Assembly: GCA_001803235.1 (NCBI GenBank)
Contig: MHBL01000443.1
Coordinates: 1-64,000 of the forward strand
DNA from: Lentisphaerae bacterium RIFOXYA12_64_32
GTDB lineage: Bacteria; Verrucomicrobiota; Lentisphaeria; Oligosphaerales; YB12-FULL-65-16
DNA: 64,000 nucleotides
Reading direction: 5' to 3'
The notes under the pieces were generated by a model. It did no database searches. It worked only from the letters and a program-made list of their open reading frames with translations, and was not told the DNA's origin. Below, in pieces: positions 1-64,000 of this stretch (within the stretch, counting starts at the first letter, position 1; each line of letters starts with the position of its first letter). Position numbers and translations under genes: made by a program.

Positions 1-401
1 AACTGGCTGGCCAGCTTCCCGTCGTTGACATAGAGGAAGCGCGCCGTCGCACCGCACCGCTCGCAACGGGCCCCGTCCGGCGGACGTTGCGCGTTTTTGC
101 GCCGTCGCACCGGCGCGAGATCTTTGCCCGTCTTCGTCCGATGGTCGTCGAGCAACTGCCGCCAGTCCAGAGTCAGCGCCGGCTCCGGGATGGGCGGTGC
201 GGCGGTCAACGGCGGTTCCGGGTCGACCGTGAACTTGCGATAGTGCGGGTGCTTGACCTCGAAGTCCTTGCGGGGACGAATGTCCTCGCGCGTGTCGTTG
301 ATCACCTCCAGGAGGATGGTGACCGCGATGAGCAGTTCGTCGAGCGTCAATTTTCGGCAGAGCCAGCGGACAAGTCCGGTAATCGCGGGTATGGTGTACA
401 T
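1..401 (-). CDS. Transposase-like protein, N-terminal part (runs off the window)
   Basis: The first 133 codons are visible and the gene continues past the left window edge. The ATG at 399-401 follows an AAGGAG ribosome-binding site. The protein starts with a helical region, then a basic proline-rich linker, then a zinc-ribbon start near residue 115 (RCERCGATARFLYVNDGK), which resembles the zinc-ribbon part of several prokaryotic transposase families. The zinc-ribbon resemblance is the only family evidence. The catalytic DDE region would lie outside the window, so IS family and completeness cannot be judged. An 11-bp inverted repeat lies immediately upstream of the start. Confidence 0.55.
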   Translation of the reverse strand, partial: MYTIPAITGLVRWLCRKLTLDELLIAVTILLEVINDTREDIRPRKDFEVKHPHYRKFTVDPEPPLTAAPPIPEPALTLDWRQLLDDHRTKTGKDLAPVRRRKNAQRPPDGARCERCGATARFLYVNDGKLASQ

Positions 402-470
402 CGAGAGCGGTTCTCCTTGTCTTTCGGTATCGTTTCATCAACAACACCGTGGACGAGGAAACCGCTCTCG
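402..470 (-). promoter_or_regulatory. Inverted repeat around the transposase ribosome-binding site
   Basis: CGAGAGCGGTT at 402-412 is exactly complementary to AACCGCTCTCG at 460-470. In a minus-strand transcript coming from upstream, the right arm would pair with the segment between the AAGGAG site and the start codon. Comparable hairpins block translation of read-through transcripts in several insertion sequences; that role here is inferred from position only. It could also be part of an element end. Confidence 0.45.
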
Positions 471-475
471 TCATC

Positions 476-1330
476 TCACCTCCGCACATTTTCCGACCTT
501 TCAGTCCCCCGCGTCAGACCCCAGAAACGAGGGGGAGAACTACCCGTGCGTTGCAAGTCCTTCGGCGACAACAGACTGGCAGCATAGCGGACAGAAGAAG
601 ATGGGCAGAACGGGGCACGAAGTTTCGCCAAGGCGGCGCGGAACTGCATGGCAAGGCCATCCGCCTCCTCTGGGGGCAAATAGTCAGACAGCGAATCGCG
701 AATCTCCACGTCACTGAGTTGCGCCACATGATGACGCAGGAAGTCGTAGAACTCCGGCACGGATGAACCGTCGAAAACAGCACCCAACTTCACCGATGGC
801 GAATACTCGGGCTTCTTGAGCCGCGCCGCAAGCGTCTCCGTGTCCGGGGTAATTCCCATTTGCAGAAAGAACCAGATGTCGTAGAGATCCCGGATGAGTC
901 GACGCTCATTCCACGCCGCCATTTTATTGGCCATGGCGACCGAGTGTTCCATCACGCAGATCATGCGCGGCGGGAGATTGTACTGGCGGGAAAGCGAACG
1001 TGTGGACGCCAGCGAGGTCCGGGCGTTCATGGCGACTTTTGCCTCCACTTGGATCGCGACCCCGCCAACCGTCACCACCACTCGCAGGCATTTCGAGTTG
1101 AGTGAGTGGCTTACCGACGCGCCATCGATGCTCTGCAAGCACGACACGACATCCAACTCGATATCCTTCTTTGACTTGTAAGGCACGAACAGGTAATCGA
1201 GATCGTTCGTGAAGCGTGGCGACCCCAGGATGCGAAGCACCATTCCGCCGCGCAGCACGGCACGCTTGCCGAATCGCTGTGCAAGCAGATCCAGAACACG
1301 GGCGATCAAAGCCTGTTGCTGGTCTACCAT
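476..1330 (-). CDS. abiEii: AbiEii/AbiGii-family nucleotidyltransferase toxin
   Basis: This is the toxin of a type IV-like AbiE toxin-antitoxin or abortive-infection module. AbiEii proteins are NTP-transferase-fold enzymes. The nucleotidyltransferase signature is visible as GG at residues 28-29 followed by TNDLDYLF with the paired acidic residues D43 and D45. The second family motif, with MANKMAAWNERRLIRDLYD, lies around residue 150-170. The start overlaps the stop of abiEi by 7 bp, so the two genes are translationally coupled. The last ~45 residues are low-complexity and basic, unlike the rest, and may be a tail replaced by a nearby rearrangement. Confidence 0.85.
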   Translation of the reverse strand: MVDQQQALIARVLDLLAQRFGKRAVLRGGMVLRILGSPRFTNDLDYLFVPYKSKKDIELDVVSCLQSIDGASVSHSLNSKCLRVVVTVGGVAIQVEAKVAMNARTSLASTRSLSRQYNLPPRMICVMEHSVAMANKMAAWNERRLIRDLYDIWFFLQMGITPDTETLAARLKKPEYSPSVKLGAVFDGSSVPEFYDFLRHHVAQLSDVEIRDSLSDYLPPEEADGLAMQFRAALAKLRAPFCPSSSVRYAASLLSPKDLQRTGSSPPRFWGLTRGTERSENVRR

Positions 1331-1920
1331 CGCCCCCCCCAGATGCGATTGAAATAACCGACGAAACGCGGATCATAGCGCGTCAGATAGTCGGTCAGAA
1401 CCTCCCGCTTCAAGTCGCCAACACTAACATCGCTAGCCGGATCGAATGAGAACGTTCTTCCGCGGTATGCGTAGTAACACACATCGAGAAACGCCTTCTC
1501 CGGCGTAGCGTACAAAACCCCCTCGACCGCGTTGAATCCGAAGTACAATCGGGGTATTACGCTGAGGTGTTCAATGACTCCCAGCGCGCACCGATACACT
1601 CGCGGTCGACCTTTCTTCACGGCCTGCACCTTGCGCACCGGAATCGAGCCGATGACGGTCGCCTTGGCCAGGATCGTGCCGGTGGAAATATAGGCCCCCG
1701 GTTCGATGCGATTGCTGATCGCCGTCAGGGTGGCCTCGGGCGTGGCGTAGATGCCGCGCTTCACCTTGATCAACGTTCCTGACTTCACCAAGTTCTCGAT
1801 CCGCTTGTACACGGACGCATCAATCCGGTCACGAAATATCACCCGTAGATCGTTGAGGGTGAAAACCCCGTCGAGTTCCCCCGCCCAGCGCTGAATGGCT
1901 TTGTAGACTTCCGAGTCCAT
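1324..1920 (-). CDS. abiEi: AbiEi-family antitoxin and transcriptional regulator
   Basis: The 198-residue protein has an N-terminal winged-helix-like region (residues ~5-60, with the stretch LVKSGTLIKVKRGIYATPE typical of AbiEi antitoxins) and a C-terminal domain with PEKAFLDVCYYAYRG. Antitoxins of this family neutralise AbiEii without forming a stable complex and bind inverted repeats in their own promoter. It is the first gene of the pair. A near-consensus promoter lies so close to the ATG that the transcript should begin only a couple of bases before the start codon. Confidence 0.87.
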   Translation of the reverse strand: MDSEVYKAIQRWAGELDGVFTLNDLRVIFRDRIDASVYKRIENLVKSGTLIKVKRGIYATPEATLTAISNRIEPGAYISTGTILAKATVIGSIPVRKVQAVKKGRPRVYRCALGVIEHLSVIPRLYFGFNAVEGVLYATPEKAFLDVCYYAYRGRTFSFDPASDVSVGDLKREVLTDYLTRYDPRFVGYFNRIWGGRW

Positions 1921-1928
1921 GACCGATA

Positions 1929-1956
1929 ACTATAATCAGAATAGAGTTGTTGTCAA
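1929..1956 (-). promoter_or_regulatory. abiE promoter, probably giving a leaderless mRNA
   Basis: On the minus strand a perfect TTGACA (1951-1956) is followed, after 16 bp, by TATAGT (1929-1934). The expected transcription start is about 1922, only two bases from the abiEi ATG at 1920. No ribosome-binding site fits in that gap, so translation would be leaderless. Confidence 0.7.
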
Positions 1957-2053
1957 CGGATGTCGATGCGGAATCTGACGCGGTCGGTGTTGTGTTCCCG
2001 TCACAGCAAGACCCCGTCCGACAGGTGTTCAGGGGCCAACCCGGGGTTCCGCC

Positions 2054-2260
2054 TCACGGTAGCGGCCGGGGGGGAATGCCATTCAGTTCGCGGCAACGGC
2101 GGGTGAAGTGAACGGCGTTCTGGAAACCGGATTGCCCCGCAATCTGTTTAGCCGTGAGGGAGGTCTCGCGGAGCAGGTGCTTGGCGTGGTCCAGGCGGAG
2201 TTTGGTCAGGTACTGATGAAACCCCAGGCCCGTCATCGATGGCCGCTTGGAAAGGCCTTT
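2054..2260 (-). pseudogene. AraC-family regulator remnant (C-terminal DNA-binding half)
   Basis: The frame encodes most of an AraC/XylS helix-turn-helix domain: KGLSK, then GLGFHQYLTKLRLDHA, then the second HTH with SLTAKQIAGQSGFQNAVHF. It has a normal stop at 2054, but an in-frame TGA at 2261-2263 closes it upstream, and no ligand-binding domain is found beyond. The segment linking GLSK to TGLGF is also shorter than usual, suggesting an internal deletion. It is read as decay of a regulator that once flanked the carbohydrate island. Confidence 0.6.
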
Positions 2261-2358
2261 TCAGCACCCCAAGCCCCCACTGACTGTCGCGCCCGGCTCA
2301 CGGCCGGCCCGCCATATACCGGTCTATGTGTTTGTTCAACCGATTGTGCCGCCGGGTC

Positions 2359-2387
2359 ACGACATCCGCCCGTCCCACCTGTACAAT
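2359..2387 (+). promoter_or_regulatory. Putative promoter of the pseudopilin-like gene
   Basis: ACGACA (2359-2364) and TACAAT (2382-2387) are separated by 17 bp. The -10 is preceded by CCTG, as in the stronger promoter at 8227-8255 upstream of a beta-helix gene, which has GCGACA, 17 bp and TATAAT. The similarity of the two is the main support. Confidence 0.4.
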
Positions 2388-2388
2388 A

Positions 2389-2438
2389 GTGAAAGGGACA
2401 GGCCGTGAAAGGGACAGGCCTGTTTTGCTGCCTGTCCC
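2389..2438 (+). repeat. 16-bp tandem duplication with hairpin in the 5' leader
   Basis: The unit GTGAAAGGGACAGGCC occurs twice back to back (2389-2404 and 2405-2420). Its GGGACAGGC part can pair with GCCTGTCCC at 2430-2438. The hairpin would lie in the untranslated leader of the downstream pseudopilin-like gene. Its function is unknown. Confidence 0.6.
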
Positions 2439-2480
2439 ACGGGAGCGGCCCGCGTCACGTGGGAGAGGAGAGGGAGGCAG

Positions 2481-3206
2481 ATGATGACGACTACGTCTGA
2501 GCGTAGGACCAAGGCCGGGACCGCGGGGCCAGCCACTCCGCCGTCATTGCGCCGGTTGTCAGGCAGGTCGCGCCGATTCACCCTGGTAGAACTCCTCGTC
2601 GTCATCGCCATCATCGGTATCCTGGCCTCACTGCTGCTGCCGTCGCTTCAGAAGGCGAAACAGAAGGCGATGACGGCAAACTGCGTTGCCATCGAGAAGT
2701 CGCTCAGCACGGTCATGTTTCTGTACAGCGACGACTTTGAGAACTATGCCGTCCCGGCCTCGGCGGGAGCGGGCCCCTCGACGTGGTATACCCTGCTTCA
2801 CAACCTGCGCTACACGGCCGGCGAACTCACGCCCGGCATCGATAAGGACGAAGCGCCCGATACCAATGGGAACAGGTCATATGGTATCAACTGCGACTCG
2901 TCGTTTCGCGACGGTGTCTCGGGGTCAACGGGGGCGAATCCCTGGCTTTGGGTCAAGATTGCCGGCCACACGCTGAACGCGTTCGGAAGACCGACCGAAA
3001 CCATGTATCTCCAGGACTGCGGTGGTACCTACGGTTGGGTCGTCTGTGAATGGGGGATTACGTCGGGCATCTGGAACGGGATACGCCTGAGCACGAACCG
3101 GCACGGGAACGGAATCAACGTCGCCTATCTCGATGGGCATGTCGGGTACAGGCTCTTCTCCTCCATCCCCCCCAGTCCAGGCGACGTCTACTGGGACGGG
3201 AACTGA
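2481..3206 (+). CDS. Prepilin-type N-terminal domain protein with H-x9-DG ending
   Basis: After a basic leader of about 34 residues the class III prepilin signal RRFTLVELLVVIAIIG is followed by a hydrophobic helix, then KAKQKAMTANC. The C-terminus carries HGNGINVAYLDGHV, the H-x9-DG motif of the pseudopilin-like proteins that are greatly expanded in Planctomycetes and Lentisphaerae. The signal would be cleaved by a PilD-like peptidase and the helix anchors the protein to the inner membrane or a pilus-like fibre. A GAGGAGAGGGAGG ribosome-binding stretch precedes the ATG. These genes usually sit beside polysaccharide-degradation genes, as here. The globular domain has no firmly known function. 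Confidence 0.85.
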   Translation: MMTTTSERRTKAGTAGPATPPSLRRLSGRSRRFTLVELLVVIAIIGILASLLLPSLQKAKQKAMTANCVAIEKSLSTVMFLYSDDFENYAVPASAGAGPSTWYTLLHNLRYTAGELTPGIDKDEAPDTNGNRSYGINCDSSFRDGVSGSTGANPWLWVKIAGHTLNAFGRPTETMYLQDCGGTYGWVVCEWGITSGIWNGIRLSTNRHGNGINVAYLDGHVGYRLFSSIPPSPGDVYWDGN

Positions 3207-3287
3207 CGAGTTCGGTTTCTCGCGTGTGAGTGTGCCCGTGGCGAGTGCCGCGCTGTTGGCGTGTGCAGACATGCAAGGAGGTCAACG

Positions 3288-6095
3288 ATGGTCGGAAGCA
3301 AGTGTCTGGCTGGTAGCCTGATGTGGACGGGCGCCCTTCTGGCGTTGTGCGGGACGGGCTGTGCCAGGACCCGCGCGCCGGTGACGGTGACCTGTGCGCT
3401 TCCGGACGGCGTCCGGGTACTGGCGGAGTGCCAGGACATCCGCGCCGCCCAGATGAAACTCCGCGAGTTGAAGAGCCAGGGGAAACTCGCGGGCCCCGTC
3501 GAGGTCGTGCTACGCCGCGGCACCTATTCCATCTCGGAGCCCCTGCGCTTCACGCCGGAAGACTCCGGCACCGAGCAGTCGCCTATCACCTACCGCGCGG
3601 CGATACCGGGGGCGGTGACCATCAGCGGCGGCGTGCGAATCGAAGGATGGCGCCCGGAGAGTAACGGCGTATGGAGTGCCGATGTCCCCGAGGTGCGCGA
3701 AGGGAAGCTCTACTTCCGCCAGATGTTCGTCGACGGTCGCCGCGCGGTCCGGGCACGCAGCCCGAATCAGGGCTTCTTCTATGCCACCGGCCTGATCACA
3801 AAGCCCGACTACGCGAACGGGAAGGCTGACGGGTTCTACTACGCGGGGGAGGACATGACTCAAAACATTGCCGCGTGCCCGGACATGCAGCTCGTGATCT
3901 ATGAGAGCTGGTTGTCGAGCCAGCATCGCGTCAAGGAGTTCCGACCGGAGACGAAAACGGTCATCACGGAGCGTCCGATGGCATGGTCGAGCACGCGGTC
4001 GCGTTACCTCGTGGAGAACGCGCCGGCCTGCCTGGACGCACCGGGCGAATGGTATCTCGACCGCCAGACGGGAGTTGTCCGCTACATCCCCCTGCCGGGA
4101 GAGGACATGCGCAAGGCAACGGTCATTGTGCCTGTGACGCCATCGCTGCTGCAGTTCAAGGGTGATCCGGAGCGGGGCGCCTACGTCGAGCACCTTCGCT
4201 TCTCTGGCATCACCTTCACCCACGCCGACTGGACCCCGCAGGGGCGCTCGCTCACCGGCAGTCAGGCACGGTGCCCCACCGGGTTCGCGACCCCTGACAT
4301 TGCTTTGGAATCCGGCGCCGTCGCCGCGATCGGTCTCCGGCACACGTCCATCGAGGGCTGTGAGGTCACCCAGGTCGGTGCACACGCGGTCGTCCTGATG
4401 CAGGGCTGCGCCGACAACGTGGTGCGGAAGTGCCACATGCATGACTTGGGCGGCGGCGGGGTATACCTGTTCTGGGAGACCGCCGACCCTCGCATATGGA
4501 AGCCGCGCGGCGAGTTCGACCACATCGAGCGCAACGTGATCGACAACAATTACATCCATGACATGACCCACGTGTGGAACGGCGCCGTCGGGGTGCTGAC
4601 CGGGCCGTGCGCCGCCAACAACCGGATCACGCACAACGAGGTGAGCTATGGCGATTACTCGGGAATGTCGATCGGCTGGGGGTGGAGCGCCGACCAGAAG
4701 TATGGATTCTACCAGGATGGCAACGTGGTGGAGTACAACCACATACATCACGTGATGAACTACCTGCTCGACGACGGCGCCGCCATCTACCTTCTCGGCT
4801 GGCAGAAGGATACGCGCATCTGCTACAACTGGATCCACGATGTGCGCTCCTACTCGGGTGGATACGCCAATGGCCTCTACCCTGACTCTGGCACGTCGGG
4901 GGTCCTGTTCGAGGGCAACGTGATTCACGACGTCCTTTGGGGTTTCGCGGGCAACGGCGGACATGAGTGCATCGTTCGCGACAATATCTTCGCCTTCTGT
5001 CAGCAGACCGGCATCAGGACTGGCGAGCATTGGTGGGACGTGCAGGTGAAGCTCAACCCCAACCCCATCGTGTTCGAGCGCAACATCGTGTACGATGACG
5101 GCGGCAATTCCGCGCTGGTGCGGACGGGCAATGCGACCAACGCTCAGGTGATGAGCAAGAACCTCTATTGGCCGGGCACCACCCGCGCGGGCGAGAAACT
5201 CTTCTCCGGCGGCAAGGAGCAACCGCTCGGGACGTTCGCGGACTGGCAGGCGAAAGGCTACGACGCCGGATCGGTCATGGCCGATCCCTTGTTCATGGAC
5301 GCCGCCGACCGCGATCTGCGCCTGCGCCCGGACTCGCCCGCCCTGAAGCTGGGATTCAAGCCGACGGACCTCTCGAAAGTCGGGCTCTACGGTGACCACG
5401 ATTGGACCTCGCTGCCAAGCAGGATGAAGCACACACCCATCGTGTCCGTGTCGGGTCCTCCTCCGAGAGGGTTCGAGTGGACCTACGATGACGAGGCGGC
5501 CGGGGCCGCCCCTGTCCATTCCGGCGAGCTTGCGCCGGGACCGACCGAGCTGAACCACAGGATCGTGGTGACAGACACGGACGCGGCATCCGGGAAGCAC
5601 AGCCTGATGCTCGTGGAGGGGAAGAACGAGGAACGCAACTTCTTCCCGTTCCTGCACTACCCAATCGGAGCGGATGCCGGCCCCATACGGGCATCCCTTC
5701 GTCTCAAGATGCCCTCGGCCACTCCGTCCGCCATGTACCTGGAGTTCCGCGACTACGCGAACGCGGGCGTCAAGTACTTCCAGACTGGGCCGCATCTCGA
5801 GATCGATGCGCAGGGTGTGCTGACCGCCACGCCGAACGCCGGCGTGAAACTTAAACTCCCCCGCGGCGCCTGGGTGCTCCTGGACATGGCGTTCAACATG
5901 GGCAAGGGCGCGGCCAAGACGTTCGACCTGACCGTCACGGTCCCGGGACAGCCGCCGCAGGTGTTCCGGGATGTCCCCTACACGGACACGGCATTCCTGC
6001 AGGCCGGCGAGATCTACATCGTCAGCACCGGTCCGGATGGCGGCGCGTTCCTGATCGACGACGTCCGCGTTACGACAGCCCATGGTGACGAGTAG
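3288..6095 (+). CDS. Secreted right-handed beta-helix protein, GH141-like
   Basis: The start at 3288 is chosen because AAGGAGG lies 6 bp upstream; it is followed by a hydrophobic signal with a lipobox-like LALCGTGC, so the protein is probably a lipoprotein. Residues ~50-150 (RRGTYSISEPLRFTPEDSG, then ISGGVRIEGW) match the N-terminal part of GH141 glycosidases such as Bacteroides BT_1002-type fucosidases. A long parallel beta-helix follows, with repeated N-x-I-x-H turns such as NNYIHDMTHVWNG. The last ~220 residues form a separate beta-sandwich-like domain ending FLIDDVRVTT. The role is probably cleavage of a fucose- or xylose-containing glycan outside the cytoplasm; the exact substrate is not visible. 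Confidence 0.75.
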   Translation: MVGSKCLAGSLMWTGALLALCGTGCARTRAPVTVTCALPDGVRVLAECQDIRAAQMKLRELKSQGKLAGPVEVVLRRGTYSISEPLRFTPEDSGTEQSPITYRAAIPGAVTISGGVRIEGWRPESNGVWSADVPEVREGKLYFRQMFVDGRRAVRARSPNQGFFYATGLITKPDYANGKADGFYYAGEDMTQNIAACPDMQLVIYESWLSSQHRVKEFRPETKTVITERPMAWSSTRSRYLVENAPACLDAPGEWYLDRQTGVVRYIPLPGEDMRKATVIVPVTPSLLQFKGDPERGAYVEHLRFSGITFTHADWTPQGRSLTGSQARCPTGFATPDIALESGAVAAIGLRHTSIEGCEVTQVGAHAVVLMQGCADNVVRKCHMHDLGGGGVYLFWETADPRIWKPRGEFDHIERNVIDNNYIHDMTHVWNGAVGVLTGPCAANNRITHNEVSYGDYSGMSIGWGWSADQKYGFYQDGNVVEYNHIHHVMNYLLDDGAAIYLLGWQKDTRICYNWIHDVRSYSGGYANGLYPDSGTSGVLFEGNVIHDVLWGFAGNGGHECIVRDNIFAFCQQTGIRTGEHWWDVQVKLNPNPIVFERNIVYDDGGNSALVRTGNATNAQVMSKNLYWPGTTRAGEKLFSGGKEQPLGTFADWQAKGYDAGSVMADPLFMDAADRDLRLRPDSPALKLGFKPTDLSKVGLYGDHDWTSLPSRMKHTPIVSVSGPPPRGFEWTYDDEAAGAAPVHSGELAPGPTELNHRIVVTDTDAASGKHSLMLVEGKNEERNFFPFLHYPIGADAGPIRASLRLKMPSATPSAMYLEFRDYANAGVKYFQTGPHLEIDAQGVLTATPNAGVKLKLPRGAWVLLDMAFNMGKGAAKTFDLTVTVPGQPPQVFRDVPYTDTAFLQAGEIYIVSTGPDGGAFLIDDVRVTTAHGDE

Positions 6096-6177
6096 CACCC
6101 CGCGTCGGAGTCTGTCGGCCTGGGGCTTGACGCCCGCCACCCGAGTGTAGCAAGGGGTATCCTTGACGAGAGATCAA

Positions 6178-6276
6178 ATGTTCATCGACATCCACTGCCA
6201 CGCCTACCGCAAACTGCCGCCCGTGTACTCGTTCTCCACGCCGGAGCAGGCTGTAACCGGGACGTATTGGAGGTGA
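6178..6276 (+). pseudogene. Truncated amidohydrolase (N-terminal stub)
   Basis: The 32 codons begin MFIDIHCHAYRKLPPVYSF and run to STPEQ before a stop. This is the start of an amidohydrolase-2-type TIM-barrel protein, with the metal-binding H-x-H at residues 6-8. The usual protein is ~280 residues, so about 250 residues are missing. The stub ends 2 bp before the URO-D gene, and its last codons contain that gene's ribosome-binding site. It looks like an internal deletion that fused the head of an amidohydrolase gene to its neighbour; it could alternatively survive as a coupling leader ORF. Confidence 0.65.
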
Positions 6277-6278
6277 TC

Positions 6279-7373
6279 ATGCAAGCATCCTACGACGCCG
6301 TCGAGGCGCTGATGCGCGGGCGGCAGGCGCAGTTCCTGCCGTTGTTTGACAGCATCTGGGGCGAGACGTTGCACCGGTGGGTGTCGGAAGGAATGCCCGC
6401 AGACGCCAAGGGCAATCCTCGCGACGTCACGGATCAGTTCGGCTTCGACATGGTTTGTGTTGGCTGTTGTCTCAACTGGGAAGCGAAACTGGCTCCGCCC
6501 GTGGTCCTTGACGAGACCGACGCCTGGAAGATCGTGCGCAACGGCAGCGGCGGGGCGCTCAAGTGGTGGAAGAACCGGTCCGGAACTCCGGAGCACGTCG
6601 ATTTCCACATGACGTCCCGCACGATATGGGAGGAAGAGTACAAGCCACACCTGATGAAAGACCACCGGCCACGGCTTGGCGACCTCGCCAAGGCCCGAGA
6701 TGCCCTTTCTCGACGCAAGGCGCAGGACAAGTGGGTATTCTTCGACCACATGTTCATATGGGAAATATTGCGCGCTTCGCTCGGCGACGTCAACATGCTC
6801 ATGGCTCTGGTCGACGATCCGGAGTGGATTCACGACTTCAACCGTACCTACACTGACCTGTACAAGACCTGCTGGCAGACCATCTTCGACGAGGTCGGTC
6901 TTCCCTCGGGCCTCTGGATTTCCGAAGACCTCGGGTTCCGTGACCGGCTCTTCTGCAGCCCGAACACGCTGCGCGAGCTCTTTTTCCCTTACTACCGTGA
7001 GATGATCGACTTCTTTCACTCGCGAAACCTGCCTGTCGTCCTCCACTCCTGCGGCTATCAGGAATCCATGATCCCGCTGGCCGTCGAAGCCGGGTTCGAT
7101 GCCCTGAACCCTATGGAAGTCAAAGCAGGGAACGACATCTTCAGGTTTGCGGAGACGTACGGGGACCGGTTCTGTTTTGTCGGCGGACTGGACGCACGCA
7201 TCCTGGAGTCCGGCGACCGGCGTGCGATCCGCGCCGGCATCTCCCGCTACATTGCTGGACTGCGCGAACGCGGCGCCAGGTTTATCTACGGTTCCGACCA
7301 TTCGCTGTCCCCCAAGATCAGCTACGCGGACTTCCTATACTCGCTGGATGTGTATCGCGAACTGCGACAATGA
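6279..7373 (+). CDS. Uroporphyrinogen decarboxylase (URO-D) superfamily protein
   Basis: The start at 6279 has GGAGGTGAT ending two bases upstream. The 364-residue TIM-barrel protein belongs to the URO-D/MtaA superfamily but not to true HemE. LHSCGYQESMIPLA carries the His and Cys that bind zinc in MtaA-type methyltransferases, and GGLDARIL and IYGSDHSLSP follow near the C-terminus. Members of this subgroup are widespread beside glycan-degradation genes in Lentisphaerae and Firmicutes. Their reaction is not established; a methyl-transfer role is inferred from the superfamily. It lies downstream of a GH141-like gene on the same strand. Confidence 0.75.
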   Translation: MQASYDAVEALMRGRQAQFLPLFDSIWGETLHRWVSEGMPADAKGNPRDVTDQFGFDMVCVGCCLNWEAKLAPPVVLDETDAWKIVRNGSGGALKWWKNRSGTPEHVDFHMTSRTIWEEEYKPHLMKDHRPRLGDLAKARDALSRRKAQDKWVFFDHMFIWEILRASLGDVNMLMALVDDPEWIHDFNRTYTDLYKTCWQTIFDEVGLPSGLWISEDLGFRDRLFCSPNTLRELFFPYYREMIDFFHSRNLPVVLHSCGYQESMIPLAVEAGFDALNPMEVKAGNDIFRFAETYGDRFCFVGGLDARILESGDRRAIRAGISRYIAGLRERGARFIYGSDHSLSPKISYADFLYSLDVYRELRQ

Positions 7374-7560
7374 GAAGGGAACGAAGTCGCCCGTTGGGGG
7401 ACACGACCAAGCTCCGTGGGTAACCGAACGCCGCGAAGGGCATCGTTGAACAAAGACCCTGCGGAATGAGGAACTGATCCTCGCCGTGTGGAAGCCGGGA
7501 GTCGGCAACGGTCAGCGGCGGCGGCGGATCACGTGTCGCCGGCATCGCGGTCGTGCCGGG

Positions 7561-7800
7561 CGGGATCGCGCCGATGATACCGAAATCGAACGGACTGGCG
7601 CCGAGGGCCCGGGCAAACCCAACCTGTTGCGGCCCCCCGGTCAGGCACATGTACACCATGGATAGGCACCCAGCCACGATGACTCGGGTCATAATCCGTT
7701 GCATGGCGGGCGGAACCGGGGCATCCGGCGACGGCTGGCCGACGGGCGCGTGGCTCCGGGACGGTCCGGGAAGATCGGATGTGTTCTCCGCTGAATCCAT
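7561..7800 (-). pseudogene. MFS transporter remnant (N-terminus only)
   Basis: From the ATG at 7800 the translation gives a polar head and then MVYMCLTGGPQQVGFARALG followed by ASPFDFGIIGAIP. This pattern matches the first two membrane segments of major-facilitator transporters common in Lentisphaerae. After residue ~80 the resemblance stops and the frame runs into unrelated, proline-rich sequence. No further transporter segments are found in the other minus-strand frames. It is read as a relic of a sugar transporter. Confidence 0.5.
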
Positions 7801-7912
7801 GAGCGATAGTGCGGTTCGGTCCCGAACCGCTGTGTTGATGTGTCCGGCCGGCAGAATTGCCGGCTGATCTGACCCTACTGTGCGTTCGGAGCAATGCAAG
7901 GCGAGCGCAATG

Positions 7913-8067
7913 CAGGGCTGTTTCAAGATCTGGCACCACGTCTCGGAAGGCCACGCCTCCGCGCACACCCGGTAGGGGCGGCCTGTCCTCAGGCCGCCCC
8001 CCCCGGAGTGGGGACACGCCGGGGGTACTCGCTGCACGCGACGGTCACGAATCTTGAAACAGCCCTG
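7913..8067. mobile_element. 155-bp MITE with 17-bp terminal inverted repeats and 9-bp target duplication
   Basis: The ends are CAGGGCTGTTTCAAGAT (7913-7929) and its exact complement (8051-8067). They are flanked by the 9-bp direct repeat AGCGCAATG at 7904-7912 and 8068-8076. The interior carries a strong palindrome, GGGGCGGCCTGTCCTCAGGC and its continuation, and no coding capacity. A second, left-truncated copy is at 48111-48240. A non-autonomous element mobilised by an unseen transposase is the best reading. Confidence 0.85.
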
Positions 8068-8226
8068 AGCGCAATGATCGGGCGGGCAAGTTCCGTCCGC
8101 GCCCGGGGGCACTGGGGGGCACTGGGGGACAGGCACGCTGGCGGTGTGTTCTGCGGGGCACTTGCAGAGGCAGGCTTTGGCCTATACCGGTATGGGTGTT
8201 GTTGCCTAGGCCCGGACCCTGAGGCC

Positions 8227-8255
8227 GCGACAGGCCGCGGTGCAACCTGTATAAT
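8227..8255 (+). promoter_or_regulatory. Promoter of the first beta-helix paralogue
   Basis: GCGACA (8227-8232), a 17-bp spacer and a perfect TATAAT (8250-8255) lie about 50 bp upstream of the ATG at 8306. The -10 is directly preceded by TG. Confidence 0.6.
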
Positions 8256-8305
8256 CTGGGTAACCAGAGCCGTTGTCACGCAACAGGGATTCATCGGAGA
8301 ACCCC

Positions 8306-10705
8306 ATGATTGGTACACTCTCCCCTTGCGGAACCGTGTCGCTGCTGCCCACGTTGACGGCAGCTCTCTGGTGCGCGGCCAGTGCGGGGCAGGCGCCAAC
8401 TCCTGCGGCTTCCCCGGGCGGCGAGCGCGGGTGGCTGAACGCGCGAGACTGCGGCGCGTCCGGGTCCGAGTTCGGGACGACGGCCGCGGCGACGGCAGGA
8501 TCGAAGGAGATCGTGGTCGCCGAGGTGGGCGATTTCCGTGCCGGTCAGGGCGTGATGCTGTCCGAGTGCAATCCCCGATACGTGAAAAACGTCGTCTGGG
8601 GGCCGCGGCAGATTATCACGTGGGAGAAACCCCTCGAGAACAGGGCGGAGATCCGGGGCTACGACGGCACACAGGGCGACTGGGTGGTCTTGTTCCTGGA
8701 TGTCCCCAAGGGCTCGAAGACCTTCCGCTGGTCCGAGGACTTCGCCCGTTCCTGGAAACCGACCGTTGCCATCACCGGCGACTGGCAACCGCTGCGTGAC
8801 GGGCTCGAGATCCGCTTCAACCCGCACGACTGGGAGCAAGGCTACACGGTCGTCTTTGCCGCCCGGGGCCAGTTGGAGACGGTCATCGAAAAGCTAGAGG
8901 GCAACGTCGTCACGTTGCGCGACGCGCCGGCGCGAACGGTCAAGGCCGCGATGCTGCGGCACTGCGACGACTCGGGATTGCAGGCGGTGATCGACCGTGC
9001 CATCCGGGAGAAGAAGAACGTCCACATCCCCGTTGGCCGGTACCGATTGTCCCATGGGCTGAGCGTGAAGGACGCGGCGGGCATCACCATCGAGGGGGCG
9101 AATGCCACCGAGACGATCCTGGACATCAGCGAGGGTGAGGGCACGTGCATCACTCTCACCGCCGGGACGGAGGTCACGCTGCGCAACCTGACCATGACCG
9201 GTCATTCCGGGTTCAAGGAGCGTGACCAGTGCGGCGCCATTGCGATGCTCGGGGCGGGCTACTTCTGGGGATTTGCGGCCAAGTGCTGTAACGCGGTATC
9301 CATCAAAGACACGGAGCGGGTGCTGATTGAAAACTGTCACGGCACCCGCATGTCCATGGAGTGTTTCTACTCTCAGGGCCGGTCCCGGGTCGGCGGCAAG
9401 CCTGAGCCCGCGCAGTACACCAAGGCGATCACGTACCTGCGCTGTTCGGTGGTCGACAACGCGCGCAACGCCTTCAACAACAATGACATGGCCGAGAACA
9501 CAAGTGTGCTCAACTGTCGCATCGTCGACGCTGGCGGCTGCACGTGGGAGGGCGCGTCGCGCTTCGTGAAGTTCTGCGGTAACTACGTGCGCAACTCCGG
9601 AACCGTGGCCATGGGGAACGTGCGCAGCCGCGCGGCGCACTACGAGGAACTGGGGACGGGCCAACACATTGTGACCGACAACGTGTTCGAGAGCGGGGTC
9701 TGCTACGGCGGCTGCGCCATCCGCGCCGCGTCCTGTGCGCAACAGGTGATCGTCGCCCGCAATCTGTTCGTGAACTTCGGCTCCTCGGCGGTCGAGATGC
9801 TGAGTTCGACCGGCCCGACGGACCTGCCCGCCGGCATCACCAGCGTCACCGGCAACATCTTCGACATGACTTCGCTGGCGGAGAACCCGATCCCGCGCAC
9901 CGCGGTCTTGGTGAGCACGTCGGACACCATCGTCAGCGACAACCAGATCTATGTCCGCGGCGCTACGGCGGCGGATGTCACCGGCATCCGCGTTCAGGAG
10001 CCGGCTCTCAATGTGTCCGTGCACGACAACCTGGTCCGCAACTGCGGCCAGGGCATTGTCACGGCGCGCTGCTCGTCGCGCGTTGCCGAGGTCGTCGATT
10101 CGACCACGTTTGTCTCCAGGCCCGGCCAGGTGCCGTTCGAACGGCGGCAGTCGCATCGCTACCGCGGGTGGAACGTGGCGTGGCTCGGGAGCGGCACGCC
10201 GGCCGAGGTGTCCGTTGTGGCGGACTTTGACCCGGAGACTTGCCGGTTCAAGCTCGTGGAAGCCCGGGCCATGCACGTCGGCGATGTCTTCGAGGTCTTC
10301 CCGCCCTACGGCGCCAACTGGCTGATCCACAGCAACACGGTTTCGGGTTGTGCCAAACCGGTCGTACTGGACTCGTACGGCAGCGAGACGTCCATACTCC
10401 GCGACAACCTGATTTCGCGCGGCGACGCCGGCGGCGTCAGCGAGGCGGTCAAGGTTTCGGGACGATTCACGCTGAGCGGGAATCGCATCTGCGGGTTCGA
10501 CGAGCAGGGCTCGGCGGCACTGGCCATCGCCGCAGACGCGACCGGGCATGCGCCGCGCAATCTCTACCTCCGTAACACGTTCGAGCGTTGCGCCGTCGCC
10601 GTGAAGGAAGCACGGGAGGGATTGTGGAAGGAAAGCGTGGCCGAGGGCAACCTTTTCCTCGACTGCGGTACGGCCCCGGCCGCGAGTGGCCGACCGGCCC
10701 CGTAG
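8306..10705 (+). CDS. Secreted beta-helix protein, paralogue 1 of 3
   Basis: The ATG at 8306 follows CGGAGA and opens a signal peptide ending near SAGQA. The ~200-residue N-terminal domain (GWLNARDCGASGS, then a DWQPLRDGLEIRFN strand) is shared with the proteins at 10755 and 15654. A right-handed parallel beta-helix follows (IPVGRYRLSHGLSVKDAAG, IENCHGTRMSMECF, IVSDNQIYVRG), the fold of pectate-lyase-like glycan enzymes. It carries no additional domain, unlike its two relatives. The product is probably secreted or on the cell surface and acts on a polysaccharide, but catalytic residues and substrate are not recognisable. It is the first of the triplicated set. Confidence 0.72.
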   Translation: MIGTLSPCGTVSLLPTLTAALWCAASAGQAPTPAASPGGERGWLNARDCGASGSEFGTTAAATAGSKEIVVAEVGDFRAGQGVMLSECNPRYVKNVVWGPRQIITWEKPLENRAEIRGYDGTQGDWVVLFLDVPKGSKTFRWSEDFARSWKPTVAITGDWQPLRDGLEIRFNPHDWEQGYTVVFAARGQLETVIEKLEGNVVTLRDAPARTVKAAMLRHCDDSGLQAVIDRAIREKKNVHIPVGRYRLSHGLSVKDAAGITIEGANATETILDISEGEGTCITLTAGTEVTLRNLTMTGHSGFKERDQCGAIAMLGAGYFWGFAAKCCNAVSIKDTERVLIENCHGTRMSMECFYSQGRSRVGGKPEPAQYTKAITYLRCSVVDNARNAFNNNDMAENTSVLNCRIVDAGGCTWEGASRFVKFCGNYVRNSGTVAMGNVRSRAAHYEELGTGQHIVTDNVFESGVCYGGCAIRAASCAQQVIVARNLFVNFGSSAVEMLSSTGPTDLPAGITSVTGNIFDMTSLAENPIPRTAVLVSTSDTIVSDNQIYVRGATAADVTGIRVQEPALNVSVHDNLVRNCGQGIVTARCSSRVAEVVDSTTFVSRPGQVPFERRQSHRYRGWNVAWLGSGTPAEVSVVADFDPETCRFKLVEARAMHVGDVFEVFPPYGANWLIHSNTVSGCAKPVVLDSYGSETSILRDNLISRGDAGGVSEAVKVSGRFTLSGNRICGFDEQGSAALAIAADATGHAPRNLYLRNTFERCAVAVKEAREGLWKESVAEGNLFLDCGTAPAASGRPAP

Positions 10706-10754
10706 CGGCCATAGAGACCAATGGGATGAAAGCCAGCCGGAAAGGGAAAGAACG

Positions 10755-13700
10755 ATGACGATGCCAATGCCGCGACTCGGGATCCTGTCGGCTCTGATGT
10801 TCGCGTCGGCCTGTTCCGTCGCCCAGACGCCGTCCGCGTCCGGTGCGAACGGGTGGCTGAACGCCGCGGAATGCGGCGCGTCCGGTTCCAGGTTTGAGAC
10901 GAGTGCGGCCACTGCGGTCGGGTCGAAGAAGATCATCGTGGCGGACGTGGGCGACTTCAAGGTCGGGCATGGTGTGATGGTCTCGAAGTGTAATCCGCAC
11001 TACGCCCTAGACACGATCTGGGGCCCCCACGGCCAGGTGATTTGGGGCAGGAAGATCAAAGGTGAGGCGGAGATCCGCGGGTACAACGGCGACCAGGGGG
11101 ATTGGGTTGTCTTGGTTCTCGACGTGGCCGAGGGCGGCAAGACGTTCCGCTGGACCGAGGACCTGGCCCGTACCTGGCATCCCACCGTGCCGATCACGCG
11201 GGATTGGCAGCCGATCCGGGACGGGATCGAGGTGCGGTTCAACGAGTTCGAGTGGGAGAAGGGCTACACGGTTGCTTTCGCCGCGCGCGGGCAACTGGTC
11301 TCGGTCATCGACGCGATCGAGGGGAACACCGTCACCCTGCGCGATGCGCCGACGCGAACGGCCAAGGACGCGGCGTTGCGCCACTGTGACGACGCCGCGC
11401 TGCAAGCGGCGATCGACCGGGCGCTCAAGGCGAAGCGCAACCTGTACGTCCCGTGCGGCCACTACCGGCTGTCGCGCGGGCTGCGGGTGCGGGACCCGCA
11501 GGGCATCACGATCGAGGGCGACAACGCGGTTCACACCGTGCTGGACATCAGCGAGGGGAATGATGCGTGTGTAACCTTCGCCGGCGGCACCGACGTCACG
11601 CTGCGGAACTTCAGCATGGTCGGCCACTCCGGGTTCGACAACAGCGATCAGTGCGGGTACATCCCCATGCAGGGTTCGAGCTATTTCTGGGGGTTCGCGG
11701 CCAAGAACTGCAACGCCACGACGATCAGCAGCACGGAGCGTGTGCTCATCGAGAATTGCCACGGCCGGCGCATGGCGTCCGAGTGTTTCGTCTCCGGGAG
11801 CCGGGGCCGCGGCACGCCGGACAAGCCCATCACGGCCCACACCAAGCAGACCACGTACTTGCGCTGCTCGGCCATCGACTGCGCGCGCAACGGCTTCAAC
11901 GACGTGACGTGCGGCTCGGAGAACACCAGTGTCCTCTATTGCCGGATCGAGAACGCGGGCGGCTGCTCCTGGGAAGGGGCGGGGCGCTTCATCCGATTCA
12001 TCGGCAACTACGTGCGCAACGCCGGGCCGGTCGCCATGGGCAATCTCGGCGTCGCCAATCGCGACCCATCGTTCGACTACGTCGGCGCGGGGCAGCACAT
12101 CATTGCCGACAATGTCTTTGAAGGGGGCGTGTCATACGGCGGGCGCACGGGCGGGAACATGATTTGCACGTCCGTGGGCTCGACGCAGGTGATCGTCCGC
12201 AACAACCTGTTCGTCAACTTCAATTCGTCGGGCGTGATGGCTTCCGGCCGGTCGGATCCCAGCCATTACGCCTCGGCCAACACGATCATCTCGGGCAATA
12301 TCTTCGACATGACCTGTGTCGATCAGAAGTCCCTGTCGCGGTACGCCATAGACGTCAGCGCCAGCGACGCCATCGTCAGCGACAACCAGGTCTACGTGCG
12401 CGGCGCGCCCGACGCCAACGTCACCGGCATCAAGCTGGCCGAGCCGACGGTGAATGTCTCGGTTCACGACAACCTGATCCGCAACTGCGGCGCCGGCATC
12501 GTCACCAGCCGCCTCGCCGCCAGGGTGGGCCAGGTGGTCGATGGTGTGACCTTCTCGCCGGAGTTCGCGTCGCTGCCGCTTGACTCGCGGCGCGAGCGCC
12601 AGTGCGAGGGGTGGCATCTGGTCTGGCTCTCGAATGGCCGCCCTGCCGGCGTCTCGGTGCTGGATGCCATCATTGGCGCGGCGAAACCCGAGACGGTCCA
12701 GTACAAGCTCAAGGAACCGCGCGAGATGAAGGCGGGCGACGCATTCGAGGCGATCCCCGTTGCCGCGAACTGGTCGATTCACAGCAACACCATCACCGGC
12801 TGCACGCGCCCCGTCGTCCTCGACTCGTACGGCGGCAGCTCGTCCATTATCCGTGACAACATCATCTCGCGCGGCGAGACGCAGGGCGTGAAGCAGGCCG
12901 TCAGTGTTACCGGCCAGTTCAGTTTCGTCGGCAACACGCTTTCCGGGTTCGACGAACCGGACGCGATGGCACTGTGGCTCGCGCCGGATCGGTTGGGTTG
13001 CGGAAGTCGCAACATATTTCAACGCAACATGTTTGATCGGTGTACGACCGTCGTCAAGGAAGCCCGCGAGGGGTTGTGGAAGGAATGCATTGCGGACGGG
13101 AACCTGTTCGTGAACTGCCAGGCGGCCCCGGCCACCGGCGGCACGGTGGTCACGCGCGAGCAGACCGAGCCTGTGTTCCTGCCGCCTCCGCCGTCACCCG
13201 CGCTTCCCGCCCCGAAACTGGCCGCGCCCGTGACGGTCGATGGCGCCGTGGACGAGTGGCCGTGGCAGGACAAGACCCGAGCCGTGGCTCTGGCGCAGAC
13301 CCCGGCCGGTGACCCCATGCCGACGCCTTTGGGCTCCGCCTGCGCCGCGCGCGACGATGCGAACTTCTACCTGGCCATCCGGCTCGTGCTGCCGAAGGGT
13401 GTGAAGCCGGTCGGCGGCGGGAGTTGGGGCACGGGCGATGGCGTCGAGGTGTCGTTCCAGGACGGCAGTCCCAAAGCCGCGGCGCCGATCTTCCTGGTCT
13501 GGGGCGATGGCGCGGGGCGGTTCGAGAGTGGGCCGTACGGCGGCGCGACGTCGCAGCAGGTCGACGCGCTGCAAAAGGGCGTGACCTACGTCGCGCGCGC
13601 CGGAGAGGGCGAGTGGACCTGCGAGTGGAAGGTTCCGTTCGCGGCCGCCGGCCTGGACCCGGCGGGAACCGCGGAACTGCGTTTCAACATCGGCGTACAC

Positions 13701-13793
13701 CAGGCGACCAGCGATACCTGGGGTGCGTGGGTCGGCACCGGCGGGGCTTTGTACCAGGTGGGGTCTGCGGGTAAGCTCGTGTTCGGCAAGTGA
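10755..13793 (+). CDS. Secreted beta-helix protein with C-terminal CBM9-like domain, paralogue 2 of 3
   Basis: The ATG at 10755 follows GGGAAAG, and a signal peptide ends near ACSVAQ. Residues ~30-830 align domain by domain with the proteins at 8306 and 15654, with the shared phrases GWLNAAECGASGS, TIEGDNAVHTVLDISEG and IVSDNQVYVRG. The last ~190 residues are extra: PVTVDGAVDEWPW, then GTGDGVEVSFQDG and a C-terminal LRFNIGVHQ strand. This is the layout of CBM9/DOMON-like carbohydrate-binding domains. The domain would tether the enzyme to a glycan. It starts 49 bp after the stop of paralogue 1, so the two are probably co-transcribed. Confidence 0.72.
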   Translation: MTMPMPRLGILSALMFASACSVAQTPSASGANGWLNAAECGASGSRFETSAATAVGSKKIIVADVGDFKVGHGVMVSKCNPHYALDTIWGPHGQVIWGRKIKGEAEIRGYNGDQGDWVVLVLDVAEGGKTFRWTEDLARTWHPTVPITRDWQPIRDGIEVRFNEFEWEKGYTVAFAARGQLVSVIDAIEGNTVTLRDAPTRTAKDAALRHCDDAALQAAIDRALKAKRNLYVPCGHYRLSRGLRVRDPQGITIEGDNAVHTVLDISEGNDACVTFAGGTDVTLRNFSMVGHSGFDNSDQCGYIPMQGSSYFWGFAAKNCNATTISSTERVLIENCHGRRMASECFVSGSRGRGTPDKPITAHTKQTTYLRCSAIDCARNGFNDVTCGSENTSVLYCRIENAGGCSWEGAGRFIRFIGNYVRNAGPVAMGNLGVANRDPSFDYVGAGQHIIADNVFEGGVSYGGRTGGNMICTSVGSTQVIVRNNLFVNFNSSGVMASGRSDPSHYASANTIISGNIFDMTCVDQKSLSRYAIDVSASDAIVSDNQVYVRGAPDANVTGIKLAEPTVNVSVHDNLIRNCGAGIVTSRLAARVGQVVDGVTFSPEFASLPLDSRRERQCEGWHLVWLSNGRPAGVSVLDAIIGAAKPETVQYKLKEPREMKAGDAFEAIPVAANWSIHSNTITGCTRPVVLDSYGGSSSIIRDNIISRGETQGVKQAVSVTGQFSFVGNTLSGFDEPDAMALWLAPDRLGCGSRNIFQRNMFDRCTTVVKEAREGLWKECIADGNLFVNCQAAPATGGTVVTREQTEPVFLPPPPSPALPAPKLAAPVTVDGAVDEWPWQDKTRAVALAQTPAGDPMPTPLGSACAARDDANFYLAIRLVLPKGVKPVGGGSWGTGDGVEVSFQDGSPKAAAPIFLVWGDGAGRFESGPYGGATSQQVDALQKGVTYVARAGEGEWTCEWKVPFAAAGLDPAGTAELRFNIGVHQATSDTWGAWVGTGGALYQVGSAGKLVFGK

Positions 13794-14082
13794 TTCCCAG
13801 CACACGTGTGTGGCGCGGCAGCGGGACGCATGGGATGGTGTCTTGCCTGGCGGGTGTGCCGCCAGGTCTGCGACACCACTACGAGCGTGCGGCGGGTCCG
13901 TTCGTAGTGGGCTCGCAGTGCGCGGAACGGCAGTGGAGCGCCAAGAGCCCCTCCGGCGTGGCGTGCCGACCACACACGGTTGTCGCGCGGGCAACGCGGT
14001 ACGCGCCGGCTGAAGCACGGGCGCAGGCTTCCGGCTGAAGCCGGGACTCAGGCGGGGACCCAAGAAGCGGAGAACACAGACC

Positions 14083-15366
14083 ATGGCGAATTCAGCAGTT
14101 GCGCAACCGGCCTCAGGCGTGCCGGACAAAGACAAGCGGATTCTGCGCGAGCTCGGAAAGCGCAAGGCGGAGATTGCGGCGCTGCCGATTCAGCAGGAGC
14201 GCCGGGAACTCTGGCGGCGGTTGAACCAGCTCGATTCGGTCCGGCCCATGGTCTACGTGATGGGGAGCGAGACGCCATGGAACGAGATGGATGTCAACGA
14301 CGAACTGGTCCTGCGCTGCGAGAGTCAATGGGGGCGCAACCTGGAAACCGCGCTGCGCCGGGAGCTTTACAAGTGGGACCACATGCAGGGCGACATGGTC
14401 ATGGATCCGGCGATCGAGGTCCTGCCGCCGGTGCGCGACACCGGGTTCGGGATCGGCGAGAAGGTTGACGTCGCGCGCACCGATGCCGCCAACGACGTGG
14501 TGTCCCGGCACTTTCAGATCCAGATCAAGGACGAGGGCGACATCGAGAAGATCCGTGTCCCCGAACTGACATTTGAGCCCGCCGATTGGGATCGCAGCGT
14601 GGCGCAGTACCGTGAAGTGTTCGACAACGCGATTCAGGTCGAGAAACGCGGCATCTGGATGACCAGCATCGCGCCGTGGGACTTCCTCGTGCGGCTGACC
14701 GGGGTCGAGGAGGTGCTGCTGGACATGTGCGAGCGGCCCGCATACGTGCACCGCCTCATGGACTGGACGACGAACGCCTACCTGCGCCGCCTGGACCAAT
14801 GGGAGGAACTGAACGTCCTGAGCCTGAACAACGACCACCGCCTGGGCGGTGGGCCGCAGTACACGAACGAACTGCCGCCGCCGGACTTCAACCCCGGCAA
14901 GGTCCGCACGCAAGACATGTGGGGCCGGACCATGTCGCAGATCTTCTCGGCGGTTTCACCCGCGATGCACGAGGAGTTCGCACTGCAATACGAGTGCCGG
15001 TGGCTGCACCGGTTCGGCCTGACCTACTACGGGTGCTGCGAGCCGCTCGACCGGAAAGTCGAGATCCTGCGCAAGAACGTGCCGAACCTGCGCAAGATCT
15101 CCATGAGCCCGTGGGTCGACCTGGACCTGGCGGCCAAGAATGTGGGGACGGACTACGTGTTCTCCTACAAACACAGCCCCGCCGTGCTGGCCGAGGACAA
15201 GTGGGACCCGGCGATCGTGCGCCGCTCACTGCAGCAGGATCTGAAGCGCCTGCGCGGCCTGCACGTCGAAATCATTATGAAGGACATCAGCACGGTCCGG
15301 TACGAGCCGAAACGACTCTGGGATTGGGCCCAAATCGCCCGCGAAGTCGCAGAGCAGTGCGCGTGA
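14083..15366 (+). CDS. URO-D-superfamily protein, second and more distant type
   Basis: The 427-residue protein has the helical N-terminal cap (ERRELWRRLNQLDSVRPMVY) and a barrel with YGCCEPLDRKVEILRK and then KISMSPWVDLDLAAK, ending KRLWDWAQIAREVAEQC. These are marks of the uncharacterised URO-D-like branch common in gut Firmicutes and Lentisphaerae. It lacks the HSCG zinc motif of the protein at 6279 and has a CC pair instead. It lies between two beta-helix paralogues on the same strand. A corrinoid or methyl-transfer role is possible from the superfamily but unproven. The ATG follows GCGGAG at a normal distance. Confidence 0.65.
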   Translation: MANSAVAQPASGVPDKDKRILRELGKRKAEIAALPIQQERRELWRRLNQLDSVRPMVYVMGSETPWNEMDVNDELVLRCESQWGRNLETALRRELYKWDHMQGDMVMDPAIEVLPPVRDTGFGIGEKVDVARTDAANDVVSRHFQIQIKDEGDIEKIRVPELTFEPADWDRSVAQYREVFDNAIQVEKRGIWMTSIAPWDFLVRLTGVEEVLLDMCERPAYVHRLMDWTTNAYLRRLDQWEELNVLSLNNDHRLGGGPQYTNELPPPDFNPGKVRTQDMWGRTMSQIFSAVSPAMHEEFALQYECRWLHRFGLTYYGCCEPLDRKVEILRKNVPNLRKISMSPWVDLDLAAKNVGTDYVFSYKHSPAVLAEDKWDPAIVRRSLQQDLKRLRGLHVEIIMKDISTVRYEPKRLWDWAQIAREVAEQCA

Positions 15367-15449
15367 CGCCATGTTGCGTTCACGATGAACGTTATGGGGT
15401 TCCACCCCATGCCCCGCCGGGGAATCATTGACTCCCCGGACCCCGCAGT

Positions 15450-15532
15450 GCGGATTACGGACCTGGCGATGGGCAAGATGTTCTTGGACAGTACACAAGG
15501 GTGAGTCGCCCATCGCCAGGTCCGCAATCCGC
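15450..15532. repeat. 25-bp inverted repeat with one mismatch, 33-bp loop
   Basis: The arm at 15450-15474 (GCGGATTACGGACCTGGCG and on) is complementary to 15508-15532, with a single A/G difference at the eighth base. The structure lies between the URO-D-like gene and beta-helix paralogue 3 and has no T-tract, so it is not an ordinary terminator. It may be a small palindromic element or an mRNA-stabilising stem. The following ~70 bases hold further GC-rich hairpins. Confidence 0.7.
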
Positions 15533-15653
15533 CTATGGGAGGTCTGGAGGGTCAGCGATCCTCCAGCGGGGGTTTGGGGGCGGAGCCTCCAAACGTTCGT
15601 CGTGAGTGCAGCCTGGCATGAAGTGCGTCGGAAATGGACAGGAGGGTTGGGTC

Positions 15654-18566
15654 ATGCGAACGAACCTTGTCGTGGGTCTGGCGCTCGTGGTGCCGGTCTG
15701 TGCCTGGGCGTTGGGCGCCAGGGCGGCGGACGCGCCGTCGCTGCTCAAGAACGGCGGGTTCGAGCAGCTCGAGCCGCGCCCGGGTGTGTCTGAGACCGGC
15801 GGCAAGAGCGGGAGCTGGATGCTCAAAGGCGGTCCGAATGTCCCCGCCGACTGGTACCCGAGCGATTACTTCGGCGGCGAGCTGGAGGTGCGGTCCGATG
15901 GTGCGCCCGAGGGCAAGGTCTACGTGCACGTTCAGGCCGGCGCCGAGCGCGAGGCGCACCTGCACCAGGCCTGCCCCGGGTTGTGGGCGGCGGGGTATTT
16001 CAAGGCCACGCTCCGCTACCGTGGCGGCCCGGTTCTGATCGAGTCGTACGAGTACCGGGAGACGGGCAAGAACCCCGTCGTGGTGCCCATCGCGACCGGC
16101 CCCGTCTCAACCGACTGGCGGCTGCTCGAGACCGTCTATCTACCGGAGGCGGGGGAAGACTTCCGGATCGCCGTCGCTGTGGGGAAGGGCTGTGCCGCGG
16201 ACCTCGACGATGTGCGCATCTGGCCGAGCGAGCCGGAGCCGGAAGCCGAACGCCCGGGCTGGCTCAATGCCAGGAACTACGGCGTCTCGGGTTCGGCCTT
16301 CGAGACCACAGCCCAGACTACCGCGGGCTCGAAGGAGATCGTCATCAAGACGCCCGGCGACTTCCGCGCGGGCCAGGAAGTGATCCTGTCGAAGTGTCAT
16401 CCCACGGTTGTGCAGGCCACGGTCTACGGACCCCAGACGCCGTATGCGGTTGCCAAGAAGCCAGCCGCCGAACTGGTCGAGTTCCGGGGCTATGACGAAT
16501 GGGACAAGGAGTGGGATCCGTACTTCCTCGATATCGAGCGCGCCACGCCACCCGCGTTCCGGTGGAGCAACGACATTGCCCGGACCTGGCAGCCGAAGAT
16601 GCCGATCACGTTTGACTGGCAGCCGCTCGCCGGCGGGCTGGAGGTGCGGTTTAAGGACAAGGACTTCGACTGGGCCGGGGGCTACACGGTCGCCTTCAGC
16701 ATCCGAAGCCAGTTGCAGACCGTCATCGAGAAGATCGACGGGAATCGCGTCACCCTGCGCGACGCACCGAAGCGCGCCGTGGCCGACGCGGTGATCCGGC
16801 ACGTGGACTCGGGTGCGCTGCAGGCGCTTGTGGACCGGGCGCTCAAAGAGAAGCGCCATGTCTACCTGCCGCCCGGCCGGTACCGCCTAACCCGCGGCAT
16901 CACGGTGCGGGACCCGGAAGGGCTCACGATCGAGGGCGCGGACGGCGTGCACACCGTTCTGGACTTCCAGTACGGCGCGGGTGTGTGCATCAGCTTGAAC
17001 GGCGGCACCGAGGCGACGATCCGCAACCTGGCGATGGTCGGGCACAGCGGGTTTGCGGATCGGGACCAGTGCGGCTATCTCTCCATGTGGGGTAGCGGCT
17101 TCTTCTGGGGCATGTCCCTGAAGCAGTGCTATGCAACGGATGTCAACGGGACCGAACGCGTGCTGGTGGAGAACGTGCACGCCAGCCGTATGTCCAGCGA
17201 ATGCTTTGCCGCGTACGGGCCGAGTCGCGGCACCATGGCGGAGCCGGGGAAGAAGCCGTACTCGAAGGCGATCACCTATCTGCGGTGCTCCGCGACCGAC
17301 TGCGGCAGGAACGCGTTCAATGATGTCAACTGCGGCCCGGAGAATACGAGCATCCTTTACTGCCGCATCGTCGATGTCGGTGGGTGCGCCTGGGAGAGCG
17401 CGTCGCGCTTCGTAAAATTTGTCGGCAACTACGTGCGCAACGCCGGCACCGTGGCGATCGGCAACCTGGGGCCCGGCAACCGCGACCCGTCGTTCGCCGA
17501 CGTGGGGTCGGGGCAGCACATCATCAAGGACAATGTGTTCGAGAGCGTGGTGCCGTACGGCGGTTGCGCCGTGCGCTCCTGTCACGGCTCGACTCAGGTC
17601 ATCATCGCCAACAACCTGTTCATCAACTTCGGGTCCTCCGCCGTCGAGGCCCTGGGGCTAGCCGACACGGACCACTTCCCTTCGGCGAACACGACGATCA
17701 CGGGCAATATCTTCGACATGACCTGTGTCACGGACAAGCCGGTGGCGCGGCACGCCATCGAGGTGAGCACGAATGACACGATCGTCAGCGACAACCAAAT
17801 CTACGTGCGCGGGAACTGCGACCCGCTGGTGACCGGGATCCGCGTCCGCGAACCGGCCTTGAACGTGAACATCCACGACAACCTGGTCCGGAACTGCGGC
17901 GTCGGCCTGGTCACGGCCCGCGCTTCAGCGCCGGTGGTTGAGGTCATCGACAACACGACGTTCGCCTCCGCTGCCTACTCGGTGCCGTTCGCGCGGCCGC
18001 CCACGTCGCACGCCTACCGCGGCTGGAACCTGGTGTGGCTGGCTGGCGGACAACCGACCGGTGTCTCGGTCATTGACGCCTTCGACACGGACGCGCTGCG
18101 GTTCAAGCTGCGCGAACCGCGCGAGATGAAGAAGGGCGACATGTTCGAGGTGTTCCCGCCGACCGGCGCCAACTGGGACCTGCACGACAACACGGTCACC
18201 GACTGCCAGCGGCCGGTCGTGCTCGATTCGTACGGCAGTGAGACGTCCATGTTCCGCCGGAATCTCGTGACGCGCGGCGCGGCCGCCGGGGTCAAGCAGG
18301 CGGTTGAAGTCCGCGGCTGGTTCAAGCTGGGGGAAAACCACATCAGCGGCTTTGACGAACCGGAATCCGCCGCGCTGTGGCTCTTCCCGGACCGGCTCGG
18401 CCGGCCGCCGCGCAATATGTTCCTGAACAACGTCTTCGACCGGTGCAACACCGTCGTGCGCGAGGCCGCGGCGGGGCTCTGGGGCAAGAGCGTGGTTGAC
18501 GGCAATCTCTTCATCGGCTGCCAGACGGCGCCCGCAACCGGCGGCCGGGCGCCTGCCGCGCCGTGA
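15654..18566 (+). CDS. Secreted beta-helix protein with N-terminal jelly-roll domain, paralogue 3 of 3
   Basis: GGAGGG lies 7 bp before the ATG at 15654. A signal peptide ends near ARAADA, followed by a ~175-residue domain beginning LLKNGGFEQLEP and ending with a DLDDVRIWP strand, the outline of a CBM4/9-like jelly roll. From residue ~205 (GWLNARNYGVSGS) it matches the proteins at 8306 and 10755 through the whole beta-helix, including DQCGYLSMWG, TYLRCSATDCGRNAFND and IVSDNQIYVRG. The added binding module is on the opposite end from that of paralogue 2. Probable role: extracellular glycan binding and cleavage; substrate unknown. Confidence 0.72.
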   Translation: MRTNLVVGLALVVPVCAWALGARAADAPSLLKNGGFEQLEPRPGVSETGGKSGSWMLKGGPNVPADWYPSDYFGGELEVRSDGAPEGKVYVHVQAGAEREAHLHQACPGLWAAGYFKATLRYRGGPVLIESYEYRETGKNPVVVPIATGPVSTDWRLLETVYLPEAGEDFRIAVAVGKGCAADLDDVRIWPSEPEPEAERPGWLNARNYGVSGSAFETTAQTTAGSKEIVIKTPGDFRAGQEVILSKCHPTVVQATVYGPQTPYAVAKKPAAELVEFRGYDEWDKEWDPYFLDIERATPPAFRWSNDIARTWQPKMPITFDWQPLAGGLEVRFKDKDFDWAGGYTVAFSIRSQLQTVIEKIDGNRVTLRDAPKRAVADAVIRHVDSGALQALVDRALKEKRHVYLPPGRYRLTRGITVRDPEGLTIEGADGVHTVLDFQYGAGVCISLNGGTEATIRNLAMVGHSGFADRDQCGYLSMWGSGFFWGMSLKQCYATDVNGTERVLVENVHASRMSSECFAAYGPSRGTMAEPGKKPYSKAITYLRCSATDCGRNAFNDVNCGPENTSILYCRIVDVGGCAWESASRFVKFVGNYVRNAGTVAIGNLGPGNRDPSFADVGSGQHIIKDNVFESVVPYGGCAVRSCHGSTQVIIANNLFINFGSSAVEALGLADTDHFPSANTTITGNIFDMTCVTDKPVARHAIEVSTNDTIVSDNQIYVRGNCDPLVTGIRVREPALNVNIHDNLVRNCGVGLVTARASAPVVEVIDNTTFASAAYSVPFARPPTSHAYRGWNLVWLAGGQPTGVSVIDAFDTDALRFKLREPREMKKGDMFEVFPPTGANWDLHDNTVTDCQRPVVLDSYGSETSMFRRNLVTRGAAAGVKQAVEVRGWFKLGENHISGFDEPESAALWLFPDRLGRPPRNMFLNNVFDRCNTVVREAAAGLWGKSVVDGNLFIGCQTAPATGGRAPAAP

Positions 18567-18668
18567 GGGCAGGGCATTGCACTCGTGGCTTTGTGGCTTT
18601 GTCTGGCTTCAGCGCCCCACGGCCGCAAGGACCGTGGCGGCGCGGACGGACGCGAGTAACATCCAAAC

Positions 18669-18710
18669 ATGACCGGGCCGTCTGCCGCCCGGGGGACGCT
18701 GACGCATTAC
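18669..18710 (+). repeat. 42-bp dispersed palindromic repeat, copy A
   Basis: The segment matches the reverse complement of 22820-22861 at 40 of 42 bases. It contains a GC-rich palindrome (GACCGGGCCGTCTGCCGCC) and ends in CTGACGCATTAC. That 12-bp tail also occurs, inverted, at 46937-46948 and 58274-58285. Confidence 0.75.
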
Positions 18711-18732
18711 CATTCAGGCTGCACCGCCAGGT

Positions 18733-18761
18733 TGCACGCAATCCAACCACGGTCTATATTT
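18733..18761 (+). promoter_or_regulatory. vapBC promoter (first locus)
   Basis: TTGCAC (18733-18738) and TATATT (18756-18761) are spaced by 17 bp, 24 bp upstream of the antitoxin ATG. A GGAG ribosome-binding site follows at a normal distance from the start. Confidence 0.6.
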
Positions 18762-18784
18762 GCATCAGAATTGGAGCAAGAACG

Positions 18785-19000
18785 ATGAGAATCACCGTTG
18801 ATATTGATGCAAAACAGCTTGCCAGTATCCAGAAGGAAACGGGATCTCGCAAGAAATCCAGAGCGGTGCGGTGCGCCGTAGACAGCTACCTCGATGGTCT
18901 GGCTCGACGGCGTTTTCTGCGTAAGGTGCTTGACGGCGGCACGGACTACCCACTGACGAACCGTGAGCTCGAGGCGCTGGGCACCTATGACGCTCATTGA
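18785..19000 (+). CDS. vapB: VapB-type antitoxin
   Basis: The 71-residue protein begins MRITVDIDAKQLASIQKETG, has the RAVRCAVDSYLDGLARRRF helices of DUF2191-type VapB antitoxins, and ends in an acidic toxin-binding tail. The N-terminal strand and following helices would form a ribbon-helix-helix that represses the operon. It overlaps vapC by 14 bp, which fixes the gene order as antitoxin then toxin. GGAG lies 8 bp upstream of the ATG. Confidence 0.8.
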   Translation: MRITVDIDAKQLASIQKETGSRKKSRAVRCAVDSYLDGLARRRFLRKVLDGGTDYPLTNRELEALGTYDAH

Positions 19001-19376
19001 CACATCGGCGTGGATCGAGTTCTTCCGCAAGTCGGGGAACCGCGACATCAAGGCCCGGGTCGCGGCTTACCTCGAACTGGGCGAGGCCGCACACTGCGGA
19101 CCGGTACAGTTCGAACTCCTCACCGGCGCCAGGGAAGCCGAGATCGCAGACATTCGCACGGCTTTGGCTTTCAGCGTACGGCTGGATTTTCCAGTTGACT
19201 GTTGGGACCGAGCCGCACAAATCGAGAAAGCTCTGCGCGGCAAAGGTGTCACGGTCCCGCGTGATGACATCTTTGTTGCCGCCGCCGCACTGCATCATGG
19301 TGTTGCACTCTACGCAGACGACTCCCATTTTACCCTGATGCGCGACAAAGGACCGTTCCCGTTGCTTCTGCGGTGA
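18987..19376 (+). CDS. vapC: VapC-type PIN-domain toxin ribonuclease
   Basis: The 129-residue PIN domain shows the expected acidic set: D5 in LIDTSAWIEF, E43 in VQFELLTG, D93/D94 in PRDDIFVAAAAL and D111/D112 in YADDSHF. VapC toxins are magnesium-dependent endoribonucleases that cut tRNA or rRNA; the target here is unknown. The start at 18987 lies inside the end of vapB. Confidence 0.88.
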   Translation: MTLIDTSAWIEFFRKSGNRDIKARVAAYLELGEAAHCGPVQFELLTGAREAEIADIRTALAFSVRLDFPVDCWDRAAQIEKALRGKGVTVPRDDIFVAAAALHHGVALYADDSHFTLMRDKGPFPLLLR

Positions 19377-19676
19377 GCGACGGGGTATGCCGACGAGGTG
19401 ACGAGGTCGGCACCACCCACGAGTTCATCTGATCTCGTTCCCCGTCGGCCGGCGAGGGCTCCGAGATCTGCCCTTGTGACGACTTCAGCCCGGTTTCGCT
19501 CGACCCCGCCCCCGGTTCAATCCGCCAACGACGATGGGTGCCCATGGTGGGGTGCTGGGATAGTTTCCCTCATTACTGGGTGGGGCATGTCGAGCGCGAC
19601 CCGCGCTGGCGCGACAGCACGCGAGGCGGCCGGCGTGGGCCGGTCGCCTCGTGTGTGTGGAGCGTGAAGTGCGGGG
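19377..19676. other. Intergenic stretch without a recognisable gene
   Basis: Between the convergent vapC and fucosidase genes there is no open frame with homology or a usable start. The only structure seen is the GC-rich hairpin near the fucosidase end, listed separately. Confidence 0.6.
19623..19650 (-). terminator. GC-rich hairpin after the fucosidase gene
   Basis: On the minus strand GAGGCGACCGGC pairs with GCCGGCCGCCTC around a 4-base loop, with one mismatch, 27 bp beyond the stop codon of the GH29 gene. No T-tract follows, so it may be a weak terminator or a 3'-end stabiliser. Confidence 0.4.
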
Positions 19677-20972
19677 TTACTTCAGGAACAGTTCGACGAC
19701 GGGGATGTCGACAGGGGGCTTGGTCTGCGGCAGGTTGACCACGAGCGTCTTGCCGCTTTCCAGGCCGAGCTGCTTGCCGTGCCAGTCGTCGATGCCGCAC
19801 TTGATCTCGGATGCGTCGTTGAGCAGTTGCGCGTACTCGACGCGGTCGACAAAGGCGTTGCCGTCCAGGTAGAGGTGTTTGTAGGGCCAGGCGAAGATGT
19901 GGACGTAAAGGCGCTTCTTCTCCGGGTTCCACGTGAGCCGGCAGTTTTCGGGCGCCTTGAACTCGGCCGGGGCTTCCGTGCACCCGTAGATGCTGCGGCC
20001 GTGACGGCGCATCCAGTCGCCCATGCCGTTCAGGCGCGCCAGGGCGCGCGCGTCGAACTCGCCGCGGCCGGTGGGGCCCACGTTGAGCAGCAGATTGCCG
20101 CCCTTGCTGACGCAGTCGATCAGGGTGCGCAGGAGCTGGTCCGTGTCGCGCCAGGACGATTCGTCGCGGTGGTAGCCCCACGACCCCGAGAAGGTCTGGC
20201 AGGCTTCCCACACGACGCGCTGCCCATCGACCGTAACCCACTGCCGGGGCTGGACCTGTTCCGGGGTCTTGATGTCCCAGCCGTAAGGCAGGTCGAGACG
20301 GTCGTCCAGCAGCACCTGGGGCTGCAGCTTGCGGATCATGTCCAGAAGTTCTTCCGAGCGCCAATCGGCATGGCCCTTGCCGGAGCCGTCGGGCTTCGGA
20401 TAGCTGAAATCGAACCACATGATGTCGATCTTGCCGAACTCGGTCAGCAGTTCGCGGACCTGCCCGTGCAGGTAGTCGGCGTACTTCATCTGGTCGCGTC
20501 CGACATTGAGCTTCTCGCGGTCCGCGTGTTGGCGGTAGGGGCCAATGTGCGGGTCGAGGATGTAGTGCGGGTGATGCCAGTCGATCAGGGAATGGTAGAG
20601 CCCGACGCGCAGCCCCTGGCCCCGGAAGGCGTCAACCATGGGGCGCAACAGATCGCGCTTCGCGGGGGTGTTGGGGGCCTTGTAGTCGGTCAGTTTCGAG
20701 TCCCACAGGCAAAACCCCTCATGGTGCTTCGTGGTGATCACGAAATACTTCATGCCCGCGCGCGCTGCGGTGTCGGCCCACATCTGGGGATCGTAGAGAT
20801 CGGGATCAAAATGCTTGAAATAGCGCTTCTCATACTCTTCGACCGTGATGCGCTCGTTGTTCATCAGCCACTCGTGCCGCGCCCCGAGTGCGTACAACCC
20901 CCAGTGAATGAACATCCCGAACCGGTCGTGCACAAACCAGGAACTGTCGCCTTTCTGGTGATTCTCAGCCAT
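19677..20972 (-). CDS. Alpha-L-fucosidase, GH29 (first copy)
   Basis: The 431-residue enzyme shows the GH29 landmarks: RFGMFIHWGLYALGARHEW near the N-terminus, FVITTKHHEGFCLWDSKLTD, and IDIMWFDFSY with the predicted nucleophile D188. GGNLLLNVGPTGRGEFD follows in the second half. It hydrolyses terminal alpha-L-fucosyl residues. No signal peptide is visible, so it should act in the cytoplasm on imported oligosaccharides. It may work downstream of the secreted beta-helix enzymes encoded nearby. A second GH29 gene is at 23076-24356; the two are clearly diverged. Confidence 0.92.
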   Translation of the reverse strand: MAENHQKGDSSWFVHDRFGMFIHWGLYALGARHEWLMNNERITVEEYEKRYFKHFDPDLYDPQMWADTAARAGMKYFVITTKHHEGFCLWDSKLTDYKAPNTPAKRDLLRPMVDAFRGQGLRVGLYHSLIDWHHPHYILDPHIGPYRQHADREKLNVGRDQMKYADYLHGQVRELLTEFGKIDIMWFDFSYPKPDGSGKGHADWRSEELLDMIRKLQPQVLLDDRLDLPYGWDIKTPEQVQPRQWVTVDGQRVVWEACQTFSGSWGYHRDESSWRDTDQLLRTLIDCVSKGGNLLLNVGPTGRGEFDARALARLNGMGDWMRRHGRSIYGCTEAPAEFKAPENCRLTWNPEKKRLYVHIFAWPYKHLYLDGNAFVDRVEYAQLLNDASEIKCGIDDWHGKQLGLESGKTLVVNLPQTKPPVDIPVVELFLK

Positions 20973-21207
20973 GCGGGTCTCCTGTTGTCAACTCTCTGTC
21001 GACATCATTTCAGGTTTCGTGGTGACGCCGGCACGCCGGCGCGGCGTTAACAATGCATTCCCTTCAATATCCACCCAAACGTTCTCCGGGAAATGCAGGA
21101 GACCATCTTTCTTGTGTACATTTCTCGCACCTGGCGGTCAGTCTCGGTCGACGCGGAACCATGCATCCGCGGTGAACAGGCGGCGATCTTCGCCCGATGG
21201 CAGCCGC

Positions 21208-22098
21208 CTACGCCAGCGCGATGAGGATGAGGCCGATGGCGATGATGGCGGTGCCGACCGCGCGGCCCTGCGTCACACGCTCCTTGAGCACCAGCGCGCC
21301 GAGCACGACGCCGAGCACGACAGACAGTTGCCGAAAGCCCACGACGTAGCTGACGTTGGCGAACTGGTAGGCGACCATGACGAAGCCGTAGGAGAACGTC
21401 ATCAGGAACGCTGCGATCCATACCTTCTTGGCGTGCGTGACGAGCGGTCGCAGCGTTTCGCGCTGCCGCAGCCCGAAGCGCGCGATGCCGTAGAGCATCA
21501 CGCCGGTCAGGAGCCACTCGAGCGCCATGTATCCGAGCGAACCCAGGGTGCCGGCGGCGCGGTAGGGCGGCAGCGAGCCGTACTTGTCGAACAGCGAGTA
21601 CCCGCTGGTGGCCAGGGCGGTGAGTAACGCGAATCCCATCGCCGGGCTCAGGAACGAGCCCGACCTGACTTCCCGCGCGAAGTCCTTGAGCGACCCGAAC
21701 GGGATCAGGAAGCAGCCTGCCACCACGAGCACGATGCCCGCCAGCCCTGTCGCCGATGTTGTCTCACCAAGCATGAGCCCCGCGATCGTCACCACGAAGA
21801 TGGGCGCCGACCTGGAGACCGGGTAACCGACCGAGAAGTCGCCCTTGCGGTAGGTGTGGTAGAGGAAGAGATAGTAGAACGCGTTGCAGACGGAACTGGC
21901 CAGCAGGTGCGGTGCAACCGGCAGGAAGATTTCGATTCGCGGCAAGGTCCACAGCGCCAGCGGCACGACCAGGATTGCCGCCGCAACATTGAACGACACC
22001 AGGAACCCGGCGTCCGATGACTCTTCTTTCAGGTACACGTTCCACGTGGCGTGGAACACCACCGACGCGGCAACCAACAGGATGGCGACAAGACTCAT
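21208..22098 (-). CDS. EamA/DMT-family transporter
   Basis: The protein has about ten hydrophobic segments in two halves, typical of the drug/metabolite transporter superfamily: VAILLVAASVVFHATWNVYL at the N-terminus and LGVVLGALVLKERVTQGRA near the C-terminus, ending AIIAIGLILI. The start at 22098 is preferred over an in-frame ATG 39 bp upstream because GGAG lies 7 bp before it. Substrate is unknown; its place between two fucosidase genes hints at a sugar or metabolite but is not proof. Confidence 0.8.
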   Translation of the reverse strand: MSLVAILLVAASVVFHATWNVYLKEESSDAGFLVSFNVAAAILVVPLALWTLPRIEIFLPVAPHLLASSVCNAFYYLFLYHTYRKGDFSVGYPVSRSAPIFVVTIAGLMLGETTSATGLAGIVLVVAGCFLIPFGSLKDFAREVRSGSFLSPAMGFALLTALATSGYSLFDKYGSLPPYRAAGTLGSLGYMALEWLLTGVMLYGIARFGLRQRETLRPLVTHAKKVWIAAFLMTFSYGFVMVAYQFANVSYVVGFRQLSVVLGVVLGALVLKERVTQGRAVGTAIIAIGLILIALA

Positions 22099-22216
22099 CA
22101 AGCGCTCCGTTTGAAAGCCGAGAACATAACCTGCCACCGCCGCGCGGCAACGCGGCCGAATTGTGTCTGGCGGACTGCGAAGGAGGGCGGGGGAGGCAGA
22201 TGCGCGGCCTTGCGTA

Positions 22217-22684
22217 TCAGGCCCCGGTCACGGGGGCTGCCCGGAGGCAGTCGAAGACCTCGTTGATCACTCGCATGGCCTGCGGATCGCCGCCGGCGTC
22301 CGGGTGGAAGCGTTTGGCCAGAATCCGTCGTTTCGTGGGCGGATCCAGATACTCAAAGAGCGAGCCTGCCCCGAAGAATTCCGCGAAGACGCGTTGCTTC
22401 TCCTTGGGACTCAGCCGTTCGATATCGATGAAGAAGTTGGGCGGCAGGGCCTGGACGCGCTGCATGAACCGGCGGCGGTCCACTTCCACGCGCAGTTTGG
22501 GACTCACGGCGTACCGCAGGATGAAGTTCAGAACAGACTTCTGGCTGAAGGATGAGAATCTGCCGAGGACACGGAACTGCGACGCGCGACCGGCATCGCG
22601 GAACCACAGGATGCAGGCTTCTGGAAACGTCGGGCAGTGGGTAATCTTGAAGCAGAGCCGGTCGATCGAGACCTCTGAGATCAC
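22217..22684 (-). CDS. Protein with a C-terminal J-domain-like segment
   Basis: The 155-residue protein ends with RILAKRFHPDAGGDPQAMR and a following helix, carrying the HPD tripeptide (residues 127-129) that lets J-domains stimulate DnaK ATPase. The preceding ~115 residues have no family resemblance I recognise. Helix I of the J-domain is weak and the region after HPD is short, so this may be a degenerate J-domain. No dnaK or grpE is nearby. Confidence 0.55.
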   Translation of the reverse strand: MISEVSIDRLCFKITHCPTFPEACILWFRDAGRASQFRVLGRFSSFSQKSVLNFILRYAVSPKLRVEVDRRRFMQRVQALPPNFFIDIERLSPKEKQRVFAEFFGAGSLFEYLDPPTKRRILAKRFHPDAGGDPQAMRVINEVFDCLRAAPVTGA

Positions 22685-22819
22685 GCGACAATGTTCGAGG
22701 TGGATATGTCCTGGCGTGCTTGGCTGAATGTTGTCCGACCTCCCAAGATGGTGAAACCAAGAACTATGTGAATATAAACGAAATCGGTGTGTCTGTCAAC
22801 GGAGTCGGAACACAGATTC

Positions 22820-22861
22820 GTAATGCGTCAGCGCCCCCCGGGCGGCAGACCGCCCGGTCAT
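22820..22861 (-). repeat. 42-bp dispersed palindromic repeat, copy B
   Basis: This is the inverted partner of 18669-18710 (40 of 42 bases identical on the opposite strand) and starts with GTAATGCGTCAG. It lies in a 391-bp gene-free gap (22685-23075) that also holds the paired repeats at 22889-22969 and no coding sequence I can support. Confidence 0.75.
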
Positions 22862-22888
22862 ACCAAGGTGAAACTGGCAACGACGCTT

Positions 22889-22969
22889 CCAGAGCCCGCG
22901 AGGACGCGGGCGTTCCAAAGTCAGACCCCGTGCCAGACCTTGGAGCGCCCGCGTCCTCGCGGGCGCTGG
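22889..22969. repeat. Two inverted copies of a 30-bp GC-rich palindrome
   Basis: The copies at 22889-22918 and 22940-22969 are inverted to each other with about 28 of 30 bases matching. Each contains the core GCCCGCGTCCTCGCGGGC, itself a palindrome. A third copy lies at 30533-30562 after the transketolase gene. The layout resembles REP-type repeats. Confidence 0.7.
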
Positions 22970-23075
22970 GCACCCCCGGTTTCATGGGAGTCAACGGTGG
23001 ATGTGCCGTCGTGGGCGGGGTGGAAATCCGCTCTGACGCACGAAACAATGCGGCCGGGAACCGTGAGGAGAGGGA

Positions 23076-24356
23076 CTACGCCCCCGCCATGCCAAACCGC
23101 ATTCGCACCACCATGGTCGTGTCTGTCAACTCGTTGACCGGCAGGTTGCGGACCCAGAGATAGGGCTTCTCGTTCCAGTGATTCGGGACGACCTCGACCC
23201 GGGTCTCGACGGGCGCGCCGGTGTTCAGCAGTGTCGCCTCGACGGGTTGCAGGGCGAGAGGCTTGAGGCCCACGGCGGAGCAGGCGGGATCGCGCGCCAG
23301 GTGCAGGTACAGGCAGTCTGCCTTCTGCGTCAGGAGCACGCTGCGGTTCTCGGTGAGTTGCGAGGCTGGTTCGGCGTCTTCGAACGACTCCCGCACTCCA
23401 CGGTACCAGGCGCCCAGGTTGCGCAGGATGCGCACCGCGTCCGGCGGGAACGTGCCGTCGGCGCGCGGTCCGACGTTCAGCAGGTAGTTGCCGCCTTTGG
23501 CCAAGGCGTTGTCGATGCTGCGCGCCAGGTATCGGTCGCTGAAGTAGTCTTCCGCCTCGCGGTAGCCCCAACTCTGCGTGCCGATCGACTGGCACTGCTC
23601 GGTCGGGCGGTCGAAGGCCAGCACCTCATTGACGGCGCCGACGTACTCGCGCTCCGGCGTGCCGAAGTCGCCGGGGCCAAAGCCGCGGTCGTTGACCATG
23701 GCGGCGGGTTGCATGGAGCGGATCCAGGCGTTGAACTCCGGATCTTTGTGTCCGATCATGTTGGCGTCCCACCAGAAGCCGTGAATCTCGCCGTACTGCG
23801 TGCACAGTTCGCGCACCTGCTCGCGGACGAACTCCAGGTACCTTGCCACATCCGGTTCGTCGCCCTCTTCCGGACCGAGTCGCTCGTAGCTGCGGCCGGC
23901 GTTCGGGTAATGCTTCTGGTTCATGTCCGCGACCGAGTAGTAGAGGCACAGGGGGACCTTCCGGCGGTGACACGCCTCGGCCAGCATGCCGAGGATGTCT
24001 TTCCGGTACGGGGTCTTCGTGACATTGTAGTCCGTCTGCGCGGTGTTCCACATGCAGAAGCCGTCCACGTGTTTGGTGGTGAAGCAGACGTACTGCATGC
24101 CGGCGTCCTGGGCGAGATCGAGCCAGGCCTCGGGGTCGAACCGGACCGGGTTGAACCGGTGTACCCGTTGCGTGTAGTCGCGCTTCGCGATTCGGCGTCG
24201 GAACTGGTCCTGCTCGTGCCAGGCTTCGATGGCGTAGAGCCCCCAGTGAACGAAGAGCCCGAACCGCTTCGCGAAGAACCAGTCGCGGCCGTCGCCGAAA
24301 CGGGGTAGGCGCTCGCCCGGCTTGATGCTTCCTGTGGTTGGCCAAATGGTCTGCAT
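23076..24356 (-). CDS. Alpha-L-fucosidase, GH29 (second copy)
   Basis: The 426-residue protein has RFGLFVHWGLYAIEAWHEQ, FTTKHVDGFCMWNTAQTDYN, the predicted nucleophile D197 in IHGFWWDANM, and GGNYLLNVGPRADGTFP. It is clearly GH29 but differs widely from the copy at 19677, suggesting a different linkage or substrate. There is no signal peptide, so a cytoplasmic site is expected. The ATG at 24356 is used because the upstream extension of the frame is unrelated, repetitive sequence including a tandem GGGTGTC run. The C-terminal beta-sandwich ends the protein. Confidence 0.9.
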   Translation of the reverse strand: MQTIWPTTGSIKPGERLPRFGDGRDWFFAKRFGLFVHWGLYAIEAWHEQDQFRRRIAKRDYTQRVHRFNPVRFDPEAWLDLAQDAGMQYVCFTTKHVDGFCMWNTAQTDYNVTKTPYRKDILGMLAEACHRRKVPLCLYYSVADMNQKHYPNAGRSYERLGPEEGDEPDVARYLEFVREQVRELCTQYGEIHGFWWDANMIGHKDPEFNAWIRSMQPAAMVNDRGFGPGDFGTPEREYVGAVNEVLAFDRPTEQCQSIGTQSWGYREAEDYFSDRYLARSIDNALAKGGNYLLNVGPRADGTFPPDAVRILRNLGAWYRGVRESFEDAEPASQLTENRSVLLTQKADCLYLHLARDPACSAVGLKPLALQPVEATLLNTGAPVETRVEVVPNHWNEKPYLWVRNLPVNELTDTTMVVRMRFGMAGA

Positions 24357-24417
24357 GGGTGACTCCGGGTGTCGGGTGTCGGGTGTCGGGGGGACGAGGC
24401 GCCTTAGCCCTTGCCCC

Positions 24418-25224
24418 TTACCGCTTTGCCGCGGCGGCGTCCGGCTCGCCTCTCGGCGTGATACCGAAGAACCGTCTGCCGTTCTCCGTTGTGAGACGGG
24501 CCGTTTCCTCAAACGATAGGCCGCGGAGCGCGGCAACGCAACGGACAATGTCGGGCAGGTAGGCGGGCTGATTGCGCCTGCCGCGGTACGGCACGGGTGC
24601 CAGCCAGGGCGCGTCCGTTTCGACGAGGAGCCGATCGAGCGGCACGTTGCGGAGCACCTCGCGGACGTTCTCGCCCTTGGGGAACGTTGCGATACCATTG
24701 AAGGCGAGGAAGGCACCCATGGCCAGGAACGTCTCGGCCTCCGCCGGGCTGCCGGTGAAGCTGTGGAGTTCGAAGCGGAGTCCCGTGGCCTGGAACTCCC
24801 GCAGCATGGCGACGCAGTCCGGGAACGCCTCGCGGCAGTGGATGATGGCGGGCCGCGCTTCCGCGACGGCCATCTCCAGGAACTTCCCGAAGACCTGCCG
24901 CTGCACCTCTCGTGGCGAGTGGTCGTAGTGGTAGTCCAGGCCGATCTCACCGACGGCGACGACGCCGGGTTGGTGCAGCAGGGCGCGGAACAGCTCGATG
25001 TCGCCGCCAAGGGTTGATGCCTCGTGGGGATGCAGGCCGGAGGCGGCATACACTCCCGGTTCCTGCTGTGCCAGGCGCCGTGCCTGTTCGGCCGTGGCCA
25101 GAGTTCCGCCCGCGACCAGGAACAGGCCGACGCCCGCCTCCCGGGCGGCGGCGAACAACGGCGGCGGATGGTCGTCGGGATCGAGGTGCAGGTGCGTGTC
25201 AAACAGGGGCGCCAGTGATTGCAT
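24418..25224 (-). CDS. tatD: TatD-family metal-dependent DNase
   Basis: The 268-residue TIM-barrel protein begins MQSLAPLFDTHLHLD with the first H-x-H metal site, then shows VGEIGLDYHYDHS, IIHCREAF, FELHSFTG and LLVETDAPWLAP, all hallmarks of TatD/YcfH nucleases. TatD proteins are 3'-5' exonucleases or AP endonucleases with roles in DNA repair. The start at 25224 is set by homology; the longer frame upstream is not conserved-looking. It lies 61 bp downstream of the fucosidase start on the same strand. Confidence 0.92.
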   Translation of the reverse strand: MQSLAPLFDTHLHLDPDDHPPPLFAAAREAGVGLFLVAGGTLATAEQARRLAQQEPGVYAASGLHPHEASTLGGDIELFRALLHQPGVVAVGEIGLDYHYDHSPREVQRQVFGKFLEMAVAEARPAIIHCREAFPDCVAMLREFQATGLRFELHSFTGSPAEAETFLAMGAFLAFNGIATFPKGENVREVLRNVPLDRLLVETDAPWLAPVPYRGRRNQPAYLPDIVRCVAALRGLSFEETARLTTENGRRFFGITPRGEPDAAAAKR

Positions 25225-25240
25225 GGCGTTCCGTGCGGGG

Positions 25241-25720
25241 TTACGCGCCGGGCGGTTGGCGCTTGCCTGGGTGGCTCGGGGCGGGCATGAACACGGTGTC
25301 GTGCTCCTCCTGGTCGTGGCCAGGGAGCGTGAGCCGTCCGTGCCGGACATCGGTTCTGCGGGCCGGACGTGCGCCGCCTTCGGTCATCTTGGCGAGGGCG
25401 GTCACGACATTCTGCAGTTGCAGCTTGCCCTCCTGGTTCTCGGGTTCGGATACGGCACCGCAGTGATGCAGAATGTCCTGGATCGAGGCACAGCCGTACG
25501 CAAAAGCCTGCGCGTCCTCCAGGCAGCGTTGGCGGTCTGCCAGGTTGGTTCTGCCGTTGGCTTCGGCGATGCACCGCGGCACGGTCTGGGACTCCAACAG
25601 CAACTGGCTGCGCGCATGGCGGTGTTCGTCACCGATGCGGGACGCGAGGCTGAAGGCCCAAACGGCGTACTCGAGGGCCGCGGTGTAGACGTCGGTTTTC
25701 TCGTGATCAAATTGTATCAT
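25241..25720 (-). CDS. Four-helix-bundle protein (23S rRNA IVP-like)
   Basis: The N-terminal ~115 residues match the four-helix-bundle family: HEKTDVYTAALEYAVWAFSL, SQLLLESQTVPRCIAEANGR and AYGCASIQDIL. These genes were first noted inside 23S rRNA intervening sequences but mostly occur as free genes, as here; function unknown. The last ~40 residues are polar and low in complexity. It lies 16 bp upstream of tatD on the same strand, so co-transcription is likely. Confidence 0.75.
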   Translation of the reverse strand: MIQFDHEKTDVYTAALEYAVWAFSLASRIGDEHRHARSQLLLESQTVPRCIAEANGRTNLADRQRCLEDAQAFAYGCASIQDILHHCGAVSEPENQEGKLQLQNVVTALAKMTEGGARPARRTDVRHGRLTLPGHDQEEHDTVFMPAPSHPGKRQPPGA

Positions 25721-25815
25721 TGGACGGAACCCCCTCTCACGTTTGGCGGCAACGCAACGGCCGGACGGAACGTGCAGACGTGAGGGCTCAGGTGAAGCGC
25801 CCTGCCGAGTGTGTC

Positions 25816-26778
25816 CTAAAAGAATTTGCGGACGTAGTATTTCTTCTGCAGTTCCTCGATGAAGGCCCTGTACCGGGACCGCTCTTCTGTCTGGCGCAGG
25901 ATATCTTCGATTCGGGACCGGAGTGCGTCGTCCAGTGCTTGGGCAGTGCCGCCTTGGCGGGCGACGAGGTTGAGGAAGACCGCGCCGTCGTCGTTCCTGA
26001 GCGGTGCCGACACGCTGCCCGGTTTCACGTCCTTCAGGCCTTCGACGAACCGGGGACTGATCTCATCCAACGCCAGCCACCCCAGGTCGCCTTCCTTCTC
26101 CGCGGTCGGGTCTTCGGAGAACTCCCGTGCCAGGTCGCCGAACGCGATTCCCCGGGCGATGCGGTCCTGGACGGTTTTCACAGTCTCCTCCAGGTTGGCC
26201 GCGTAGCGTCCCTGCTTGCGCAGTTGAATGATCTGCAGGTGCAGCGCGGGCTTGGTGCCAAACTCGAACTTGTGCTTTTCGTAATACTCCTGAATCATGG
26301 TCGGGGAGATGTGAACGGCACGGAACACCTTTTCCTGCAGCAAGAGTTCCACGGCGAGGCTACGGGTGGCTTTCTCCTCGAATTCGGCCATGTTGGTATT
26401 TTGTGACAGGAGGGCCTTCTCGAACTGGCGCCGGTCGCCGCCGGTACGGGACACGACGACGCGGTCGATCCGCTTCTGGACCAGATCGCGCGGAACACGA
26501 CCGCCCAGTTCCTTGAACTCGGCGTAGATCAACTCCTCCTCGATAAGCTTCTGGGCCGCGGCCTTGCGCAGTTCGACGATCCGTTTCTGCAGGTCCTCGC
26601 CTTCATACTTCTCCCGAAGCTGCAATTCCGCCGGCATGGTCTCCTGGTGCAGATCGAAGACCGTGATGATCTTGTCGATGACAATGGCGGCCACTGCGTC
26701 GGTGTAACCGGCCGCCAGAGCGATTCCGCCCAGCGCGAGGGAACCGAGCCAGGTGCATGCGATCAGAACCCGTTTCAT
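25816..26778 (-). CDS. SurA/PpiC-like peptidyl-prolyl isomerase, secreted
   Basis: A signal peptide (KRVLIACTWLGSLALGGIAL) is followed by a SurA-N-like helical domain with KLIEEELIYAEFKELGG and a parvulin core with FGDLAREFSEDPTAEKEGDL and PRFVEGLKDVKPGSVSAPLR. The role is folding of exported proteins in the periplasm. GGAGG lies 5 bp before the ATG at 26778, so that start is chosen over an in-frame ATG 12 bp upstream that itself overlaps the GGAGG. A C-terminal coiled helix ends with YYVRKFF. It is transcribed away from prfB. Confidence 0.85.
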   Translation of the reverse strand: MKRVLIACTWLGSLALGGIALAAGYTDAVAAIVIDKIITVFDLHQETMPAELQLREKYEGEDLQKRIVELRKAAAQKLIEEELIYAEFKELGGRVPRDLVQKRIDRVVVSRTGGDRRQFEKALLSQNTNMAEFEEKATRSLAVELLLQEKVFRAVHISPTMIQEYYEKHKFEFGTKPALHLQIIQLRKQGRYAANLEETVKTVQDRIARGIAFGDLAREFSEDPTAEKEGDLGWLALDEISPRFVEGLKDVKPGSVSAPLRNDDGAVFLNLVARQGGTAQALDDALRSRIEDILRQTEERSRYRAFIEELQKKYYVRKFF

Positions 26779-27233
26779 CATTTCCTCCATAGGTCCGCGA
26801 GTCGACTCATGACTTCACGGCGGTGATACCCACAACACGTCGTACCGCCGACAGTGACTCGTCGTCGGACAACAACTGATCCGCTGTCGTTGCCGGGTTC
26901 CCCTGCAACGCTGTGCCGGGTTCCGTGCGGGGTTCGCAAGGCGACGCAATACGCGCGTCAAGATAGCATAACAACGGCAAATTGCGACGGGTACATGGGA
27001 TTTGAAAAACCGGAAAAACGTCGTATGGTCTAAACGCTCTCGTACCTTGATGTTTCATATCACGTGCCAGCCGTCAAAGGGGTGCGTTGATTCTGCCCGG
27101 AAACCGGGAGACGGGGGCGCGTGGACGCGACCACATATGGAACAGATTCCGGGCCCATACGTGGAGCGTTTGCACCTTCGTAGGCACCCGATCGACGCGC
27201 CCCGTGGCCGGGCCGAAGCTCAAAGGTACGACC
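26779..27233. other. Divergent intergenic region between the isomerase and prfB
   Basis: These ~455 bp must hold promoters for both divergent genes. No open frame here has recognisable homology. An AT-richer patch around 26955-27060 is the likeliest promoter area for prfB, but no -35/-10 pair stands out, and no small RNA or riboswitch could be recognised. Confidence 0.45.
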
Positions 27234-28347
27234 ATGACTTTGGAAGAACTGCAGCAGCAAGGGGTTGCCGCCAAGAAGCGGCTGGAACACCTGCGGGGGT
27301 TTCTTTGACGTCCCCAACAAGGAAGCCCATCTGACGTCTCTTGAAGAGAAGATGATCAGCCCCACGTTCTGGGACCGGCGCGAGGAGGCCCAGGGGGTCA
27401 TCGCCGGCGTCAGCGCCCTCAAGGCTGTTCTGGAACCGTTCCGGAAGGTTGCTGCGCAGGCCGAAGACTTGGCGGTGGCCGTCGAACTGGCGGCCATGGA
27501 CGGACCGGAGTCGGACCTGCTCGCTGAAGCCGTGACGGCGAGCGCGGATCTCACCAAGGCGTTGGACCGACTCGAACTGGTCAGCTTCTTGTCCGGGAAG
27601 ATGGACCGGAACAACGCGTTTTTCTCCATCCATGCCGGTGCGGGCGGGACCGAGTCCTGCGACTGGGCCGAGATGCTGTTCCGAATGTACACGCACTGGT
27701 TCGATCGCCGTGGATTCGGTTACGAGGTGGTAGACTGCCAACCGGGCGACGAAGCCGGTATCCGGAACGTGACCTTGACGGTTACCGGTGAATTCGCCCA
27801 CGGCTACGTGAAAGGCGAGCGAGGGGTACACCGGTTGGTGCGCATCTCGCCGTTTGACGCGAACAAGCGGCGCCACACGTCGTTTGCGGCGGTCGACGTC
27901 ATGCCGGAAATTGCCGACGACATTGAGATCGAGATCAACGAGAACGACCTGCGCGTGGACACCTATCACAGCAGCGGCGCCGGTGGGCAGAACGTGAACA
28001 AGACCGCCAGTGCGGTACGGCTCACCCATCTGCCCACGGGGATCGTGGTCGCCTGCCAGGCGGAGCGGTCCCAGCACAAGAATCGGCACAAGGCCATGAA
28101 GCTGCTGCGCGCCAAACTGTACGAACTCGCGGAGCAGAAACGCGAAAAGGAACTCGCCGCGCACCACGGTGAACAAGCCGAGAACGCCTGGGGCAGCCAG
28201 ATCCGCTCCTATGTGCTGCAACCCTACCAGTTGGTCAAGGACCTGCGCACCGACGTGGAGACCAGCAATGTGAATGCCGTGCTCGACGGGGACCTGGATC
28301 GGTTTGTCGAGGCGTTCCTGAAGACCTCGAAGCCGGCCCGGAGTTGA
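27234..28347 (+). CDS. prfB: Peptide chain release factor 2, with programmed +1 frameshift
   Basis: The first 24 codons (from MTLEELQQQG to LRGFL) end at an in-frame TGA at 27306-27308. The slippery site CTTTGAC is preceded by a GGGGG Shine-Dalgarno-like run (27294-27298), exactly as in the autoregulated RF2 gene of many bacteria. Skipping one base continues with DVPNKEAHLTSLEE to 28347, giving a protein of ~370 residues. The catalytic GGQ motif lies in SSGAGGQNVNKTASAVRL. RF2 recognises UGA and UAA; scarcity of RF2 raises frameshifting at its own UGA. Confidence 0.96.
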
Positions 28348-28523
28348 GGAATGGGGAGGGGGGACGCGGGAGCATGTGAGCGAGTGAGTGTGTGGGGACG
28401 GGTGTTCAGCGTTCGGTGTTCAGAGGATCCCTCCCTCGACCCTCGTCCCTCGGACCGCGGCGTCAGAGACGACCCGCCCATCGGACGGACCGATATCCAT
28501 ATCAAGTTGAGGAGACAAGATCC

Positions 28524-30509
28524 ATGACCGTTGACGCTACCTACCGCAAGGCCGTAGACACCGTTCGCCTGCTCGCCGCCGACGGCGTGGAGAAAGCCGA
28601 TTCCGGGCACCCGGGCATGCCCATGGGCTGTGCGGACTTCGCATTCACGCTCTGGTACCAGTTTCTGCGCCACAATCCGGCTGACCCGAAGTGGCTGGGG
28701 CGCGACCGGTTCGTTTTGTCCGCCGGGCATGGCTCCATGCTCATCTACTCGCTGCTGCATTTGTTCGGCTACGATGTGACGCTCGACGATCTGAAGCAGT
28801 TCCGGCAGTGGCAGAGCAAGACGCCGGGGCATCCGGAGTACGGCCACACGCCCGGGGTCGAAGTGACCACCGGGCCGCTGAGTACAGGGTTGTGCACCAG
28901 CGTGGGCCTGGCCATGGGCGCGAAACAGATGGCCGCCCGTTTGGAGAACGAGGACCTGTTCGACCAGCGCATCTTCGTGTTGGCCAGCGATGGCGACATG
29001 ATGGAAGGCGGCTCGCACGAGGCGGGGTCGTTGGCCGGACATCAGAAGCTGGACAACCTGATCGTGTTCTATGACGACAACTCGATCAGCATCGATGGCT
29101 CGACGGCGTTGGCGTTCTCCGAGGACGTGGGGAAGCGCTTCGAGGCGTACGGCTGGCAAGTGACGCGCGTCAACGGCCAGGATGTGGCGCAGATCGCTGC
29201 CGCGGTCAAGGACGCCATTGCTGCCAAGGGCAAGCCGAAACTGATCGTCGGTAAGACGACCATCGGATTCGGCGCCCCCAAGAAGGCGGGCAGCGAGAAA
29301 TCGCATGGCGCGCCGCTCGGCAAGGAAGAACTGGCCGGGGCCAAGAAGGCTTTCGGGTTTCCCGAGAATGAGTCGTTCTACGTCCCCGCCGACGTGCGCC
29401 AGTTGTGCACGGCCCGGATCGCGGAACTGCAGAAGGTGGCGGCGGAGTGGGACCGGAAACTGGCCGCGTTCCGCACCGCGAAACCCGAGAAAGCTGTCCT
29501 GATGGACCAGCTTCTGAGCAAGGCGGTCCCGGCGAACATCCTGGAGGAACTGCTCAAGGCGGTGCCGGAGAAGGACGTCGCCAGTCGCGCATCGAACGGG
29601 GCCATCATGCAGAAGGTGGCGGCGCTGGTGCCGTCGCTGACCGGCGGTTCTGCCGACCTGAACCCGTCGACCGTGACCTACCTGACGGCCGACCAGGATT
29701 TCTCGCCCGCGAACCGCGCGGCGCGAAACATCCGGTACGGCGTGCGCGAAATGGTTATGGGGCTGTCCGCCAATGGCTTGGCGCTGTACGGCGCGGCGGT
29801 GCCGTTCACGGCCACGTTCGCCGTCTTCTCCGATTTCATGAAGCCGGCGCTGCGGCTGGCGTCGATCCAGAAGCTCCGGGTCGTGTTCGTCTACACGCAC
29901 GACTCGATTTTTGTCGGCGAGGACGGCCCGACGCACCAGCCGATCGAGCACCTGCTCATGTGCCGGTCCATTCCCGGGATGACGGTCATCCGTCCGGCCG
30001 AGTCGCATGAGGTGGCGCACGCCTGGGCCGTGGCCCTTAAGAGCAATGGCCCGGTCGTGCTGTTCCTGACCCGGCAGAACTTGAAGAATTTCACCCCCGA
30101 GCAGTGTGCGAATATCCAGTTGGCGCGCGGCGCCTACGTGCTGAGCGAAGACCCGGGGTTCGACCTGGTGCTGATCGGCACCGGTTCGGAGGTTACGCCG
30201 GCGGAGCAGACGGCGCAACTCCTGCGCCAGGGCGGCCGCAAGGTGCGCGTCGTGTCCATGCCGAGCTGGGAGCTGTTCGACCGCCAGGACCAGGCCTATC
30301 GCGACAGCGTGCTGCCGCCCGCTGTCACGGCCCGCGTCAGCATCGAGGCTGGTACGACGATCGGCTGGGACAAGTACGTGGGCAGCAAGGGCCTGAAAAT
30401 CGGGTTGGACCACTTCGGCGACTCCGCGCCGTACAAGATCCTCATCGAGAAGTACGGCCTGGCGCCCGAGGCCATGGCCGCCCGCATCGGGAAGCATTTC
30501 GGGGGGTGA
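28524..30509 (+). CDS. tkt: Transketolase
   Basis: The 661-residue thiamine-diphosphate enzyme shows the transketolase landmarks: ADSGHPGMPMGCADF, DRFVLSAGHGSMLIYSLLHL, the ThDP motif LASDGDMMEGGSHEA and TTIGFGAPKKAGSEKSHGAP. The pyrimidine domain has THDSIFVGEDGPTHQPIEHL. It interconverts pentose and hexose phosphates in the non-oxidative pentose phosphate pathway. GAGGAG precedes the ATG, in a GAGGAGACAAGA leader of a type seen upstream of several genes in this window. The length is normal. Confidence 0.97.
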   Translation: MTVDATYRKAVDTVRLLAADGVEKADSGHPGMPMGCADFAFTLWYQFLRHNPADPKWLGRDRFVLSAGHGSMLIYSLLHLFGYDVTLDDLKQFRQWQSKTPGHPEYGHTPGVEVTTGPLSTGLCTSVGLAMGAKQMAARLENEDLFDQRIFVLASDGDMMEGGSHEAGSLAGHQKLDNLIVFYDDNSISIDGSTALAFSEDVGKRFEAYGWQVTRVNGQDVAQIAAAVKDAIAAKGKPKLIVGKTTIGFGAPKKAGSEKSHGAPLGKEELAGAKKAFGFPENESFYVPADVRQLCTARIAELQKVAAEWDRKLAAFRTAKPEKAVLMDQLLSKAVPANILEELLKAVPEKDVASRASNGAIMQKVAALVPSLTGGSADLNPSTVTYLTADQDFSPANRAARNIRYGVREMVMGLSANGLALYGAAVPFTATFAVFSDFMKPALRLASIQKLRVVFVYTHDSIFVGEDGPTHQPIEHLLMCRSIPGMTVIRPAESHEVAHAWAVALKSNGPVVLFLTRQNLKNFTPEQCANIQLARGAYVLSEDPGFDLVLIGTGSEVTPAEQTAQLLRQGGRKVRVVSMPSWELFDRQDQAYRDSVLPPAVTARVSIEAGTTIGWDKYVGSKGLKIGLDHFGDSAPYKILIEKYGLAPEAMAARIGKHFGG

Positions 30510-30532
30510 TTGTCGAGGGCCGCAGCGGTTCC

Positions 30533-30562
30533 TTGGAGCGCCCGCGTCCTCGCGGGCTCCGG
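30533..30562 (+). repeat. 30-bp GC-rich palindromic repeat, third copy
   Basis: The core GCCCGCGTCCTCGCGGGC is the same as in the pair at 22889-22969. It lies 23 bp after the transketolase stop codon, where it could form an mRNA 3' stem. Confidence 0.65.
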
Positions 30563-30621
30563 ACGGCGGACGGGAGTTCAGGCAAACGGGGTAGTCAACG
30601 ATGATGAGAGGAACGCACAAC

Positions 30622-31515
30622 ATGCAATCCAGGATGGTGATGCTCGCGAGCGCGGTGGCCGGACTGGGTCTGTGGGTGAACACGGCAACGGCACAGGCGC
30701 CGGCCAAGGCCGCCCCGGCGGCACTCAAACCCGCATCCGAGGAAGTCAAGAAGGAGATTCAGGCGATCCTGGACACCTACAAACCCATCCTGGAGATGGA
30801 CTTCCAAGTCAAAGTGAAGTCGCAGGAAATCAACAATGTCTTTGCGGCGCAGATGCCGAAGGACTCGCCCATGCCCATCGCGCTGGACCATTTCCTGCTG
30901 ACGTTCAAAGGCGGCCAAGCCACAGTGCAGTTGAAGTTCGCGAACATGGCGCCGGCCATGGAGGAGATGATTGCCGCGCAGATGCAGGCCAACCCGAATT
31001 CGCCGTTCAGCAGCGCCATTGCCGAGATGACCTACCAGTTCCCCGGCAAGGCCATCGAGTTGCTGCTGCAGAAGGATTTCGGCGTGGCCAAGGAGACGCC
31101 GGAAGTGCTCGACGTCGAGGTCCGCAACCTCGATGAAGCCTATGGCGGCACCCAGAAGCTCAAGGCCATGCGGGTGCGGTTCGACCGCAAGAAACACGTC
31201 GTCAGCATGGTGCGCTTCGGCTTCGAGGGCAAGAAAGGCGCCATGGTGGCGCTGCAGTACAAGCCGATGATCGTTCCCGGCCACGAGGGCCTGGTCCTGC
31301 TGCAAAGCCAGGCATCCATTGACCAGACAGCCTTCATGGCGCAAGGGCCGCAAGGCCAGCAACAGGGCTTCCCGCAGAAGATGACCGTCACCTACTCGGA
31401 CTACAAGTTCGACGCGGTCGACGAAGCGAAGGGCGAAGCCAAACCCGAGGCCAAGCCGGACGCAAAACCCGCGGCAAAACCCGACGCTCCGGCCGCTGCG
31501 GAGGACAAGTGGTGA
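30622..31515 (+). CDS. Secreted protein of unknown function with lysine/proline-rich tail
   Basis: I do not recognise the family. A signal peptide (MVMLASAVAGLGLWVNTATA) precedes ~230 residues of mixed structure beginning LKPASEEVKKEIQAILDTYK. The last ~30 residues repeat E/D-A-K-P units (EAKPEAKPDAKPAAKPDA), a flexible linker-like tail. The start at 30622 is preferred over one 21 bp upstream because AGAGGA fits it better. The product is likely periplasmic. It is followed by 149 bp without a gene before cas3. Confidence 0.6.
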   Translation: MQSRMVMLASAVAGLGLWVNTATAQAPAKAAPAALKPASEEVKKEIQAILDTYKPILEMDFQVKVKSQEINNVFAAQMPKDSPMPIALDHFLLTFKGGQATVQLKFANMAPAMEEMIAAQMQANPNSPFSSAIAEMTYQFPGKAIELLLQKDFGVAKETPEVLDVEVRNLDEAYGGTQKLKAMRVRFDRKKHVVSMVRFGFEGKKGAMVALQYKPMIVPGHEGLVLLQSQASIDQTAFMAQGPQGQQQGFPQKMTVTYSDYKFDAVDEAKGEAKPEAKPDAKPAAKPDAPAAAEDKW

Positions 31516-31664
31516 GGGGCGGGCAGAGGCGATTGCGTGGGGGGGCGCTTTGTTCAGGTGACGCGCCGTGCAACGGCCGGGGGGGTGGAGGTCGGGTGTC
31601 GGGGACCCCGGAATGATGGGTTGGCGGCAGACGGCGTGTGCCGTCCGCATAGGGGAGTTGTCCG

Positions 31665-34328
31665 GTGCCTTTGCCGAGGGGAACACGAGGTGATGCGCGG
31701 CGGGAGTCGTCGGACGCGCCGCGACACGAGGACTGCTGGGCCAAGACCACGCCCGGCGGAAGGCCGGGCATCTCCGTCTCGCAGCACTGCCGTACAGCGG
31801 GCACGATTGCCAGGCTGCTGGTCGGATCGTTGCCCGGATCGCTTCGCGCTGCCATGCGGGCGGACGCCGCAATCTCCCTGGCAGCCCTGCATGACGTGGG
31901 GAAAGTCTGCCCAGGGTTCCAAGCCAAGTGCGCGGAGTGGCTGAGCCGGCAGGGGCTCGAGGACACGGCAGTCCACTGGCACGGCGTCGAACCCGACCAC
32001 GCCAAGGTCAGCCAGAAAACGCTGCAGGGCATTATCGGCGACCACTCACCGTTGCGCTATTGGGCTGCCATTGTCGGCGCGCACCACGGCCGGCTGAAAG
32101 GGGACCGGCTTCTGCCCTTGCGCGACGGCGGCGATGCATGGGGCGCACAGCGGCGGCGCCTTGTGGAGGAAATGCTCCGCGACTTCGGACCGCTCCCCGA
32201 CGAACCGCCGCCCACGCCGGACTGTGGGCCGCTGTGGTTCGTCGCCGGGCTTGTCGCGGTCGCCGATTGGCTCGCGTCCGACGAGCGCACCTTCCCACCG
32301 TCCAAAGACCTTGCGTCCGACGAGATTGCGACCAGGGTAACGGCCCAACTCGCTCGGCTCGGCTTTGCCGCGCCGCCGACGGTTCCGCCGGACCTCGCTT
32401 TCGCCGACCTGTTCCCGGACACCCCGACCCCGAATTCCCTGCAGCAGGCAATGGCGCGGGCCGCGATACGTCCGGGTGTGTACGTCGTCGAAGGCCCAAT
32501 GGGCTGCGGCAAGACCGAGGCGGCACTCACGGCCGCGTACCGCCTTCTCAGCACCGGCCAGGCCACCGGACTGTACTTCGCGTTGCCGACGCGGACGACG
32601 AGCAACCGCATTCACCGGCGCGTCAGCGCATTCCTCGACCGGTTGGGAGGTCATGGGCGTGCCGTGCGTCTTGTCCACGGCACGTCCTGGTTGCTCGACG
32701 ACGCACCGGCGGTCGACGGTATCGAGCACGGCGAAGCGAGCCAGGGGGAGGCACGCTACGCCGGCCGCGATTGGTTCGCGTCGCCGCGTCGCGCGCTCCT
32801 CGCGCCGTTCGGCGTCGGCACGGTGGACCAGGCCTTACTCGGGGTCGTAGCCGCCAAGCACTTCTTCGTGCGCCAGTTCGGCTTGGCCGGCAAAGTCGTC
32901 GTGCTGGACGAGATCCATTCCTACGACCTCTACACCGGGACGCTGATCGACCAACTGGTCCGGCGTCTGCGCGAACTCCAGGCTACGGTCATCGTCCTCT
33001 CCGCCACGCTCACGGCCCGGCGTCGCCGCGAACTGCTCGGGCTCGCGGACTCCGCAACCGTCGAGCCGCCCTGCTCCGAATACCCGCTCTTGTCCGCCGT
33101 ACGCGATGGGGACGGCACGGCCGGTCCGTTTCAGATCGCACCGGCAGCGCCTCCGCCCAAGCGCATCAATGTCAGCATGCGCCCCGAGTCCGAACTCGCG
33201 GATGCCTGTCTCGCCCGCGCCGAACGTGGGGCGTGTGTGCTCTGGATCCGGAACACGGTCGACGACGCCCAGGCAACCTACCGGACTCTGTGTGCGCTGA
33301 ACCGGTGCGACGGGCCCGAACTCGGACTGTTGCACGCGCGGTTCCCGCAGTTCCGCCGCGACCAACTCGAAGACGACTGGATGGAGCGGCTCGGGCGTGA
33401 CGGCGCCCGACGTCCGGCACGCGGTTGCGTTCTGGTGTCGACCCAGGTCGCCGAACAGAGTGTGGACATCGATGCCGACCTGCTCATTACGGATGTGGCG
33501 CCCACCGACATGCTGCTCCAACGCCTTGGCCGGCTCTGGCGGCACGAACGAACGCGCCCTGCTGAGTGCGCAGCGCCCGAGATCTGGATCTCGGCGCCCG
33601 CGTTGGCCGCGTGCGAACTCCGCACGGCTGGGATCACGGAGATCAAGGCTGCGTTCGGCAAGAGCGCCAAGGTCTACGCGCCCTACGTCCTCGTGCGCAC
33701 GTTCGACCTGTGGCGCGAGCGTACGGTGGTGACTTTGCCGGGAGATATTCGGCCTCTGCTCGAAGCCACCTATGCCGAGCTGCCGGACGAGCCGGTGGCT
33801 TGGTGCGAACTGCGTGAGGCCATGGAAGAGCGCAAGAAGAAGCTGGCGAGTGCGGCCATCAATGCCACCGCCATGTGGGCTAACCCGGCACTCGACGACG
33901 AGGAAGGCGTCCAGACCCGCTGGGGCGACCGCCCCAGCGGGATGGTCCTGCCCCTGCCGCGGCTGCTCGCGTGGGACGGCAAGAATGGGGCGCGGTTCGA
34001 ACTGCTCAGCGGCGAGACGTGCGACGTCCGTACCGGCAAGTTCTCGTTTGCCGCCGCCAAGGCCATTCATCGCAACCTGGTCCGTGTGCCGCTCTGGACC
34101 GTCAAGCCGTTCCTCGACGCCGCTCCGGCCTGGCTGCGCGAGTACGTGACGGAGCTGGCGGTGCCCGTCAAGGTCCAGGACGGCAAGCTGCTGACCATCC
34201 CGGGTGGCGAAGATACGGGGCTGGAGTACCGACCCAACGTTGGCGTGGTGATCCGTCCCAAACCGCGTTTCGATCGTCCGGCGGGACGCTTGCGCGAAGA
34301 GGAGGACGACGATGAATCTTACGACTGA
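31665..34328 (+). CDS. cas3: Cas3, HD nuclease-helicase of the type I-E system
   Basis: The N-terminal HD nuclease domain carries the H76-D77 pair in SLAALHDVGKVCPGFQAK. The SF2 helicase follows with Walker A EGPMGCGKTEAAL, the DEAH-type box VVLDEIHSYD, motif III LSATLTARRR and motif VI STQVAEQSVDIDADLLITD. Cas3 is recruited by Cascade to nick, unwind and degrade invader DNA. The start is GTG at 31665; no ATG lies in frame near the HD domain, so the exact start is uncertain by a few codons. The 3' end overlaps cse1 by 17 bp, placing it at the head of the operon. Confidence 0.95.
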   Translation: MPLPRGTRGDARRESSDAPRHEDCWAKTTPGGRPGISVSQHCRTAGTIARLLVGSLPGSLRAAMRADAAISLAALHDVGKVCPGFQAKCAEWLSRQGLEDTAVHWHGVEPDHAKVSQKTLQGIIGDHSPLRYWAAIVGAHHGRLKGDRLLPLRDGGDAWGAQRRRLVEEMLRDFGPLPDEPPPTPDCGPLWFVAGLVAVADWLASDERTFPPSKDLASDEIATRVTAQLARLGFAAPPTVPPDLAFADLFPDTPTPNSLQQAMARAAIRPGVYVVEGPMGCGKTEAALTAAYRLLSTGQATGLYFALPTRTTSNRIHRRVSAFLDRLGGHGRAVRLVHGTSWLLDDAPAVDGIEHGEASQGEARYAGRDWFASPRRALLAPFGVGTVDQALLGVVAAKHFFVRQFGLAGKVVVLDEIHSYDLYTGTLIDQLVRRLRELQATVIVLSATLTARRRRELLGLADSATVEPPCSEYPLLSAVRDGDGTAGPFQIAPAAPPPKRINVSMRPESELADACLARAERGACVLWIRNTVDDAQATYRTLCALNRCDGPELGLLHARFPQFRRDQLEDDWMERLGRDGARRPARGCVLVSTQVAEQSVDIDADLLITDVAPTDMLLQRLGRLWRHERTRPAECAAPEIWISAPALAACELRTAGITEIKAAFGKSAKVYAPYVLVRTFDLWRERTVVTLPGDIRPLLEATYAELPDEPVAWCELREAMEERKKKLASAAINATAMWANPALDDEEGVQTRWGDRPSGMVLPLPRLLAWDGKNGARFELLSGETCDVRTGKFSFAAAKAIHRNLVRVPLWTVKPFLDAAPAWLREYVTELAVPVKVQDGKLLTIPGGEDTGLEYRPNVGVVIRPKPRFDRPAGRLREEEDDDESYD

Positions 34329-35871
34329 TCCCTGGATTCCCATCATCTGGGAGAGCGGCGCGCCTGACAAAGTGAGCCTGCGCGACGCGTTCCTGCGCGG
34401 CCACGAGATCCGCGACCTCGCCGTGCGCCCGCACGAACGCATCGCCCTGATGCGCCTGCTCATCTGCGTGGCCCAGGCCGCACTCGACGGCCCGAAAGAC
34501 CACGCCGAATGGCAAACCTGCCACGAACGACTACCCCAAGTCGCCGCCGACTACCTCGGTCAATGGCGCCATGCCTTCGAACTGTTCGGTGACGGACAGA
34601 GGTTCCTGCAGGTGACGGACGTCAGATCCATCAGCGCAAGGGGTGACGACCAAGGGGGCGATGTAGCCAAGCTTGACCTCGATTTGGCGGCAGGCAATAT
34701 GCCGACCCTGTTCGACAACGCGGCGGGTGGGACCCGAGCGTTCGGGCCGGATCGCATCGCCCTGACCTTGCTCACGTTTCAGAGTTTTTCGCCGGGTGGC
34801 CTGATCGGCAACGTGGCGTGGGCGGGCAACGCCATGGGGCGCAGCAGCAATCACGCCCCTTGCATCGTCAAGTCGATGGTTCACACCTATCGCAAGGGCG
34901 GAGACCTGCAGGAGACTGTGCATGGCAACCTTCTCCACAAGGAACAACTGGCGCGGGCCGGCGTTGTTTGGGGATTGCCCGTGTGGGTGCGTCCCCCCGT
35001 GAGCATCGACGATGCGAGCGCCGTTCAGAATGCCTGTGCAACGTACCTTGGCCGCCTCGTGCCGCTGGCGCGCGCCGTGTGTCTGGAATCCGGCGGGACG
35101 CGCATGGTGATGGGCAATGCCCTGACTTACAGTCCCGACTGGCGCGAACCGGCCGCCACGGTCGTGGTTCGTGACCGCGACGGCGTTCCAGAACGCGTCC
35201 TCGTTAGCGGGTCCCTTGAGAAGAGCATTTGGCGTGAGCTTCACTCCATTGCCACGCTCTCGACGTTCGCCAAGGACGGTCTGGGCGGGCCGTGGACCCT
35301 GGCGAACGGAGACGCGGTGGAGCGGGGATGTGACATCTGGGTTGGGGCGTTGGCGGCGAACAAGTCCAAGCTCCTTGACACTATCGAGTCGGTGTTCCAC
35401 CTCCCGGCTCCGATCTTCGCGGATGTTGGTCAACGGCTCTACCAAAACGGGATTCAGCAAGCCGAACAAGGGGCATCGCGTCTTCGCAGGGCGGTCTCCG
35501 CCTATCACCGCGAGTACAAAGACGACTTGGACCGGTTCGAGTTTCGGAAGCGCGGAAACCTCGTCAAGCAGAAGGCCACCACGCACTATTGGACCGCCGT
35601 GGAGCAGCACGTCTCCGACCTTTTGGTCATCGTCGAGAACCCCGCCCTGCTCGGGCCGGACCTGGCGCATCCGACCTGGGGCACGACCGAGTGGGGGCAG
35701 GGCATCTTTCGTGCCGTGCGCGCCGCCTATGACCTGGCCTGCCCGCACCAGACCCCGCGCCAGATGAAGGCCCACGCGCTGGGTTTGCGCGCACTGTTTG
35801 CGAAGTCCGCAAGTCACGCTGAGGCCGATGCCAACACTGACACCAAGGCCGATACCGATACCGACCAATAA
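34312..35871 (+). CDS. cse1: Cse1/Cas8e, large subunit of Cascade
   Basis: The 519-residue protein begins MNLTTDPWIPIIWESGAPDK, the characteristic Cse1 opening, with SLRDAF and the RIALMRLLICVAQAALDGP helix after it. Cse1 recognises the PAM and recruits Cas3. The segment LFDNAAGG around residue ~135-140 corresponds to the family's PAM-contact loop region. The C-terminus ends with a short Asp/Thr-rich tail (residues ~503-519). The gene overlaps cas3 and is 17 bp from cse2. Confidence 0.93.
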   Translation: MNLTTDPWIPIIWESGAPDKVSLRDAFLRGHEIRDLAVRPHERIALMRLLICVAQAALDGPKDHAEWQTCHERLPQVAADYLGQWRHAFELFGDGQRFLQVTDVRSISARGDDQGGDVAKLDLDLAAGNMPTLFDNAAGGTRAFGPDRIALTLLTFQSFSPGGLIGNVAWAGNAMGRSSNHAPCIVKSMVHTYRKGGDLQETVHGNLLHKEQLARAGVVWGLPVWVRPPVSIDDASAVQNACATYLGRLVPLARAVCLESGGTRMVMGNALTYSPDWREPAATVVVRDRDGVPERVLVSGSLEKSIWRELHSIATLSTFAKDGLGGPWTLANGDAVERGCDIWVGALAANKSKLLDTIESVFHLPAPIFADVGQRLYQNGIQQAEQGASRLRRAVSAYHREYKDDLDRFEFRKRGNLVKQKATTHYWTAVEQHVSDLLVIVENPALLGPDLAHPTWGTTEWGQGIFRAVRAAYDLACPHQTPRQMKAHALGLRALFAKSASHAEADANTDTKADTDTDQ

Positions 35872-35888
35872 ACTTGGAGGGATAAACC

Positions 35889-36461
35889 ATGTCTCAAGCC
35901 CGCCCGCCCCTTGAGAATGCCACGCGCTTCATCGCCTTCCTGCAGCAGCGCTATAGGGGCGACCGTGGCGCGCTGGCCAACCTGCGCGCCGCGCTGAGCG
36001 AGACGCGCCGGTATCGCGCCTGGCCGTTGCTCGGCGGCTTCCACGGCGCCATCGGCAATCCCGCCTTCGAAACCGTGGCGGCGCTGTGGGCCGCCGACGC
36101 GGACAGCCACGCCTCGGACTCGGCGGATCTGGGCGACGCGTTGAGAAAGCTCAGCGGCGAGCACAACTCCTTTGACGGTCGCTTTCGCCGGTTGCTGACC
36201 TGCGACCGCGACGAGATCGCTGAACGTGTCGCGCCCGTGGTGCGTGCCGCACAGGCCAAGGGTGTGCCGGTCAACTACGCGCGGCTGCTCTCGGACCTGC
36301 TCTGCTGGAGCGACGACGCGAAGCTGCGCTGGGCCAAGTCGTTCTGGGGCGCGCCGGAGGACGAAGCGGCGCTTGCCGCCGGCCTGCTCGACAGCGACGG
36401 CGCGGCGCCGACGTGCGAGTCCGCGCCTCAGGGCGCGGTCGCCGCGGAGGTCGCATCATGA
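35889..36461 (+). CDS. cse2: Cse2, small subunit of Cascade
   Basis: The 190-residue, mostly helical protein has the Cse2 core: RRYRAWPLLGGFHGAIGNPA, then KLSGEHNSFDGRFRRLLTCD and NYARLLSDLLCWSDDAKLRW. Cse2 forms a dimer along the Cascade backbone and stabilises the R-loop. The ATG follows GGAGGG at 35877-35882. The stop overlaps the cas6e start (ATGA), indicating translational coupling. Confidence 0.9.
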   Translation: MSQARPPLENATRFIAFLQQRYRGDRGALANLRAALSETRRYRAWPLLGGFHGAIGNPAFETVAALWAADADSHASDSADLGDALRKLSGEHNSFDGRFRRLLTCDRDEIAERVAPVVRAAQAKGVPVNYARLLSDLLCWSDDAKLRWAKSFWGAPEDEAALAAGLLDSDGAAPTCESAPQGAVAAEVAS

Positions 36462-37087
36462 GCTACCTCACCCAAGCCCTCATCGACTTCGAGACCGCGG
36501 CGCGGCTGAAGCTCCACGACGGCTACGCTTGGCACCAACTCGTCTGGAGCGCCTTTCCCCAGCGCGACGGCGCGCCCCGCGACTTCCTCACGCGTCTCGA
36601 CCGGCGTGAGCGAGACCGCGACTTCCGCTTGCTTATCCTCTCTCCACGCCCGCCCCAGTGTCCCGACGCGTGGCCGACGGACCGGCCCGACGCCTGGCAG
36701 ACACGCGAGATCGTCCCGGCGTTCTTCGCGCATCGCCGGTACCGGTTCCAACTCCGCGCCAATCCGACCAGACGCGACAGCGCTACCCGCAAGCGCCTAC
36801 CCCTGCGCACGGACGACGAACTGCGCGCATGGCTCGACCGCAAGGCCGCCTCCGGCGGCTTCGCGGTCGATGCGGAGACGCTGCGGATCATGCAGGAGGG
36901 GCGCGAGTGGTTTCGTATCGAGAAACGCGGCACGTCCGGGTTCCACCACGCGGTCGAGTTCGACGGCATGCTGACAGTGACCGATCGTGCGGAATTCGCG
37001 GTGGCCCTGGCCCGCGGTATAGGTTCGGCCAAGGCGTTCGGGTTCGGTCTGCTCGCTCTTGCGCCGGTAGCGGACGAAACGCAGTGA
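36458..37087 (+). CDS. cas6e: Cas6e, crRNA-processing endoribonuclease
   Basis: The 209-residue protein begins MSYLTQALIDFETAARLKLH and ends with RGIGSAKAFGFGLLALAP, the glycine-rich loop of Cas6e. The candidate catalytic His is in YAWHQLVW near residue 27. Cas6e cuts pre-crRNA 3' of the repeat stem, here CCCCACGCGCGTGGGG. Its place directly after cse2 differs from the canonical cas7-cas5-cas6e order. The start overlaps the cse2 stop by 4 bp. Confidence 0.9.
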   Translation: MSYLTQALIDFETAARLKLHDGYAWHQLVWSAFPQRDGAPRDFLTRLDRRERDRDFRLLILSPRPPQCPDAWPTDRPDAWQTREIVPAFFAHRRYRFQLRANPTRRDSATRKRLPLRTDDELRAWLDRKAASGGFAVDAETLRIMQEGREWFRIEKRGTSGFHHAVEFDGMLTVTDRAEFAVALARGIGSAKAFGFGLLALAPVADETQ

Positions 37088-37146
37088 AACGTCCGGCACC
37101 CGGACGCGCAACAAGTTTCACCGTCACATCGCTCGGAGTCGCGTGT

Positions 37147-38055
37147 ATGGATATCGCCAACGAACGGAAACTCGCAGCCCGAGCCAAGGCGCTCGGCGAG
37201 AGTGCCAACGCGGATACCTTCCCCGAACTGGCTGAGATGACCCGGTCCGCGTCGCCGCTGGTCCGGCGGCTGGCGGCCTCCGCGCTGGGCAAACTCGCGG
37301 GGATCGTGGACTCCGCAGCGTCAGTCGACTTGCTGCGTCCACTGTTGGGAGATGAACACCCACAGGTACGCCAGTACGCGGCCAAGGCGCTCGGGGCGTT
37401 CGGCGTGGCGGCGGAGAACGCGCTGCCCGACCTGCGCGACATGTACCGGAACCCGACCGAGAAAGACTACGTGAAGCGCAGCGTGGTGACGGCCGGCAAA
37501 ACGATCCGCGAAGCGTTGCGCATCGCCGAGCAGCAGGCGGTCCACGTCTGCCGCAAGTGTGGCCAATCGGTGGCCCCGGACGAATACGCGCGGTCGCAGA
37601 AGGCCTTCCAGCGCACCTACTGCGACGTGTGCTTCGACACGGTGTTCCTCGATCGCCGCAACTGGGAGACGCAGGTCGAACTGAACAAAACGGTGCAGGC
37701 AGCGAACGGCACCGTAGTGCAGTCCGAGGGCGAACGCATCATTGCCGAGGAACTGGCGGCGTTGGGGCTGATGTTCCGCTACGACAATCGGTTCCGCATC
37801 ATCAAGGGTTACGCCATCCGCCCCGACTTCTACCTGCCCGAGTTCGACCTGTACATTGAGTATTGGGGTATGGAAGAGAACCTCGACTACCGGATCGGCA
37901 TGCTCGAGAAGAAGAAGAAGCTTTACCAGCAGGCGGGCAAGCGCCTGGTGTCGCTGCATGCCGACGAGAAGCCGCGCCTGCGCGAAGCCTTGCGCGAGAA
38001 GCTCGCGCGGTACATGCACGTGCCGACCGGTGCGGGGCAGGGGACTGGGCCGTAG
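37147..38055 (+). CDS. HEAT-repeat/zinc-ribbon/PD-(D/E)XK nuclease protein inside the cas operon
   Basis: This 302-residue protein is not a known Cas family. Residues ~20-125 are HEAT-like helical repeats (LVRRLAASALGKLAG, then QVRQYAAKALGAFGVAAENA). A zinc ribbon follows with C135-x2-C138 and C159-x2-C162. Residues ~190-295 look like a PD-(D/E)XK nuclease: SEGERIIAEELAALGL (E194), RPDFYLPEFDLYIEYWG (D227 and E238) and a lysine-rich helix, as in nuclease domains attached to SF1 helicases. It lies between cas6e and cas7e with gaps of 59 and 66 bp, whereas several other junctions in the operon overlap. An alternative GTG start at 37084 overlaps the cas6e stop. A role in interference or spacer capture is inference. 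Confidence 0.8.
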   Translation: MDIANERKLAARAKALGESANADTFPELAEMTRSASPLVRRLAASALGKLAGIVDSAASVDLLRPLLGDEHPQVRQYAAKALGAFGVAAENALPDLRDMYRNPTEKDYVKRSVVTAGKTIREALRIAEQQAVHVCRKCGQSVAPDEYARSQKAFQRTYCDVCFDTVFLDRRNWETQVELNKTVQAANGTVVQSEGERIIAEELAALGLMFRYDNRFRIIKGYAIRPDFYLPEFDLYIEYWGMEENLDYRIGMLEKKKKLYQQAGKRLVSLHADEKPRLREALREKLARYMHVPTGAGQGTGP

Positions 38056-38121
38056 GATGAGTTCACTCCACAATCGTTTCGTCTCGCCATAGATAGAGGA
38101 CCAACGCAGAAAGGACGTCCC

Positions 38122-39264
38122 ATGAAACTGATCGAACTCCACATCCTCCAATCGTTCCCCGTGTCGTGTCTGAACCGCGACGACGTCGGTGCGCCAAAGA
38201 CCGCCATCTTCGGCGGCTGCACCCGGGCGCGCATTTCGAGCCAGTGCCTCAAGCGCGCCGTGCGCGAGATGGCGCACGACCTGGCCCCCGCGCATTTCGC
38301 GGCCAACCGCAGCCGCTTGATCATCCGGCCGCTGGCCGACGCGATGAAGAATCGGGGCGTGGAGGAAGGCAGGGCGCTGGAGGCGGCCAAGGCGATCGGT
38401 GAGTACCTGGCCACGTACGATGCAGAGAAGGAAAAGGACGGTGCGCTCCAAGTCAAGACGCTGATGTTCCTGTCACCCGCGGAGATCGAGGAGATAGCGG
38501 CCAAGGTGGCTGCCGGGCTCGCTTCCGCGCCGCCGGACGCGCCGCCGGCTGCCGAAGAGGGCAAGGGACGGAAGGGAAAGAAGAAAGATGGCGGAACTGC
38601 CTTGGCCGACATGGTCAAGAAGGCATGCAAGGAGGCGACGAAAGCCGTCCAACTCAAGGACGCTGCCGACGTCGCCATCTTTGGCCGCATGGTCGCCAGC
38701 GACCACACACTCACGGTCGAGGGGGCCGGCATGTTCAGTCACGCCCTCTCGACGCACAAGGCGGAGAATGACGTGGACTTCTTCTCCGCGGTCGATGACC
38801 TCAAGCCGAAGGACGCCGATGATGCCGGCGCCGGCATGACCGGCACGCTCGAGTTCACCTCCGCCTGCTACTACCGCTACGCGGCGCTGAACCTGGATCT
38901 GCTCGCGGACAAGGACCACCTGGCCGCGCTCTCGCCTGACGAGCGCAAGGCCGTTGTCAACGCGTTTGTCCGCGCCACGCTGCTCGCAGTGCCCGGCGCG
39001 CGCCGGAACTCGATGAACGCCAACACCCTGCCCGTCTACGTGCTGGGCATCGTTAAGAACCACGGGCAGCCGATCCAGTTGGTCAATGCCTTCGAGAAAC
39101 CCGTGTGGTCGAAGGACGGGCTTGCGGTCAAGGCCACGGAGGCCATGAAAGCCCATCACGTGGCAATGAAGAAGACCTGGGATGTCGCGACGGCCGAGGA
39201 GATCGCCATTCCCGATGTGAGTCTGAACGAGTTCTGCACGAGGATCGTTGCCCATGTCGACTGA
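38122..39264 (+). CDS. cas7e: Cas7e (Cse4/CasC), Cascade backbone subunit
   Basis: The 380-residue RAMP protein begins MKLIELHILQSFPVSCLNRD and has CTRARISSQCLKRAVREM, HTLTVEGAGMFSHALSTHK and FVRATLLAVPGARRNSMNAN, all Cas7e signatures. Six copies wrap the crRNA in known type I-E complexes. A ~25-residue insert rich in Ala, Lys and Gly lies around residue 140-160. AAAGGACG precedes the ATG. Its end overlaps cas5e by 11 bp. Confidence 0.93.
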   Translation: MKLIELHILQSFPVSCLNRDDVGAPKTAIFGGCTRARISSQCLKRAVREMAHDLAPAHFAANRSRLIIRPLADAMKNRGVEEGRALEAAKAIGEYLATYDAEKEKDGALQVKTLMFLSPAEIEEIAAKVAAGLASAPPDAPPAAEEGKGRKGKKKDGGTALADMVKKACKEATKAVQLKDAADVAIFGRMVASDHTLTVEGAGMFSHALSTHKAENDVDFFSAVDDLKPKDADDAGAGMTGTLEFTSACYYRYAALNLDLLADKDHLAALSPDERKAVVNAFVRATLLAVPGARRNSMNANTLPVYVLGIVKNHGQPIQLVNAFEKPVWSKDGLAVKATEAMKAHHVAMKKTWDVATAEEIAIPDVSLNEFCTRIVAHVD

Positions 39265-39958
39265 ACACGTCTACCTCGCACTGATGCTTGACGCGCCGCT
39301 GATGAGCTTCGGGCATTCGAGCCGGTTCCAGCGCCGCACCACCGCGCTGCATCCGACGCGCAGCGGTATTCTCGGCATGATCTGTGCCGCGCTCGGCGCC
39401 GCCAAAGGCTCAAGCGTCGAGAGCGAGTGGTTGGCGCGCCTCGACGGCGCGCGCCTGACCGTCCTGGCCATTCCGCGCCGGCCGGACGGGGCCCGTGAAC
39501 CGCTGCCGATCCGGCGGCTTGATGACTATCACACCGTCGAGGGCACGCGCAATGCGGAGAACAAGATCAAGAAGGACGCGGTGCTCAGTCACCGCCAATA
39601 CCTCCTCGATGCGCGGTTCGGCGCGATCATGGAAGGGCCGCGCGCCGTACTCGAACCGGTTGCCGACGCACTGCGGAATCCGCACTGGGGCATTTGGTTC
39701 GGACGCAAGTGCTGCATCCCCGCCGCACCGGTGTTTCGCAAGCTGGCGGCGACCTTCGACGAGGCCATGGCAACCCTCGACTTGGCCAGCCGCGACCTGG
39801 CGGAGTTTGCCGTCGTGACCGAGGCGCCGAGCTTTGACGAAGGCACGGATACGCTCATGGACGCGCCCGTCTCGTTCGCGACCCGCGAATTCAAACCGCG
39901 CCGGATCTGCCAGACGCCGCCCGTCGTGCCGCCCGGTGAACGGCGCGTCACGGCGTAG
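39254..39958 (+). CDS. cas5e: Cas5e (CasD), crRNA 5'-handle-binding subunit
   Basis: The 234-residue RAMP protein starts in MSTEHVYLALMLDAPLMSFG and shows FQRRTTALHPTRSGILGMIC, IKKDAVLSHRQYLLDARFGA and a ...EFKPRRI ending, typical of Cas5e. It caps the crRNA 5' handle next to Cse1. The start lies within the end of cas7e, so the two are coupled. A 43-bp gap leads to cas1. Confidence 0.92.
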   Translation: MSTEHVYLALMLDAPLMSFGHSSRFQRRTTALHPTRSGILGMICAALGAAKGSSVESEWLARLDGARLTVLAIPRRPDGAREPLPIRRLDDYHTVEGTRNAENKIKKDAVLSHRQYLLDARFGAIMEGPRAVLEPVADALRNPHWGIWFGRKCCIPAAPVFRKLAATFDEAMATLDLASRDLAEFAVVTEAPSFDEGTDTLMDAPVSFATREFKPRRICQTPPVVPPGERRVTA

Positions 39959-40001
39959 CGTCTGCGCGGTCCCGGACTGGAGACAAGGAGGCGTTGAAGT
40001 T

Positions 40002-40835
40002 ATGCCCGTCTTCGAGAAACCGCCATTGGAGACGTTGACACCGGTTTCCGAGCGCTGGACACCGTTGTACCTCGAGCACGGCCGGCTCGAGGTCGACGAT
40101 TCAAGCGTGAAATGGATCGGCGCCGACCGCACCGTGCTGCGTATCCCCGTGGCAACCGTCAGCGCGCTCATGCTCGGCCCGGGCACGACGGTGACGCATG
40201 CCGCCATCCGTGCCTGCGCCGTGTCGAACACGCCCGTCTGCTGGATCGGCGAGGAAGGCATGCATTTCTACGCCTTTGGCGCCACGCCGACACACGACAA
40301 CGAGCGCGCCCGCCGTCACGCCGAGGCGTACGCGAACCCCAAACGTCGTGCGGAGATCGCACGGCGCATGTTCGGAAAGCGTTTTCCCGATTGCGACGTG
40401 AGCCAGACGCACATCGAGGACCTGCGGCTCCTCGAAGGGAGGCGTGTTCGAATTCTTTACCAGCGCCTGGGTGCGGAGTACGGCGTGACCTGGATGGGCC
40501 GTAACTACAACCCCAACAACTGGGACGTGGCCGACGAGATCAACCGTGCGGTTTCCGCGGCCAACGCCGCCCTCTACTCGCTTTGCACCGCCGTGGTCTG
40601 CGCACTGGGATATCTGCCGGAACTTGGCTTCATCCACGCGGCCGCGGCACGCTCCTTTGTGCTCGACGTGGCCGATATGTACAAACCCGAGACCAGCTTG
40701 CCGGCCGCGTTCCATGCCGTGAGCCTGAACCCGAAGAACGCCGGCGCCGACACGATGCGGTTGCTGAAACTGCGCATCGAGGAGACGAAACTCCTGCAGC
40801 GGATGCCTCGCGACATCGAGGAGTTGTTCGCATGA
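40002..40835 (+). CDS. cas1: Cas1, spacer-integration nuclease (type I-E)
   Basis: The 277-residue Cas1e has the expected catalytic residues: E145 in LRLLEGRRVRILYQ, H212 in LGFIHAAAARSFVLDVADMY and an Asp at 222 or 225. The start at 40002 is set by AAGGAGGCG upstream. Cas1 with Cas2 integrates prespacers at the leader-proximal repeat. The stop overlaps the cas2 start (ATGA). Confidence 0.96.
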   Translation: MPVFEKPPLETLTPVSERWTPLYLEHGRLEVDDSSVKWIGADRTVLRIPVATVSALMLGPGTTVTHAAIRACAVSNTPVCWIGEEGMHFYAFGATPTHDNERARRHAEAYANPKRRAEIARRMFGKRFPDCDVSQTHIEDLRLLEGRRVRILYQRLGAEYGVTWMGRNYNPNNWDVADEINRAVSAANAALYSLCTAVVCALGYLPELGFIHAAAARSFVLDVADMYKPETSLPAAFHAVSLNPKNAGADTMRLLKLRIEETKLLQRMPRDIEELFA

Positions 40836-41179
40836 CCGTGCTCGTCGCCAATGATACGCCGCCCGCCATCCGCGGCCTGCTCAAACGCTGGTTCGTCGAA
40901 CCCAAACCGAATGTCTTCGTTGGGACCGTGAACCGGCGCACCCGCGACAAGACCCTCGAGTACATTCGCCGTAACGCACCGGATATGGGCTTGCTCATGA
41001 TCGCCACCAGCAAGAACTGCCAGGGCTTTGAAATGCAGAGCTGGGGCGAAACCGACCGGCGCATCGTTGAGTTCGAGGGCCTGCAGTTGATCGCCGAAAC
41101 CTGGGACGGGAGTGCGGAAGATCCCGCCGGGCAGGCCGATGGTGCGGATGCTGCCGACGAGGAGGATCCGCCATTCTGA
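40832..41179 (+). CDS. cas2: Cas2 (type I-E)
   Basis: The 115-residue protein begins MTVLVANDTPPAIRGLLKRW and has VFVGTVNRRTRDKTLEYI, the Cas2e (CasCD-like, TIGR01873-type) pattern. Its C-terminal ~20 residues are acidic (ADGADAADEED), which is longer than the minimal fold. It bridges two Cas1 dimers during integration. It ends 10 bp before the exonuclease gene and is not fused to it. Confidence 0.93.
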   Translation: MTVLVANDTPPAIRGLLKRWFVEPKPNVFVGTVNRRTRDKTLEYIRRNAPDMGLLMIATSKNCQGFEMQSWGETDRRIVEFEGLQLIAETWDGSAEDPAGQADGADAADEEDPPF

Positions 41180-41189
41180 GGACATTGCC

Positions 41190-41999
41190 GTGCTGACGCG
41201 TTCGTTCTGTCATTTCCGTGGCGTGAAGCGTGACGGTGAACGGCACCTGTGGCGCCATGGCATCCTTGGGTGGGACGACGTGGAGCGTGGCGTCCCGTCA
41301 GGCATCCTCTCACCCGCCAAGACCGCGAGCCTGCGGGAGCAGGTTGCGGTGACACGCCAGGCCCTGCTCGCGCGGGACGCCGGGCACTTCCTGACTCGCC
41401 TGCCCGTGGCCGAACGACCACGAGTCCTCGGCGACTTCGCGGCGGAGACCGGATATCTGGACATCGAGACCGATGGGCTGTACGAGGGCGCGCGAGTGAC
41501 CACCGTGGCTCTGTTTTCCCAAGACGGCGTGCGCGTCTTCGTGCGCGGGCAAAACCTCGACCGGCTGCCGGCCGCCATCGAGGGACTGCGGCTGCTGGTC
41601 ACGTACAACGGGAAGCGCTTCGATATGCCCATCCTGCAACGCGAGTTCGGCCAGGAGTTCGGCGTCCCACACCTGGACCTCTGCCCCGTCCTGCACGCCT
41701 GGGGCCACTACGGCGGACTGAAGGCCATCGAACGCCGGCTGGGTATTGCCGGCCGCACTACGGGGGGCCTCGACGGCAACGACGCCGTCCTGCTGTGGCA
41801 GCATTACGTGGAGCAGGGCGATGCTGAAGCATTGCGCCTGCTCCTGCGGTACAACGCATCCGATGTCCTGACGCTCGAACCGCTGGCCTGGAAGGCCTGG
41901 AGATGGGCCATGGACGGCTACCCCTTGCAGCTGCCCGTACCGCCGTCCCGGCTTTGCCCAAACCACCTCCAGACTCCTTGGGGAAGTCTGGCTCTTTGA
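41190..41999 (+). CDS. YprB/RNase_H_2-type DEDD exonuclease next to cas2
   Basis: The protein (269 residues from a GTG at 41190 preceded by GAGG) begins VLTRSFCHFRGVKRDGE with a helix-hairpin-helix-like region (HLWRHGILGWDDV). A ribonuclease-H-like exonuclease domain follows, with D91 and E93 in YLDIETDGL, D145 in YNGKRFDMPIL, and D225 in YNASDVLTLEPL, completing a DEDD set with the Y-x3-D arrangement. Such proteins exist outside CRISPR loci, but here the gene sits 10 bp after cas2 and 57 bp before the array. DnaQ-like DEDDh exonucleases trim prespacers in other type I-E systems, sometimes fused to Cas2. A matching role here is inferred. Confidence 0.8.
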   Translation: MLTRSFCHFRGVKRDGERHLWRHGILGWDDVERGVPSGILSPAKTASLREQVAVTRQALLARDAGHFLTRLPVAERPRVLGDFAAETGYLDIETDGLYEGARVTTVALFSQDGVRVFVRGQNLDRLPAAIEGLRLLVTYNGKRFDMPILQREFGQEFGVPHLDLCPVLHAWGHYGGLKAIERRLGIAGRTTGGLDGNDAVLLWQHYVEQGDAEALRLLLRYNASDVLTLEPLAWKAWRWAMDGYPLQLPVPPSRLCPNHLQTPWGSLAL

Positions 42000-42023
42000 C
42001 AACCGTATACCCCTGCATATAGT
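41996..42023 (+). promoter_or_regulatory. CRISPR leader promoter
   Basis: A perfect TTGACA (41996-42001) overlaps the stop codon of the exonuclease gene and is followed, after 16 bp, by TATAGT (42018-42023). Transcription would start near 42030, about 27 bp before the first repeat, and run into the array. The elements and spacing are identical to those of the abiE promoter at 1929-1956. Confidence 0.75.
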
Positions 42024-42056
42024 GGGTGCAGTCGCCCCCGGCCACTGCCGGTTGTT

Positions 42057-42511
42057 CTCTTCCCCACGCGCGTGGGGATGGTCCGGCATTCCCGGCGCGC
42101 CGGCGGGAGAGCATGTACTCTTCCCCACGCGCGTGGGGATGGTCCTGTGGTGGAGCACCTCTCGCCGGGTGACCGCTACTCTTCCCCACGCGCGTGGGGA
42201 TGGTCCTCATCCACGCGAGCAGCGACTGGTTGCGGCGGTCTCTTCCCCACGCGCGTGGGGATGGTCCCGACACGCCGTTGCCACCGAGCCGCACGGCCCA
42301 CTCTTCCCCACGCGCGTGGGGATGGTCCCTACTGCGTCTGCAAGCGCGACAAGACCGGCAGCTCTTCCCCACGCGCGTGGGGATGGTCCGTACCCGAGCA
42401 GCGCGAAGTTATCGGCCGGGACCTCTTCCCCACGCGCGTGGGGATGGTCCAAACATGCACGCCCGGACGCCTGCGCCCACGCCCTCTTCCCCACGCGCGT
42501 GGGGATGGTCT
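42057..42511 (+). CRISPR. Type I-E CRISPR array, 8 repeats and 7 spacers
   Basis: The 28-bp repeat is CTCTTCCCCACGCGCGTGGG followed by GATGGTCC; it contains the perfect palindrome CCCCACGCGCGTGGGG. Repeats start at 42057, 42118, 42179, 42240, 42301, 42362, 42423 and 42484, a constant 61-bp period, so every spacer is 33 bp. All repeats are identical except the last, whose final base is T instead of C. That marks the distal end and agrees with a leader on the cas2 side. The 5' handle expected after Cas6e cleavage would be GATGGTCC. No spacer obviously matches another part of this window. Confidence 0.98.
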
Positions 42512-42513
42512 CA

Positions 42514-43395
42514 TCAGCGAAGAGAGCGTGTGCGTGGGGGGGGCGGAAGCCGGCCTTGGAACCGGGGATCGCGCTGGGCGAAGGCCTGGGCGGCTTCGAG
42601 GTAGCCGACCGGGTTGCCGATGTCGTAGCGGCGTCCGGTGTAGCGCAGGCCGTAGACGGGCGTGTGCGGCAGGACGGCGCGGATGGCGTCGGTCAACTGG
42701 ATTTCGCCGCCGCGGCCCGGGGTGGTCTGGCGCAGGGCGGCGAACACCTCGGGGGTGAGGATGTAGCGCCCGGCGATGGCCAGGTCGCTCGGGGCTTCGG
42801 CGGCGGTGGGCTTCTCGACCAGGTCTGACAACTGGTACAGGCGGTCCGACAGGCGCGTGCCGGCCACGACACCGTAGCGGCTCACCCTTTCCATGGGCAC
42901 CTGTTCCAGGCCGATCACGCAACCTCCATCGCGCTCGGTGTAGGCGTCCACAAGCTGCACGGCCGCGGGGCGTTCGCCGCACACCAGGGCATCGCCGAGC
43001 AGGACCAGGAACGGCTCTTCTCCGACGGCGCCGGCAGCGCACAGCACGGCGTGACCCAGCCCCTTCTGCTCCGTCTGCATGACGAACCGCACCCGGTCCC
43101 CGATGCGGTCAAGGCGTTCGAGTTCGCTCAGCGCCTCGGTCCTGCCGGCGGCCCGGAGGGCGGCGTTCAGCGCCGTGTCCGGCCGGAAATGGGCCGTGAT
43201 GGCATCCTTTCGCGGGCTGGTGACGATGACGACCTCGTCAACGCCGGCGGTGAGTGCTTCTTCCACGATCCACTGGATGACCGGCCGGTCGGCAACACAC
43301 ATCATTTCCTTGGGCACAGCTTTGGCGGCGGGCAGAAACCGCGTGCCGTAGCCGGCGGCGGGAATGACAGCCTTGCGGATGCGGAGGGCGCTCAC
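42514..43395 (-). CDS. galU: UTP-glucose-1-phosphate uridylyltransferase
   Basis: The 293-residue enzyme opens with IRKAVIPAAGYGTRFLPAAK and VPKEMMCVADRPVIQWIVEE, the GalU nucleotide-binding signature, and has KGLGHAVLCA and GGEIQLTDAIR later. It makes UDP-glucose from UTP and glucose-1-phosphate. The start is a GTG placed 2 bp after the stop of the upstream sugar kinase, so the two form an operon. Its stop codon lies only 2 bp from the last CRISPR repeat, with no terminator between the convergent units. Confidence 0.93.
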   Translation of the reverse strand: MSALRIRKAVIPAAGYGTRFLPAAKAVPKEMMCVADRPVIQWIVEEALTAGVDEVVIVTSPRKDAITAHFRPDTALNAALRAAGRTEALSELERLDRIGDRVRFVMQTEQKGLGHAVLCAAGAVGEEPFLVLLGDALVCGERPAAVQLVDAYTERDGGCVIGLEQVPMERVSRYGVVAGTRLSDRLYQLSDLVEKPTAAEAPSDLAIAGRYILTPEVFAALRQTTPGRGGEIQLTDAIRAVLPHTPVYGLRYTGRRYDIGNPVGYLEAAQAFAQRDPRFQGRLPPPPRTRSLR

Positions 43396-43396
43396 C

Positions 43397-44413
43397 TCAC
43401 GCCACCTCCTCCGCAGGCGGGACGACGGTGGGGCGGAGTACTCTGCAGTTGATGGTCGCCATGACGTCCACGAGGCGGCGGTACATGACGTCGTCCTCGT
43501 AGGTGCCGATGATGGCGCCGCCGGAGCCCGCGAACTTGGCCGAGGCGCCGGTGCTGCGCGCCTGCATGACCATGCGGTAGTTCTCCGGGGCGACGTGGAA
43601 GACGCGGTTGCGCAGGTCGAAGTTCGCGTTGATGAGCGCCGGCAGCGTGGCCAGGTCGCCGGCCATCAGGGTTTCGTAGGAGCGCTGTGCGAGGTCCGCA
43701 AACTCGGTCATGGCGGCCAGGATCTTCCGGTTGTGCTCCTCGAACAGGACGCGGAGCCGGCGGTGGTAGACGCCCGAGATCTCGGCGCGCAGCGGGTCGT
43801 AGGCGATGTAGAGCGGCGGCAGCCGGTCCGCCGGAATACGGACATACTCGCCGTAGCCGCGCGACTCGATCAACGGCTGGTTGAAGTCCATGAACACCAC
43901 ACCGTCGTACATCTGTGCCACGCGGTCCTGGAAGCCGCAGGTGATGCCGAGTTCGTGGTTCTCGGCCTGCCAGCAGAGCGTGGCGACGGTTTCGCGCGGA
44001 ATGTGCACCTCGTAAAACCGGAGCAGGCTCTTGAACATGGCGGTGCAGATGGCGCTCGAGCCGCCCAGCCCGACCAGGCGCGGGATGTCCGAGCGGTAGC
44101 GTACGCTGAAGTTGCGCTTCGGCAGGTGAATGCCGTGTTCGCGGCAGTACTCGACGAACACCTTGGTCGTGGCTTTGAGCAGGCGGATGCCGCCGTAGTA
44201 GCCGAACAGGCGCAACTCCTGCAGCATGGCGTCCATATCCGGGAACACGGCATCGTCCACATCGGCGGGGACAAACTGGATCTCGGGGCTCTCGTACATC
44301 GTGACCGTGGCCCCGAACTCCTGCATGGTGAAGGCAATCGTCTTGCCGTAGTAGCCGTCGGAAGGGTTTCCGATCAGGCCGGCGCGGGCGTAGGAAGTGG
44401 TCTCAAGCAGCAT
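43397..44413 (-). CDS. GHMP-family sugar kinase, glucuronokinase-like
   Basis: The 338-residue protein has the GHMP ATP-binding motif LVGLGGSSAICTA at residues 113-125. Its N-terminus, ARAGLIGNPSDGYYGKTIAF, closely resembles plant glucuronokinases, which phosphorylate D-glucuronate at C1. The C-terminal motif is KFAGSGGAIIGTYED. With GalU encoded directly downstream, a route from free uronic acid or sugar to the 1-phosphate and then the UDP-sugar is plausible; the true substrate is not shown. An ATG 39 bp upstream is also in frame; the start at 44413 fits the conserved domain. Confidence 0.75.
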   Translation of the reverse strand: MLLETTSYARAGLIGNPSDGYYGKTIAFTMQEFGATVTMYESPEIQFVPADVDDAVFPDMDAMLQELRLFGYYGGIRLLKATTKVFVEYCREHGIHLPKRNFSVRYRSDIPRLVGLGGSSAICTAMFKSLLRFYEVHIPRETVATLCWQAENHELGITCGFQDRVAQMYDGVVFMDFNQPLIESRGYGEYVRIPADRLPPLYIAYDPLRAEISGVYHRRLRVLFEEHNRKILAAMTEFADLAQRSYETLMAGDLATLPALINANFDLRNRVFHVAPENYRMVMQARSTGASAKFAGSGGAIIGTYEDDVMYRRLVDVMATINCRVLRPTVVPPAEEVA

Positions 44414-44511
44414 GAATAATCGGTTCTCCGTGTGCCGCTGCCGCTGCGCCACGCACGGCGGCGTCGCATCCGGCCGCGAGACTTGTTGTCACCTCGGCTC
44501 GTTGATTGGGC

Positions 44512-45699
44512 CTACAGCCCGTAGGCGGCGGCGACCTTCTTGCCGAGCTGGTCGGCGGCGAGCTTGCGCAGGTCCATGGCCTTGCCCACGGTGACGCCAT
44601 CGGCGACCTTCTCGCCCTGTTGCAGGCTGGTCTCGGCGCCTTCCAGGACGAGAGTGGTGTAGAAGCCGAGTTCGCCTGGCGTCATCATGCGTTCCTGGGT
44701 CTTTGCGTCGAGCTTGCCATTGCGGTAGGCGAGGAACTTCTGGTACAGACGTCCCGGGCTGGTGATGCCGTAACCGGTGACCGTGCCGTCCTTCTCGAAG
44801 TTGCGGAACAGCGGGTTGACCTGGAAGATGCCGTCCGGGTGGATCTCGTAAAACCCTGGGTTGTCGAGGCCCAGGTCGAACAGGCCCTTGGCGCAGATCA
44901 TACGGCTGGACTGCACGGTGGTCGCGTGCGCGGTGTTGGGCAGGTGCCAGCCGGTGATGATATGGGCGTGCGCGCCGTTGGCGAAGCGCACTTCGGTGTC
45001 GACCAAGTCGTAGCCTTTGATGACCGGCCGTGGCTGCAGCGCGGGCAGGGCGTGGGCGTATCCGACCGCCTTGACCTCGATCGGGGTCAGGTTCACGACC
45101 TTGATCAGTGCATCGGCCATATGCACGGTCAGGAACGAGATCGGCGTGTTGCGCTCGGCAAAGTCCGGTGAGGCGAAGAACATCGGCTTGTGGTTCGGGT
45201 CGGCCACCATCAGTTTATCGACCATGTACCACACGCCGACCTGGAATTGCCCGTAGCGGCCGCTCTGGTACCGCGCCTCGGCTTCCTTGATGCGCGGGTC
45301 TTCGCGCTTGTGGAAGTCGATACCGAGGAGGCGGCCGGTCTTCCGGGCCGTCTCAATCATGGCATGCGCATCCTTGAGCTTGGCCGCCGTCGGCTTGGGT
45401 ACGACGACGTCGAGCCCGGCGTTCAGGCAATCGATGGTGGGCCCGGCGTGAATGTGATCCGGCGTGTTGACCTGGGCCGCATCGAGCTCAACCTTCTCGA
45501 GCATTTCCTTGTGGCTGGTGAAGCGGCGGTTCTGCGGGACCTTGAACGTGTCGCAGAACCACGTGCGGAACTGATCGTTGGGGTCGGCGACCGCGGCGAT
45601 GTCCAGCATGTCGGTGAAGTCGCTGTGGAAATACAGGTGCTGGTAGATCTCGCGCACCACCGACCCAACACCGATGACCCCGACTCTGAGTTTCTTCAT
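44512..45699 (-). CDS. Gfo/Idh/MocA-family oxidoreductase
   Basis: The 395-residue protein begins MKKLRVGVIGVGSVVREIYQ, a Rossmann NAD(P) site, followed by NTPDHIHAGPTIDCLNAGLD. The usual catalytic-region EKP motif is changed to PKP (residues 101-103 in VVVPKPTAAK), so the conserved glutamate is a proline. The C-terminal domain (DFHKREDPRIKEAE, then VHMADALIKVVNL) is typical. The family oxidises or epimerises sugars, inositols and uronic acids; substrate unknown. GGGGAG lies upstream of the ATG at 45699. Confidence 0.85.
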   Translation of the reverse strand: MKKLRVGVIGVGSVVREIYQHLYFHSDFTDMLDIAAVADPNDQFRTWFCDTFKVPQNRRFTSHKEMLEKVELDAAQVNTPDHIHAGPTIDCLNAGLDVVVPKPTAAKLKDAHAMIETARKTGRLLGIDFHKREDPRIKEAEARYQSGRYGQFQVGVWYMVDKLMVADPNHKPMFFASPDFAERNTPISFLTVHMADALIKVVNLTPIEVKAVGYAHALPALQPRPVIKGYDLVDTEVRFANGAHAHIITGWHLPNTAHATTVQSSRMICAKGLFDLGLDNPGFYEIHPDGIFQVNPLFRNFEKDGTVTGYGITSPGRLYQKFLAYRNGKLDAKTQERMMTPGELGFYTTLVLEGAETSLQQGEKVADGVTVGKAMDLRKLAADQLGKKVAAAYGL

Positions 45700-45776
45700 T
45701 TGCACAATCTCCCCTGGATGCCAGTCAGCGATACGAAGGACGTATGAAGGCGCCTCGCGGCGGCCGCAGGAGCGGC

Positions 45777-46793
45777 TCAGACTTCCATGGTCCAGGCGTG
45801 GGTATCCGGCGTCTCGCCGTCCTGGATGGCCTTGACCTGTTTGCAGAGCTTCTCGAGGACCGGGCCGCAGCCGTCGCGCGGGCCGACGCGGATCGTCAGG
45901 TCGCCGCGGACGATCTCGTTGACCGGCGTGATCACCACCGCCGTGCCGCACGCCCCGATCTCGGCGAAATCCGCCAACTCGTCGAAGGCGACACGCCGCA
46001 CTTCGACCGGCATGCCTAAGTCCCGCGCCAGTTGCTGCAGGCTCATGTTCGTGATGCTCGGCAGAATGGACTGGGACTCCGCGGTGACGTAATGCCCAGC
46101 CTTGCTGATGCCCACGAAGTTCGACGTGCCGAATTCCTCGACGTACCGGTGCTCCTTGGCATCAAGGTACAGCTCGACTGCGAAACCCCTGTCGTGCGCG
46201 ACGCGGTGCGGTTCCAGGCTGGCCGCGTAGTTGCCCGCCACCTTGATGTGCCCGACGCCGAGCGGCGCGGCGCGGTCGTAGTCGTCCAGAACCACGGCAC
46301 GGACGGGTTTCATGCCGCCTTTGTAGTAGGCGCCCACCGGCACCACCATGACGATGAAGGTGTACTCCTTGGCGGGGTTCACCCCGATCTGCGGTCCGGA
46401 TCCGAACAGCAGCGGTCGCACGTACAGCGATCCGCCTGTGCCGTAGGGCGGGACGTAGTCGATGTTGGCCCGGATGGCGCGCTTGACGGCGTCGAGGAAC
46501 ATGGCTTCGGGCACCTCGGGCATGCAGATGCGCCGGGCGGTGGTCGCCATGCGCCGGGCGTTGGCGTCCGCCCGGAACACACGCACTTTGCCGTCTTTGC
46601 AACGGAAGGCCTTCAGCCCTTCAAAGGCGGTCTGACCGTAGTGCAGGACGGTTGCGGCGATGTGCAGATTACAATGCGGATCGGCAACCTGTTCGCCGTC
46701 GTTCCATTTGCCGTCGCGCCAGAGGTAGCGGACGTGGCAATCGGTGTCCATGTACTCGAACCCGAGCTTGCTCCAATCGATAGACTTTTTCAC
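45777..46793 (-). CDS. ilvE: Branched-chain amino acid aminotransferase
   Basis: The 338-residue fold-type IV PLP enzyme shows HYGQTAFEGLKAFRCKDGKV, LYVRPLLFGSGPQIGVNPA, the PLP lysine in GHIKVAGNYAASLEPH and EFGTSNFVGI, matching the longer BCAT type. It catalyses the last step of Val, Leu and Ile synthesis. The frame opens with a GTG at 46793 (then KKSIDWSKLGFEY); there is no clear ribosome-binding site, so the start is less certain than the identity. Confidence 0.94.
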   Translation of the reverse strand: MKKSIDWSKLGFEYMDTDCHVRYLWRDGKWNDGEQVADPHCNLHIAATVLHYGQTAFEGLKAFRCKDGKVRVFRADANARRMATTARRICMPEVPEAMFLDAVKRAIRANIDYVPPYGTGGSLYVRPLLFGSGPQIGVNPAKEYTFIVMVVPVGAYYKGGMKPVRAVVLDDYDRAAPLGVGHIKVAGNYAASLEPHRVAHDRGFAVELYLDAKEHRYVEEFGTSNFVGISKAGHYVTAESQSILPSITNMSLQQLARDLGMPVEVRRVAFDELADFAEIGACGTAVVITPVNEIVRGDLTIRVGPRDGCGPVLEKLCKQVKAIQDGETPDTHAWTMEV

Positions 46794-46936
46794 CTCTGAC
46801 GTATCCTCATGTTTGCCGTTCAGCCGGGTCGCCCGGGGATGTGTGTGCGGGCTCCGCCCGACGGGGTTGCCACCGAAAACACCTCGGTAGTTTAGCCCGG
46901 GTTCCGCGTCCGCGCCAGAGCGCTCACAGGAATAAC

Positions 46937-46957
46937 GTAATGCGTCAGTCGTGGGTG
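46937..46957 (+). repeat. GTAATGCGTCAG dispersed motif, long form
   Basis: GTAATGCGTCAGTCGTGGGT here matches the sequence at 58274 with one difference, and the first 12 bases match the ends of the 42-bp repeats at 18699-18710 and 22820-22831. It lies in the gap between ilvE and rpsD. Confidence 0.55.
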
Positions 46958-46997
46958 CACGGTTGGGCGGTAGATGGCCAAGGTCGCTAAATGAAAA

Positions 46998-47021
46998 GAG
47001 GCCGTCGCTATCGACGGCCTC
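46998..47021 (-). terminator. Rho-independent terminator of rpsD
   Basis: A perfect 10-bp stem (GAGGCCGTCG with CGACGGCCTC) around a 4-base loop lies 33 bp after the rpsD stop on the minus strand and is followed by TTTTCATTT. Confidence 0.85.
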
Positions 47022-47054
47022 CTGAAAGTCGTGTTCGGCAATCGCGCCGTCGAC

Positions 47055-47654
47055 TTAGCGAGCGTAGAATTCGACCACGCGCATGATCTCGATATTGGCG
47101 GGGATTTCCTCTGTCAGAGGCTCGCGTGCCACCGTCACCTTGCAGTTTTCCTTCTCGAGTTCCAGGTAGGGCGGGGCCACGATATCCGTCTTCTGTGCGA
47201 TGTTCGCAATCGCCGGAGAACGTTGCGCATTGACCGAAACCACCTGCCCGGGCTTGACCCGGCAGGAGCAGCGGTTGACAACCTTGCCGTCGATCAGGAT
47301 ATGCCGGTGTGAAATCGCCTGCTTGGCGGCGAAGACCGTGGGGGCCAAGCCGCTGCGATACACGATGCTGGACAGGCGCATCTCAAGGTTGCGGAGCAGT
47401 TTCTCGCCAGTCGACCCGGTACCGGCCTTGGCCTTGCGGTAGGCGAACACGAGCTCCTGCTCGTTCAGATCATACAAAGCGCGCAGTTTCTGCTTCTCCA
47501 TCATGAGGATTCCGTAGGTGGAGAGCTTGGTCCGGCGCCGCTGGTTCCCATGCGGTCCGGGAGCGTACGGGCGCTTGTTGCTCGGACATTTCGGGCTGCC
47601 CCAGATGCAGCTCCCAACCCGGCGGCACAGCTTGTGTTTGGGTCCGCGTTTCAC
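47055..47654 (-). CDS. rpsD: 30S ribosomal protein S4
   Basis: The 199-residue protein has the S4 N-terminal part (YAPGPHGNQRRRTKLSTYGI), EKQKLRALYDLNEQEL and the RNA-binding S4 domain with MRLSSIVYRSGLAPTVFAAK and HRHILIDGKVVNRCSCRVKP. S4 nucleates 30S assembly on 16S rRNA. The first residues contain Cys at 10, 16 and 23, as in zinc-binding-type S4 proteins. The start codon is GTG, with AGGAGA 9 bp upstream. It stands alone here, away from any rpsK-rpoA-type operon. Confidence 0.97.
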   Translation of the reverse strand: MKRGPKHKLCRRVGSCIWGSPKCPSNKRPYAPGPHGNQRRRTKLSTYGILMMEKQKLRALYDLNEQELVFAYRKAKAGTGSTGEKLLRNLEMRLSSIVYRSGLAPTVFAAKQAISHRHILIDGKVVNRCSCRVKPGQVVSVNAQRSPAIANIAQKTDIVAPPYLELEKENCKVTVAREPLTEEIPANIEIMRVVEFYAR

Positions 47655-47979
47655 AGTAGCTTCTCTCCTAGGTGTTCTGCCGTTCCGCGTTCACGTTTGG
47701 TGTTGCCTGCACGGGTTTACGTCCGCGGCACATTAAGCCGCCGGACTCAAGCTGAGCCTTGACACGGCCGCTTGAGGCAAGAATGGAACGACGAAACGCT
47801 TACTTTACACTCGGGAGCGCGGGTTTCAACCCGACTGGACCGCGCCAAACCATGGGCAGGCGGTTGCCGGTTGCGGAACAGGAGAGCGGTTCGGGTTGGC
47901 TCGGGGGCTTGCGACGCTTGCCTTGCCCCGCGGCCAAAGGCCCTGAGCAACCCCACGGCCTTGCCGAGGGCGCGTCGAA
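47655..47979. other. Intergenic stretch between tRNA-Gln and rpsD
   Basis: These 325 bp must contain the rpsD promoter and the tRNA 3' processing and termination signals, all on the minus strand. I see no coding frame with homology. A palindrome, CGGGTTTCAACCCG, lies at about 47820-47833. Confidence 0.5.
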
Positions 47980-48053
47980 TGGCTGCCCGGCCTGGACTTG
48001 AACCAAGACAAACTGATCCAGAGTCAGTTGTGCTACCATTACACCACCGGGCA
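47980..48053 (-). tRNA. tRNA-Gln (anticodon CTG)
   Basis: Read on the minus strand, the acceptor arm TGCCCGG pairs with CCGGGCA, followed by discriminator G and an encoded CCA. The anticodon stem ACTGA/TCAGT encloses the loop CTCTGGA with anticodon CTG, and the T-arm has GGTTCAAGTCC. The gene reads CAG codons. A promoter fits directly upstream. Confidence 0.95.
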
Positions 48054-48072
48054 GTCCGGCGTACTCTGCAAA

Positions 48073-48100
48073 TTATAGCTCGCCCTCGGCAGAAAACAAG
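48073..48100 (-). promoter_or_regulatory. tRNA-Gln promoter
   Basis: TTGTTT (48095-48100) and a perfect TATAAT (48073-48078), 16 bp apart on the minus strand, lie 20 bp upstream of the tRNA 5' end. The truncated MITE copy begins only 10 bp beyond the -35 element. Confidence 0.7.
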
Positions 48101-48110
48101 CCGATTCCGC

Positions 48111-48240
48111 GTCTCGGAAGGCCACGCCTCTGCGCACACCAAGTAGGGGCGGCCTGTCCTCAGGCCGCCCCCCCCCCGGCGTGGGGACACGCCGGGGGGA
48201 CTCGCCGCACGTGACGGTCACGAATCTTGAAACAGCCCTG
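48111..48240. mobile_element. Left-truncated copy of the 155-bp MITE
   Basis: The segment from CGTCTCGGAAGGCCACGCCT to the right terminal repeat ATCTTGAAACAGCCCTG (48224-48240) matches 7939-8067 with about ten differences. The left terminal repeat is missing, and tRNA-promoter sequence stands in its place. No target duplication can be recognised. Confidence 0.8.
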
Positions 48241-48345
48241 ATTCGACAGTCCCATGTGTGGAAAGGCATGTCTTGACAGGTATACTATCTAGCTTGCGAC
48301 GACAAGTAAGCTAACGGTATCTATACAACTTAGCACGGAGCTTTC

Positions 48346-49443
48346 ATGCCATTCGAACGAGGAACGGTTTCCTTCCGAGTCTGCCACCTGCCCGGGCCCA
48401 TGCCGGACGACGCGTTGGAGCGGTTTGCGCGCAAGGCGGCGGTGCCGCTGGAACAGGTCAAGGATGAGCCGCTTTGGGGGTGGGTTTCGGGCCGGCACCT
48501 GCTCGAGCGGCGCATTGACGAGCAGACGGCGTACATGGGCGGGTACCTGCACCTTTGCCTGCGGCAGGCGGAGCGTAAGATCCCCAACGCCCTGTTGCGC
48601 GCCGAGTGCCGTATGGCGGAACTCACGACGGAAGAGGCGCAGGGCGCGCCGGTGAACCGCAAGGAGAAGAAACGCATCAAGCAGGAGATCACCGAACGGC
48701 TGTTGCCGCAGATGCCGCCGCAGCTTTCGGGCACCCCGTTTGTCGTAGACTCCAACGACAGCCGCCTGTATGTGGGCACGACGTCGCCGAAGCAGCTCGA
48801 CCTGTTCCTGGGGCTCTTTTGTCAGACGGTCGGGTTCGAGCCGGTTCCCTTGACGCCAGACACGGTCGCCAAGGCGTTGCTGGACGTGAACCCCGAGACC
48901 CTGCCGCTGCTGAACTTTTCCCCCGACTTGGCGGACGTCAATGCGGGCGGCTCGGTCGGACAGAACTTCCTGACTTGGCTGTGGTTCTTTCTTGAGGATC
49001 GGAATGGCGTTCTGCCGGCGTCGCAGTTGGGCGAGTTCTCGATGCTGCTCGACGGGCCGCTGGTGTTTGTCTCCGAAGGTGGCGGCGCACTCGATTGCGT
49101 GATCCGCAAGGGCATGCCCACGGCGAGCGCCGAGGCGAAGACCGCACTGATGGTCGGCAAGAAGCTGAAGCGCGCCAAGCTTGTCCTGGCGCGCAAGCGG
49201 GGCGAGGAATGGTCGGTCACTCTGGACGCGGACGAGTTCGTGTTCCGGTCGTTGAAACTGCCCGAGGGCGAGGCGCTGGACCCTGGCAGCATCTTTGAGG
49301 AGCGCATGACGAACCTGTACACCTTTCAGAAGGTGTTCTTCGCGCTGTTCGAGCACTACGTCGCCGAGTTTGCGCAGAAGGGTAAAGCCAAAGCGTTCCA
49401 GGAAAGAGCGAAGAAGTGGGTCAAGGAGCGCGACGCGCGTTGA
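48346..49443 (+). CDS. RdgC-like recombination-associated protein
   Basis: The 365-residue protein resembles RdgC: an opening strand region, a WGWVSGRHLLERRID segment, the conserved NRKEKKRIKQEITERLLPQM helix and VDSNDSRLYVGTTSPKQLDL. RdgC forms a ring around double-stranded DNA and modulates RecA loading in proteobacteria, where it is best known. The C-terminal half diverges more. GGAG precedes the ATG. It appears to be a single-gene unit between the MITE copy and trpS. Confidence 0.7.
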   Translation: MPFERGTVSFRVCHLPGPMPDDALERFARKAAVPLEQVKDEPLWGWVSGRHLLERRIDEQTAYMGGYLHLCLRQAERKIPNALLRAECRMAELTTEEAQGAPVNRKEKKRIKQEITERLLPQMPPQLSGTPFVVDSNDSRLYVGTTSPKQLDLFLGLFCQTVGFEPVPLTPDTVAKALLDVNPETLPLLNFSPDLADVNAGGSVGQNFLTWLWFFLEDRNGVLPASQLGEFSMLLDGPLVFVSEGGGALDCVIRKGMPTASAEAKTALMVGKKLKRAKLVLARKRGEEWSVTLDADEFVFRSLKLPEGEALDPGSIFEERMTNLYTFQKVFFALFEHYVAEFAQKGKAKAFQERAKKWVKERDAR

Positions 49444-49501
49444 GGCCCCCAAACCTCTGACGCTTTGAACCCCTGAACCTTACCCACAAGGATGGTGTAC
49501 C

Positions 49502-50479
49502 ATGAGTGCGGTCCGCAAGCGTGTGCTTTCCGGGATCCAGCCTTCGGGCGATCTGCATCTGGGCAACTACTTCGGCATGATGCGGCCGGCGATCGAGCTG
49601 CAGGAGCAGCACGACTGCTTCTACTTCATCGCTGACTACCACGCGTTGACGCAGCTTCCGGATCCGGCCGCGCTGCGCGAGCGCAGTCGCAACGTGGCGA
49701 TCGATTTCCTGGCGTGCGGGCTGGACCCGGCCAAGACGGTGCTCTTCCGTCAGTCGGACGTGCCGCAGGTTTCGGAACTGATGTGGGTTCTGGCCTGCCT
49801 GACGCCGCTCGGGTTGCTCGAGCGCTGCCACAGTTACAAGGATAAGATAGCCAAGGGGCTGTCGCCCAATCACGGTCTGTTCAGCTACCCGGTGCTGATG
49901 GCGGCGGATATTCTCGTTTACGGATCGCATATTGTCCCGGTCGGCCGGGATCAGAAGCAGCACGTCGAGGTGACGCGTGACTTGGCCATTCGGTTCAACA
50001 ACCAGTACGGCGAGGTGCTGACCATTCCCGACTGTCTGATTCGCGAGGAAGTGGCTGTGGTGCCGGGCGTGGACGGCGAGAAGATGTCGAAGAGTTACGG
50101 CAACACGATCGAGCTTTTCGGTGACCCCAAGGCGATTAAGGCCAAGATCATGCGGATCGTGACCGACTCGACGCCGATGGAGGCGCCCAAGGACCCGAGC
50201 AAGTGCAACGTGTTCGCGCTGTACCGACTCCTGGCCAGCGAACAGGAGACGGAGGCGTTGCGTCAGCGCTACCTCGCCGGCGGCATGGGCTACGGCCACG
50301 CCAAGCAGGCCCTGCACGAGAAGTACACCGAGTGCTTCAAGCCGTTTGCCGACCGGCGGCGCGAACTGGCGGACAATCCGGACCGGGTCGAAGGGATTCT
50401 GCAGGACGGTGCGGCCAGGGCCCGCGCCGAGGCGACGAAGACCATGGCTGCGGTGCGGCGCGCCATCGGTCTGGTCTGA
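49502..50479 (+). CDS. trpS: Tryptophanyl-tRNA synthetase
   Basis: The 325-residue class I synthetase has the HIGH-type motif in SGIQPSGDLHLGNYFG and the KMSKS motif in GEKMSKSYGNTIELF. DCFYFIADYHALTQL and PVLMAADILVYGSHIVPVG are also typical. It charges tRNA-Trp. The length is normal and the ATG has an AAGGATGG site upstream. Confidence 0.97.
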   Translation: MSAVRKRVLSGIQPSGDLHLGNYFGMMRPAIELQEQHDCFYFIADYHALTQLPDPAALRERSRNVAIDFLACGLDPAKTVLFRQSDVPQVSELMWVLACLTPLGLLERCHSYKDKIAKGLSPNHGLFSYPVLMAADILVYGSHIVPVGRDQKQHVEVTRDLAIRFNNQYGEVLTIPDCLIREEVAVVPGVDGEKMSKSYGNTIELFGDPKAIKAKIMRIVTDSTPMEAPKDPSKCNVFALYRLLASEQETEALRQRYLAGGMGYGHAKQALHEKYTECFKPFADRRRELADNPDRVEGILQDGAARARAEATKTMAAVRRAIGLV

Positions 50480-50665
50480 AGGGTTCGGGAGCGCTCCGGG
50501 TTTGCCGGTGTGCGCCGGTCGCATTCGTGATGTGGCGTGCGACGGAACGCCATCCTCCGTCAACGGCTGGCCCCACGTTCTTCGCCAGGTGCCCATTCGG
50601 TATTCCTGAACCCTGATCGGCAACGGCCGCGGCGACCCAAACCCAAAACAATACGAGACTGCAAC

Positions 50666-52018
50666 ATGGGCAAGCTTTTCGGTACCGACGGGATCCGGGG
50701 CCAGGCCAACTGCTACCCGATTACGCCGGAAGTCGCTCTGCAGACGGGCAAGGCGATGGCGCACGTGTTCCAGGCCCGCGGGCATGGAACCAAGCGCGCC
50801 ATCATCGGCAAGGATACGCGTCTGTCGGGCTACATGCTCGAGAGCGCGCTGACCAGCGGTCTGGTGTCGCTGGGCATGGACGTGCTGCTGGTCGGGCCGG
50901 TGCCGACCCCGGCGGTGGCGCACCTGGCCAAGTCCATGGGCGCGGCCGTGGGCATCATGTTGACCGCCTCGCACAACCCCTACGACGACAATGGCATCAA
51001 GGTATTCAGTCACGACGGGTTCAAGCTCTCCGACGAGATTGAGGCGCAGATCGAGGAACTGGTTCTCAGCGAGGAGATGAGCAGCGAGCACATTCGCAGT
51101 GAGGACCTGGGCAAGGCGTACCGTGTCGAGGACGCCCGGGGCCGGTACATCGAGTTTGCCAAGAGTTCCATTGCCAACGAGAGCCTGGATGGCCTCAAGG
51201 TCGTGCTGGACTGCGCCAACGGCGCCGCCTACCTCGTCGGGCCCTGGATTTTCAAGGAACTCGGAGCGGAGGTGACGAAGATCTTCGCGGAACCGGACGG
51301 TTTCAACATCAACAACGGTTGCGGCGCCCTGCATCCGGAGACGGTCGGTGAGATGGTGCGGCAACGGAAGGCCGACGTCGGCATTGCGCTGGACGGCGAC
51401 GCGGACCGTGTCATCTTCTGCGACGCCCAGGGCAACATGGTTGACGGCGACCGTATCCTGGCGATGTGCGCGCTGGAGTTCAAGACCCAAGGCAAGTTGG
51501 CGCAGGACACGCTGGTCGTGACCTCGATGAGCAACTTGGGTCTCCACGACGCCATGCGCAAGGCCGGTGTTCGTGTCGAGGTCACCGACGTGGGCGACCG
51601 TCAAGTCATTGAGCGCATGCGCGCCGACCGCTGCAATCTCGGCGGCGAGAAATCCGGGCACGTGATTTTCATGGATTACGCCACCACCGGGGACGGCATT
51701 CTCACCGCGTTGCAGGTGTTGCGCCTGATGAAACAGCAGGGCGCGTCCCTGGCGGACTTGGCGAAATGCATGACGGAGTATCCCCAGGCGCTGGTCAGTC
51801 TGCGGGTTGTCGAGAAGCGCCCGCTGGAGGATATGACGATCGTGCAGAAGGTTCTCGAGCGGTGCCGGCAGGACCTGGGCAAGGACGGTCGCGTCCTGCT
51901 GCGCTACTCCGGGACCGAACCGAAGGTCCGACTTCTGGTTGAAGCGCGGGAGACGGCGGCGGTGGAGCGATGGGTCGGCGAGATTTCCTCCGTCATCCAC
52001 AAGGAGATCGGGGCATGA
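50666..52018 (+). CDS. glmM: Phosphoglucosamine mutase
   Basis: The 450-residue enzyme begins MGKLFGTDGIRGQANCYPIT. It has the phosphoserine loop LTASHNPYDDNGIKVF, the metal loop LDGDADRVIF, the sugar loop GEKSGHVIF and the phosphate-binding RYSGTEPKVRLLVE. It converts glucosamine-6-phosphate to glucosamine-1-phosphate on the route to UDP-GlcNAc. The ATG overlap with the following GlmU-like gene indicates a hexosamine operon. Confidence 0.95.
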   Translation: MGKLFGTDGIRGQANCYPITPEVALQTGKAMAHVFQARGHGTKRAIIGKDTRLSGYMLESALTSGLVSLGMDVLLVGPVPTPAVAHLAKSMGAAVGIMLTASHNPYDDNGIKVFSHDGFKLSDEIEAQIEELVLSEEMSSEHIRSEDLGKAYRVEDARGRYIEFAKSSIANESLDGLKVVLDCANGAAYLVGPWIFKELGAEVTKIFAEPDGFNINNGCGALHPETVGEMVRQRKADVGIALDGDADRVIFCDAQGNMVDGDRILAMCALEFKTQGKLAQDTLVVTSMSNLGLHDAMRKAGVRVEVTDVGDRQVIERMRADRCNLGGEKSGHVIFMDYATTGDGILTALQVLRLMKQQGASLADLAKCMTEYPQALVSLRVVEKRPLEDMTIVQKVLERCRQDLGKDGRVLLRYSGTEPKVRLLVEARETAAVERWVGEISSVIHKEIGA

Positions 52019-52926
52019 ACGCGGTGCTCGTCGACGTCGGCGCCCCGGCCACCTGCCATCCGCTGACCTGTACACGGAATCTGGCCGACTGCCCGGTTGC
52101 CAATCGACCGTTGGCCGAGGCGCAGCGGCAGCGTCTGCAGGCCGCGGGTTTCGGGAACGACGCGGCGACCGGGGCGCGACTGTTCCTGCGCGGCGACGCT
52201 TGGTTGTCCGTTGCCTTACTCCAGGCCCTGCGGAGTTCGCAGAGCCCAACAGCCGTGGTGACCGCCGACGGCCAGACCCTGGCGCACACCGGAACTGCAC
52301 CCGACGTCAGTCCGACCGTGGCGATCCTGCCGGCGGACGCGGAGAGTTTCGCCATTCGTTTCCCGTGGGACCTGTTGCGCATCAACGAGATCCTGGTGGG
52401 GGCCCTGGCCGAGAGTCGGATCGAGGCACAGGTCAGCGCGAATGTCATTATCGACGGCATTCTGGTCGCCGGTGTCGGCACCCGGATTCTGCCGGGCGTG
52501 TACGTCGAGGGTAAGGTGATCGTTGGCCGGAACTGCAAGATCGGCCCGAACTGCTACCTGCGCGGCAGCACGGCGATCGGTGACGACTGCCACATCGGCC
52601 AGGCGGTCGAGGTCAAGAACTCGATCATCATGTCGCGCAGCGCCCTGCCGCACCTGAGCTACTGCGGCGACTCGATCATTGGCGAGAGAGTGAACTTCGG
52701 CGCCGGCACCATTGCCGCCAACTTCCGTCACGACGGCGGTCATCACTGGAGTCGCATCCGCGGCGAGGTGGTCGACACCGGGCGGCGCAAGTTCGGCACC
52801 GTTATGGGCGACCACGTTCACACCGGCATCAACACCAGTATCTACCCCGGCCGCAAGTTGTGGCCGCACGTCAGCACCCTCCCGGGCGAGGTCGTTCAGG
52901 CAGACAAGGAGACGCCCCATGGCTGA
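52015..52926 (+). CDS. GlmU-like sugar nucleotidyltransferase/acyltransferase
   Basis: The 303-residue protein has a short, divergent N-terminal nucleotidyltransferase domain of the NTP_transf_4 type (HPLTCTRNLADCPVANRPLA), lacking the classical GxGTRM loop. A left-handed beta-helix follows (GTRILPGVYVEGKVIVGRNC, then IGERVNFGAGTIAANFRHDG). With glmM overlapping upstream, it is the likely final enzyme to UDP-GlcNAc or a related nucleotide sugar, though the N-terminal activity is not assured. Its end overlaps the aminotransferase gene by 8 bp. Confidence 0.8.
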   Translation: MNAVLVDVGAPATCHPLTCTRNLADCPVANRPLAEAQRQRLQAAGFGNDAATGARLFLRGDAWLSVALLQALRSSQSPTAVVTADGQTLAHTGTAPDVSPTVAILPADAESFAIRFPWDLLRINEILVGALAESRIEAQVSANVIIDGILVAGVGTRILPGVYVEGKVIVGRNCKIGPNCYLRGSTAIGDDCHIGQAVEVKNSIIMSRSALPHLSYCGDSIIGERVNFGAGTIAANFRHDGGHHWSRIRGEVVDTGRRKFGTVMGDHVHTGINTSIYPGRKLWPHVSTLPGEVVQADKETPHG

Positions 52927-54244
52927 GAAACTGGCAGTGCTCGGTGGTCCCAAGGCGGTCCAGACGCCTGCGGGGAACATCTTCGACTGGCCGATTGTCA
53001 CCCAGGAAGCGGAAGACGCCGCCCTGGGCGTGTTGCGGCGCGGCGCCATGTCCGGGACGGACGTGACGAAGAAGTTCGAGGACGAGTACGCCGCCTGGCA
53101 GGGCACGAAATACGCGCTGGCCTTCAGCACCGGCACGGCGGCGCTGCAGGGCGCCATGTACGGTTGCGGTGTCCGAACCGGTGACGAGATCATCTGCCCG
53201 AGCGTCACTTACTGGGCGTCGGCGATGCCGGTGTTCTCGCTCGGCGGCACGGTGGTGTTCGCCGAGGTCGATCCGGACACGCTCTGCATTGACCCGAAGG
53301 ACCTCGAACGGCGCATCACGAAGCGGACCAAGGCGATCGTGGTGGTGCACTACTGCGGGTATCCGGCGCCGATGGCTGAGATCATGGAGATCGCGAACCG
53401 GCGCAAGATCAAGGTGATCGAGGACGTGTCGCACGCGCACGGCGGCGTCAGCGGCGGTCGCAAGCTGGGTTCGATCGGGCACGTCTCGGGCATGTCCCTG
53501 ATGAGCGGCAAGTCGCTGGCGATCGGCGAGGGCGGCATGCTGTGCACGGATGATCGCGAGACGTACGAGTACGCCCTGTCGCTTGGCCACTACGAGCGGT
53601 TCGGCGCCGATATCCAGACCGAAGAACTGAAGCAGTTCCTGGGGCTGCCCATCGGCGGCTACAAGTACCGCATGCACCAGTGCAGTTCGGCGGTGGGTCG
53701 GGTGCAGTTGAAGGACTACGACGCGCGCAATGCGGAAATTCTCAAAGCCATGAACTACTTTTGGGATCTGCTTGATGGCGCGCCCGGGATCCGGGCGCAC
53801 CGGCCGCCGCGCGGGTCCGGGGCTGAGATGGGCGGCTGGTACGCCGCGCACGGGCTGTACCGCGCGGAGGAACTGGGCGGGTTGTCGATCACGCGGTTCT
53901 GCCAGGCGGTGGCCGCGGAAGGATGTTCCACCGGTCCCGGGTGCAATATCCCGCTGCACCTGCACCCGGTGTTCAACACCTGCGACATCTACGGTGCCGG
54001 CAAGCCGACGCGGATCGCGCACAGCCGCCGTGACCTGCGCCAGCCCCCGGGCAGCCTGCCGGTGAGTGAAAAGATTCCGGCCATGACCTACAGCGTGCCG
54101 TGGTTCAAATTCTGCCGCCAGAACATCATCGAGGAGCACGCCAATGCCTTCCGCAAGGTCGCCGAGAACTACAAACTCCTGCTCGACAGCGACCCGGGCA
54201 ACCCGCCCACGCTGGGCGGCTGGCACTTCTTCTCGCACCGGTAG
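52919..54244 (+). CDS. DegT/DnrJ/EryC1-family sugar aminotransferase
   Basis: The 441-residue PLP enzyme shows YALAFSTGTAALQGAMYGCG, CPSVTYWASAMPVFSLGGTV, VIEDVSHAHGG and the PLP lysine region MSLMSGKSLAIGEGGMLCTD. Members usually transaminate keto-sugars bound to nucleotides, but some act on scyllo-inosose or other ketones. Position at the end of a glmM-glmU-like operon favours an amino-sugar role. The start is within the end of the preceding gene. Confidence 0.88.
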   Translation: MAEKLAVLGGPKAVQTPAGNIFDWPIVTQEAEDAALGVLRRGAMSGTDVTKKFEDEYAAWQGTKYALAFSTGTAALQGAMYGCGVRTGDEIICPSVTYWASAMPVFSLGGTVVFAEVDPDTLCIDPKDLERRITKRTKAIVVVHYCGYPAPMAEIMEIANRRKIKVIEDVSHAHGGVSGGRKLGSIGHVSGMSLMSGKSLAIGEGGMLCTDDRETYEYALSLGHYERFGADIQTEELKQFLGLPIGGYKYRMHQCSSAVGRVQLKDYDARNAEILKAMNYFWDLLDGAPGIRAHRPPRGSGAEMGGWYAAHGLYRAEELGGLSITRFCQAVAAEGCSTGPGCNIPLHLHPVFNTCDIYGAGKPTRIAHSRRDLRQPPGSLPVSEKIPAMTYSVPWFKFCRQNIIEEHANAFRKVAENYKLLLDSDPGNPPTLGGWHFFSHR

Positions 54245-54280
54245 CTGGCGTCGTGCGGGCGCGCGACAAGGCTCTGCTTC

Positions 54281-55876
54281 ATGTGGCGAATACGGCTCAA
54301 CCCGATCACCCGGAAACGGCTGAAGCGCTTCAAGGAACTGAAGCGCGCCTATTGGTCGTTCTGGTTCCTGGTGGCGCTGTACGCGGTGAGCCTGGCCGCC
54401 GAACTGCTGTGCAACAGTGTGCCGCTGTATGTGCACTGCAACGGCAAGTCGTATTTCCCGGTCTTCCACTTCTATCCGGATGACGCTTTCACCGGCAGCG
54501 GCAAGTTCTCGAGGCCGGACTACAAGGCGGTCCGGGCCAGCGAGGCGTTCCGCAGGACCCGCGGCAACTGGATGCTTTTTCCGCCGGTGCCCTACGGCCC
54601 TTACGAAGTCGTCGAACCGGCGGAACTCCAGATCGCGAACGAAGTGAACGTGCGTTTCACCGTGGCGTCGCCGGTCGGGAGCCTGACGCTGACGGGCGAC
54701 CTGACGATTGCGCAGTCGGTGGCGGCTGGCGGGTTCTTCGGCGTGGCCGAATCGGACCTGCGCAACCGCAAGCTCTCGGAGCTGTGCTCGGTGCCACAGG
54801 CACTGCCGGCGGCCGTCGCCGAGCGCCTGGGCAACCGCGCTGCGGCGCGCGCGACGTTCGCAGGTCGCACCGCGGACCGCAGCGAGATCGAGTTCTCCCT
54901 GATCGAGTTTCAGCCACGGGCGACGGCGTCGAATACGGTGAAGATTACCCTGCGTCGTCCCGGGGGCGCGGCGGCCGAACGCAGCGCCCTGGCCGTGCTC
55001 GACAGTGAACTGCGGGTGGTCCGAACCGAGGGCGACGTTTGGGGTGCACTCCCGGACGCCGACCAGGCCGCGCTGCGTGACCGGGCGCGGTTGCGGTTTG
55101 ACGCCCCGGTGCAGGGAATGACGGTGACGGTCGGGGCCGCGACCTATAACGTGGTGTTTGAGAAGGAAGACGTCCGGTTCCCGTTCCGGCCGGCGAGGGG
55201 ACACTGGATGGGCATCGACAGCGCCGGTCGCGACGTGCTGGCCCGCGTGCTCTACGGACTGCGCACCTCAATGACCTTCGGGCTGGTGCTGGTGGTCTTC
55301 TCGCTGGTCATCGGCACGCTGTGCGGCGCGGCGCAGGGATACTTGGGCGGGTGGGTCGACATTACCGGCCAGCGTCTGATCGAGGTCTGGAGCGCGTTGC
55401 CCTTTCTCTACGTCATGATCCTGATCGGGTCGGTGTACGGGCGGAACCTGATCCTGCTGATCGTCTGCTACGGACTGTTCAACTGGATCGGTATCTCGTA
55501 CTACATGCGGGGGGAATTCCTGCGGCTGCGCAAGCAGCCGTTCGTCGAGGCGGCCAAGTGCCTCGGCCTGCCGGCCTGGGCGATCGTGCTGCGCCACATT
55601 CTGCCCAATGCGCTGGTGCCGCTGATCACGTTCTTCCCATTCTCGTTGGTGGGCGCCATCGGGTCGCTGGCGGCCCTGGACTACCTCGGGTTCGGCCTGC
55701 CGCCCCCCACGCCGAGCTGGGGCGAACTGCTGCAGGAAGCGCAGCAATTCCGCTGGGCCTGGTGGCTGATCCTGTACCCGTCGCTGAGCCTGTTCGTGGT
55801 CATGCTGCTTGGCGTGTTCGTGGGCGAAGGCGTGCGCAACGCGTTCGACCCGCGCCGGTTCAGCCGCCTGGAATAG
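54281..55876 (+). CDS. YejE-like ABC transporter permease with a large extra domain
   Basis: The C-terminal ~220 residues are an oligopeptide-type permease core: GRDVLARVLYGLRTSMTFGL, the EAA loop in EAAKCLGLPAWAIVLRHILP, and SLAALDYLGFGLPPPTPSWG. One membrane segment (residues ~25-44) precedes a ~260-residue soluble insertion before the core, far longer than in E. coli YejE (whole protein 341 residues). No partner permease, binding protein or ATPase is encoded next to it. The insertion should face the periplasm. It begins 36 bp after the aminotransferase stop. Confidence 0.82.
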   Translation: MWRIRLNPITRKRLKRFKELKRAYWSFWFLVALYAVSLAAELLCNSVPLYVHCNGKSYFPVFHFYPDDAFTGSGKFSRPDYKAVRASEAFRRTRGNWMLFPPVPYGPYEVVEPAELQIANEVNVRFTVASPVGSLTLTGDLTIAQSVAAGGFFGVAESDLRNRKLSELCSVPQALPAAVAERLGNRAAARATFAGRTADRSEIEFSLIEFQPRATASNTVKITLRRPGGAAAERSALAVLDSELRVVRTEGDVWGALPDADQAALRDRARLRFDAPVQGMTVTVGAATYNVVFEKEDVRFPFRPARGHWMGIDSAGRDVLARVLYGLRTSMTFGLVLVVFSLVIGTLCGAAQGYLGGWVDITGQRLIEVWSALPFLYVMILIGSVYGRNLILLIVCYGLFNWIGISYYMRGEFLRLRKQPFVEAAKCLGLPAWAIVLRHILPNALVPLITFFPFSLVGAIGSLAALDYLGFGLPPPTPSWGELLQEAQQFRWAWWLILYPSLSLFVVMLLGVFVGEGVRNAFDPRRFSRLE

Positions 55877-56006
55877 GGTAGGACGGGATGAGGGAATGTG
55901 TGGGTGTGTGTGGCGGGGGGAGTGGGGATGTCTTCCCCTTCGACACCCGACCCTCGCCCCAAGAATCGCGGCGTCAGGAAAGGCAGGAGACAAGGAGAAT
56001 AACCGC

Positions 56007-56855
56007 ATGCGCACCACGGGGTGGTTGGCAGTCGTTTGTGCTCTGGCAACGGTAACAGGCGCGGGAGCGCTCGGGCAAGAGAGGATAGCCATGCAACTCA
56101 AGACGGTCGACGAACTCAAGGCGTTGAGCGCGGCCGCCGACCGCCAGGCAAAGACGGACGGCCAGGCCGTTCACATCTGGGGCGACATGAACATCCCGCC
56201 GCCGGTCGTGCCCAAGGGCAGGGTGCTGTACGAGGACGCGTTTGCGAGCCTCGACAACTGGCACCACGAAGGCATCGGCCAACTCGCCACGCCCGAACCG
56301 GGGATCTTCGAACTTGCCTGCGTGGGCTCGAAGCAGGGAGCAGAAGGCTGTATGGCATTCTGCAGGAACGACTTCCCAGACAACATCTGCATCGAGTATG
56401 ACCTGCGCGCCCTCACCAACAAGGGGCTTGTCATCACATTCATTGCCGCGCAGGGCCGGCACGGCGAGGACATCATCACGGGGTTGCCGAAGCGACAGGG
56501 TGTGTTTGCCGACTACATCTTCAACCCGAACCTGCGCTGCTACCACCTCAGCGTCAGTCGCTACGACGACAAGGGTGAGCACACGGGCGTGAGCAACTGG
56601 CGTCGCAACCCGGGCATTTTCCTCATGGCACAGCAACCGGACCTGTGCAAGGTCCACGACACCTGGTACCACATCGTGATCGTCAAGCAGGGCAAGCTGC
56701 TGCAGTTGTCGGTCAACGGCGAACCGGCCGGCGGCTTTGTCGACCGCGACGACATTCCCGAACCCATCCCCGCTGCCGGCAAGATCGGCTTCCGCACCAT
56801 CGGCGCCGACGTGCGCGTCCAGTTCCGCGCCTTCAAGGTTACGGCGCTGGAGTGA
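56007..56855 (+). CDS. Secreted DUF1961-family protein
   Basis: A signal peptide (RTTGWLAVVCALATVTGAGA) precedes a concanavalin-like beta-sandwich: GRVLYEDAFASLDNWHHEG, NICIEYDLRALTNKGLVITF, DTWYHIVIVKQGKLLQLSVN and a final KIGFRTIGADVRVQFRAFKV strand. This matches DUF1961, often found next to polysaccharide-degrading enzymes. Function is unknown; carbohydrate binding or lyase activity are both possible. AAGGAG is placed upstream of the ATG at 56007. The preceding 130 bp carry GT-rich low-complexity sequence. Confidence 0.78.
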   Translation: MRTTGWLAVVCALATVTGAGALGQERIAMQLKTVDELKALSAAADRQAKTDGQAVHIWGDMNIPPPVVPKGRVLYEDAFASLDNWHHEGIGQLATPEPGIFELACVGSKQGAEGCMAFCRNDFPDNICIEYDLRALTNKGLVITFIAAQGRHGEDIITGLPKRQGVFADYIFNPNLRCYHLSVSRYDDKGEHTGVSNWRRNPGIFLMAQQPDLCKVHDTWYHIVIVKQGKLLQLSVNGEPAGGFVDRDDIPEPIPAAGKIGFRTIGADVRVQFRAFKVTALE

Positions 56856-56901
56856 GACCGGGGGGGGCAACGGAGCACACGGACCTCCTCATCACACGCG
56901 G

Positions 56902-56930
56902 TTGCCTCAGTGTGTATTCGTGTGTATATT
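56902..56930 (+). promoter_or_regulatory. hicAB promoter
   Basis: TTGCCT (56902-56907) and TATATT (56925-56930) with a 17-bp spacer lie 24 bp upstream of the hicA ATG. Confidence 0.5.
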
Positions 56931-56953
56931 TGTGTTGAGACGAAAGGGCGGGC

Positions 56954-57139
56954 ATGGACAGTTGCGAGGTCATTCGCAGGATCAAGGAGGAAGGTTGGTT
57001 CCAGATCAGCCAGAAGGGCAGTCACGTACAGTTCAGACACCCGAGCAAACAGGGCCGTGTCACCATTCCTCATCCGCGTCGCGACATCAAGCCGGGAACG
57101 TTGAAGAGCATCAGCAAGCAGGCAGGACTCGAGCTATGA
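56954..57139 (+). CDS. hicA: HicA-family mRNA interferase toxin
   Basis: The 61-residue protein has the HicA double-stranded-RNA-binding-like fold, with EGWFQISQKGSHVQFRHP and the catalytic His at residue 24, then VTIPHPRRDIKPGTLKSI. HicA cleaves mRNA independently of ribosomes. It overlaps hicB by 4 bp. Confidence 0.9.
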   Translation: MDSCEVIRRIKEEGWFQISQKGSHVQFRHPSKQGRVTIPHPRRDIKPGTLKSISKQAGLEL

Positions 57140-57549
57140 AGACGACCCCCGTGAGCACCTACCCTGGCATCGTTCATGGCAGCGCCAGAAAGGGCTACAG
57201 CATCTGCTTCCCCGATTTCCCGGGTTGCGTGTCTGCCGCCGACAGCCTTGACGCCCTGCGCGACATGGCCAGGGAAGCCCTCGCTCTGCACATCGAAGGC
57301 ATGCGGGAGGACGGTGCCGATATTCCCAAACCCACGACCCTTGAGGCGGCACGCCGGCACGAGTTCGCAGGTGGGGCCGACCTCTTCCTGGCCGTCGACG
57401 TGCCTGTCCCTGCCAGTCACGTCATTCGCCTCAACGTCACCATGCCCGAAGCCATCCTGCGTAAGGTCGACACCTACGCGCGCAAGACCGGCCTGGCGCG
57501 CAGCACCATCCTCAGCCGTGCTGCTGAACGCTACGTGACCGCCTCGTGA
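57136..57549 (+). CDS. hicB: HicB-family antitoxin
   Basis: The 137-residue protein has the partial RNase-H-like HicB domain (YSICFPDFPGCVSAADSLDA, EALALHIEGMREDG) and a C-terminal ribbon-helix-helix-like segment (IRLNVTMPEAILRKVDTYAR) for operator binding. It neutralises HicA and represses the operon. The ATG overlaps the hicA stop. Confidence 0.9.
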   Translation: MKTTPVSTYPGIVHGSARKGYSICFPDFPGCVSAADSLDALRDMAREALALHIEGMREDGADIPKPTTLEAARRHEFAGGADLFLAVDVPVPASHVIRLNVTMPEAILRKVDTYARKTGLARSTILSRAAERYVTAS

Positions 57550-57572
57550 ACCTCCCATGGGGCACGCCCTGG

Positions 57573-57989
57573 TCAGGGCCGGACGCTCCGGATTCGGTCG
57601 CCCAGTTTCACGACCCATGGCGTCGTTGTGCGTTCGGCCGTCACCAGCGGCGCATCTTGCGTCAGGCTCAGCGCCAGGTAGACCGCGTCATAGGCCGTTG
57701 CCTGGTACTCGAAGGCGAAGCCCAGCACCTGCCCGCGTTCGGGTTCCTGGGACACCAGGGGCGCATCCAGATGCACCTCCCAGATCTCCGTCGCCAGCGC
57801 CGCGTCGAGTTCGCCCCGGCGCACGTAGGTGCGCAGCACATTGGCGAACTCCCAGTAGTGCAGGGACGGCACCAGCAGCGTAATGCTTCCCTCCAAGGCA
57901 CGCCGCTGCCACTCCCGCGCTGCCGGCGTGAACACCTCCGGCAGGTACCAGGCGACCGCCACACTGGTGTCGATGACGAATCGGGTCAT
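57573..57989 (-). CDS. vapC: VapC-type PIN-domain toxin ribonuclease (second locus)
   Basis: The 138-residue PIN protein has D7 in RFVIDTSVAVAWYLPE, E47 in LHYWEFANVLRTYVRR, D101 in ATAYDAVYLALSL and VTAERTT at the last acidic site (E119). It faces hicB tail to tail with 23 bp between stops. The start overlaps the vapB stop by 4 bp. Confidence 0.88.
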   Translation of the reverse strand: MTRFVIDTSVAVAWYLPEVFTPAAREWQRRALEGSITLLVPSLHYWEFANVLRTYVRRGELDAALATEIWEVHLDAPLVSQEPERGQVLGFAFEYQATAYDAVYLALSLTQDAPLVTAERTTTPWVVKLGDRIRSVRP

Positions 57990-58225
57990 TGCCGGTTCCG
58001 ATCCTCTCGCAGAAGCTCGGCGGGCGAAGTTCGCAGGCGCAACCCGCCGAGCCGCGCGTCCAGGCGCCGCAGCCGCTCCGAGTAGGTCTGCAACCGCCGC
58101 TCCTGTGCACGCACTTGCACAAACGTGCGTAACGCCTCGTCGACGAGCGCCTTGCGGGTGCGCGCCTGGGTGTACTGCATGGCCTCGCGAACCAGATCGG
58201 GATTGAGTACAATGTTGGTTCTCAT
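57986..58225 (-). CDS. vapB: VapB-type antitoxin (second locus)
   Basis: The 79-residue protein begins MRTNIVLNPDLVREAMQYTQ and continues TRKALVDEALRTFVQ, the DUF2191-type VapB DNA-binding part, then a basic, coiled tail. It precedes and overlaps vapC. The transcript should start one base before the ATG, so translation is probably leaderless. Confidence 0.85.
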   Translation of the reverse strand: MRTNIVLNPDLVREAMQYTQARTRKALVDEALRTFVQVRAQERRLQTYSERLRRLDARLGGLRLRTSPAELLREDRNRQ

Positions 58226-58232
58226 ACACCCT

Positions 58233-58262
58233 AATATACACCTAGTGTAGAAGACTGTACAA
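58233..58262 (-). promoter_or_regulatory. vapBC promoter and palindromic operator (second locus)
   Basis: On the minus strand TTGTAC (58257-58262) and TATATT (58233-58238) are 18 bp apart. The palindrome TACAC-CTA-GTGTA (58237-58249) overlaps the -10 and is a natural operator for the VapBC complex. The predicted start at about 58226 abuts the ATG. Confidence 0.65.
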
Positions 58263-58273
58263 CCGACCGCCAC

Positions 58274-58294
58274 GTAATGCGTCAGTCGCGGGTG
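58274..58294 (+). repeat. GTAATGCGTCAG dispersed motif, second long form
   Basis: GTAATGCGTCAGTCGCGGGT matches 46937 with one difference. About 180 bp of GC-rich sequence with no supported gene follow (58296-58475), ahead of the large GH42-like gene. Confidence 0.5.
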
Positions 58295-58561
58295 GGAATG
58301 AGGCCGGTTCGGCGTGTTCTGCGCCTGCGGGCAAGAGACTGCCCGCACCGCGGTCCGAGCCGTCCGGAGTCCGCGGCCCGGCCAGGCCCCTGGCCGGCGG
58401 CTCACCCCACCCGCAACTGGCGCATCGCCCCGAGCGGGCGTTCGGCACTTCCCATCCTGCCGTCGCGGCATTACAGTCTTACCTGACACAGCCGGACCGG
58501 GCCGGCGTTTTCGTCGGCCGCGGTGCCATCGATGCAGGCATCCGTCACCGGAGAACCCGTC

Positions 58562-61500
58562 ATGAACCATCGCCTCATCATCTTGGCTCTGCTTACGTCG
58601 GCTGCCAGTGTTGTGCTCTTGCCGGCAGTCCGCGCCGCCGCGGTTGAGCCGCTGCTGGTGTGGGCGGGTGCGGCGCCGCCGGGCACGGTCGCGGGCGAGA
58701 CGATCGATGTCGCCAAAGCCTCTCTGCCGGGCGGCGGCACGGTCGCCGGACTGCAGCCGTTGCGGTTCCTGCCTCCGAACGAACCGCGCCGCGCGGACGC
58801 CTGCCGGCCGCTCTGGATCCAGGGCGACGGCGGCGGATTGGCCGTCGCACTTGGGCCGGCGATCGCGCGCAGCATCTGGGCGCCCGCACAGCGCTCCGCC
58901 GTTGTCCAATGCGGTGCGGTCCTTCCCCAACCGCTGCAACTCAACGGGGTCACGCTTGTGCTCCAGTTCCGCCTGACGGGCGATATGTGCCGGGGCGGCG
59001 GCACGCCGCCGTGGGAACTGGACGGCATCCTCATGGACCTGCCGCCGTCCGTGTCGCTGCGGTTGCAGGGCGCCGGGCCCACGGGCCGCAACCCGCGCGT
59101 GCCGGTCCTGGTCGTGAAGGGGAGTGACGGCCAGGACACGCGTTTCGCCGCCGACCCGAGTGCCGCCGTTACGTCTGGCGAGTGGCACACGCTGATGGTG
59201 TCCTGGACCGCCGCCGTGGCTGCGGACTCCGCACCCGCGCCGGTGCGGTTGTGGCTCGATGACGCTGAGGTCGGCATGAAGCCCGTCGCCGGACCAGGCA
59301 ACCCGAGCGGAGCGCTGCCGCTGGTCGGCCCGGTCCGTATCGGCGGCGACTGCAACTGGCTCGATGTGCCCATGGATCTGGCCGGGTTCGCGGTGTTCGA
59401 CCGTGCGATGGGACCGGACGACGCCATGCAGGCGCTGCGCGGCCAAAGCTACGACCTGCGCCGCGACGCCAACCGCACCGAGGCCTGGACCGTCACCGGC
59501 CCGGGCGTAGAACTGACCGACGAAGCCGGCGGCGTGCTCTCGCTGAAGTTCGGCGACACCGCCCCCGGCGGTACGGTACGACTGGCCCTGAAGGAGCCCG
59601 TCCCGGTCGAAGGCGCCGCCGCGCTGAACTTCTGGTACTGCATGCCGGCGGTCGCCCCGGGCGATTTCGGACACGAGATTCAGGCGCTGTTCTGCACCGC
59701 CACCGGTGAGGAGCATGCGGTCAAGGCGGCGCGCTGCGTCAGCACGCACATTGCACCCGGGAACAGCCGCAAGGCGGGGCTGTGGATGTACGTCATGGCG
59801 GACGTGCCCAAGGGCAAGAGCGTCACCGCGTTCACCGGCTTCAGCGTCAACACCGAGGTGTACGGCAAGGTCTTCACGCCGCACGCCGTGTTCCTGCGTG
59901 ACCTCGGCGTCGACCGCATCGACTACGGCCGCGCCAGCCTGTACTACGTGGTCGGCAATTTCCGCGACAACTTCGCCATGGTCGCGTTCAACGGCAGCGG
60001 CGCCCGTGCCATGACCGACGCCAGCGGCGGTGCGCGCCGGCCGTTCGTGAACCTCGACAACCTGCTCGACCAAGCCAAGGACGGCCGCCCGCCCGTCGTC
60101 GACCTGCACGTCCAGGCCTTCGACCAGGAGGACCGGTTAGTCTGCGAGCGCTGGTTGACCGGCCTCAACACTGCGAACACCGCGGACTTCCTGCAACGAA
60201 TCGAACTGCCGATCACCGCGCCGGGGACGTACCGGATCAAAGGCAAGTCGTACGACGCCACGACCAAGGCATTTTTCACCACCGACTGGGTGCAGCTCAT
60301 TGTCGTGCGCGGCAACGGCTCGCTGCCGGGCGAACCGGCCCACCGTGCTGCCGGGCTGCTCTCGATCAACCCCGGCAAGCCGTTCGGGCGCCTGGAGAAG
60401 AACGCCCCGTGCGAGATCGAGTTCATCGTTGCGCCACGTCCGGACACGGCCCTGTCTGAGTCGCTCGAGTTGCGCTACGCGGTTGTACCCAACGTTGTCT
60501 GGGTGCCGGGCCGCGCGACCTGCCGCGACGTGACGCTCGACCAGACGCTGTCCGTGGCCGGGCCCGGTTCGCTCAAGGTCCCGTACGCACCGCAACACTG
60601 CGTCGAACGGGTGGTCGCCGAACTGTGGAGCGGCACGACCCGGCTCGACCGCGAGGAGCGCCTGATCGGCATCCGCAATGGCCTGGACGCCGCGCCGGCA
60701 CTGACGGCGCCCATCCCGTCGTTCGCCGAGCTCACCGCGCCGCACGGCATCTGGATGAACAGCCAGTTCCACGCCCTCGTCGACCGCTGCGGCGACAAGG
60801 TGCTGGACGTCGTCGCCCAAAACCTCGACGAGGTCAAGAAGATCACCCCGAACGTCGGCATGATGCCGGAACTGCACCGGCTCGAGCCCATGCCCGGCGT
60901 CTACGACTGGGACTACCTGCAGGCGCTGTTCGACCTCGCGGCGCAGCACGGGTGCCGGTTCGTGCTCTACCTCTCGCAGAAGTGGCCGCCCGACTGGGCG
61001 CCAGTCGAGTTCTACGAGGACGAGCGCGGCCGCATTCACGGTACCGGTATCGTCTGGCGGCACATGGTCGGCGGCTACAACTACGCCACCGGCGAGCACG
61101 GGCCGGACATCATCCGCGAGTTCAATTGCCAGCTCGCGCGACGGTTCCTGAACCACCCGGGCTTCGGCGCCTACTACTTCGAGAACGAGCACATCGTCTC
61201 GGACGGCTCCACGTCGCTGCCGACTTCGCGCGACCCGGCGAACCGCGCGCGCTTCGCCGCGTTCCTGCGCGAGAAGTACGGTGACATCGATGCACTGAAC
61301 CGGGGCTACGGGACGACGTACTCGTCGTTCGCCGAAGTGCGCATCCCGGACGGAAATCCGGTGCGGTTCCCGCGCCGCGCCATGCACGCCGACCTGCCGC
61401 AGTACGTCATGCGCGCCGCCGAGGATTTCATTCTCCGCAACCAGTTCGACGCGGTGCGCGCCGAGGACCCGCGCCGCCCGATCATCGTGTACAGCATCGG

Positions 61501-62668
61501 CATGTCGCACCCGGCGTCGGTCGGGTTCTACCGGCACATTGCGGAGAACGGCGGCATCATGGCCAACGGTGGTGTGCACTCGACCTTCGACCACACCACG
61601 TTCCGCGACGCGTACCAGGCGGTTCCCGGGCTCATCGAACGCATGGAACCGCACGACATGTGGAACTACGAGCCCTGCACGTTCGGCTTCGACGACATGC
61701 TCTACGGCATGCTCGCCGACGGCGGGCGCGGCATTGCCTTCCACTACTTCCTCGACGTCGGCCCGGGACGGCCGTTCAACTACGACACGTACAAAGCCCC
61801 GGCCAAGAACGGGTTGTACCGCATCATCGAGAAATGGGAGAGCCTGTGCGAACTGCGCCAGACCGAACGGCTCCATGATGCGGTCGGCATCATGGATCTG
61901 CGCAAGGCGTACAGCTACTTCCTCTCCTACTGGACGCCCGGCGTGCGGCCGTACATGGCCTCGATCTACGTCTTCAACCATTACGCCCCGTCGATCTACC
62001 AACCCGGTATGGACCTGGCGCACCTCGACGGCAGTCAGGTGCTGTTCCTCACCGGCGAGATCATCGACACGGCGGAGCTCGAGTACGTCCGGCGCCACCT
62101 CGCCGCCGGCAAGACGGTGGTGCTCGATTCGACCGCGGCCAGCTTCAGTTTCGCGGACCCGGACCGGCCAAGCCGGCACTGCCTGCTGGAGTCGCTGGGG
62201 CTCGACCCGCTCGCCGCTGGCGAGCAGCTCCCCGGCGTGTCCTTCCCGCATGACGTCCTGGGGGTGGGAAAAGGCCGGGTTCTGATTCTGCGCACCCCGC
62301 TGGGCGGTGAACCGTGGGGAGGCATTGTGCCGGCGATCATGGCGTGGGCCGGCGTCACCGAACGGCTGGCCGACAGCGACGACAAGTTCATGCAGATGCA
62401 CACGTTGCAGGCCGGCGATGTGTACTACCTGGTTACGGCGCACCGCGGGTTCGACCCGAACGGCTACGACGGCCCGAAGGAGTGGGAGGGCAATGTCCGG
62501 TTTCTCAAGCCGCTGCCCGAGGGGAACTACCGCGTCAGCGAGATCTGGGTGGCCCGGGATCGCGAGATCGGGGTAATGACCCCGGCCGCGCTGGCGACCA
62601 CCGGATTCGGCGCCGGCAAGTACGCCGAACTGCAGATGAAGGTGTTCCGCATCGCGCCGGTGCGGTAG
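58562..62668 (+). CDS. Giant secreted GH42-like glycoside hydrolase with LamG-like domain
   Basis: The ATG at 58562 follows CGGAGA and opens a signal peptide (LIILALLTSAASVVLLPAV). A concanavalin/LamG-like domain (residues ~120-300) with VTLVLQFRLTGD and FAVFDRAMGPDDAMQALRGQ and further beta-sandwich regions come before a TIM barrel from about residue 720. The barrel has YYFENEHIV with the N875-E876 dyad (candidate acid/base) and MWNYEPCTFGFDD with E1037 (candidate nucleophile), plus a GH42-like trimerisation-type region with GKTVVLDSTAA. The total of 1368 residues is about twice a usual GH42. Beta-galactosidase-type activity on a complex glycan is inferred. Confidence 0.72.
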   Translation: MNHRLIILALLTSAASVVLLPAVRAAAVEPLLVWAGAAPPGTVAGETIDVAKASLPGGGTVAGLQPLRFLPPNEPRRADACRPLWIQGDGGGLAVALGPAIARSIWAPAQRSAVVQCGAVLPQPLQLNGVTLVLQFRLTGDMCRGGGTPPWELDGILMDLPPSVSLRLQGAGPTGRNPRVPVLVVKGSDGQDTRFAADPSAAVTSGEWHTLMVSWTAAVAADSAPAPVRLWLDDAEVGMKPVAGPGNPSGALPLVGPVRIGGDCNWLDVPMDLAGFAVFDRAMGPDDAMQALRGQSYDLRRDANRTEAWTVTGPGVELTDEAGGVLSLKFGDTAPGGTVRLALKEPVPVEGAAALNFWYCMPAVAPGDFGHEIQALFCTATGEEHAVKAARCVSTHIAPGNSRKAGLWMYVMADVPKGKSVTAFTGFSVNTEVYGKVFTPHAVFLRDLGVDRIDYGRASLYYVVGNFRDNFAMVAFNGSGARAMTDASGGARRPFVNLDNLLDQAKDGRPPVVDLHVQAFDQEDRLVCERWLTGLNTANTADFLQRIELPITAPGTYRIKGKSYDATTKAFFTTDWVQLIVVRGNGSLPGEPAHRAAGLLSINPGKPFGRLEKNAPCEIEFIVAPRPDTALSESLELRYAVVPNVVWVPGRATCRDVTLDQTLSVAGPGSLKVPYAPQHCVERVVAELWSGTTRLDREERLIGIRNGLDAAPALTAPIPSFAELTAPHGIWMNSQFHALVDRCGDKVLDVVAQNLDEVKKITPNVGMMPELHRLEPMPGVYDWDYLQALFDLAAQHGCRFVLYLSQKWPPDWAPVEFYEDERGRIHGTGIVWRHMVGGYNYATGEHGPDIIREFNCQLARRFLNHPGFGAYYFENEHIVSDGSTSLPTSRDPANRARFAAFLREKYGDIDALNRGYGTTYSSFAEVRIPDGNPVRFPRRAMHADLPQYVMRAAEDFILRNQFDAVRAEDPRRPIIVYSIGMSHPASVGFYRHIAENGGIMANGGVHSTFDHTTFRDAYQAVPGLIERMEPHDMWNYEPCTFGFDDMLYGMLADGGRGIAFHYFLDVGPGRPFNYDTYKAPAKNGLYRIIEKWESLCELRQTERLHDAVGIMDLRKAYSYFLSYWTPGVRPYMASIYVFNHYAPSIYQPGMDLAHLDGSQVLFLTGEIIDTAELEYVRRHLAAGKTVVLDSTAASFSFADPDRPSRHCLLESLGLDPLAAGEQLPGVSFPHDVLGVGKGRVLILRTPLGGEPWGGIVPAIMAWAGVTERLADSDDKFMQMHTLQAGDVYYLVTAHRGFDPNGYDGPKEWEGNVRFLKPLPEGNYRVSEIWVARDREIGVMTPAALATTGFGAGKYAELQMKVFRIAPVR

Positions 62669-62857
62669 CCGCCGGAGAAACAATCGAGACAAGCCGCCGG
62701 AGTTCGCCAGCGATCGGGCGCGCAGTGGCTCGGCGCGTCCCGCGCCGAAGCGGAGACTCGGTCCGGGACGGACCCGAGGCACCCTACTGCGGTCCCAGAG
62801 GTCCCGCGCCACTGCCCGCCGCTGCGGACAACGGGTAACGGACACAGGAGACAAGAT

Positions 62858-63592
62858 ATGCGTGCGACCAGTGCTCTATCGATTCTGACGGGAATCCTGT
62901 TGGCGTCGCCAGTCCTGGCAGAAGACGCCTTCACAACGGACGTCATCCAGACATCAGAGGGCGCCCTGCAAATCACCTTCATCGGTCACGCGACCTTGAT
63001 GTTCACGTCCGGGGGCAAGGTCATCTGCATCGATCCGTGGAGCAAGCTGGCCGACTACTCGAAACTGCCGAAAGCCGACCTCATTCTGATCACGCACGAA
63101 CATCACGACCACTTGGACACTGGCGCGGTTCAGGCCGTGACCAAGGACGGCACACAGGTCGTGGCCAACGCCGCCGCGGCTGAGAAGGTCGCCGGAAGCA
63201 TGATCATGAAGAACGGCGATGTGAAGACCGTGTTGGGCGTGAAGATCGAAGCGGTCCCGGCCTACAACCTGGTGCATCGGCGTGACAACGGTCAACCGTA
63301 TCACCTCAAAGGCGGCGGGAACGGGTACGTGCTCACGTTCGGGGACCAGCGGGTCTACGTGGCGGGTGACACGGAGAATACCCCGGAGATGAAAAGCCTG
63401 CCCGACATCGATTGCGCGTTCCTACCCATGAACCTGCCGCACACCATGACCCCGGAAATGGTGGCGGACGCTGCCAGGGCGCTGAAGGTCAAGACCCTCT
63501 ACCCCTACCACTTCGGCGACACGGACACGTCGGCGCTGGCGGACCTGCTCAGGGGCACGGATATCGACGTGCGCATCCGTCCCCTGAAGTGA
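62858..63592 (+). CDS. Secreted MBL-fold metallo-hydrolase
   Basis: A signal peptide (SALSILTGILLASPVLAEDA) precedes a metallo-beta-lactamase fold: FIGHATLMF, the metal motif LITHEHHDHLDTG (HxHxDH), VYVAGDTENTPEMKSL and a C-terminal LYPYHFGDTD. It resembles the UPF0173/UlaG-like branch; substrate unknown. GGAGACAAG precedes the ATG. Confidence 0.85.
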   Translation: MRATSALSILTGILLASPVLAEDAFTTDVIQTSEGALQITFIGHATLMFTSGGKVICIDPWSKLADYSKLPKADLILITHEHHDHLDTGAVQAVTKDGTQVVANAAAAEKVAGSMIMKNGDVKTVLGVKIEAVPAYNLVHRRDNGQPYHLKGGGNGYVLTFGDQRVYVAGDTENTPEMKSLPDIDCAFLPMNLPHTMTPEMVADAARALKVKTLYPYHFGDTDTSALADLLRGTDIDVRIRPLK

Positions 63593-63699
63593 GCATCGGA
63601 CAACCGTGGGCGAAATACTGTTGAAAAGGGCGGCACGCGTCGAGGTGGAGTTGCGCCGCCGTCTCCCGAGTGTCGCACCGGCCCCCGGGGCGCTGGTAT

Positions 63700-64000
63700 T
63701 TACCGCGGGGTGAAATCATCCGTGGTCGTGTGGTTCTGCCACGCCATATGGCCGTCCGCGAAGCAGAAATTGTAGCCGTTACTGTGCCGGCGGACCATGA
63801 TCAGGTACGATGCCGTCAGGGGCCAGGCACCGGGCACGCTGTTGTAGAGATCCCGCAACGTCGTTGTCGAAGAACGCATGTCCAACTGTTTGAGGCCGTC
63901 CGCAACCATCATGCAGGTGCTCGGTTTCCTGACATTCATTCGCCGCCGTTTGCCCGGATCGCCCATGTACACGTTGTTTACTTCGATATAGTTCGTCATG
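63700..64000 (-). CDS. Prepilin-like H-x9-DG protein, C-terminal part (runs off the window)
   Basis: The visible ~100 codons end with RHSNGYNFCFADGHMAWQ, the H-x9-DG signature, as in the protein at 2481-3206. The gene very likely starts beyond the right edge, where the FTLVELLVV-type signal would be; the ATG at 63997-63999 is probably internal. It is convergent with the MBL-fold gene. Confidence 0.75.
   Translation of the reverse strand, partial: MTNYIEVNNVYMGDPGKRRRMNVRKPSTCMMVADGLKQLDMRSSTTTLRDLYNSVPGAWPLTASYLIMVRRHSNGYNFCFADGHMAWQNHTTTDDFTPR

Follow-up and report, generated by a model that had tools for sequence, protein, structure and literature searches.

A gene met repeatedly in cas operons is usually interpreted as a CRISPR accessory. 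The gene examined here, X, belongs to a family with such recurrence, recorded in PADLOC as HEAT_CxxC_PDDEXK (PDLC01150). We presume that this model originates from the survey of CRISPR-linked genes by Shmakov et al. 2018; leaving that survey aside, our literature search found no description of the family. As the name of the model says, X shares its three-part layout, for which PADLOC gives no mechanism. PMC6083498 catalogues known homing endonuclease families, including PD-(D/E)XK and EDxHD. The EDxHD enzymes, with I-Bth0305I as the closest solved nuclease fold, resemble X in being single genes that are scattered, decaying, and inserted between other genes. X differs from them in adding HEAT repeats, a zinc ribbon, a helix lysine (K256), and a cognate hairpin, and in being chromosomal with no intron. 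To our knowledge, there are no free-standing homing endonucleases with HEAT repeats.

Three other systems share single traits with X. RAP/FASTK-type proteins have a similar layout of helical repeats and a Vsr-like domain, but they act in organellar RNA processing, whereas X retains an invariant acidic/lysine set. REP/RAYT units likewise pair an enzyme gene with its own adjoining palindromic repeats; however, the hairpins of X are not dispersed through genomes, and X is not an HUH transposase. Cas4 has in common with X the PD-(D/E)XK superfamily and a CRISPR neighborhood. It represents a different branch, and in X the cysteines precede the nuclease domain.

The window, which is the whole 64,000-nucleotide stretch of Lentisphaerae bacterium RIFOXYA12_64_32 that was analyzed (contig MHBL01000443.1), contains a complete type I-E locus. 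Its order is cas3, cas8e, cas11e, cas6e, X, cas7e, cas5e, cas1e, cas2e, an RNase_H_2-type exonuclease gene, and the CRISPR array. X lies between cas6e and cas7e on the plus strand and encodes 302 amino acids, just as the earlier note on this DNA had read it. The features are as follows.

31665 to 34328, plus strand: cas3 (type I-E), from profile matches
34312 to 35871, plus strand: cas8e (cse1), from profile matches
35889 to 36461, plus strand: cas11e (cse2), from profile matches
36458 to 37087, plus strand: cas6e, from profile matches
37076 to 37119, plus strand: hairpin GAAAC-GCAGTGAA-ACGTCC..GGACGC-GCAACAA-GTTTC, the cognate element of X, 27 bp 5' of the ATG
37147 to 38055, plus strand: X, the gene under study (HEAT repeats, zinc ribbon, Vsr-like PD-(D/E)XK nuclease; PADLOC HEAT_CxxC_PDDEXK), 302 amino acids
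37147 to 37536, plus strand: HEAT-repeat domain of X, residues 1 to 130 (Pfam HEAT_2/HEAT; AlphaFold helices, block pLDDT 91 to 99)
37549 to 37632, plus strand: zinc ribbon of X, C135/C138/C159/C162, four of four invariant in the homologue alignment
37705 to 38000, plus strand: nuclease domain of X, with invariant E196, D227, E238, and K256 from the alignment; top Foldseek match, homing endonuclease I-Bth0305I
38122 to 39264, plus strand: cas7e, from profile matches
39254 to 39958, plus strand: cas5e, from profile matches
40002 to 40835, plus strand: cas1e (TIGR03638, E = 2e-91)
40832 to 41179, plus strand: cas2e, from profile matches
42057 to 42511, strand not assigned: CRISPR array of 8 repeats, period 61

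The protein runs from HEAT repeats (Pfam HEAT_2, E = 2.7e-15) through four cysteines to the nuclease domain. The repeats and the zinc ribbon had both been recognized from the letters alone, and they hold up: C135, C138, C159, and C162 are invariant in 51 of 51 homologues. The nuclease-like C terminus was also read correctly as to fold, D227, and E238. The third residue proposed, E194, was not, as position 194 varies among D, E, K, and A across the aligned homologues; the invariant set is E196, D227, E238, and K256. X had further been called unclassified. It is instead a member of a recorded family, because PDLC01150 matches it over its full length (E = 1.2e-129, 430 bits; X residues 1 to 289 against profile positions 1 to 287 of 288). 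No Cas4 profile matched X in our profile searches.

The AlphaFold model of X has a mean pLDDT of 87 overall and of 82 across residues 131 to 302. A Foldseek search with the latter segment ranked the catalytic domain of I-Bth0305I (3r3p) first, with a probability of 1.00, a TM-score on the target of 0.65, and a modest E value (2e-3). The next matches were AbaSI/PvuRts1I, Bax1, and the endonuclease-like protein ngo0050; mitoribosomal structures, which we take to be of RAP type, were among the weak ones. A search of PDB sequences with the nuclease domain returned no match, and Pfam Vsr matched weakly in 9 of 39 family members. PHROG homing endonucleases 3339 and 9084 also matched X weakly, as did a phage resolvase family. 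Together with the 3r3p match, the two homing-endonuclease matches place the predicted nuclease fold of X in the homing-endonuclease class. We do not file X as an EDxHD member, because its invariant E196-D227-E238-K256 replaces the EDxHD signature, although it may work like a Vsr/EDxHD homing endonuclease.

X is accompanied by its own hairpin, which has an outer and an inner stem separated by an asymmetric internal loop (GCnGTRRA / GnAACAA). The copy in the window folds at −21.1 kcal/mol (z = −2.9), and in four of eight pairs both partners have changed, well in excess of slid controls. A covariance model (R1) trained with the window excluded still matched the window hairpin (26 bits), and across 13 genomes every strong match lay beside X, so we rejected the idea of a dispersed REP element. 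One hairpin match in the host genome (contig C55; 27 bits, slightly above the copy in the window) sits at the end of an open reading frame without X and was treated as chance. The hairpins lie 0 to 40 nt 5' of the X start codon, and hairpins also occur downstream of X in three loci (L071, L072, and L069; both sides). A second branch of X has a different palindrome, whose five exact matches across ten genomes each lie no more than approximately 140 bp upstream of X. R1 does not match approximately half of the copies in the main branch (I-B, I-G, and some I-C), where other palindromes are visible by eye.

Most copies of X are not in cas operons. The family is present in 33 of 195 host-phylum genomes, at 41 loci by our own count: 12 inside cas operons and 29 solo. 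Even supposing that cas operons make up 1% of a genome, 12 of 41 is far more than random placement would give (P < 1e-14), and the five copies from the Desulfobacterota samples are without exception in I-C operons. Over all loci there are 23 cas-linked cases: 13 I-C (two of them, L015 and L076, a divergent variant), 2 I-B, 3 I-G (including L081 and a relic, L012, in which only the start of cas4/cas1 is left), and 5 I-E (including one decayed copy and one scar). All 23 are co-directional with the operon. In the tree of X, one branch holds most of the linked copies and two other places hold the rest, with solo copies interspersed; beyond close relatives, solo copies have no conserved neighbors. 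The host genome has four copies, full or broken, three of them outside cas loci (on C215, C319, and C56; L019, L020, and L021). The C56 copy is frameshifted and adjoins a gene for a BrxC-like ATPase. Apart from matches to the C-terminal domain, no homologues were found in phage, plasmid, or viral-contig collections. The survey of homologue neighborhoods proposed in the earlier note therefore gave a mixed answer: most copies lie outside cas loci, yet there is clear recurrence inside them, including the cas6e-X-cas7e placement in other genera (intact in L082, decayed in L065).

The I-E lineage of the window shows how X is lost. Four I-E loci (the window, L082, L065, and L116) have in common the exonuclease after cas2, and all four operons are intact. 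X is intact in the window and L082, with 74% identity between them, the highest of all genes in the operon. It is degraded in the other two: an internal deletion in L065 took half of the zinc ribbon together with the greater part of the nuclease, and in L116 only a scar of the first 15 and last ~10 codons is left. Because X decayed while these operons stayed whole, it was probably ancestral at the cas6e-cas7e site of this lineage and is dispensable. Another intact I-E copy (L068), from a different sub-branch, sits between cas8e and cas11e. Across the I-E genomes of the phylum sample, X is intact in 3 of 18 and degraded in 2 more; it is not a conserved component of type I-E Cascade. The supposed coincidence of X with a shuffled gene order did not survive comparison: the order cas11e-cas6e-cas7e occurs without any trace of X in 9 of the 13 I-E loci examined in the host phylum, the remaining four, all from one family, having the canonical order. 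We thus rejected X-linked reshuffling.

The RNase_H_2-type exonuclease gene itself (window positions 41112 to 41999) directly follows cas2e and is kept in all four of these loci. No cas4 was found in the operon of the window by profile searches, and the exonuclease is a candidate partner for spacer processing in this Cas4-less system.

In the other subtypes, X lies next to cas4: it adjoins that gene in 16 of the 17 linked loci having cas4 in view. Intact X is present in ~10% of the I-C loci of the host phylum. In I-C operons of that phylum without X, a different gene often occupies the space between cas7 and cas4, and one locus (L102) has both Bro-N and X at the junction. The other cargo comprises RHH with PIN, DUF2442 with DUF4160, Fic, ORF6N, and four-helix proteins of the 23S rRNA-IVP type (two of the three matches to the last being below the Pfam cut-off). 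The boundary between effector and adaptation genes in I-C operons proves to be a site where unrelated cargo settles. Seven loci (L127, L128, L131, L132, L134, L141, and L142) have such toxin-antitoxin-type, Fic, ORF6N, or four-helix IVP-like cargo between cas7c and cas4. In L127 (positions 4273 to 5058), one protein encoded at this junction, which X also uses, combines HEAT-like repeats with a four-helix IVP-like domain.

Several loci bear marks of insertion. In L105, the hairpin and X are preceded by a 39-bp copy (38 of 39 identical) of the beginning of an ABC-transporter gene, which itself lies intact downstream of X. A 124-bp copy of the cas4 start precedes X in L015, again with intact cas4 after it; the L015 and L012 breakpoints suggest the 5' end of cas4 as a putative cut region. 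X lies between 117-bp inverted repeats in L078. The solo copy in L072, with hairpins on both sides, shares 93% identity with a congener's I-C copy, and the first cas4 codons are possibly, if weakly, present there. Clear repeats are confined to few loci, and we found no donor and recipient that share identical ends. Presence and absence of X with decay at the same site, as would mark homing, was observed in the I-E lineage, at the manC site in one genus (g37), and at the polA site (G160 versus G035). Frameshifted or truncated copies occur in L021, L077, and L149. X is under strong purifying selection in solo and operonic settings alike (dN/dS 0.04 to 0.19), as would be expected equally of a homing gene that is spreading and of a useful gene. 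On base composition we rejected a recent foreign origin of X, whose GC3 matches that of the operon. Separately, ten repeats of the GCAAAGTCA type and direct repeats of 137 bp flank a solo X on both sides in L085 (~7750 to 9350).

We give an even chance to the reading that X is a mobile homing-type nuclease cassette that colonizes cas operons. X would then be a mobile and self-contained gene for a free-standing endonuclease of the homing type, in which the Vsr-like C-terminal domain is expected to cut DNA and the HEAT repeats and zinc ribbon may supply target binding. It would spread by homing, as a cassette with its own upstream hairpin, inserting between genes and breaking none, sometimes duplicating the 5' end of the gene that follows, and would later be lost through decay, presumably having no role in immunity. 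Cas operons, which often move between genomes, would be its favored home, most often just before cas4, and the I-E lineage would have acquired it once, in the cas6e-cas7e gap. This corresponds to the passenger gene, one of three options raised earlier, and that option fits best: most copies are outside cas loci, other cargo occupies the I-C junction, and X decays while the I-E operon survives. Counting against the homing reading are the excess of cas-linked copies, the shared direction of all 23 of them with their operons, the small number of loci with clear repeats, the fruitless search for matching donor and recipient ends, the HEAT repeats, the modest Foldseek E value, and the absence of X, its C-terminal domain aside, from the phage, plasmid, and viral collections.

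Of the other two options, an accessory effector nuclease retains some merit. X would be co-transcribed with effector genes and brought to target or spacer DNA, where it would contribute cleavage or trim prespacers in type I CRISPR-Cas. Its recurrence in I-C, I-B, I-G, and I-E operons across several phyla, every time in the direction of the operon, argues for such a role, as do the intact active-site residues, the proximity to cas4-cas1-cas2, the top-ranking identity between the window and L082, and an X stop that overlaps the cas3 start in L074. Selection for a CRISPR role could also explain the excess of cas-linked copies in the host phylum and the five of five in Desulfobacterota. Moreover, X protein distances track those of cas3, cas8, cas5, and cas7 (rho 0.48 to 0.60). 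They are, however, uncorrelated with those of cas1 or cas4, by which we rejected co-travel with the adaptation module. Weighed against the rarity of intact X in I-C and I-E loci, its loss in two of the four loci of the window's lineage, and the many copies without nearby cas genes, the accessory role seems doubtful, and a passenger fits better. Substitution for Cas4 in prespacer end processing we regard as very improbable. The PD-(D/E)XK fold and the lack of cas4 in the I-E operon of the window speak for it. However, X coexists with Cas4 in I-C, I-B, and I-G loci and is therefore no substitute; it is not adjacent to cas1 in the window, and the I-E lineage keeps its exonuclease by cas2 with or without X. 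Type I-E functions without Cas4 in any case. X could also be a stand-alone anti-phage nuclease, its expression held down by its own 5' hairpin, for which cas operons are one shelter. The resemblance of its C terminus to the defense candidates PDC-S69 and PDC-S68, the fold similarity to AbaSI/PvuRts1I, the mRNA-leader-like position of the hairpin, and the copy beside the BrxC-like ATPase gene are consistent with this. Because solo copies, on inspection, do not as a rule lie in defense islands, and some hairpins are downstream of X, we think it quite unlikely.

The homing-cassette reading has a stronger form, in which X is specialized on CRISPR-Cas operons. Its target would be conserved cas coding sequence (the cas4 start in I-C, I-B, and I-G), and the hairpin, as a DNA end or as bound RNA, would be a working part of the nuclease. 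We hold this form to be unlikely; if true, it would mean that CRISPR operons carry their own dedicated selfish parasites. X is a cas-operon-recurrent gene that bears the marks of a mobile homing-type element and has its own hairpin. It thus provides a testable alternative to guilt-by-association, and may be a parasite of CRISPR operons.
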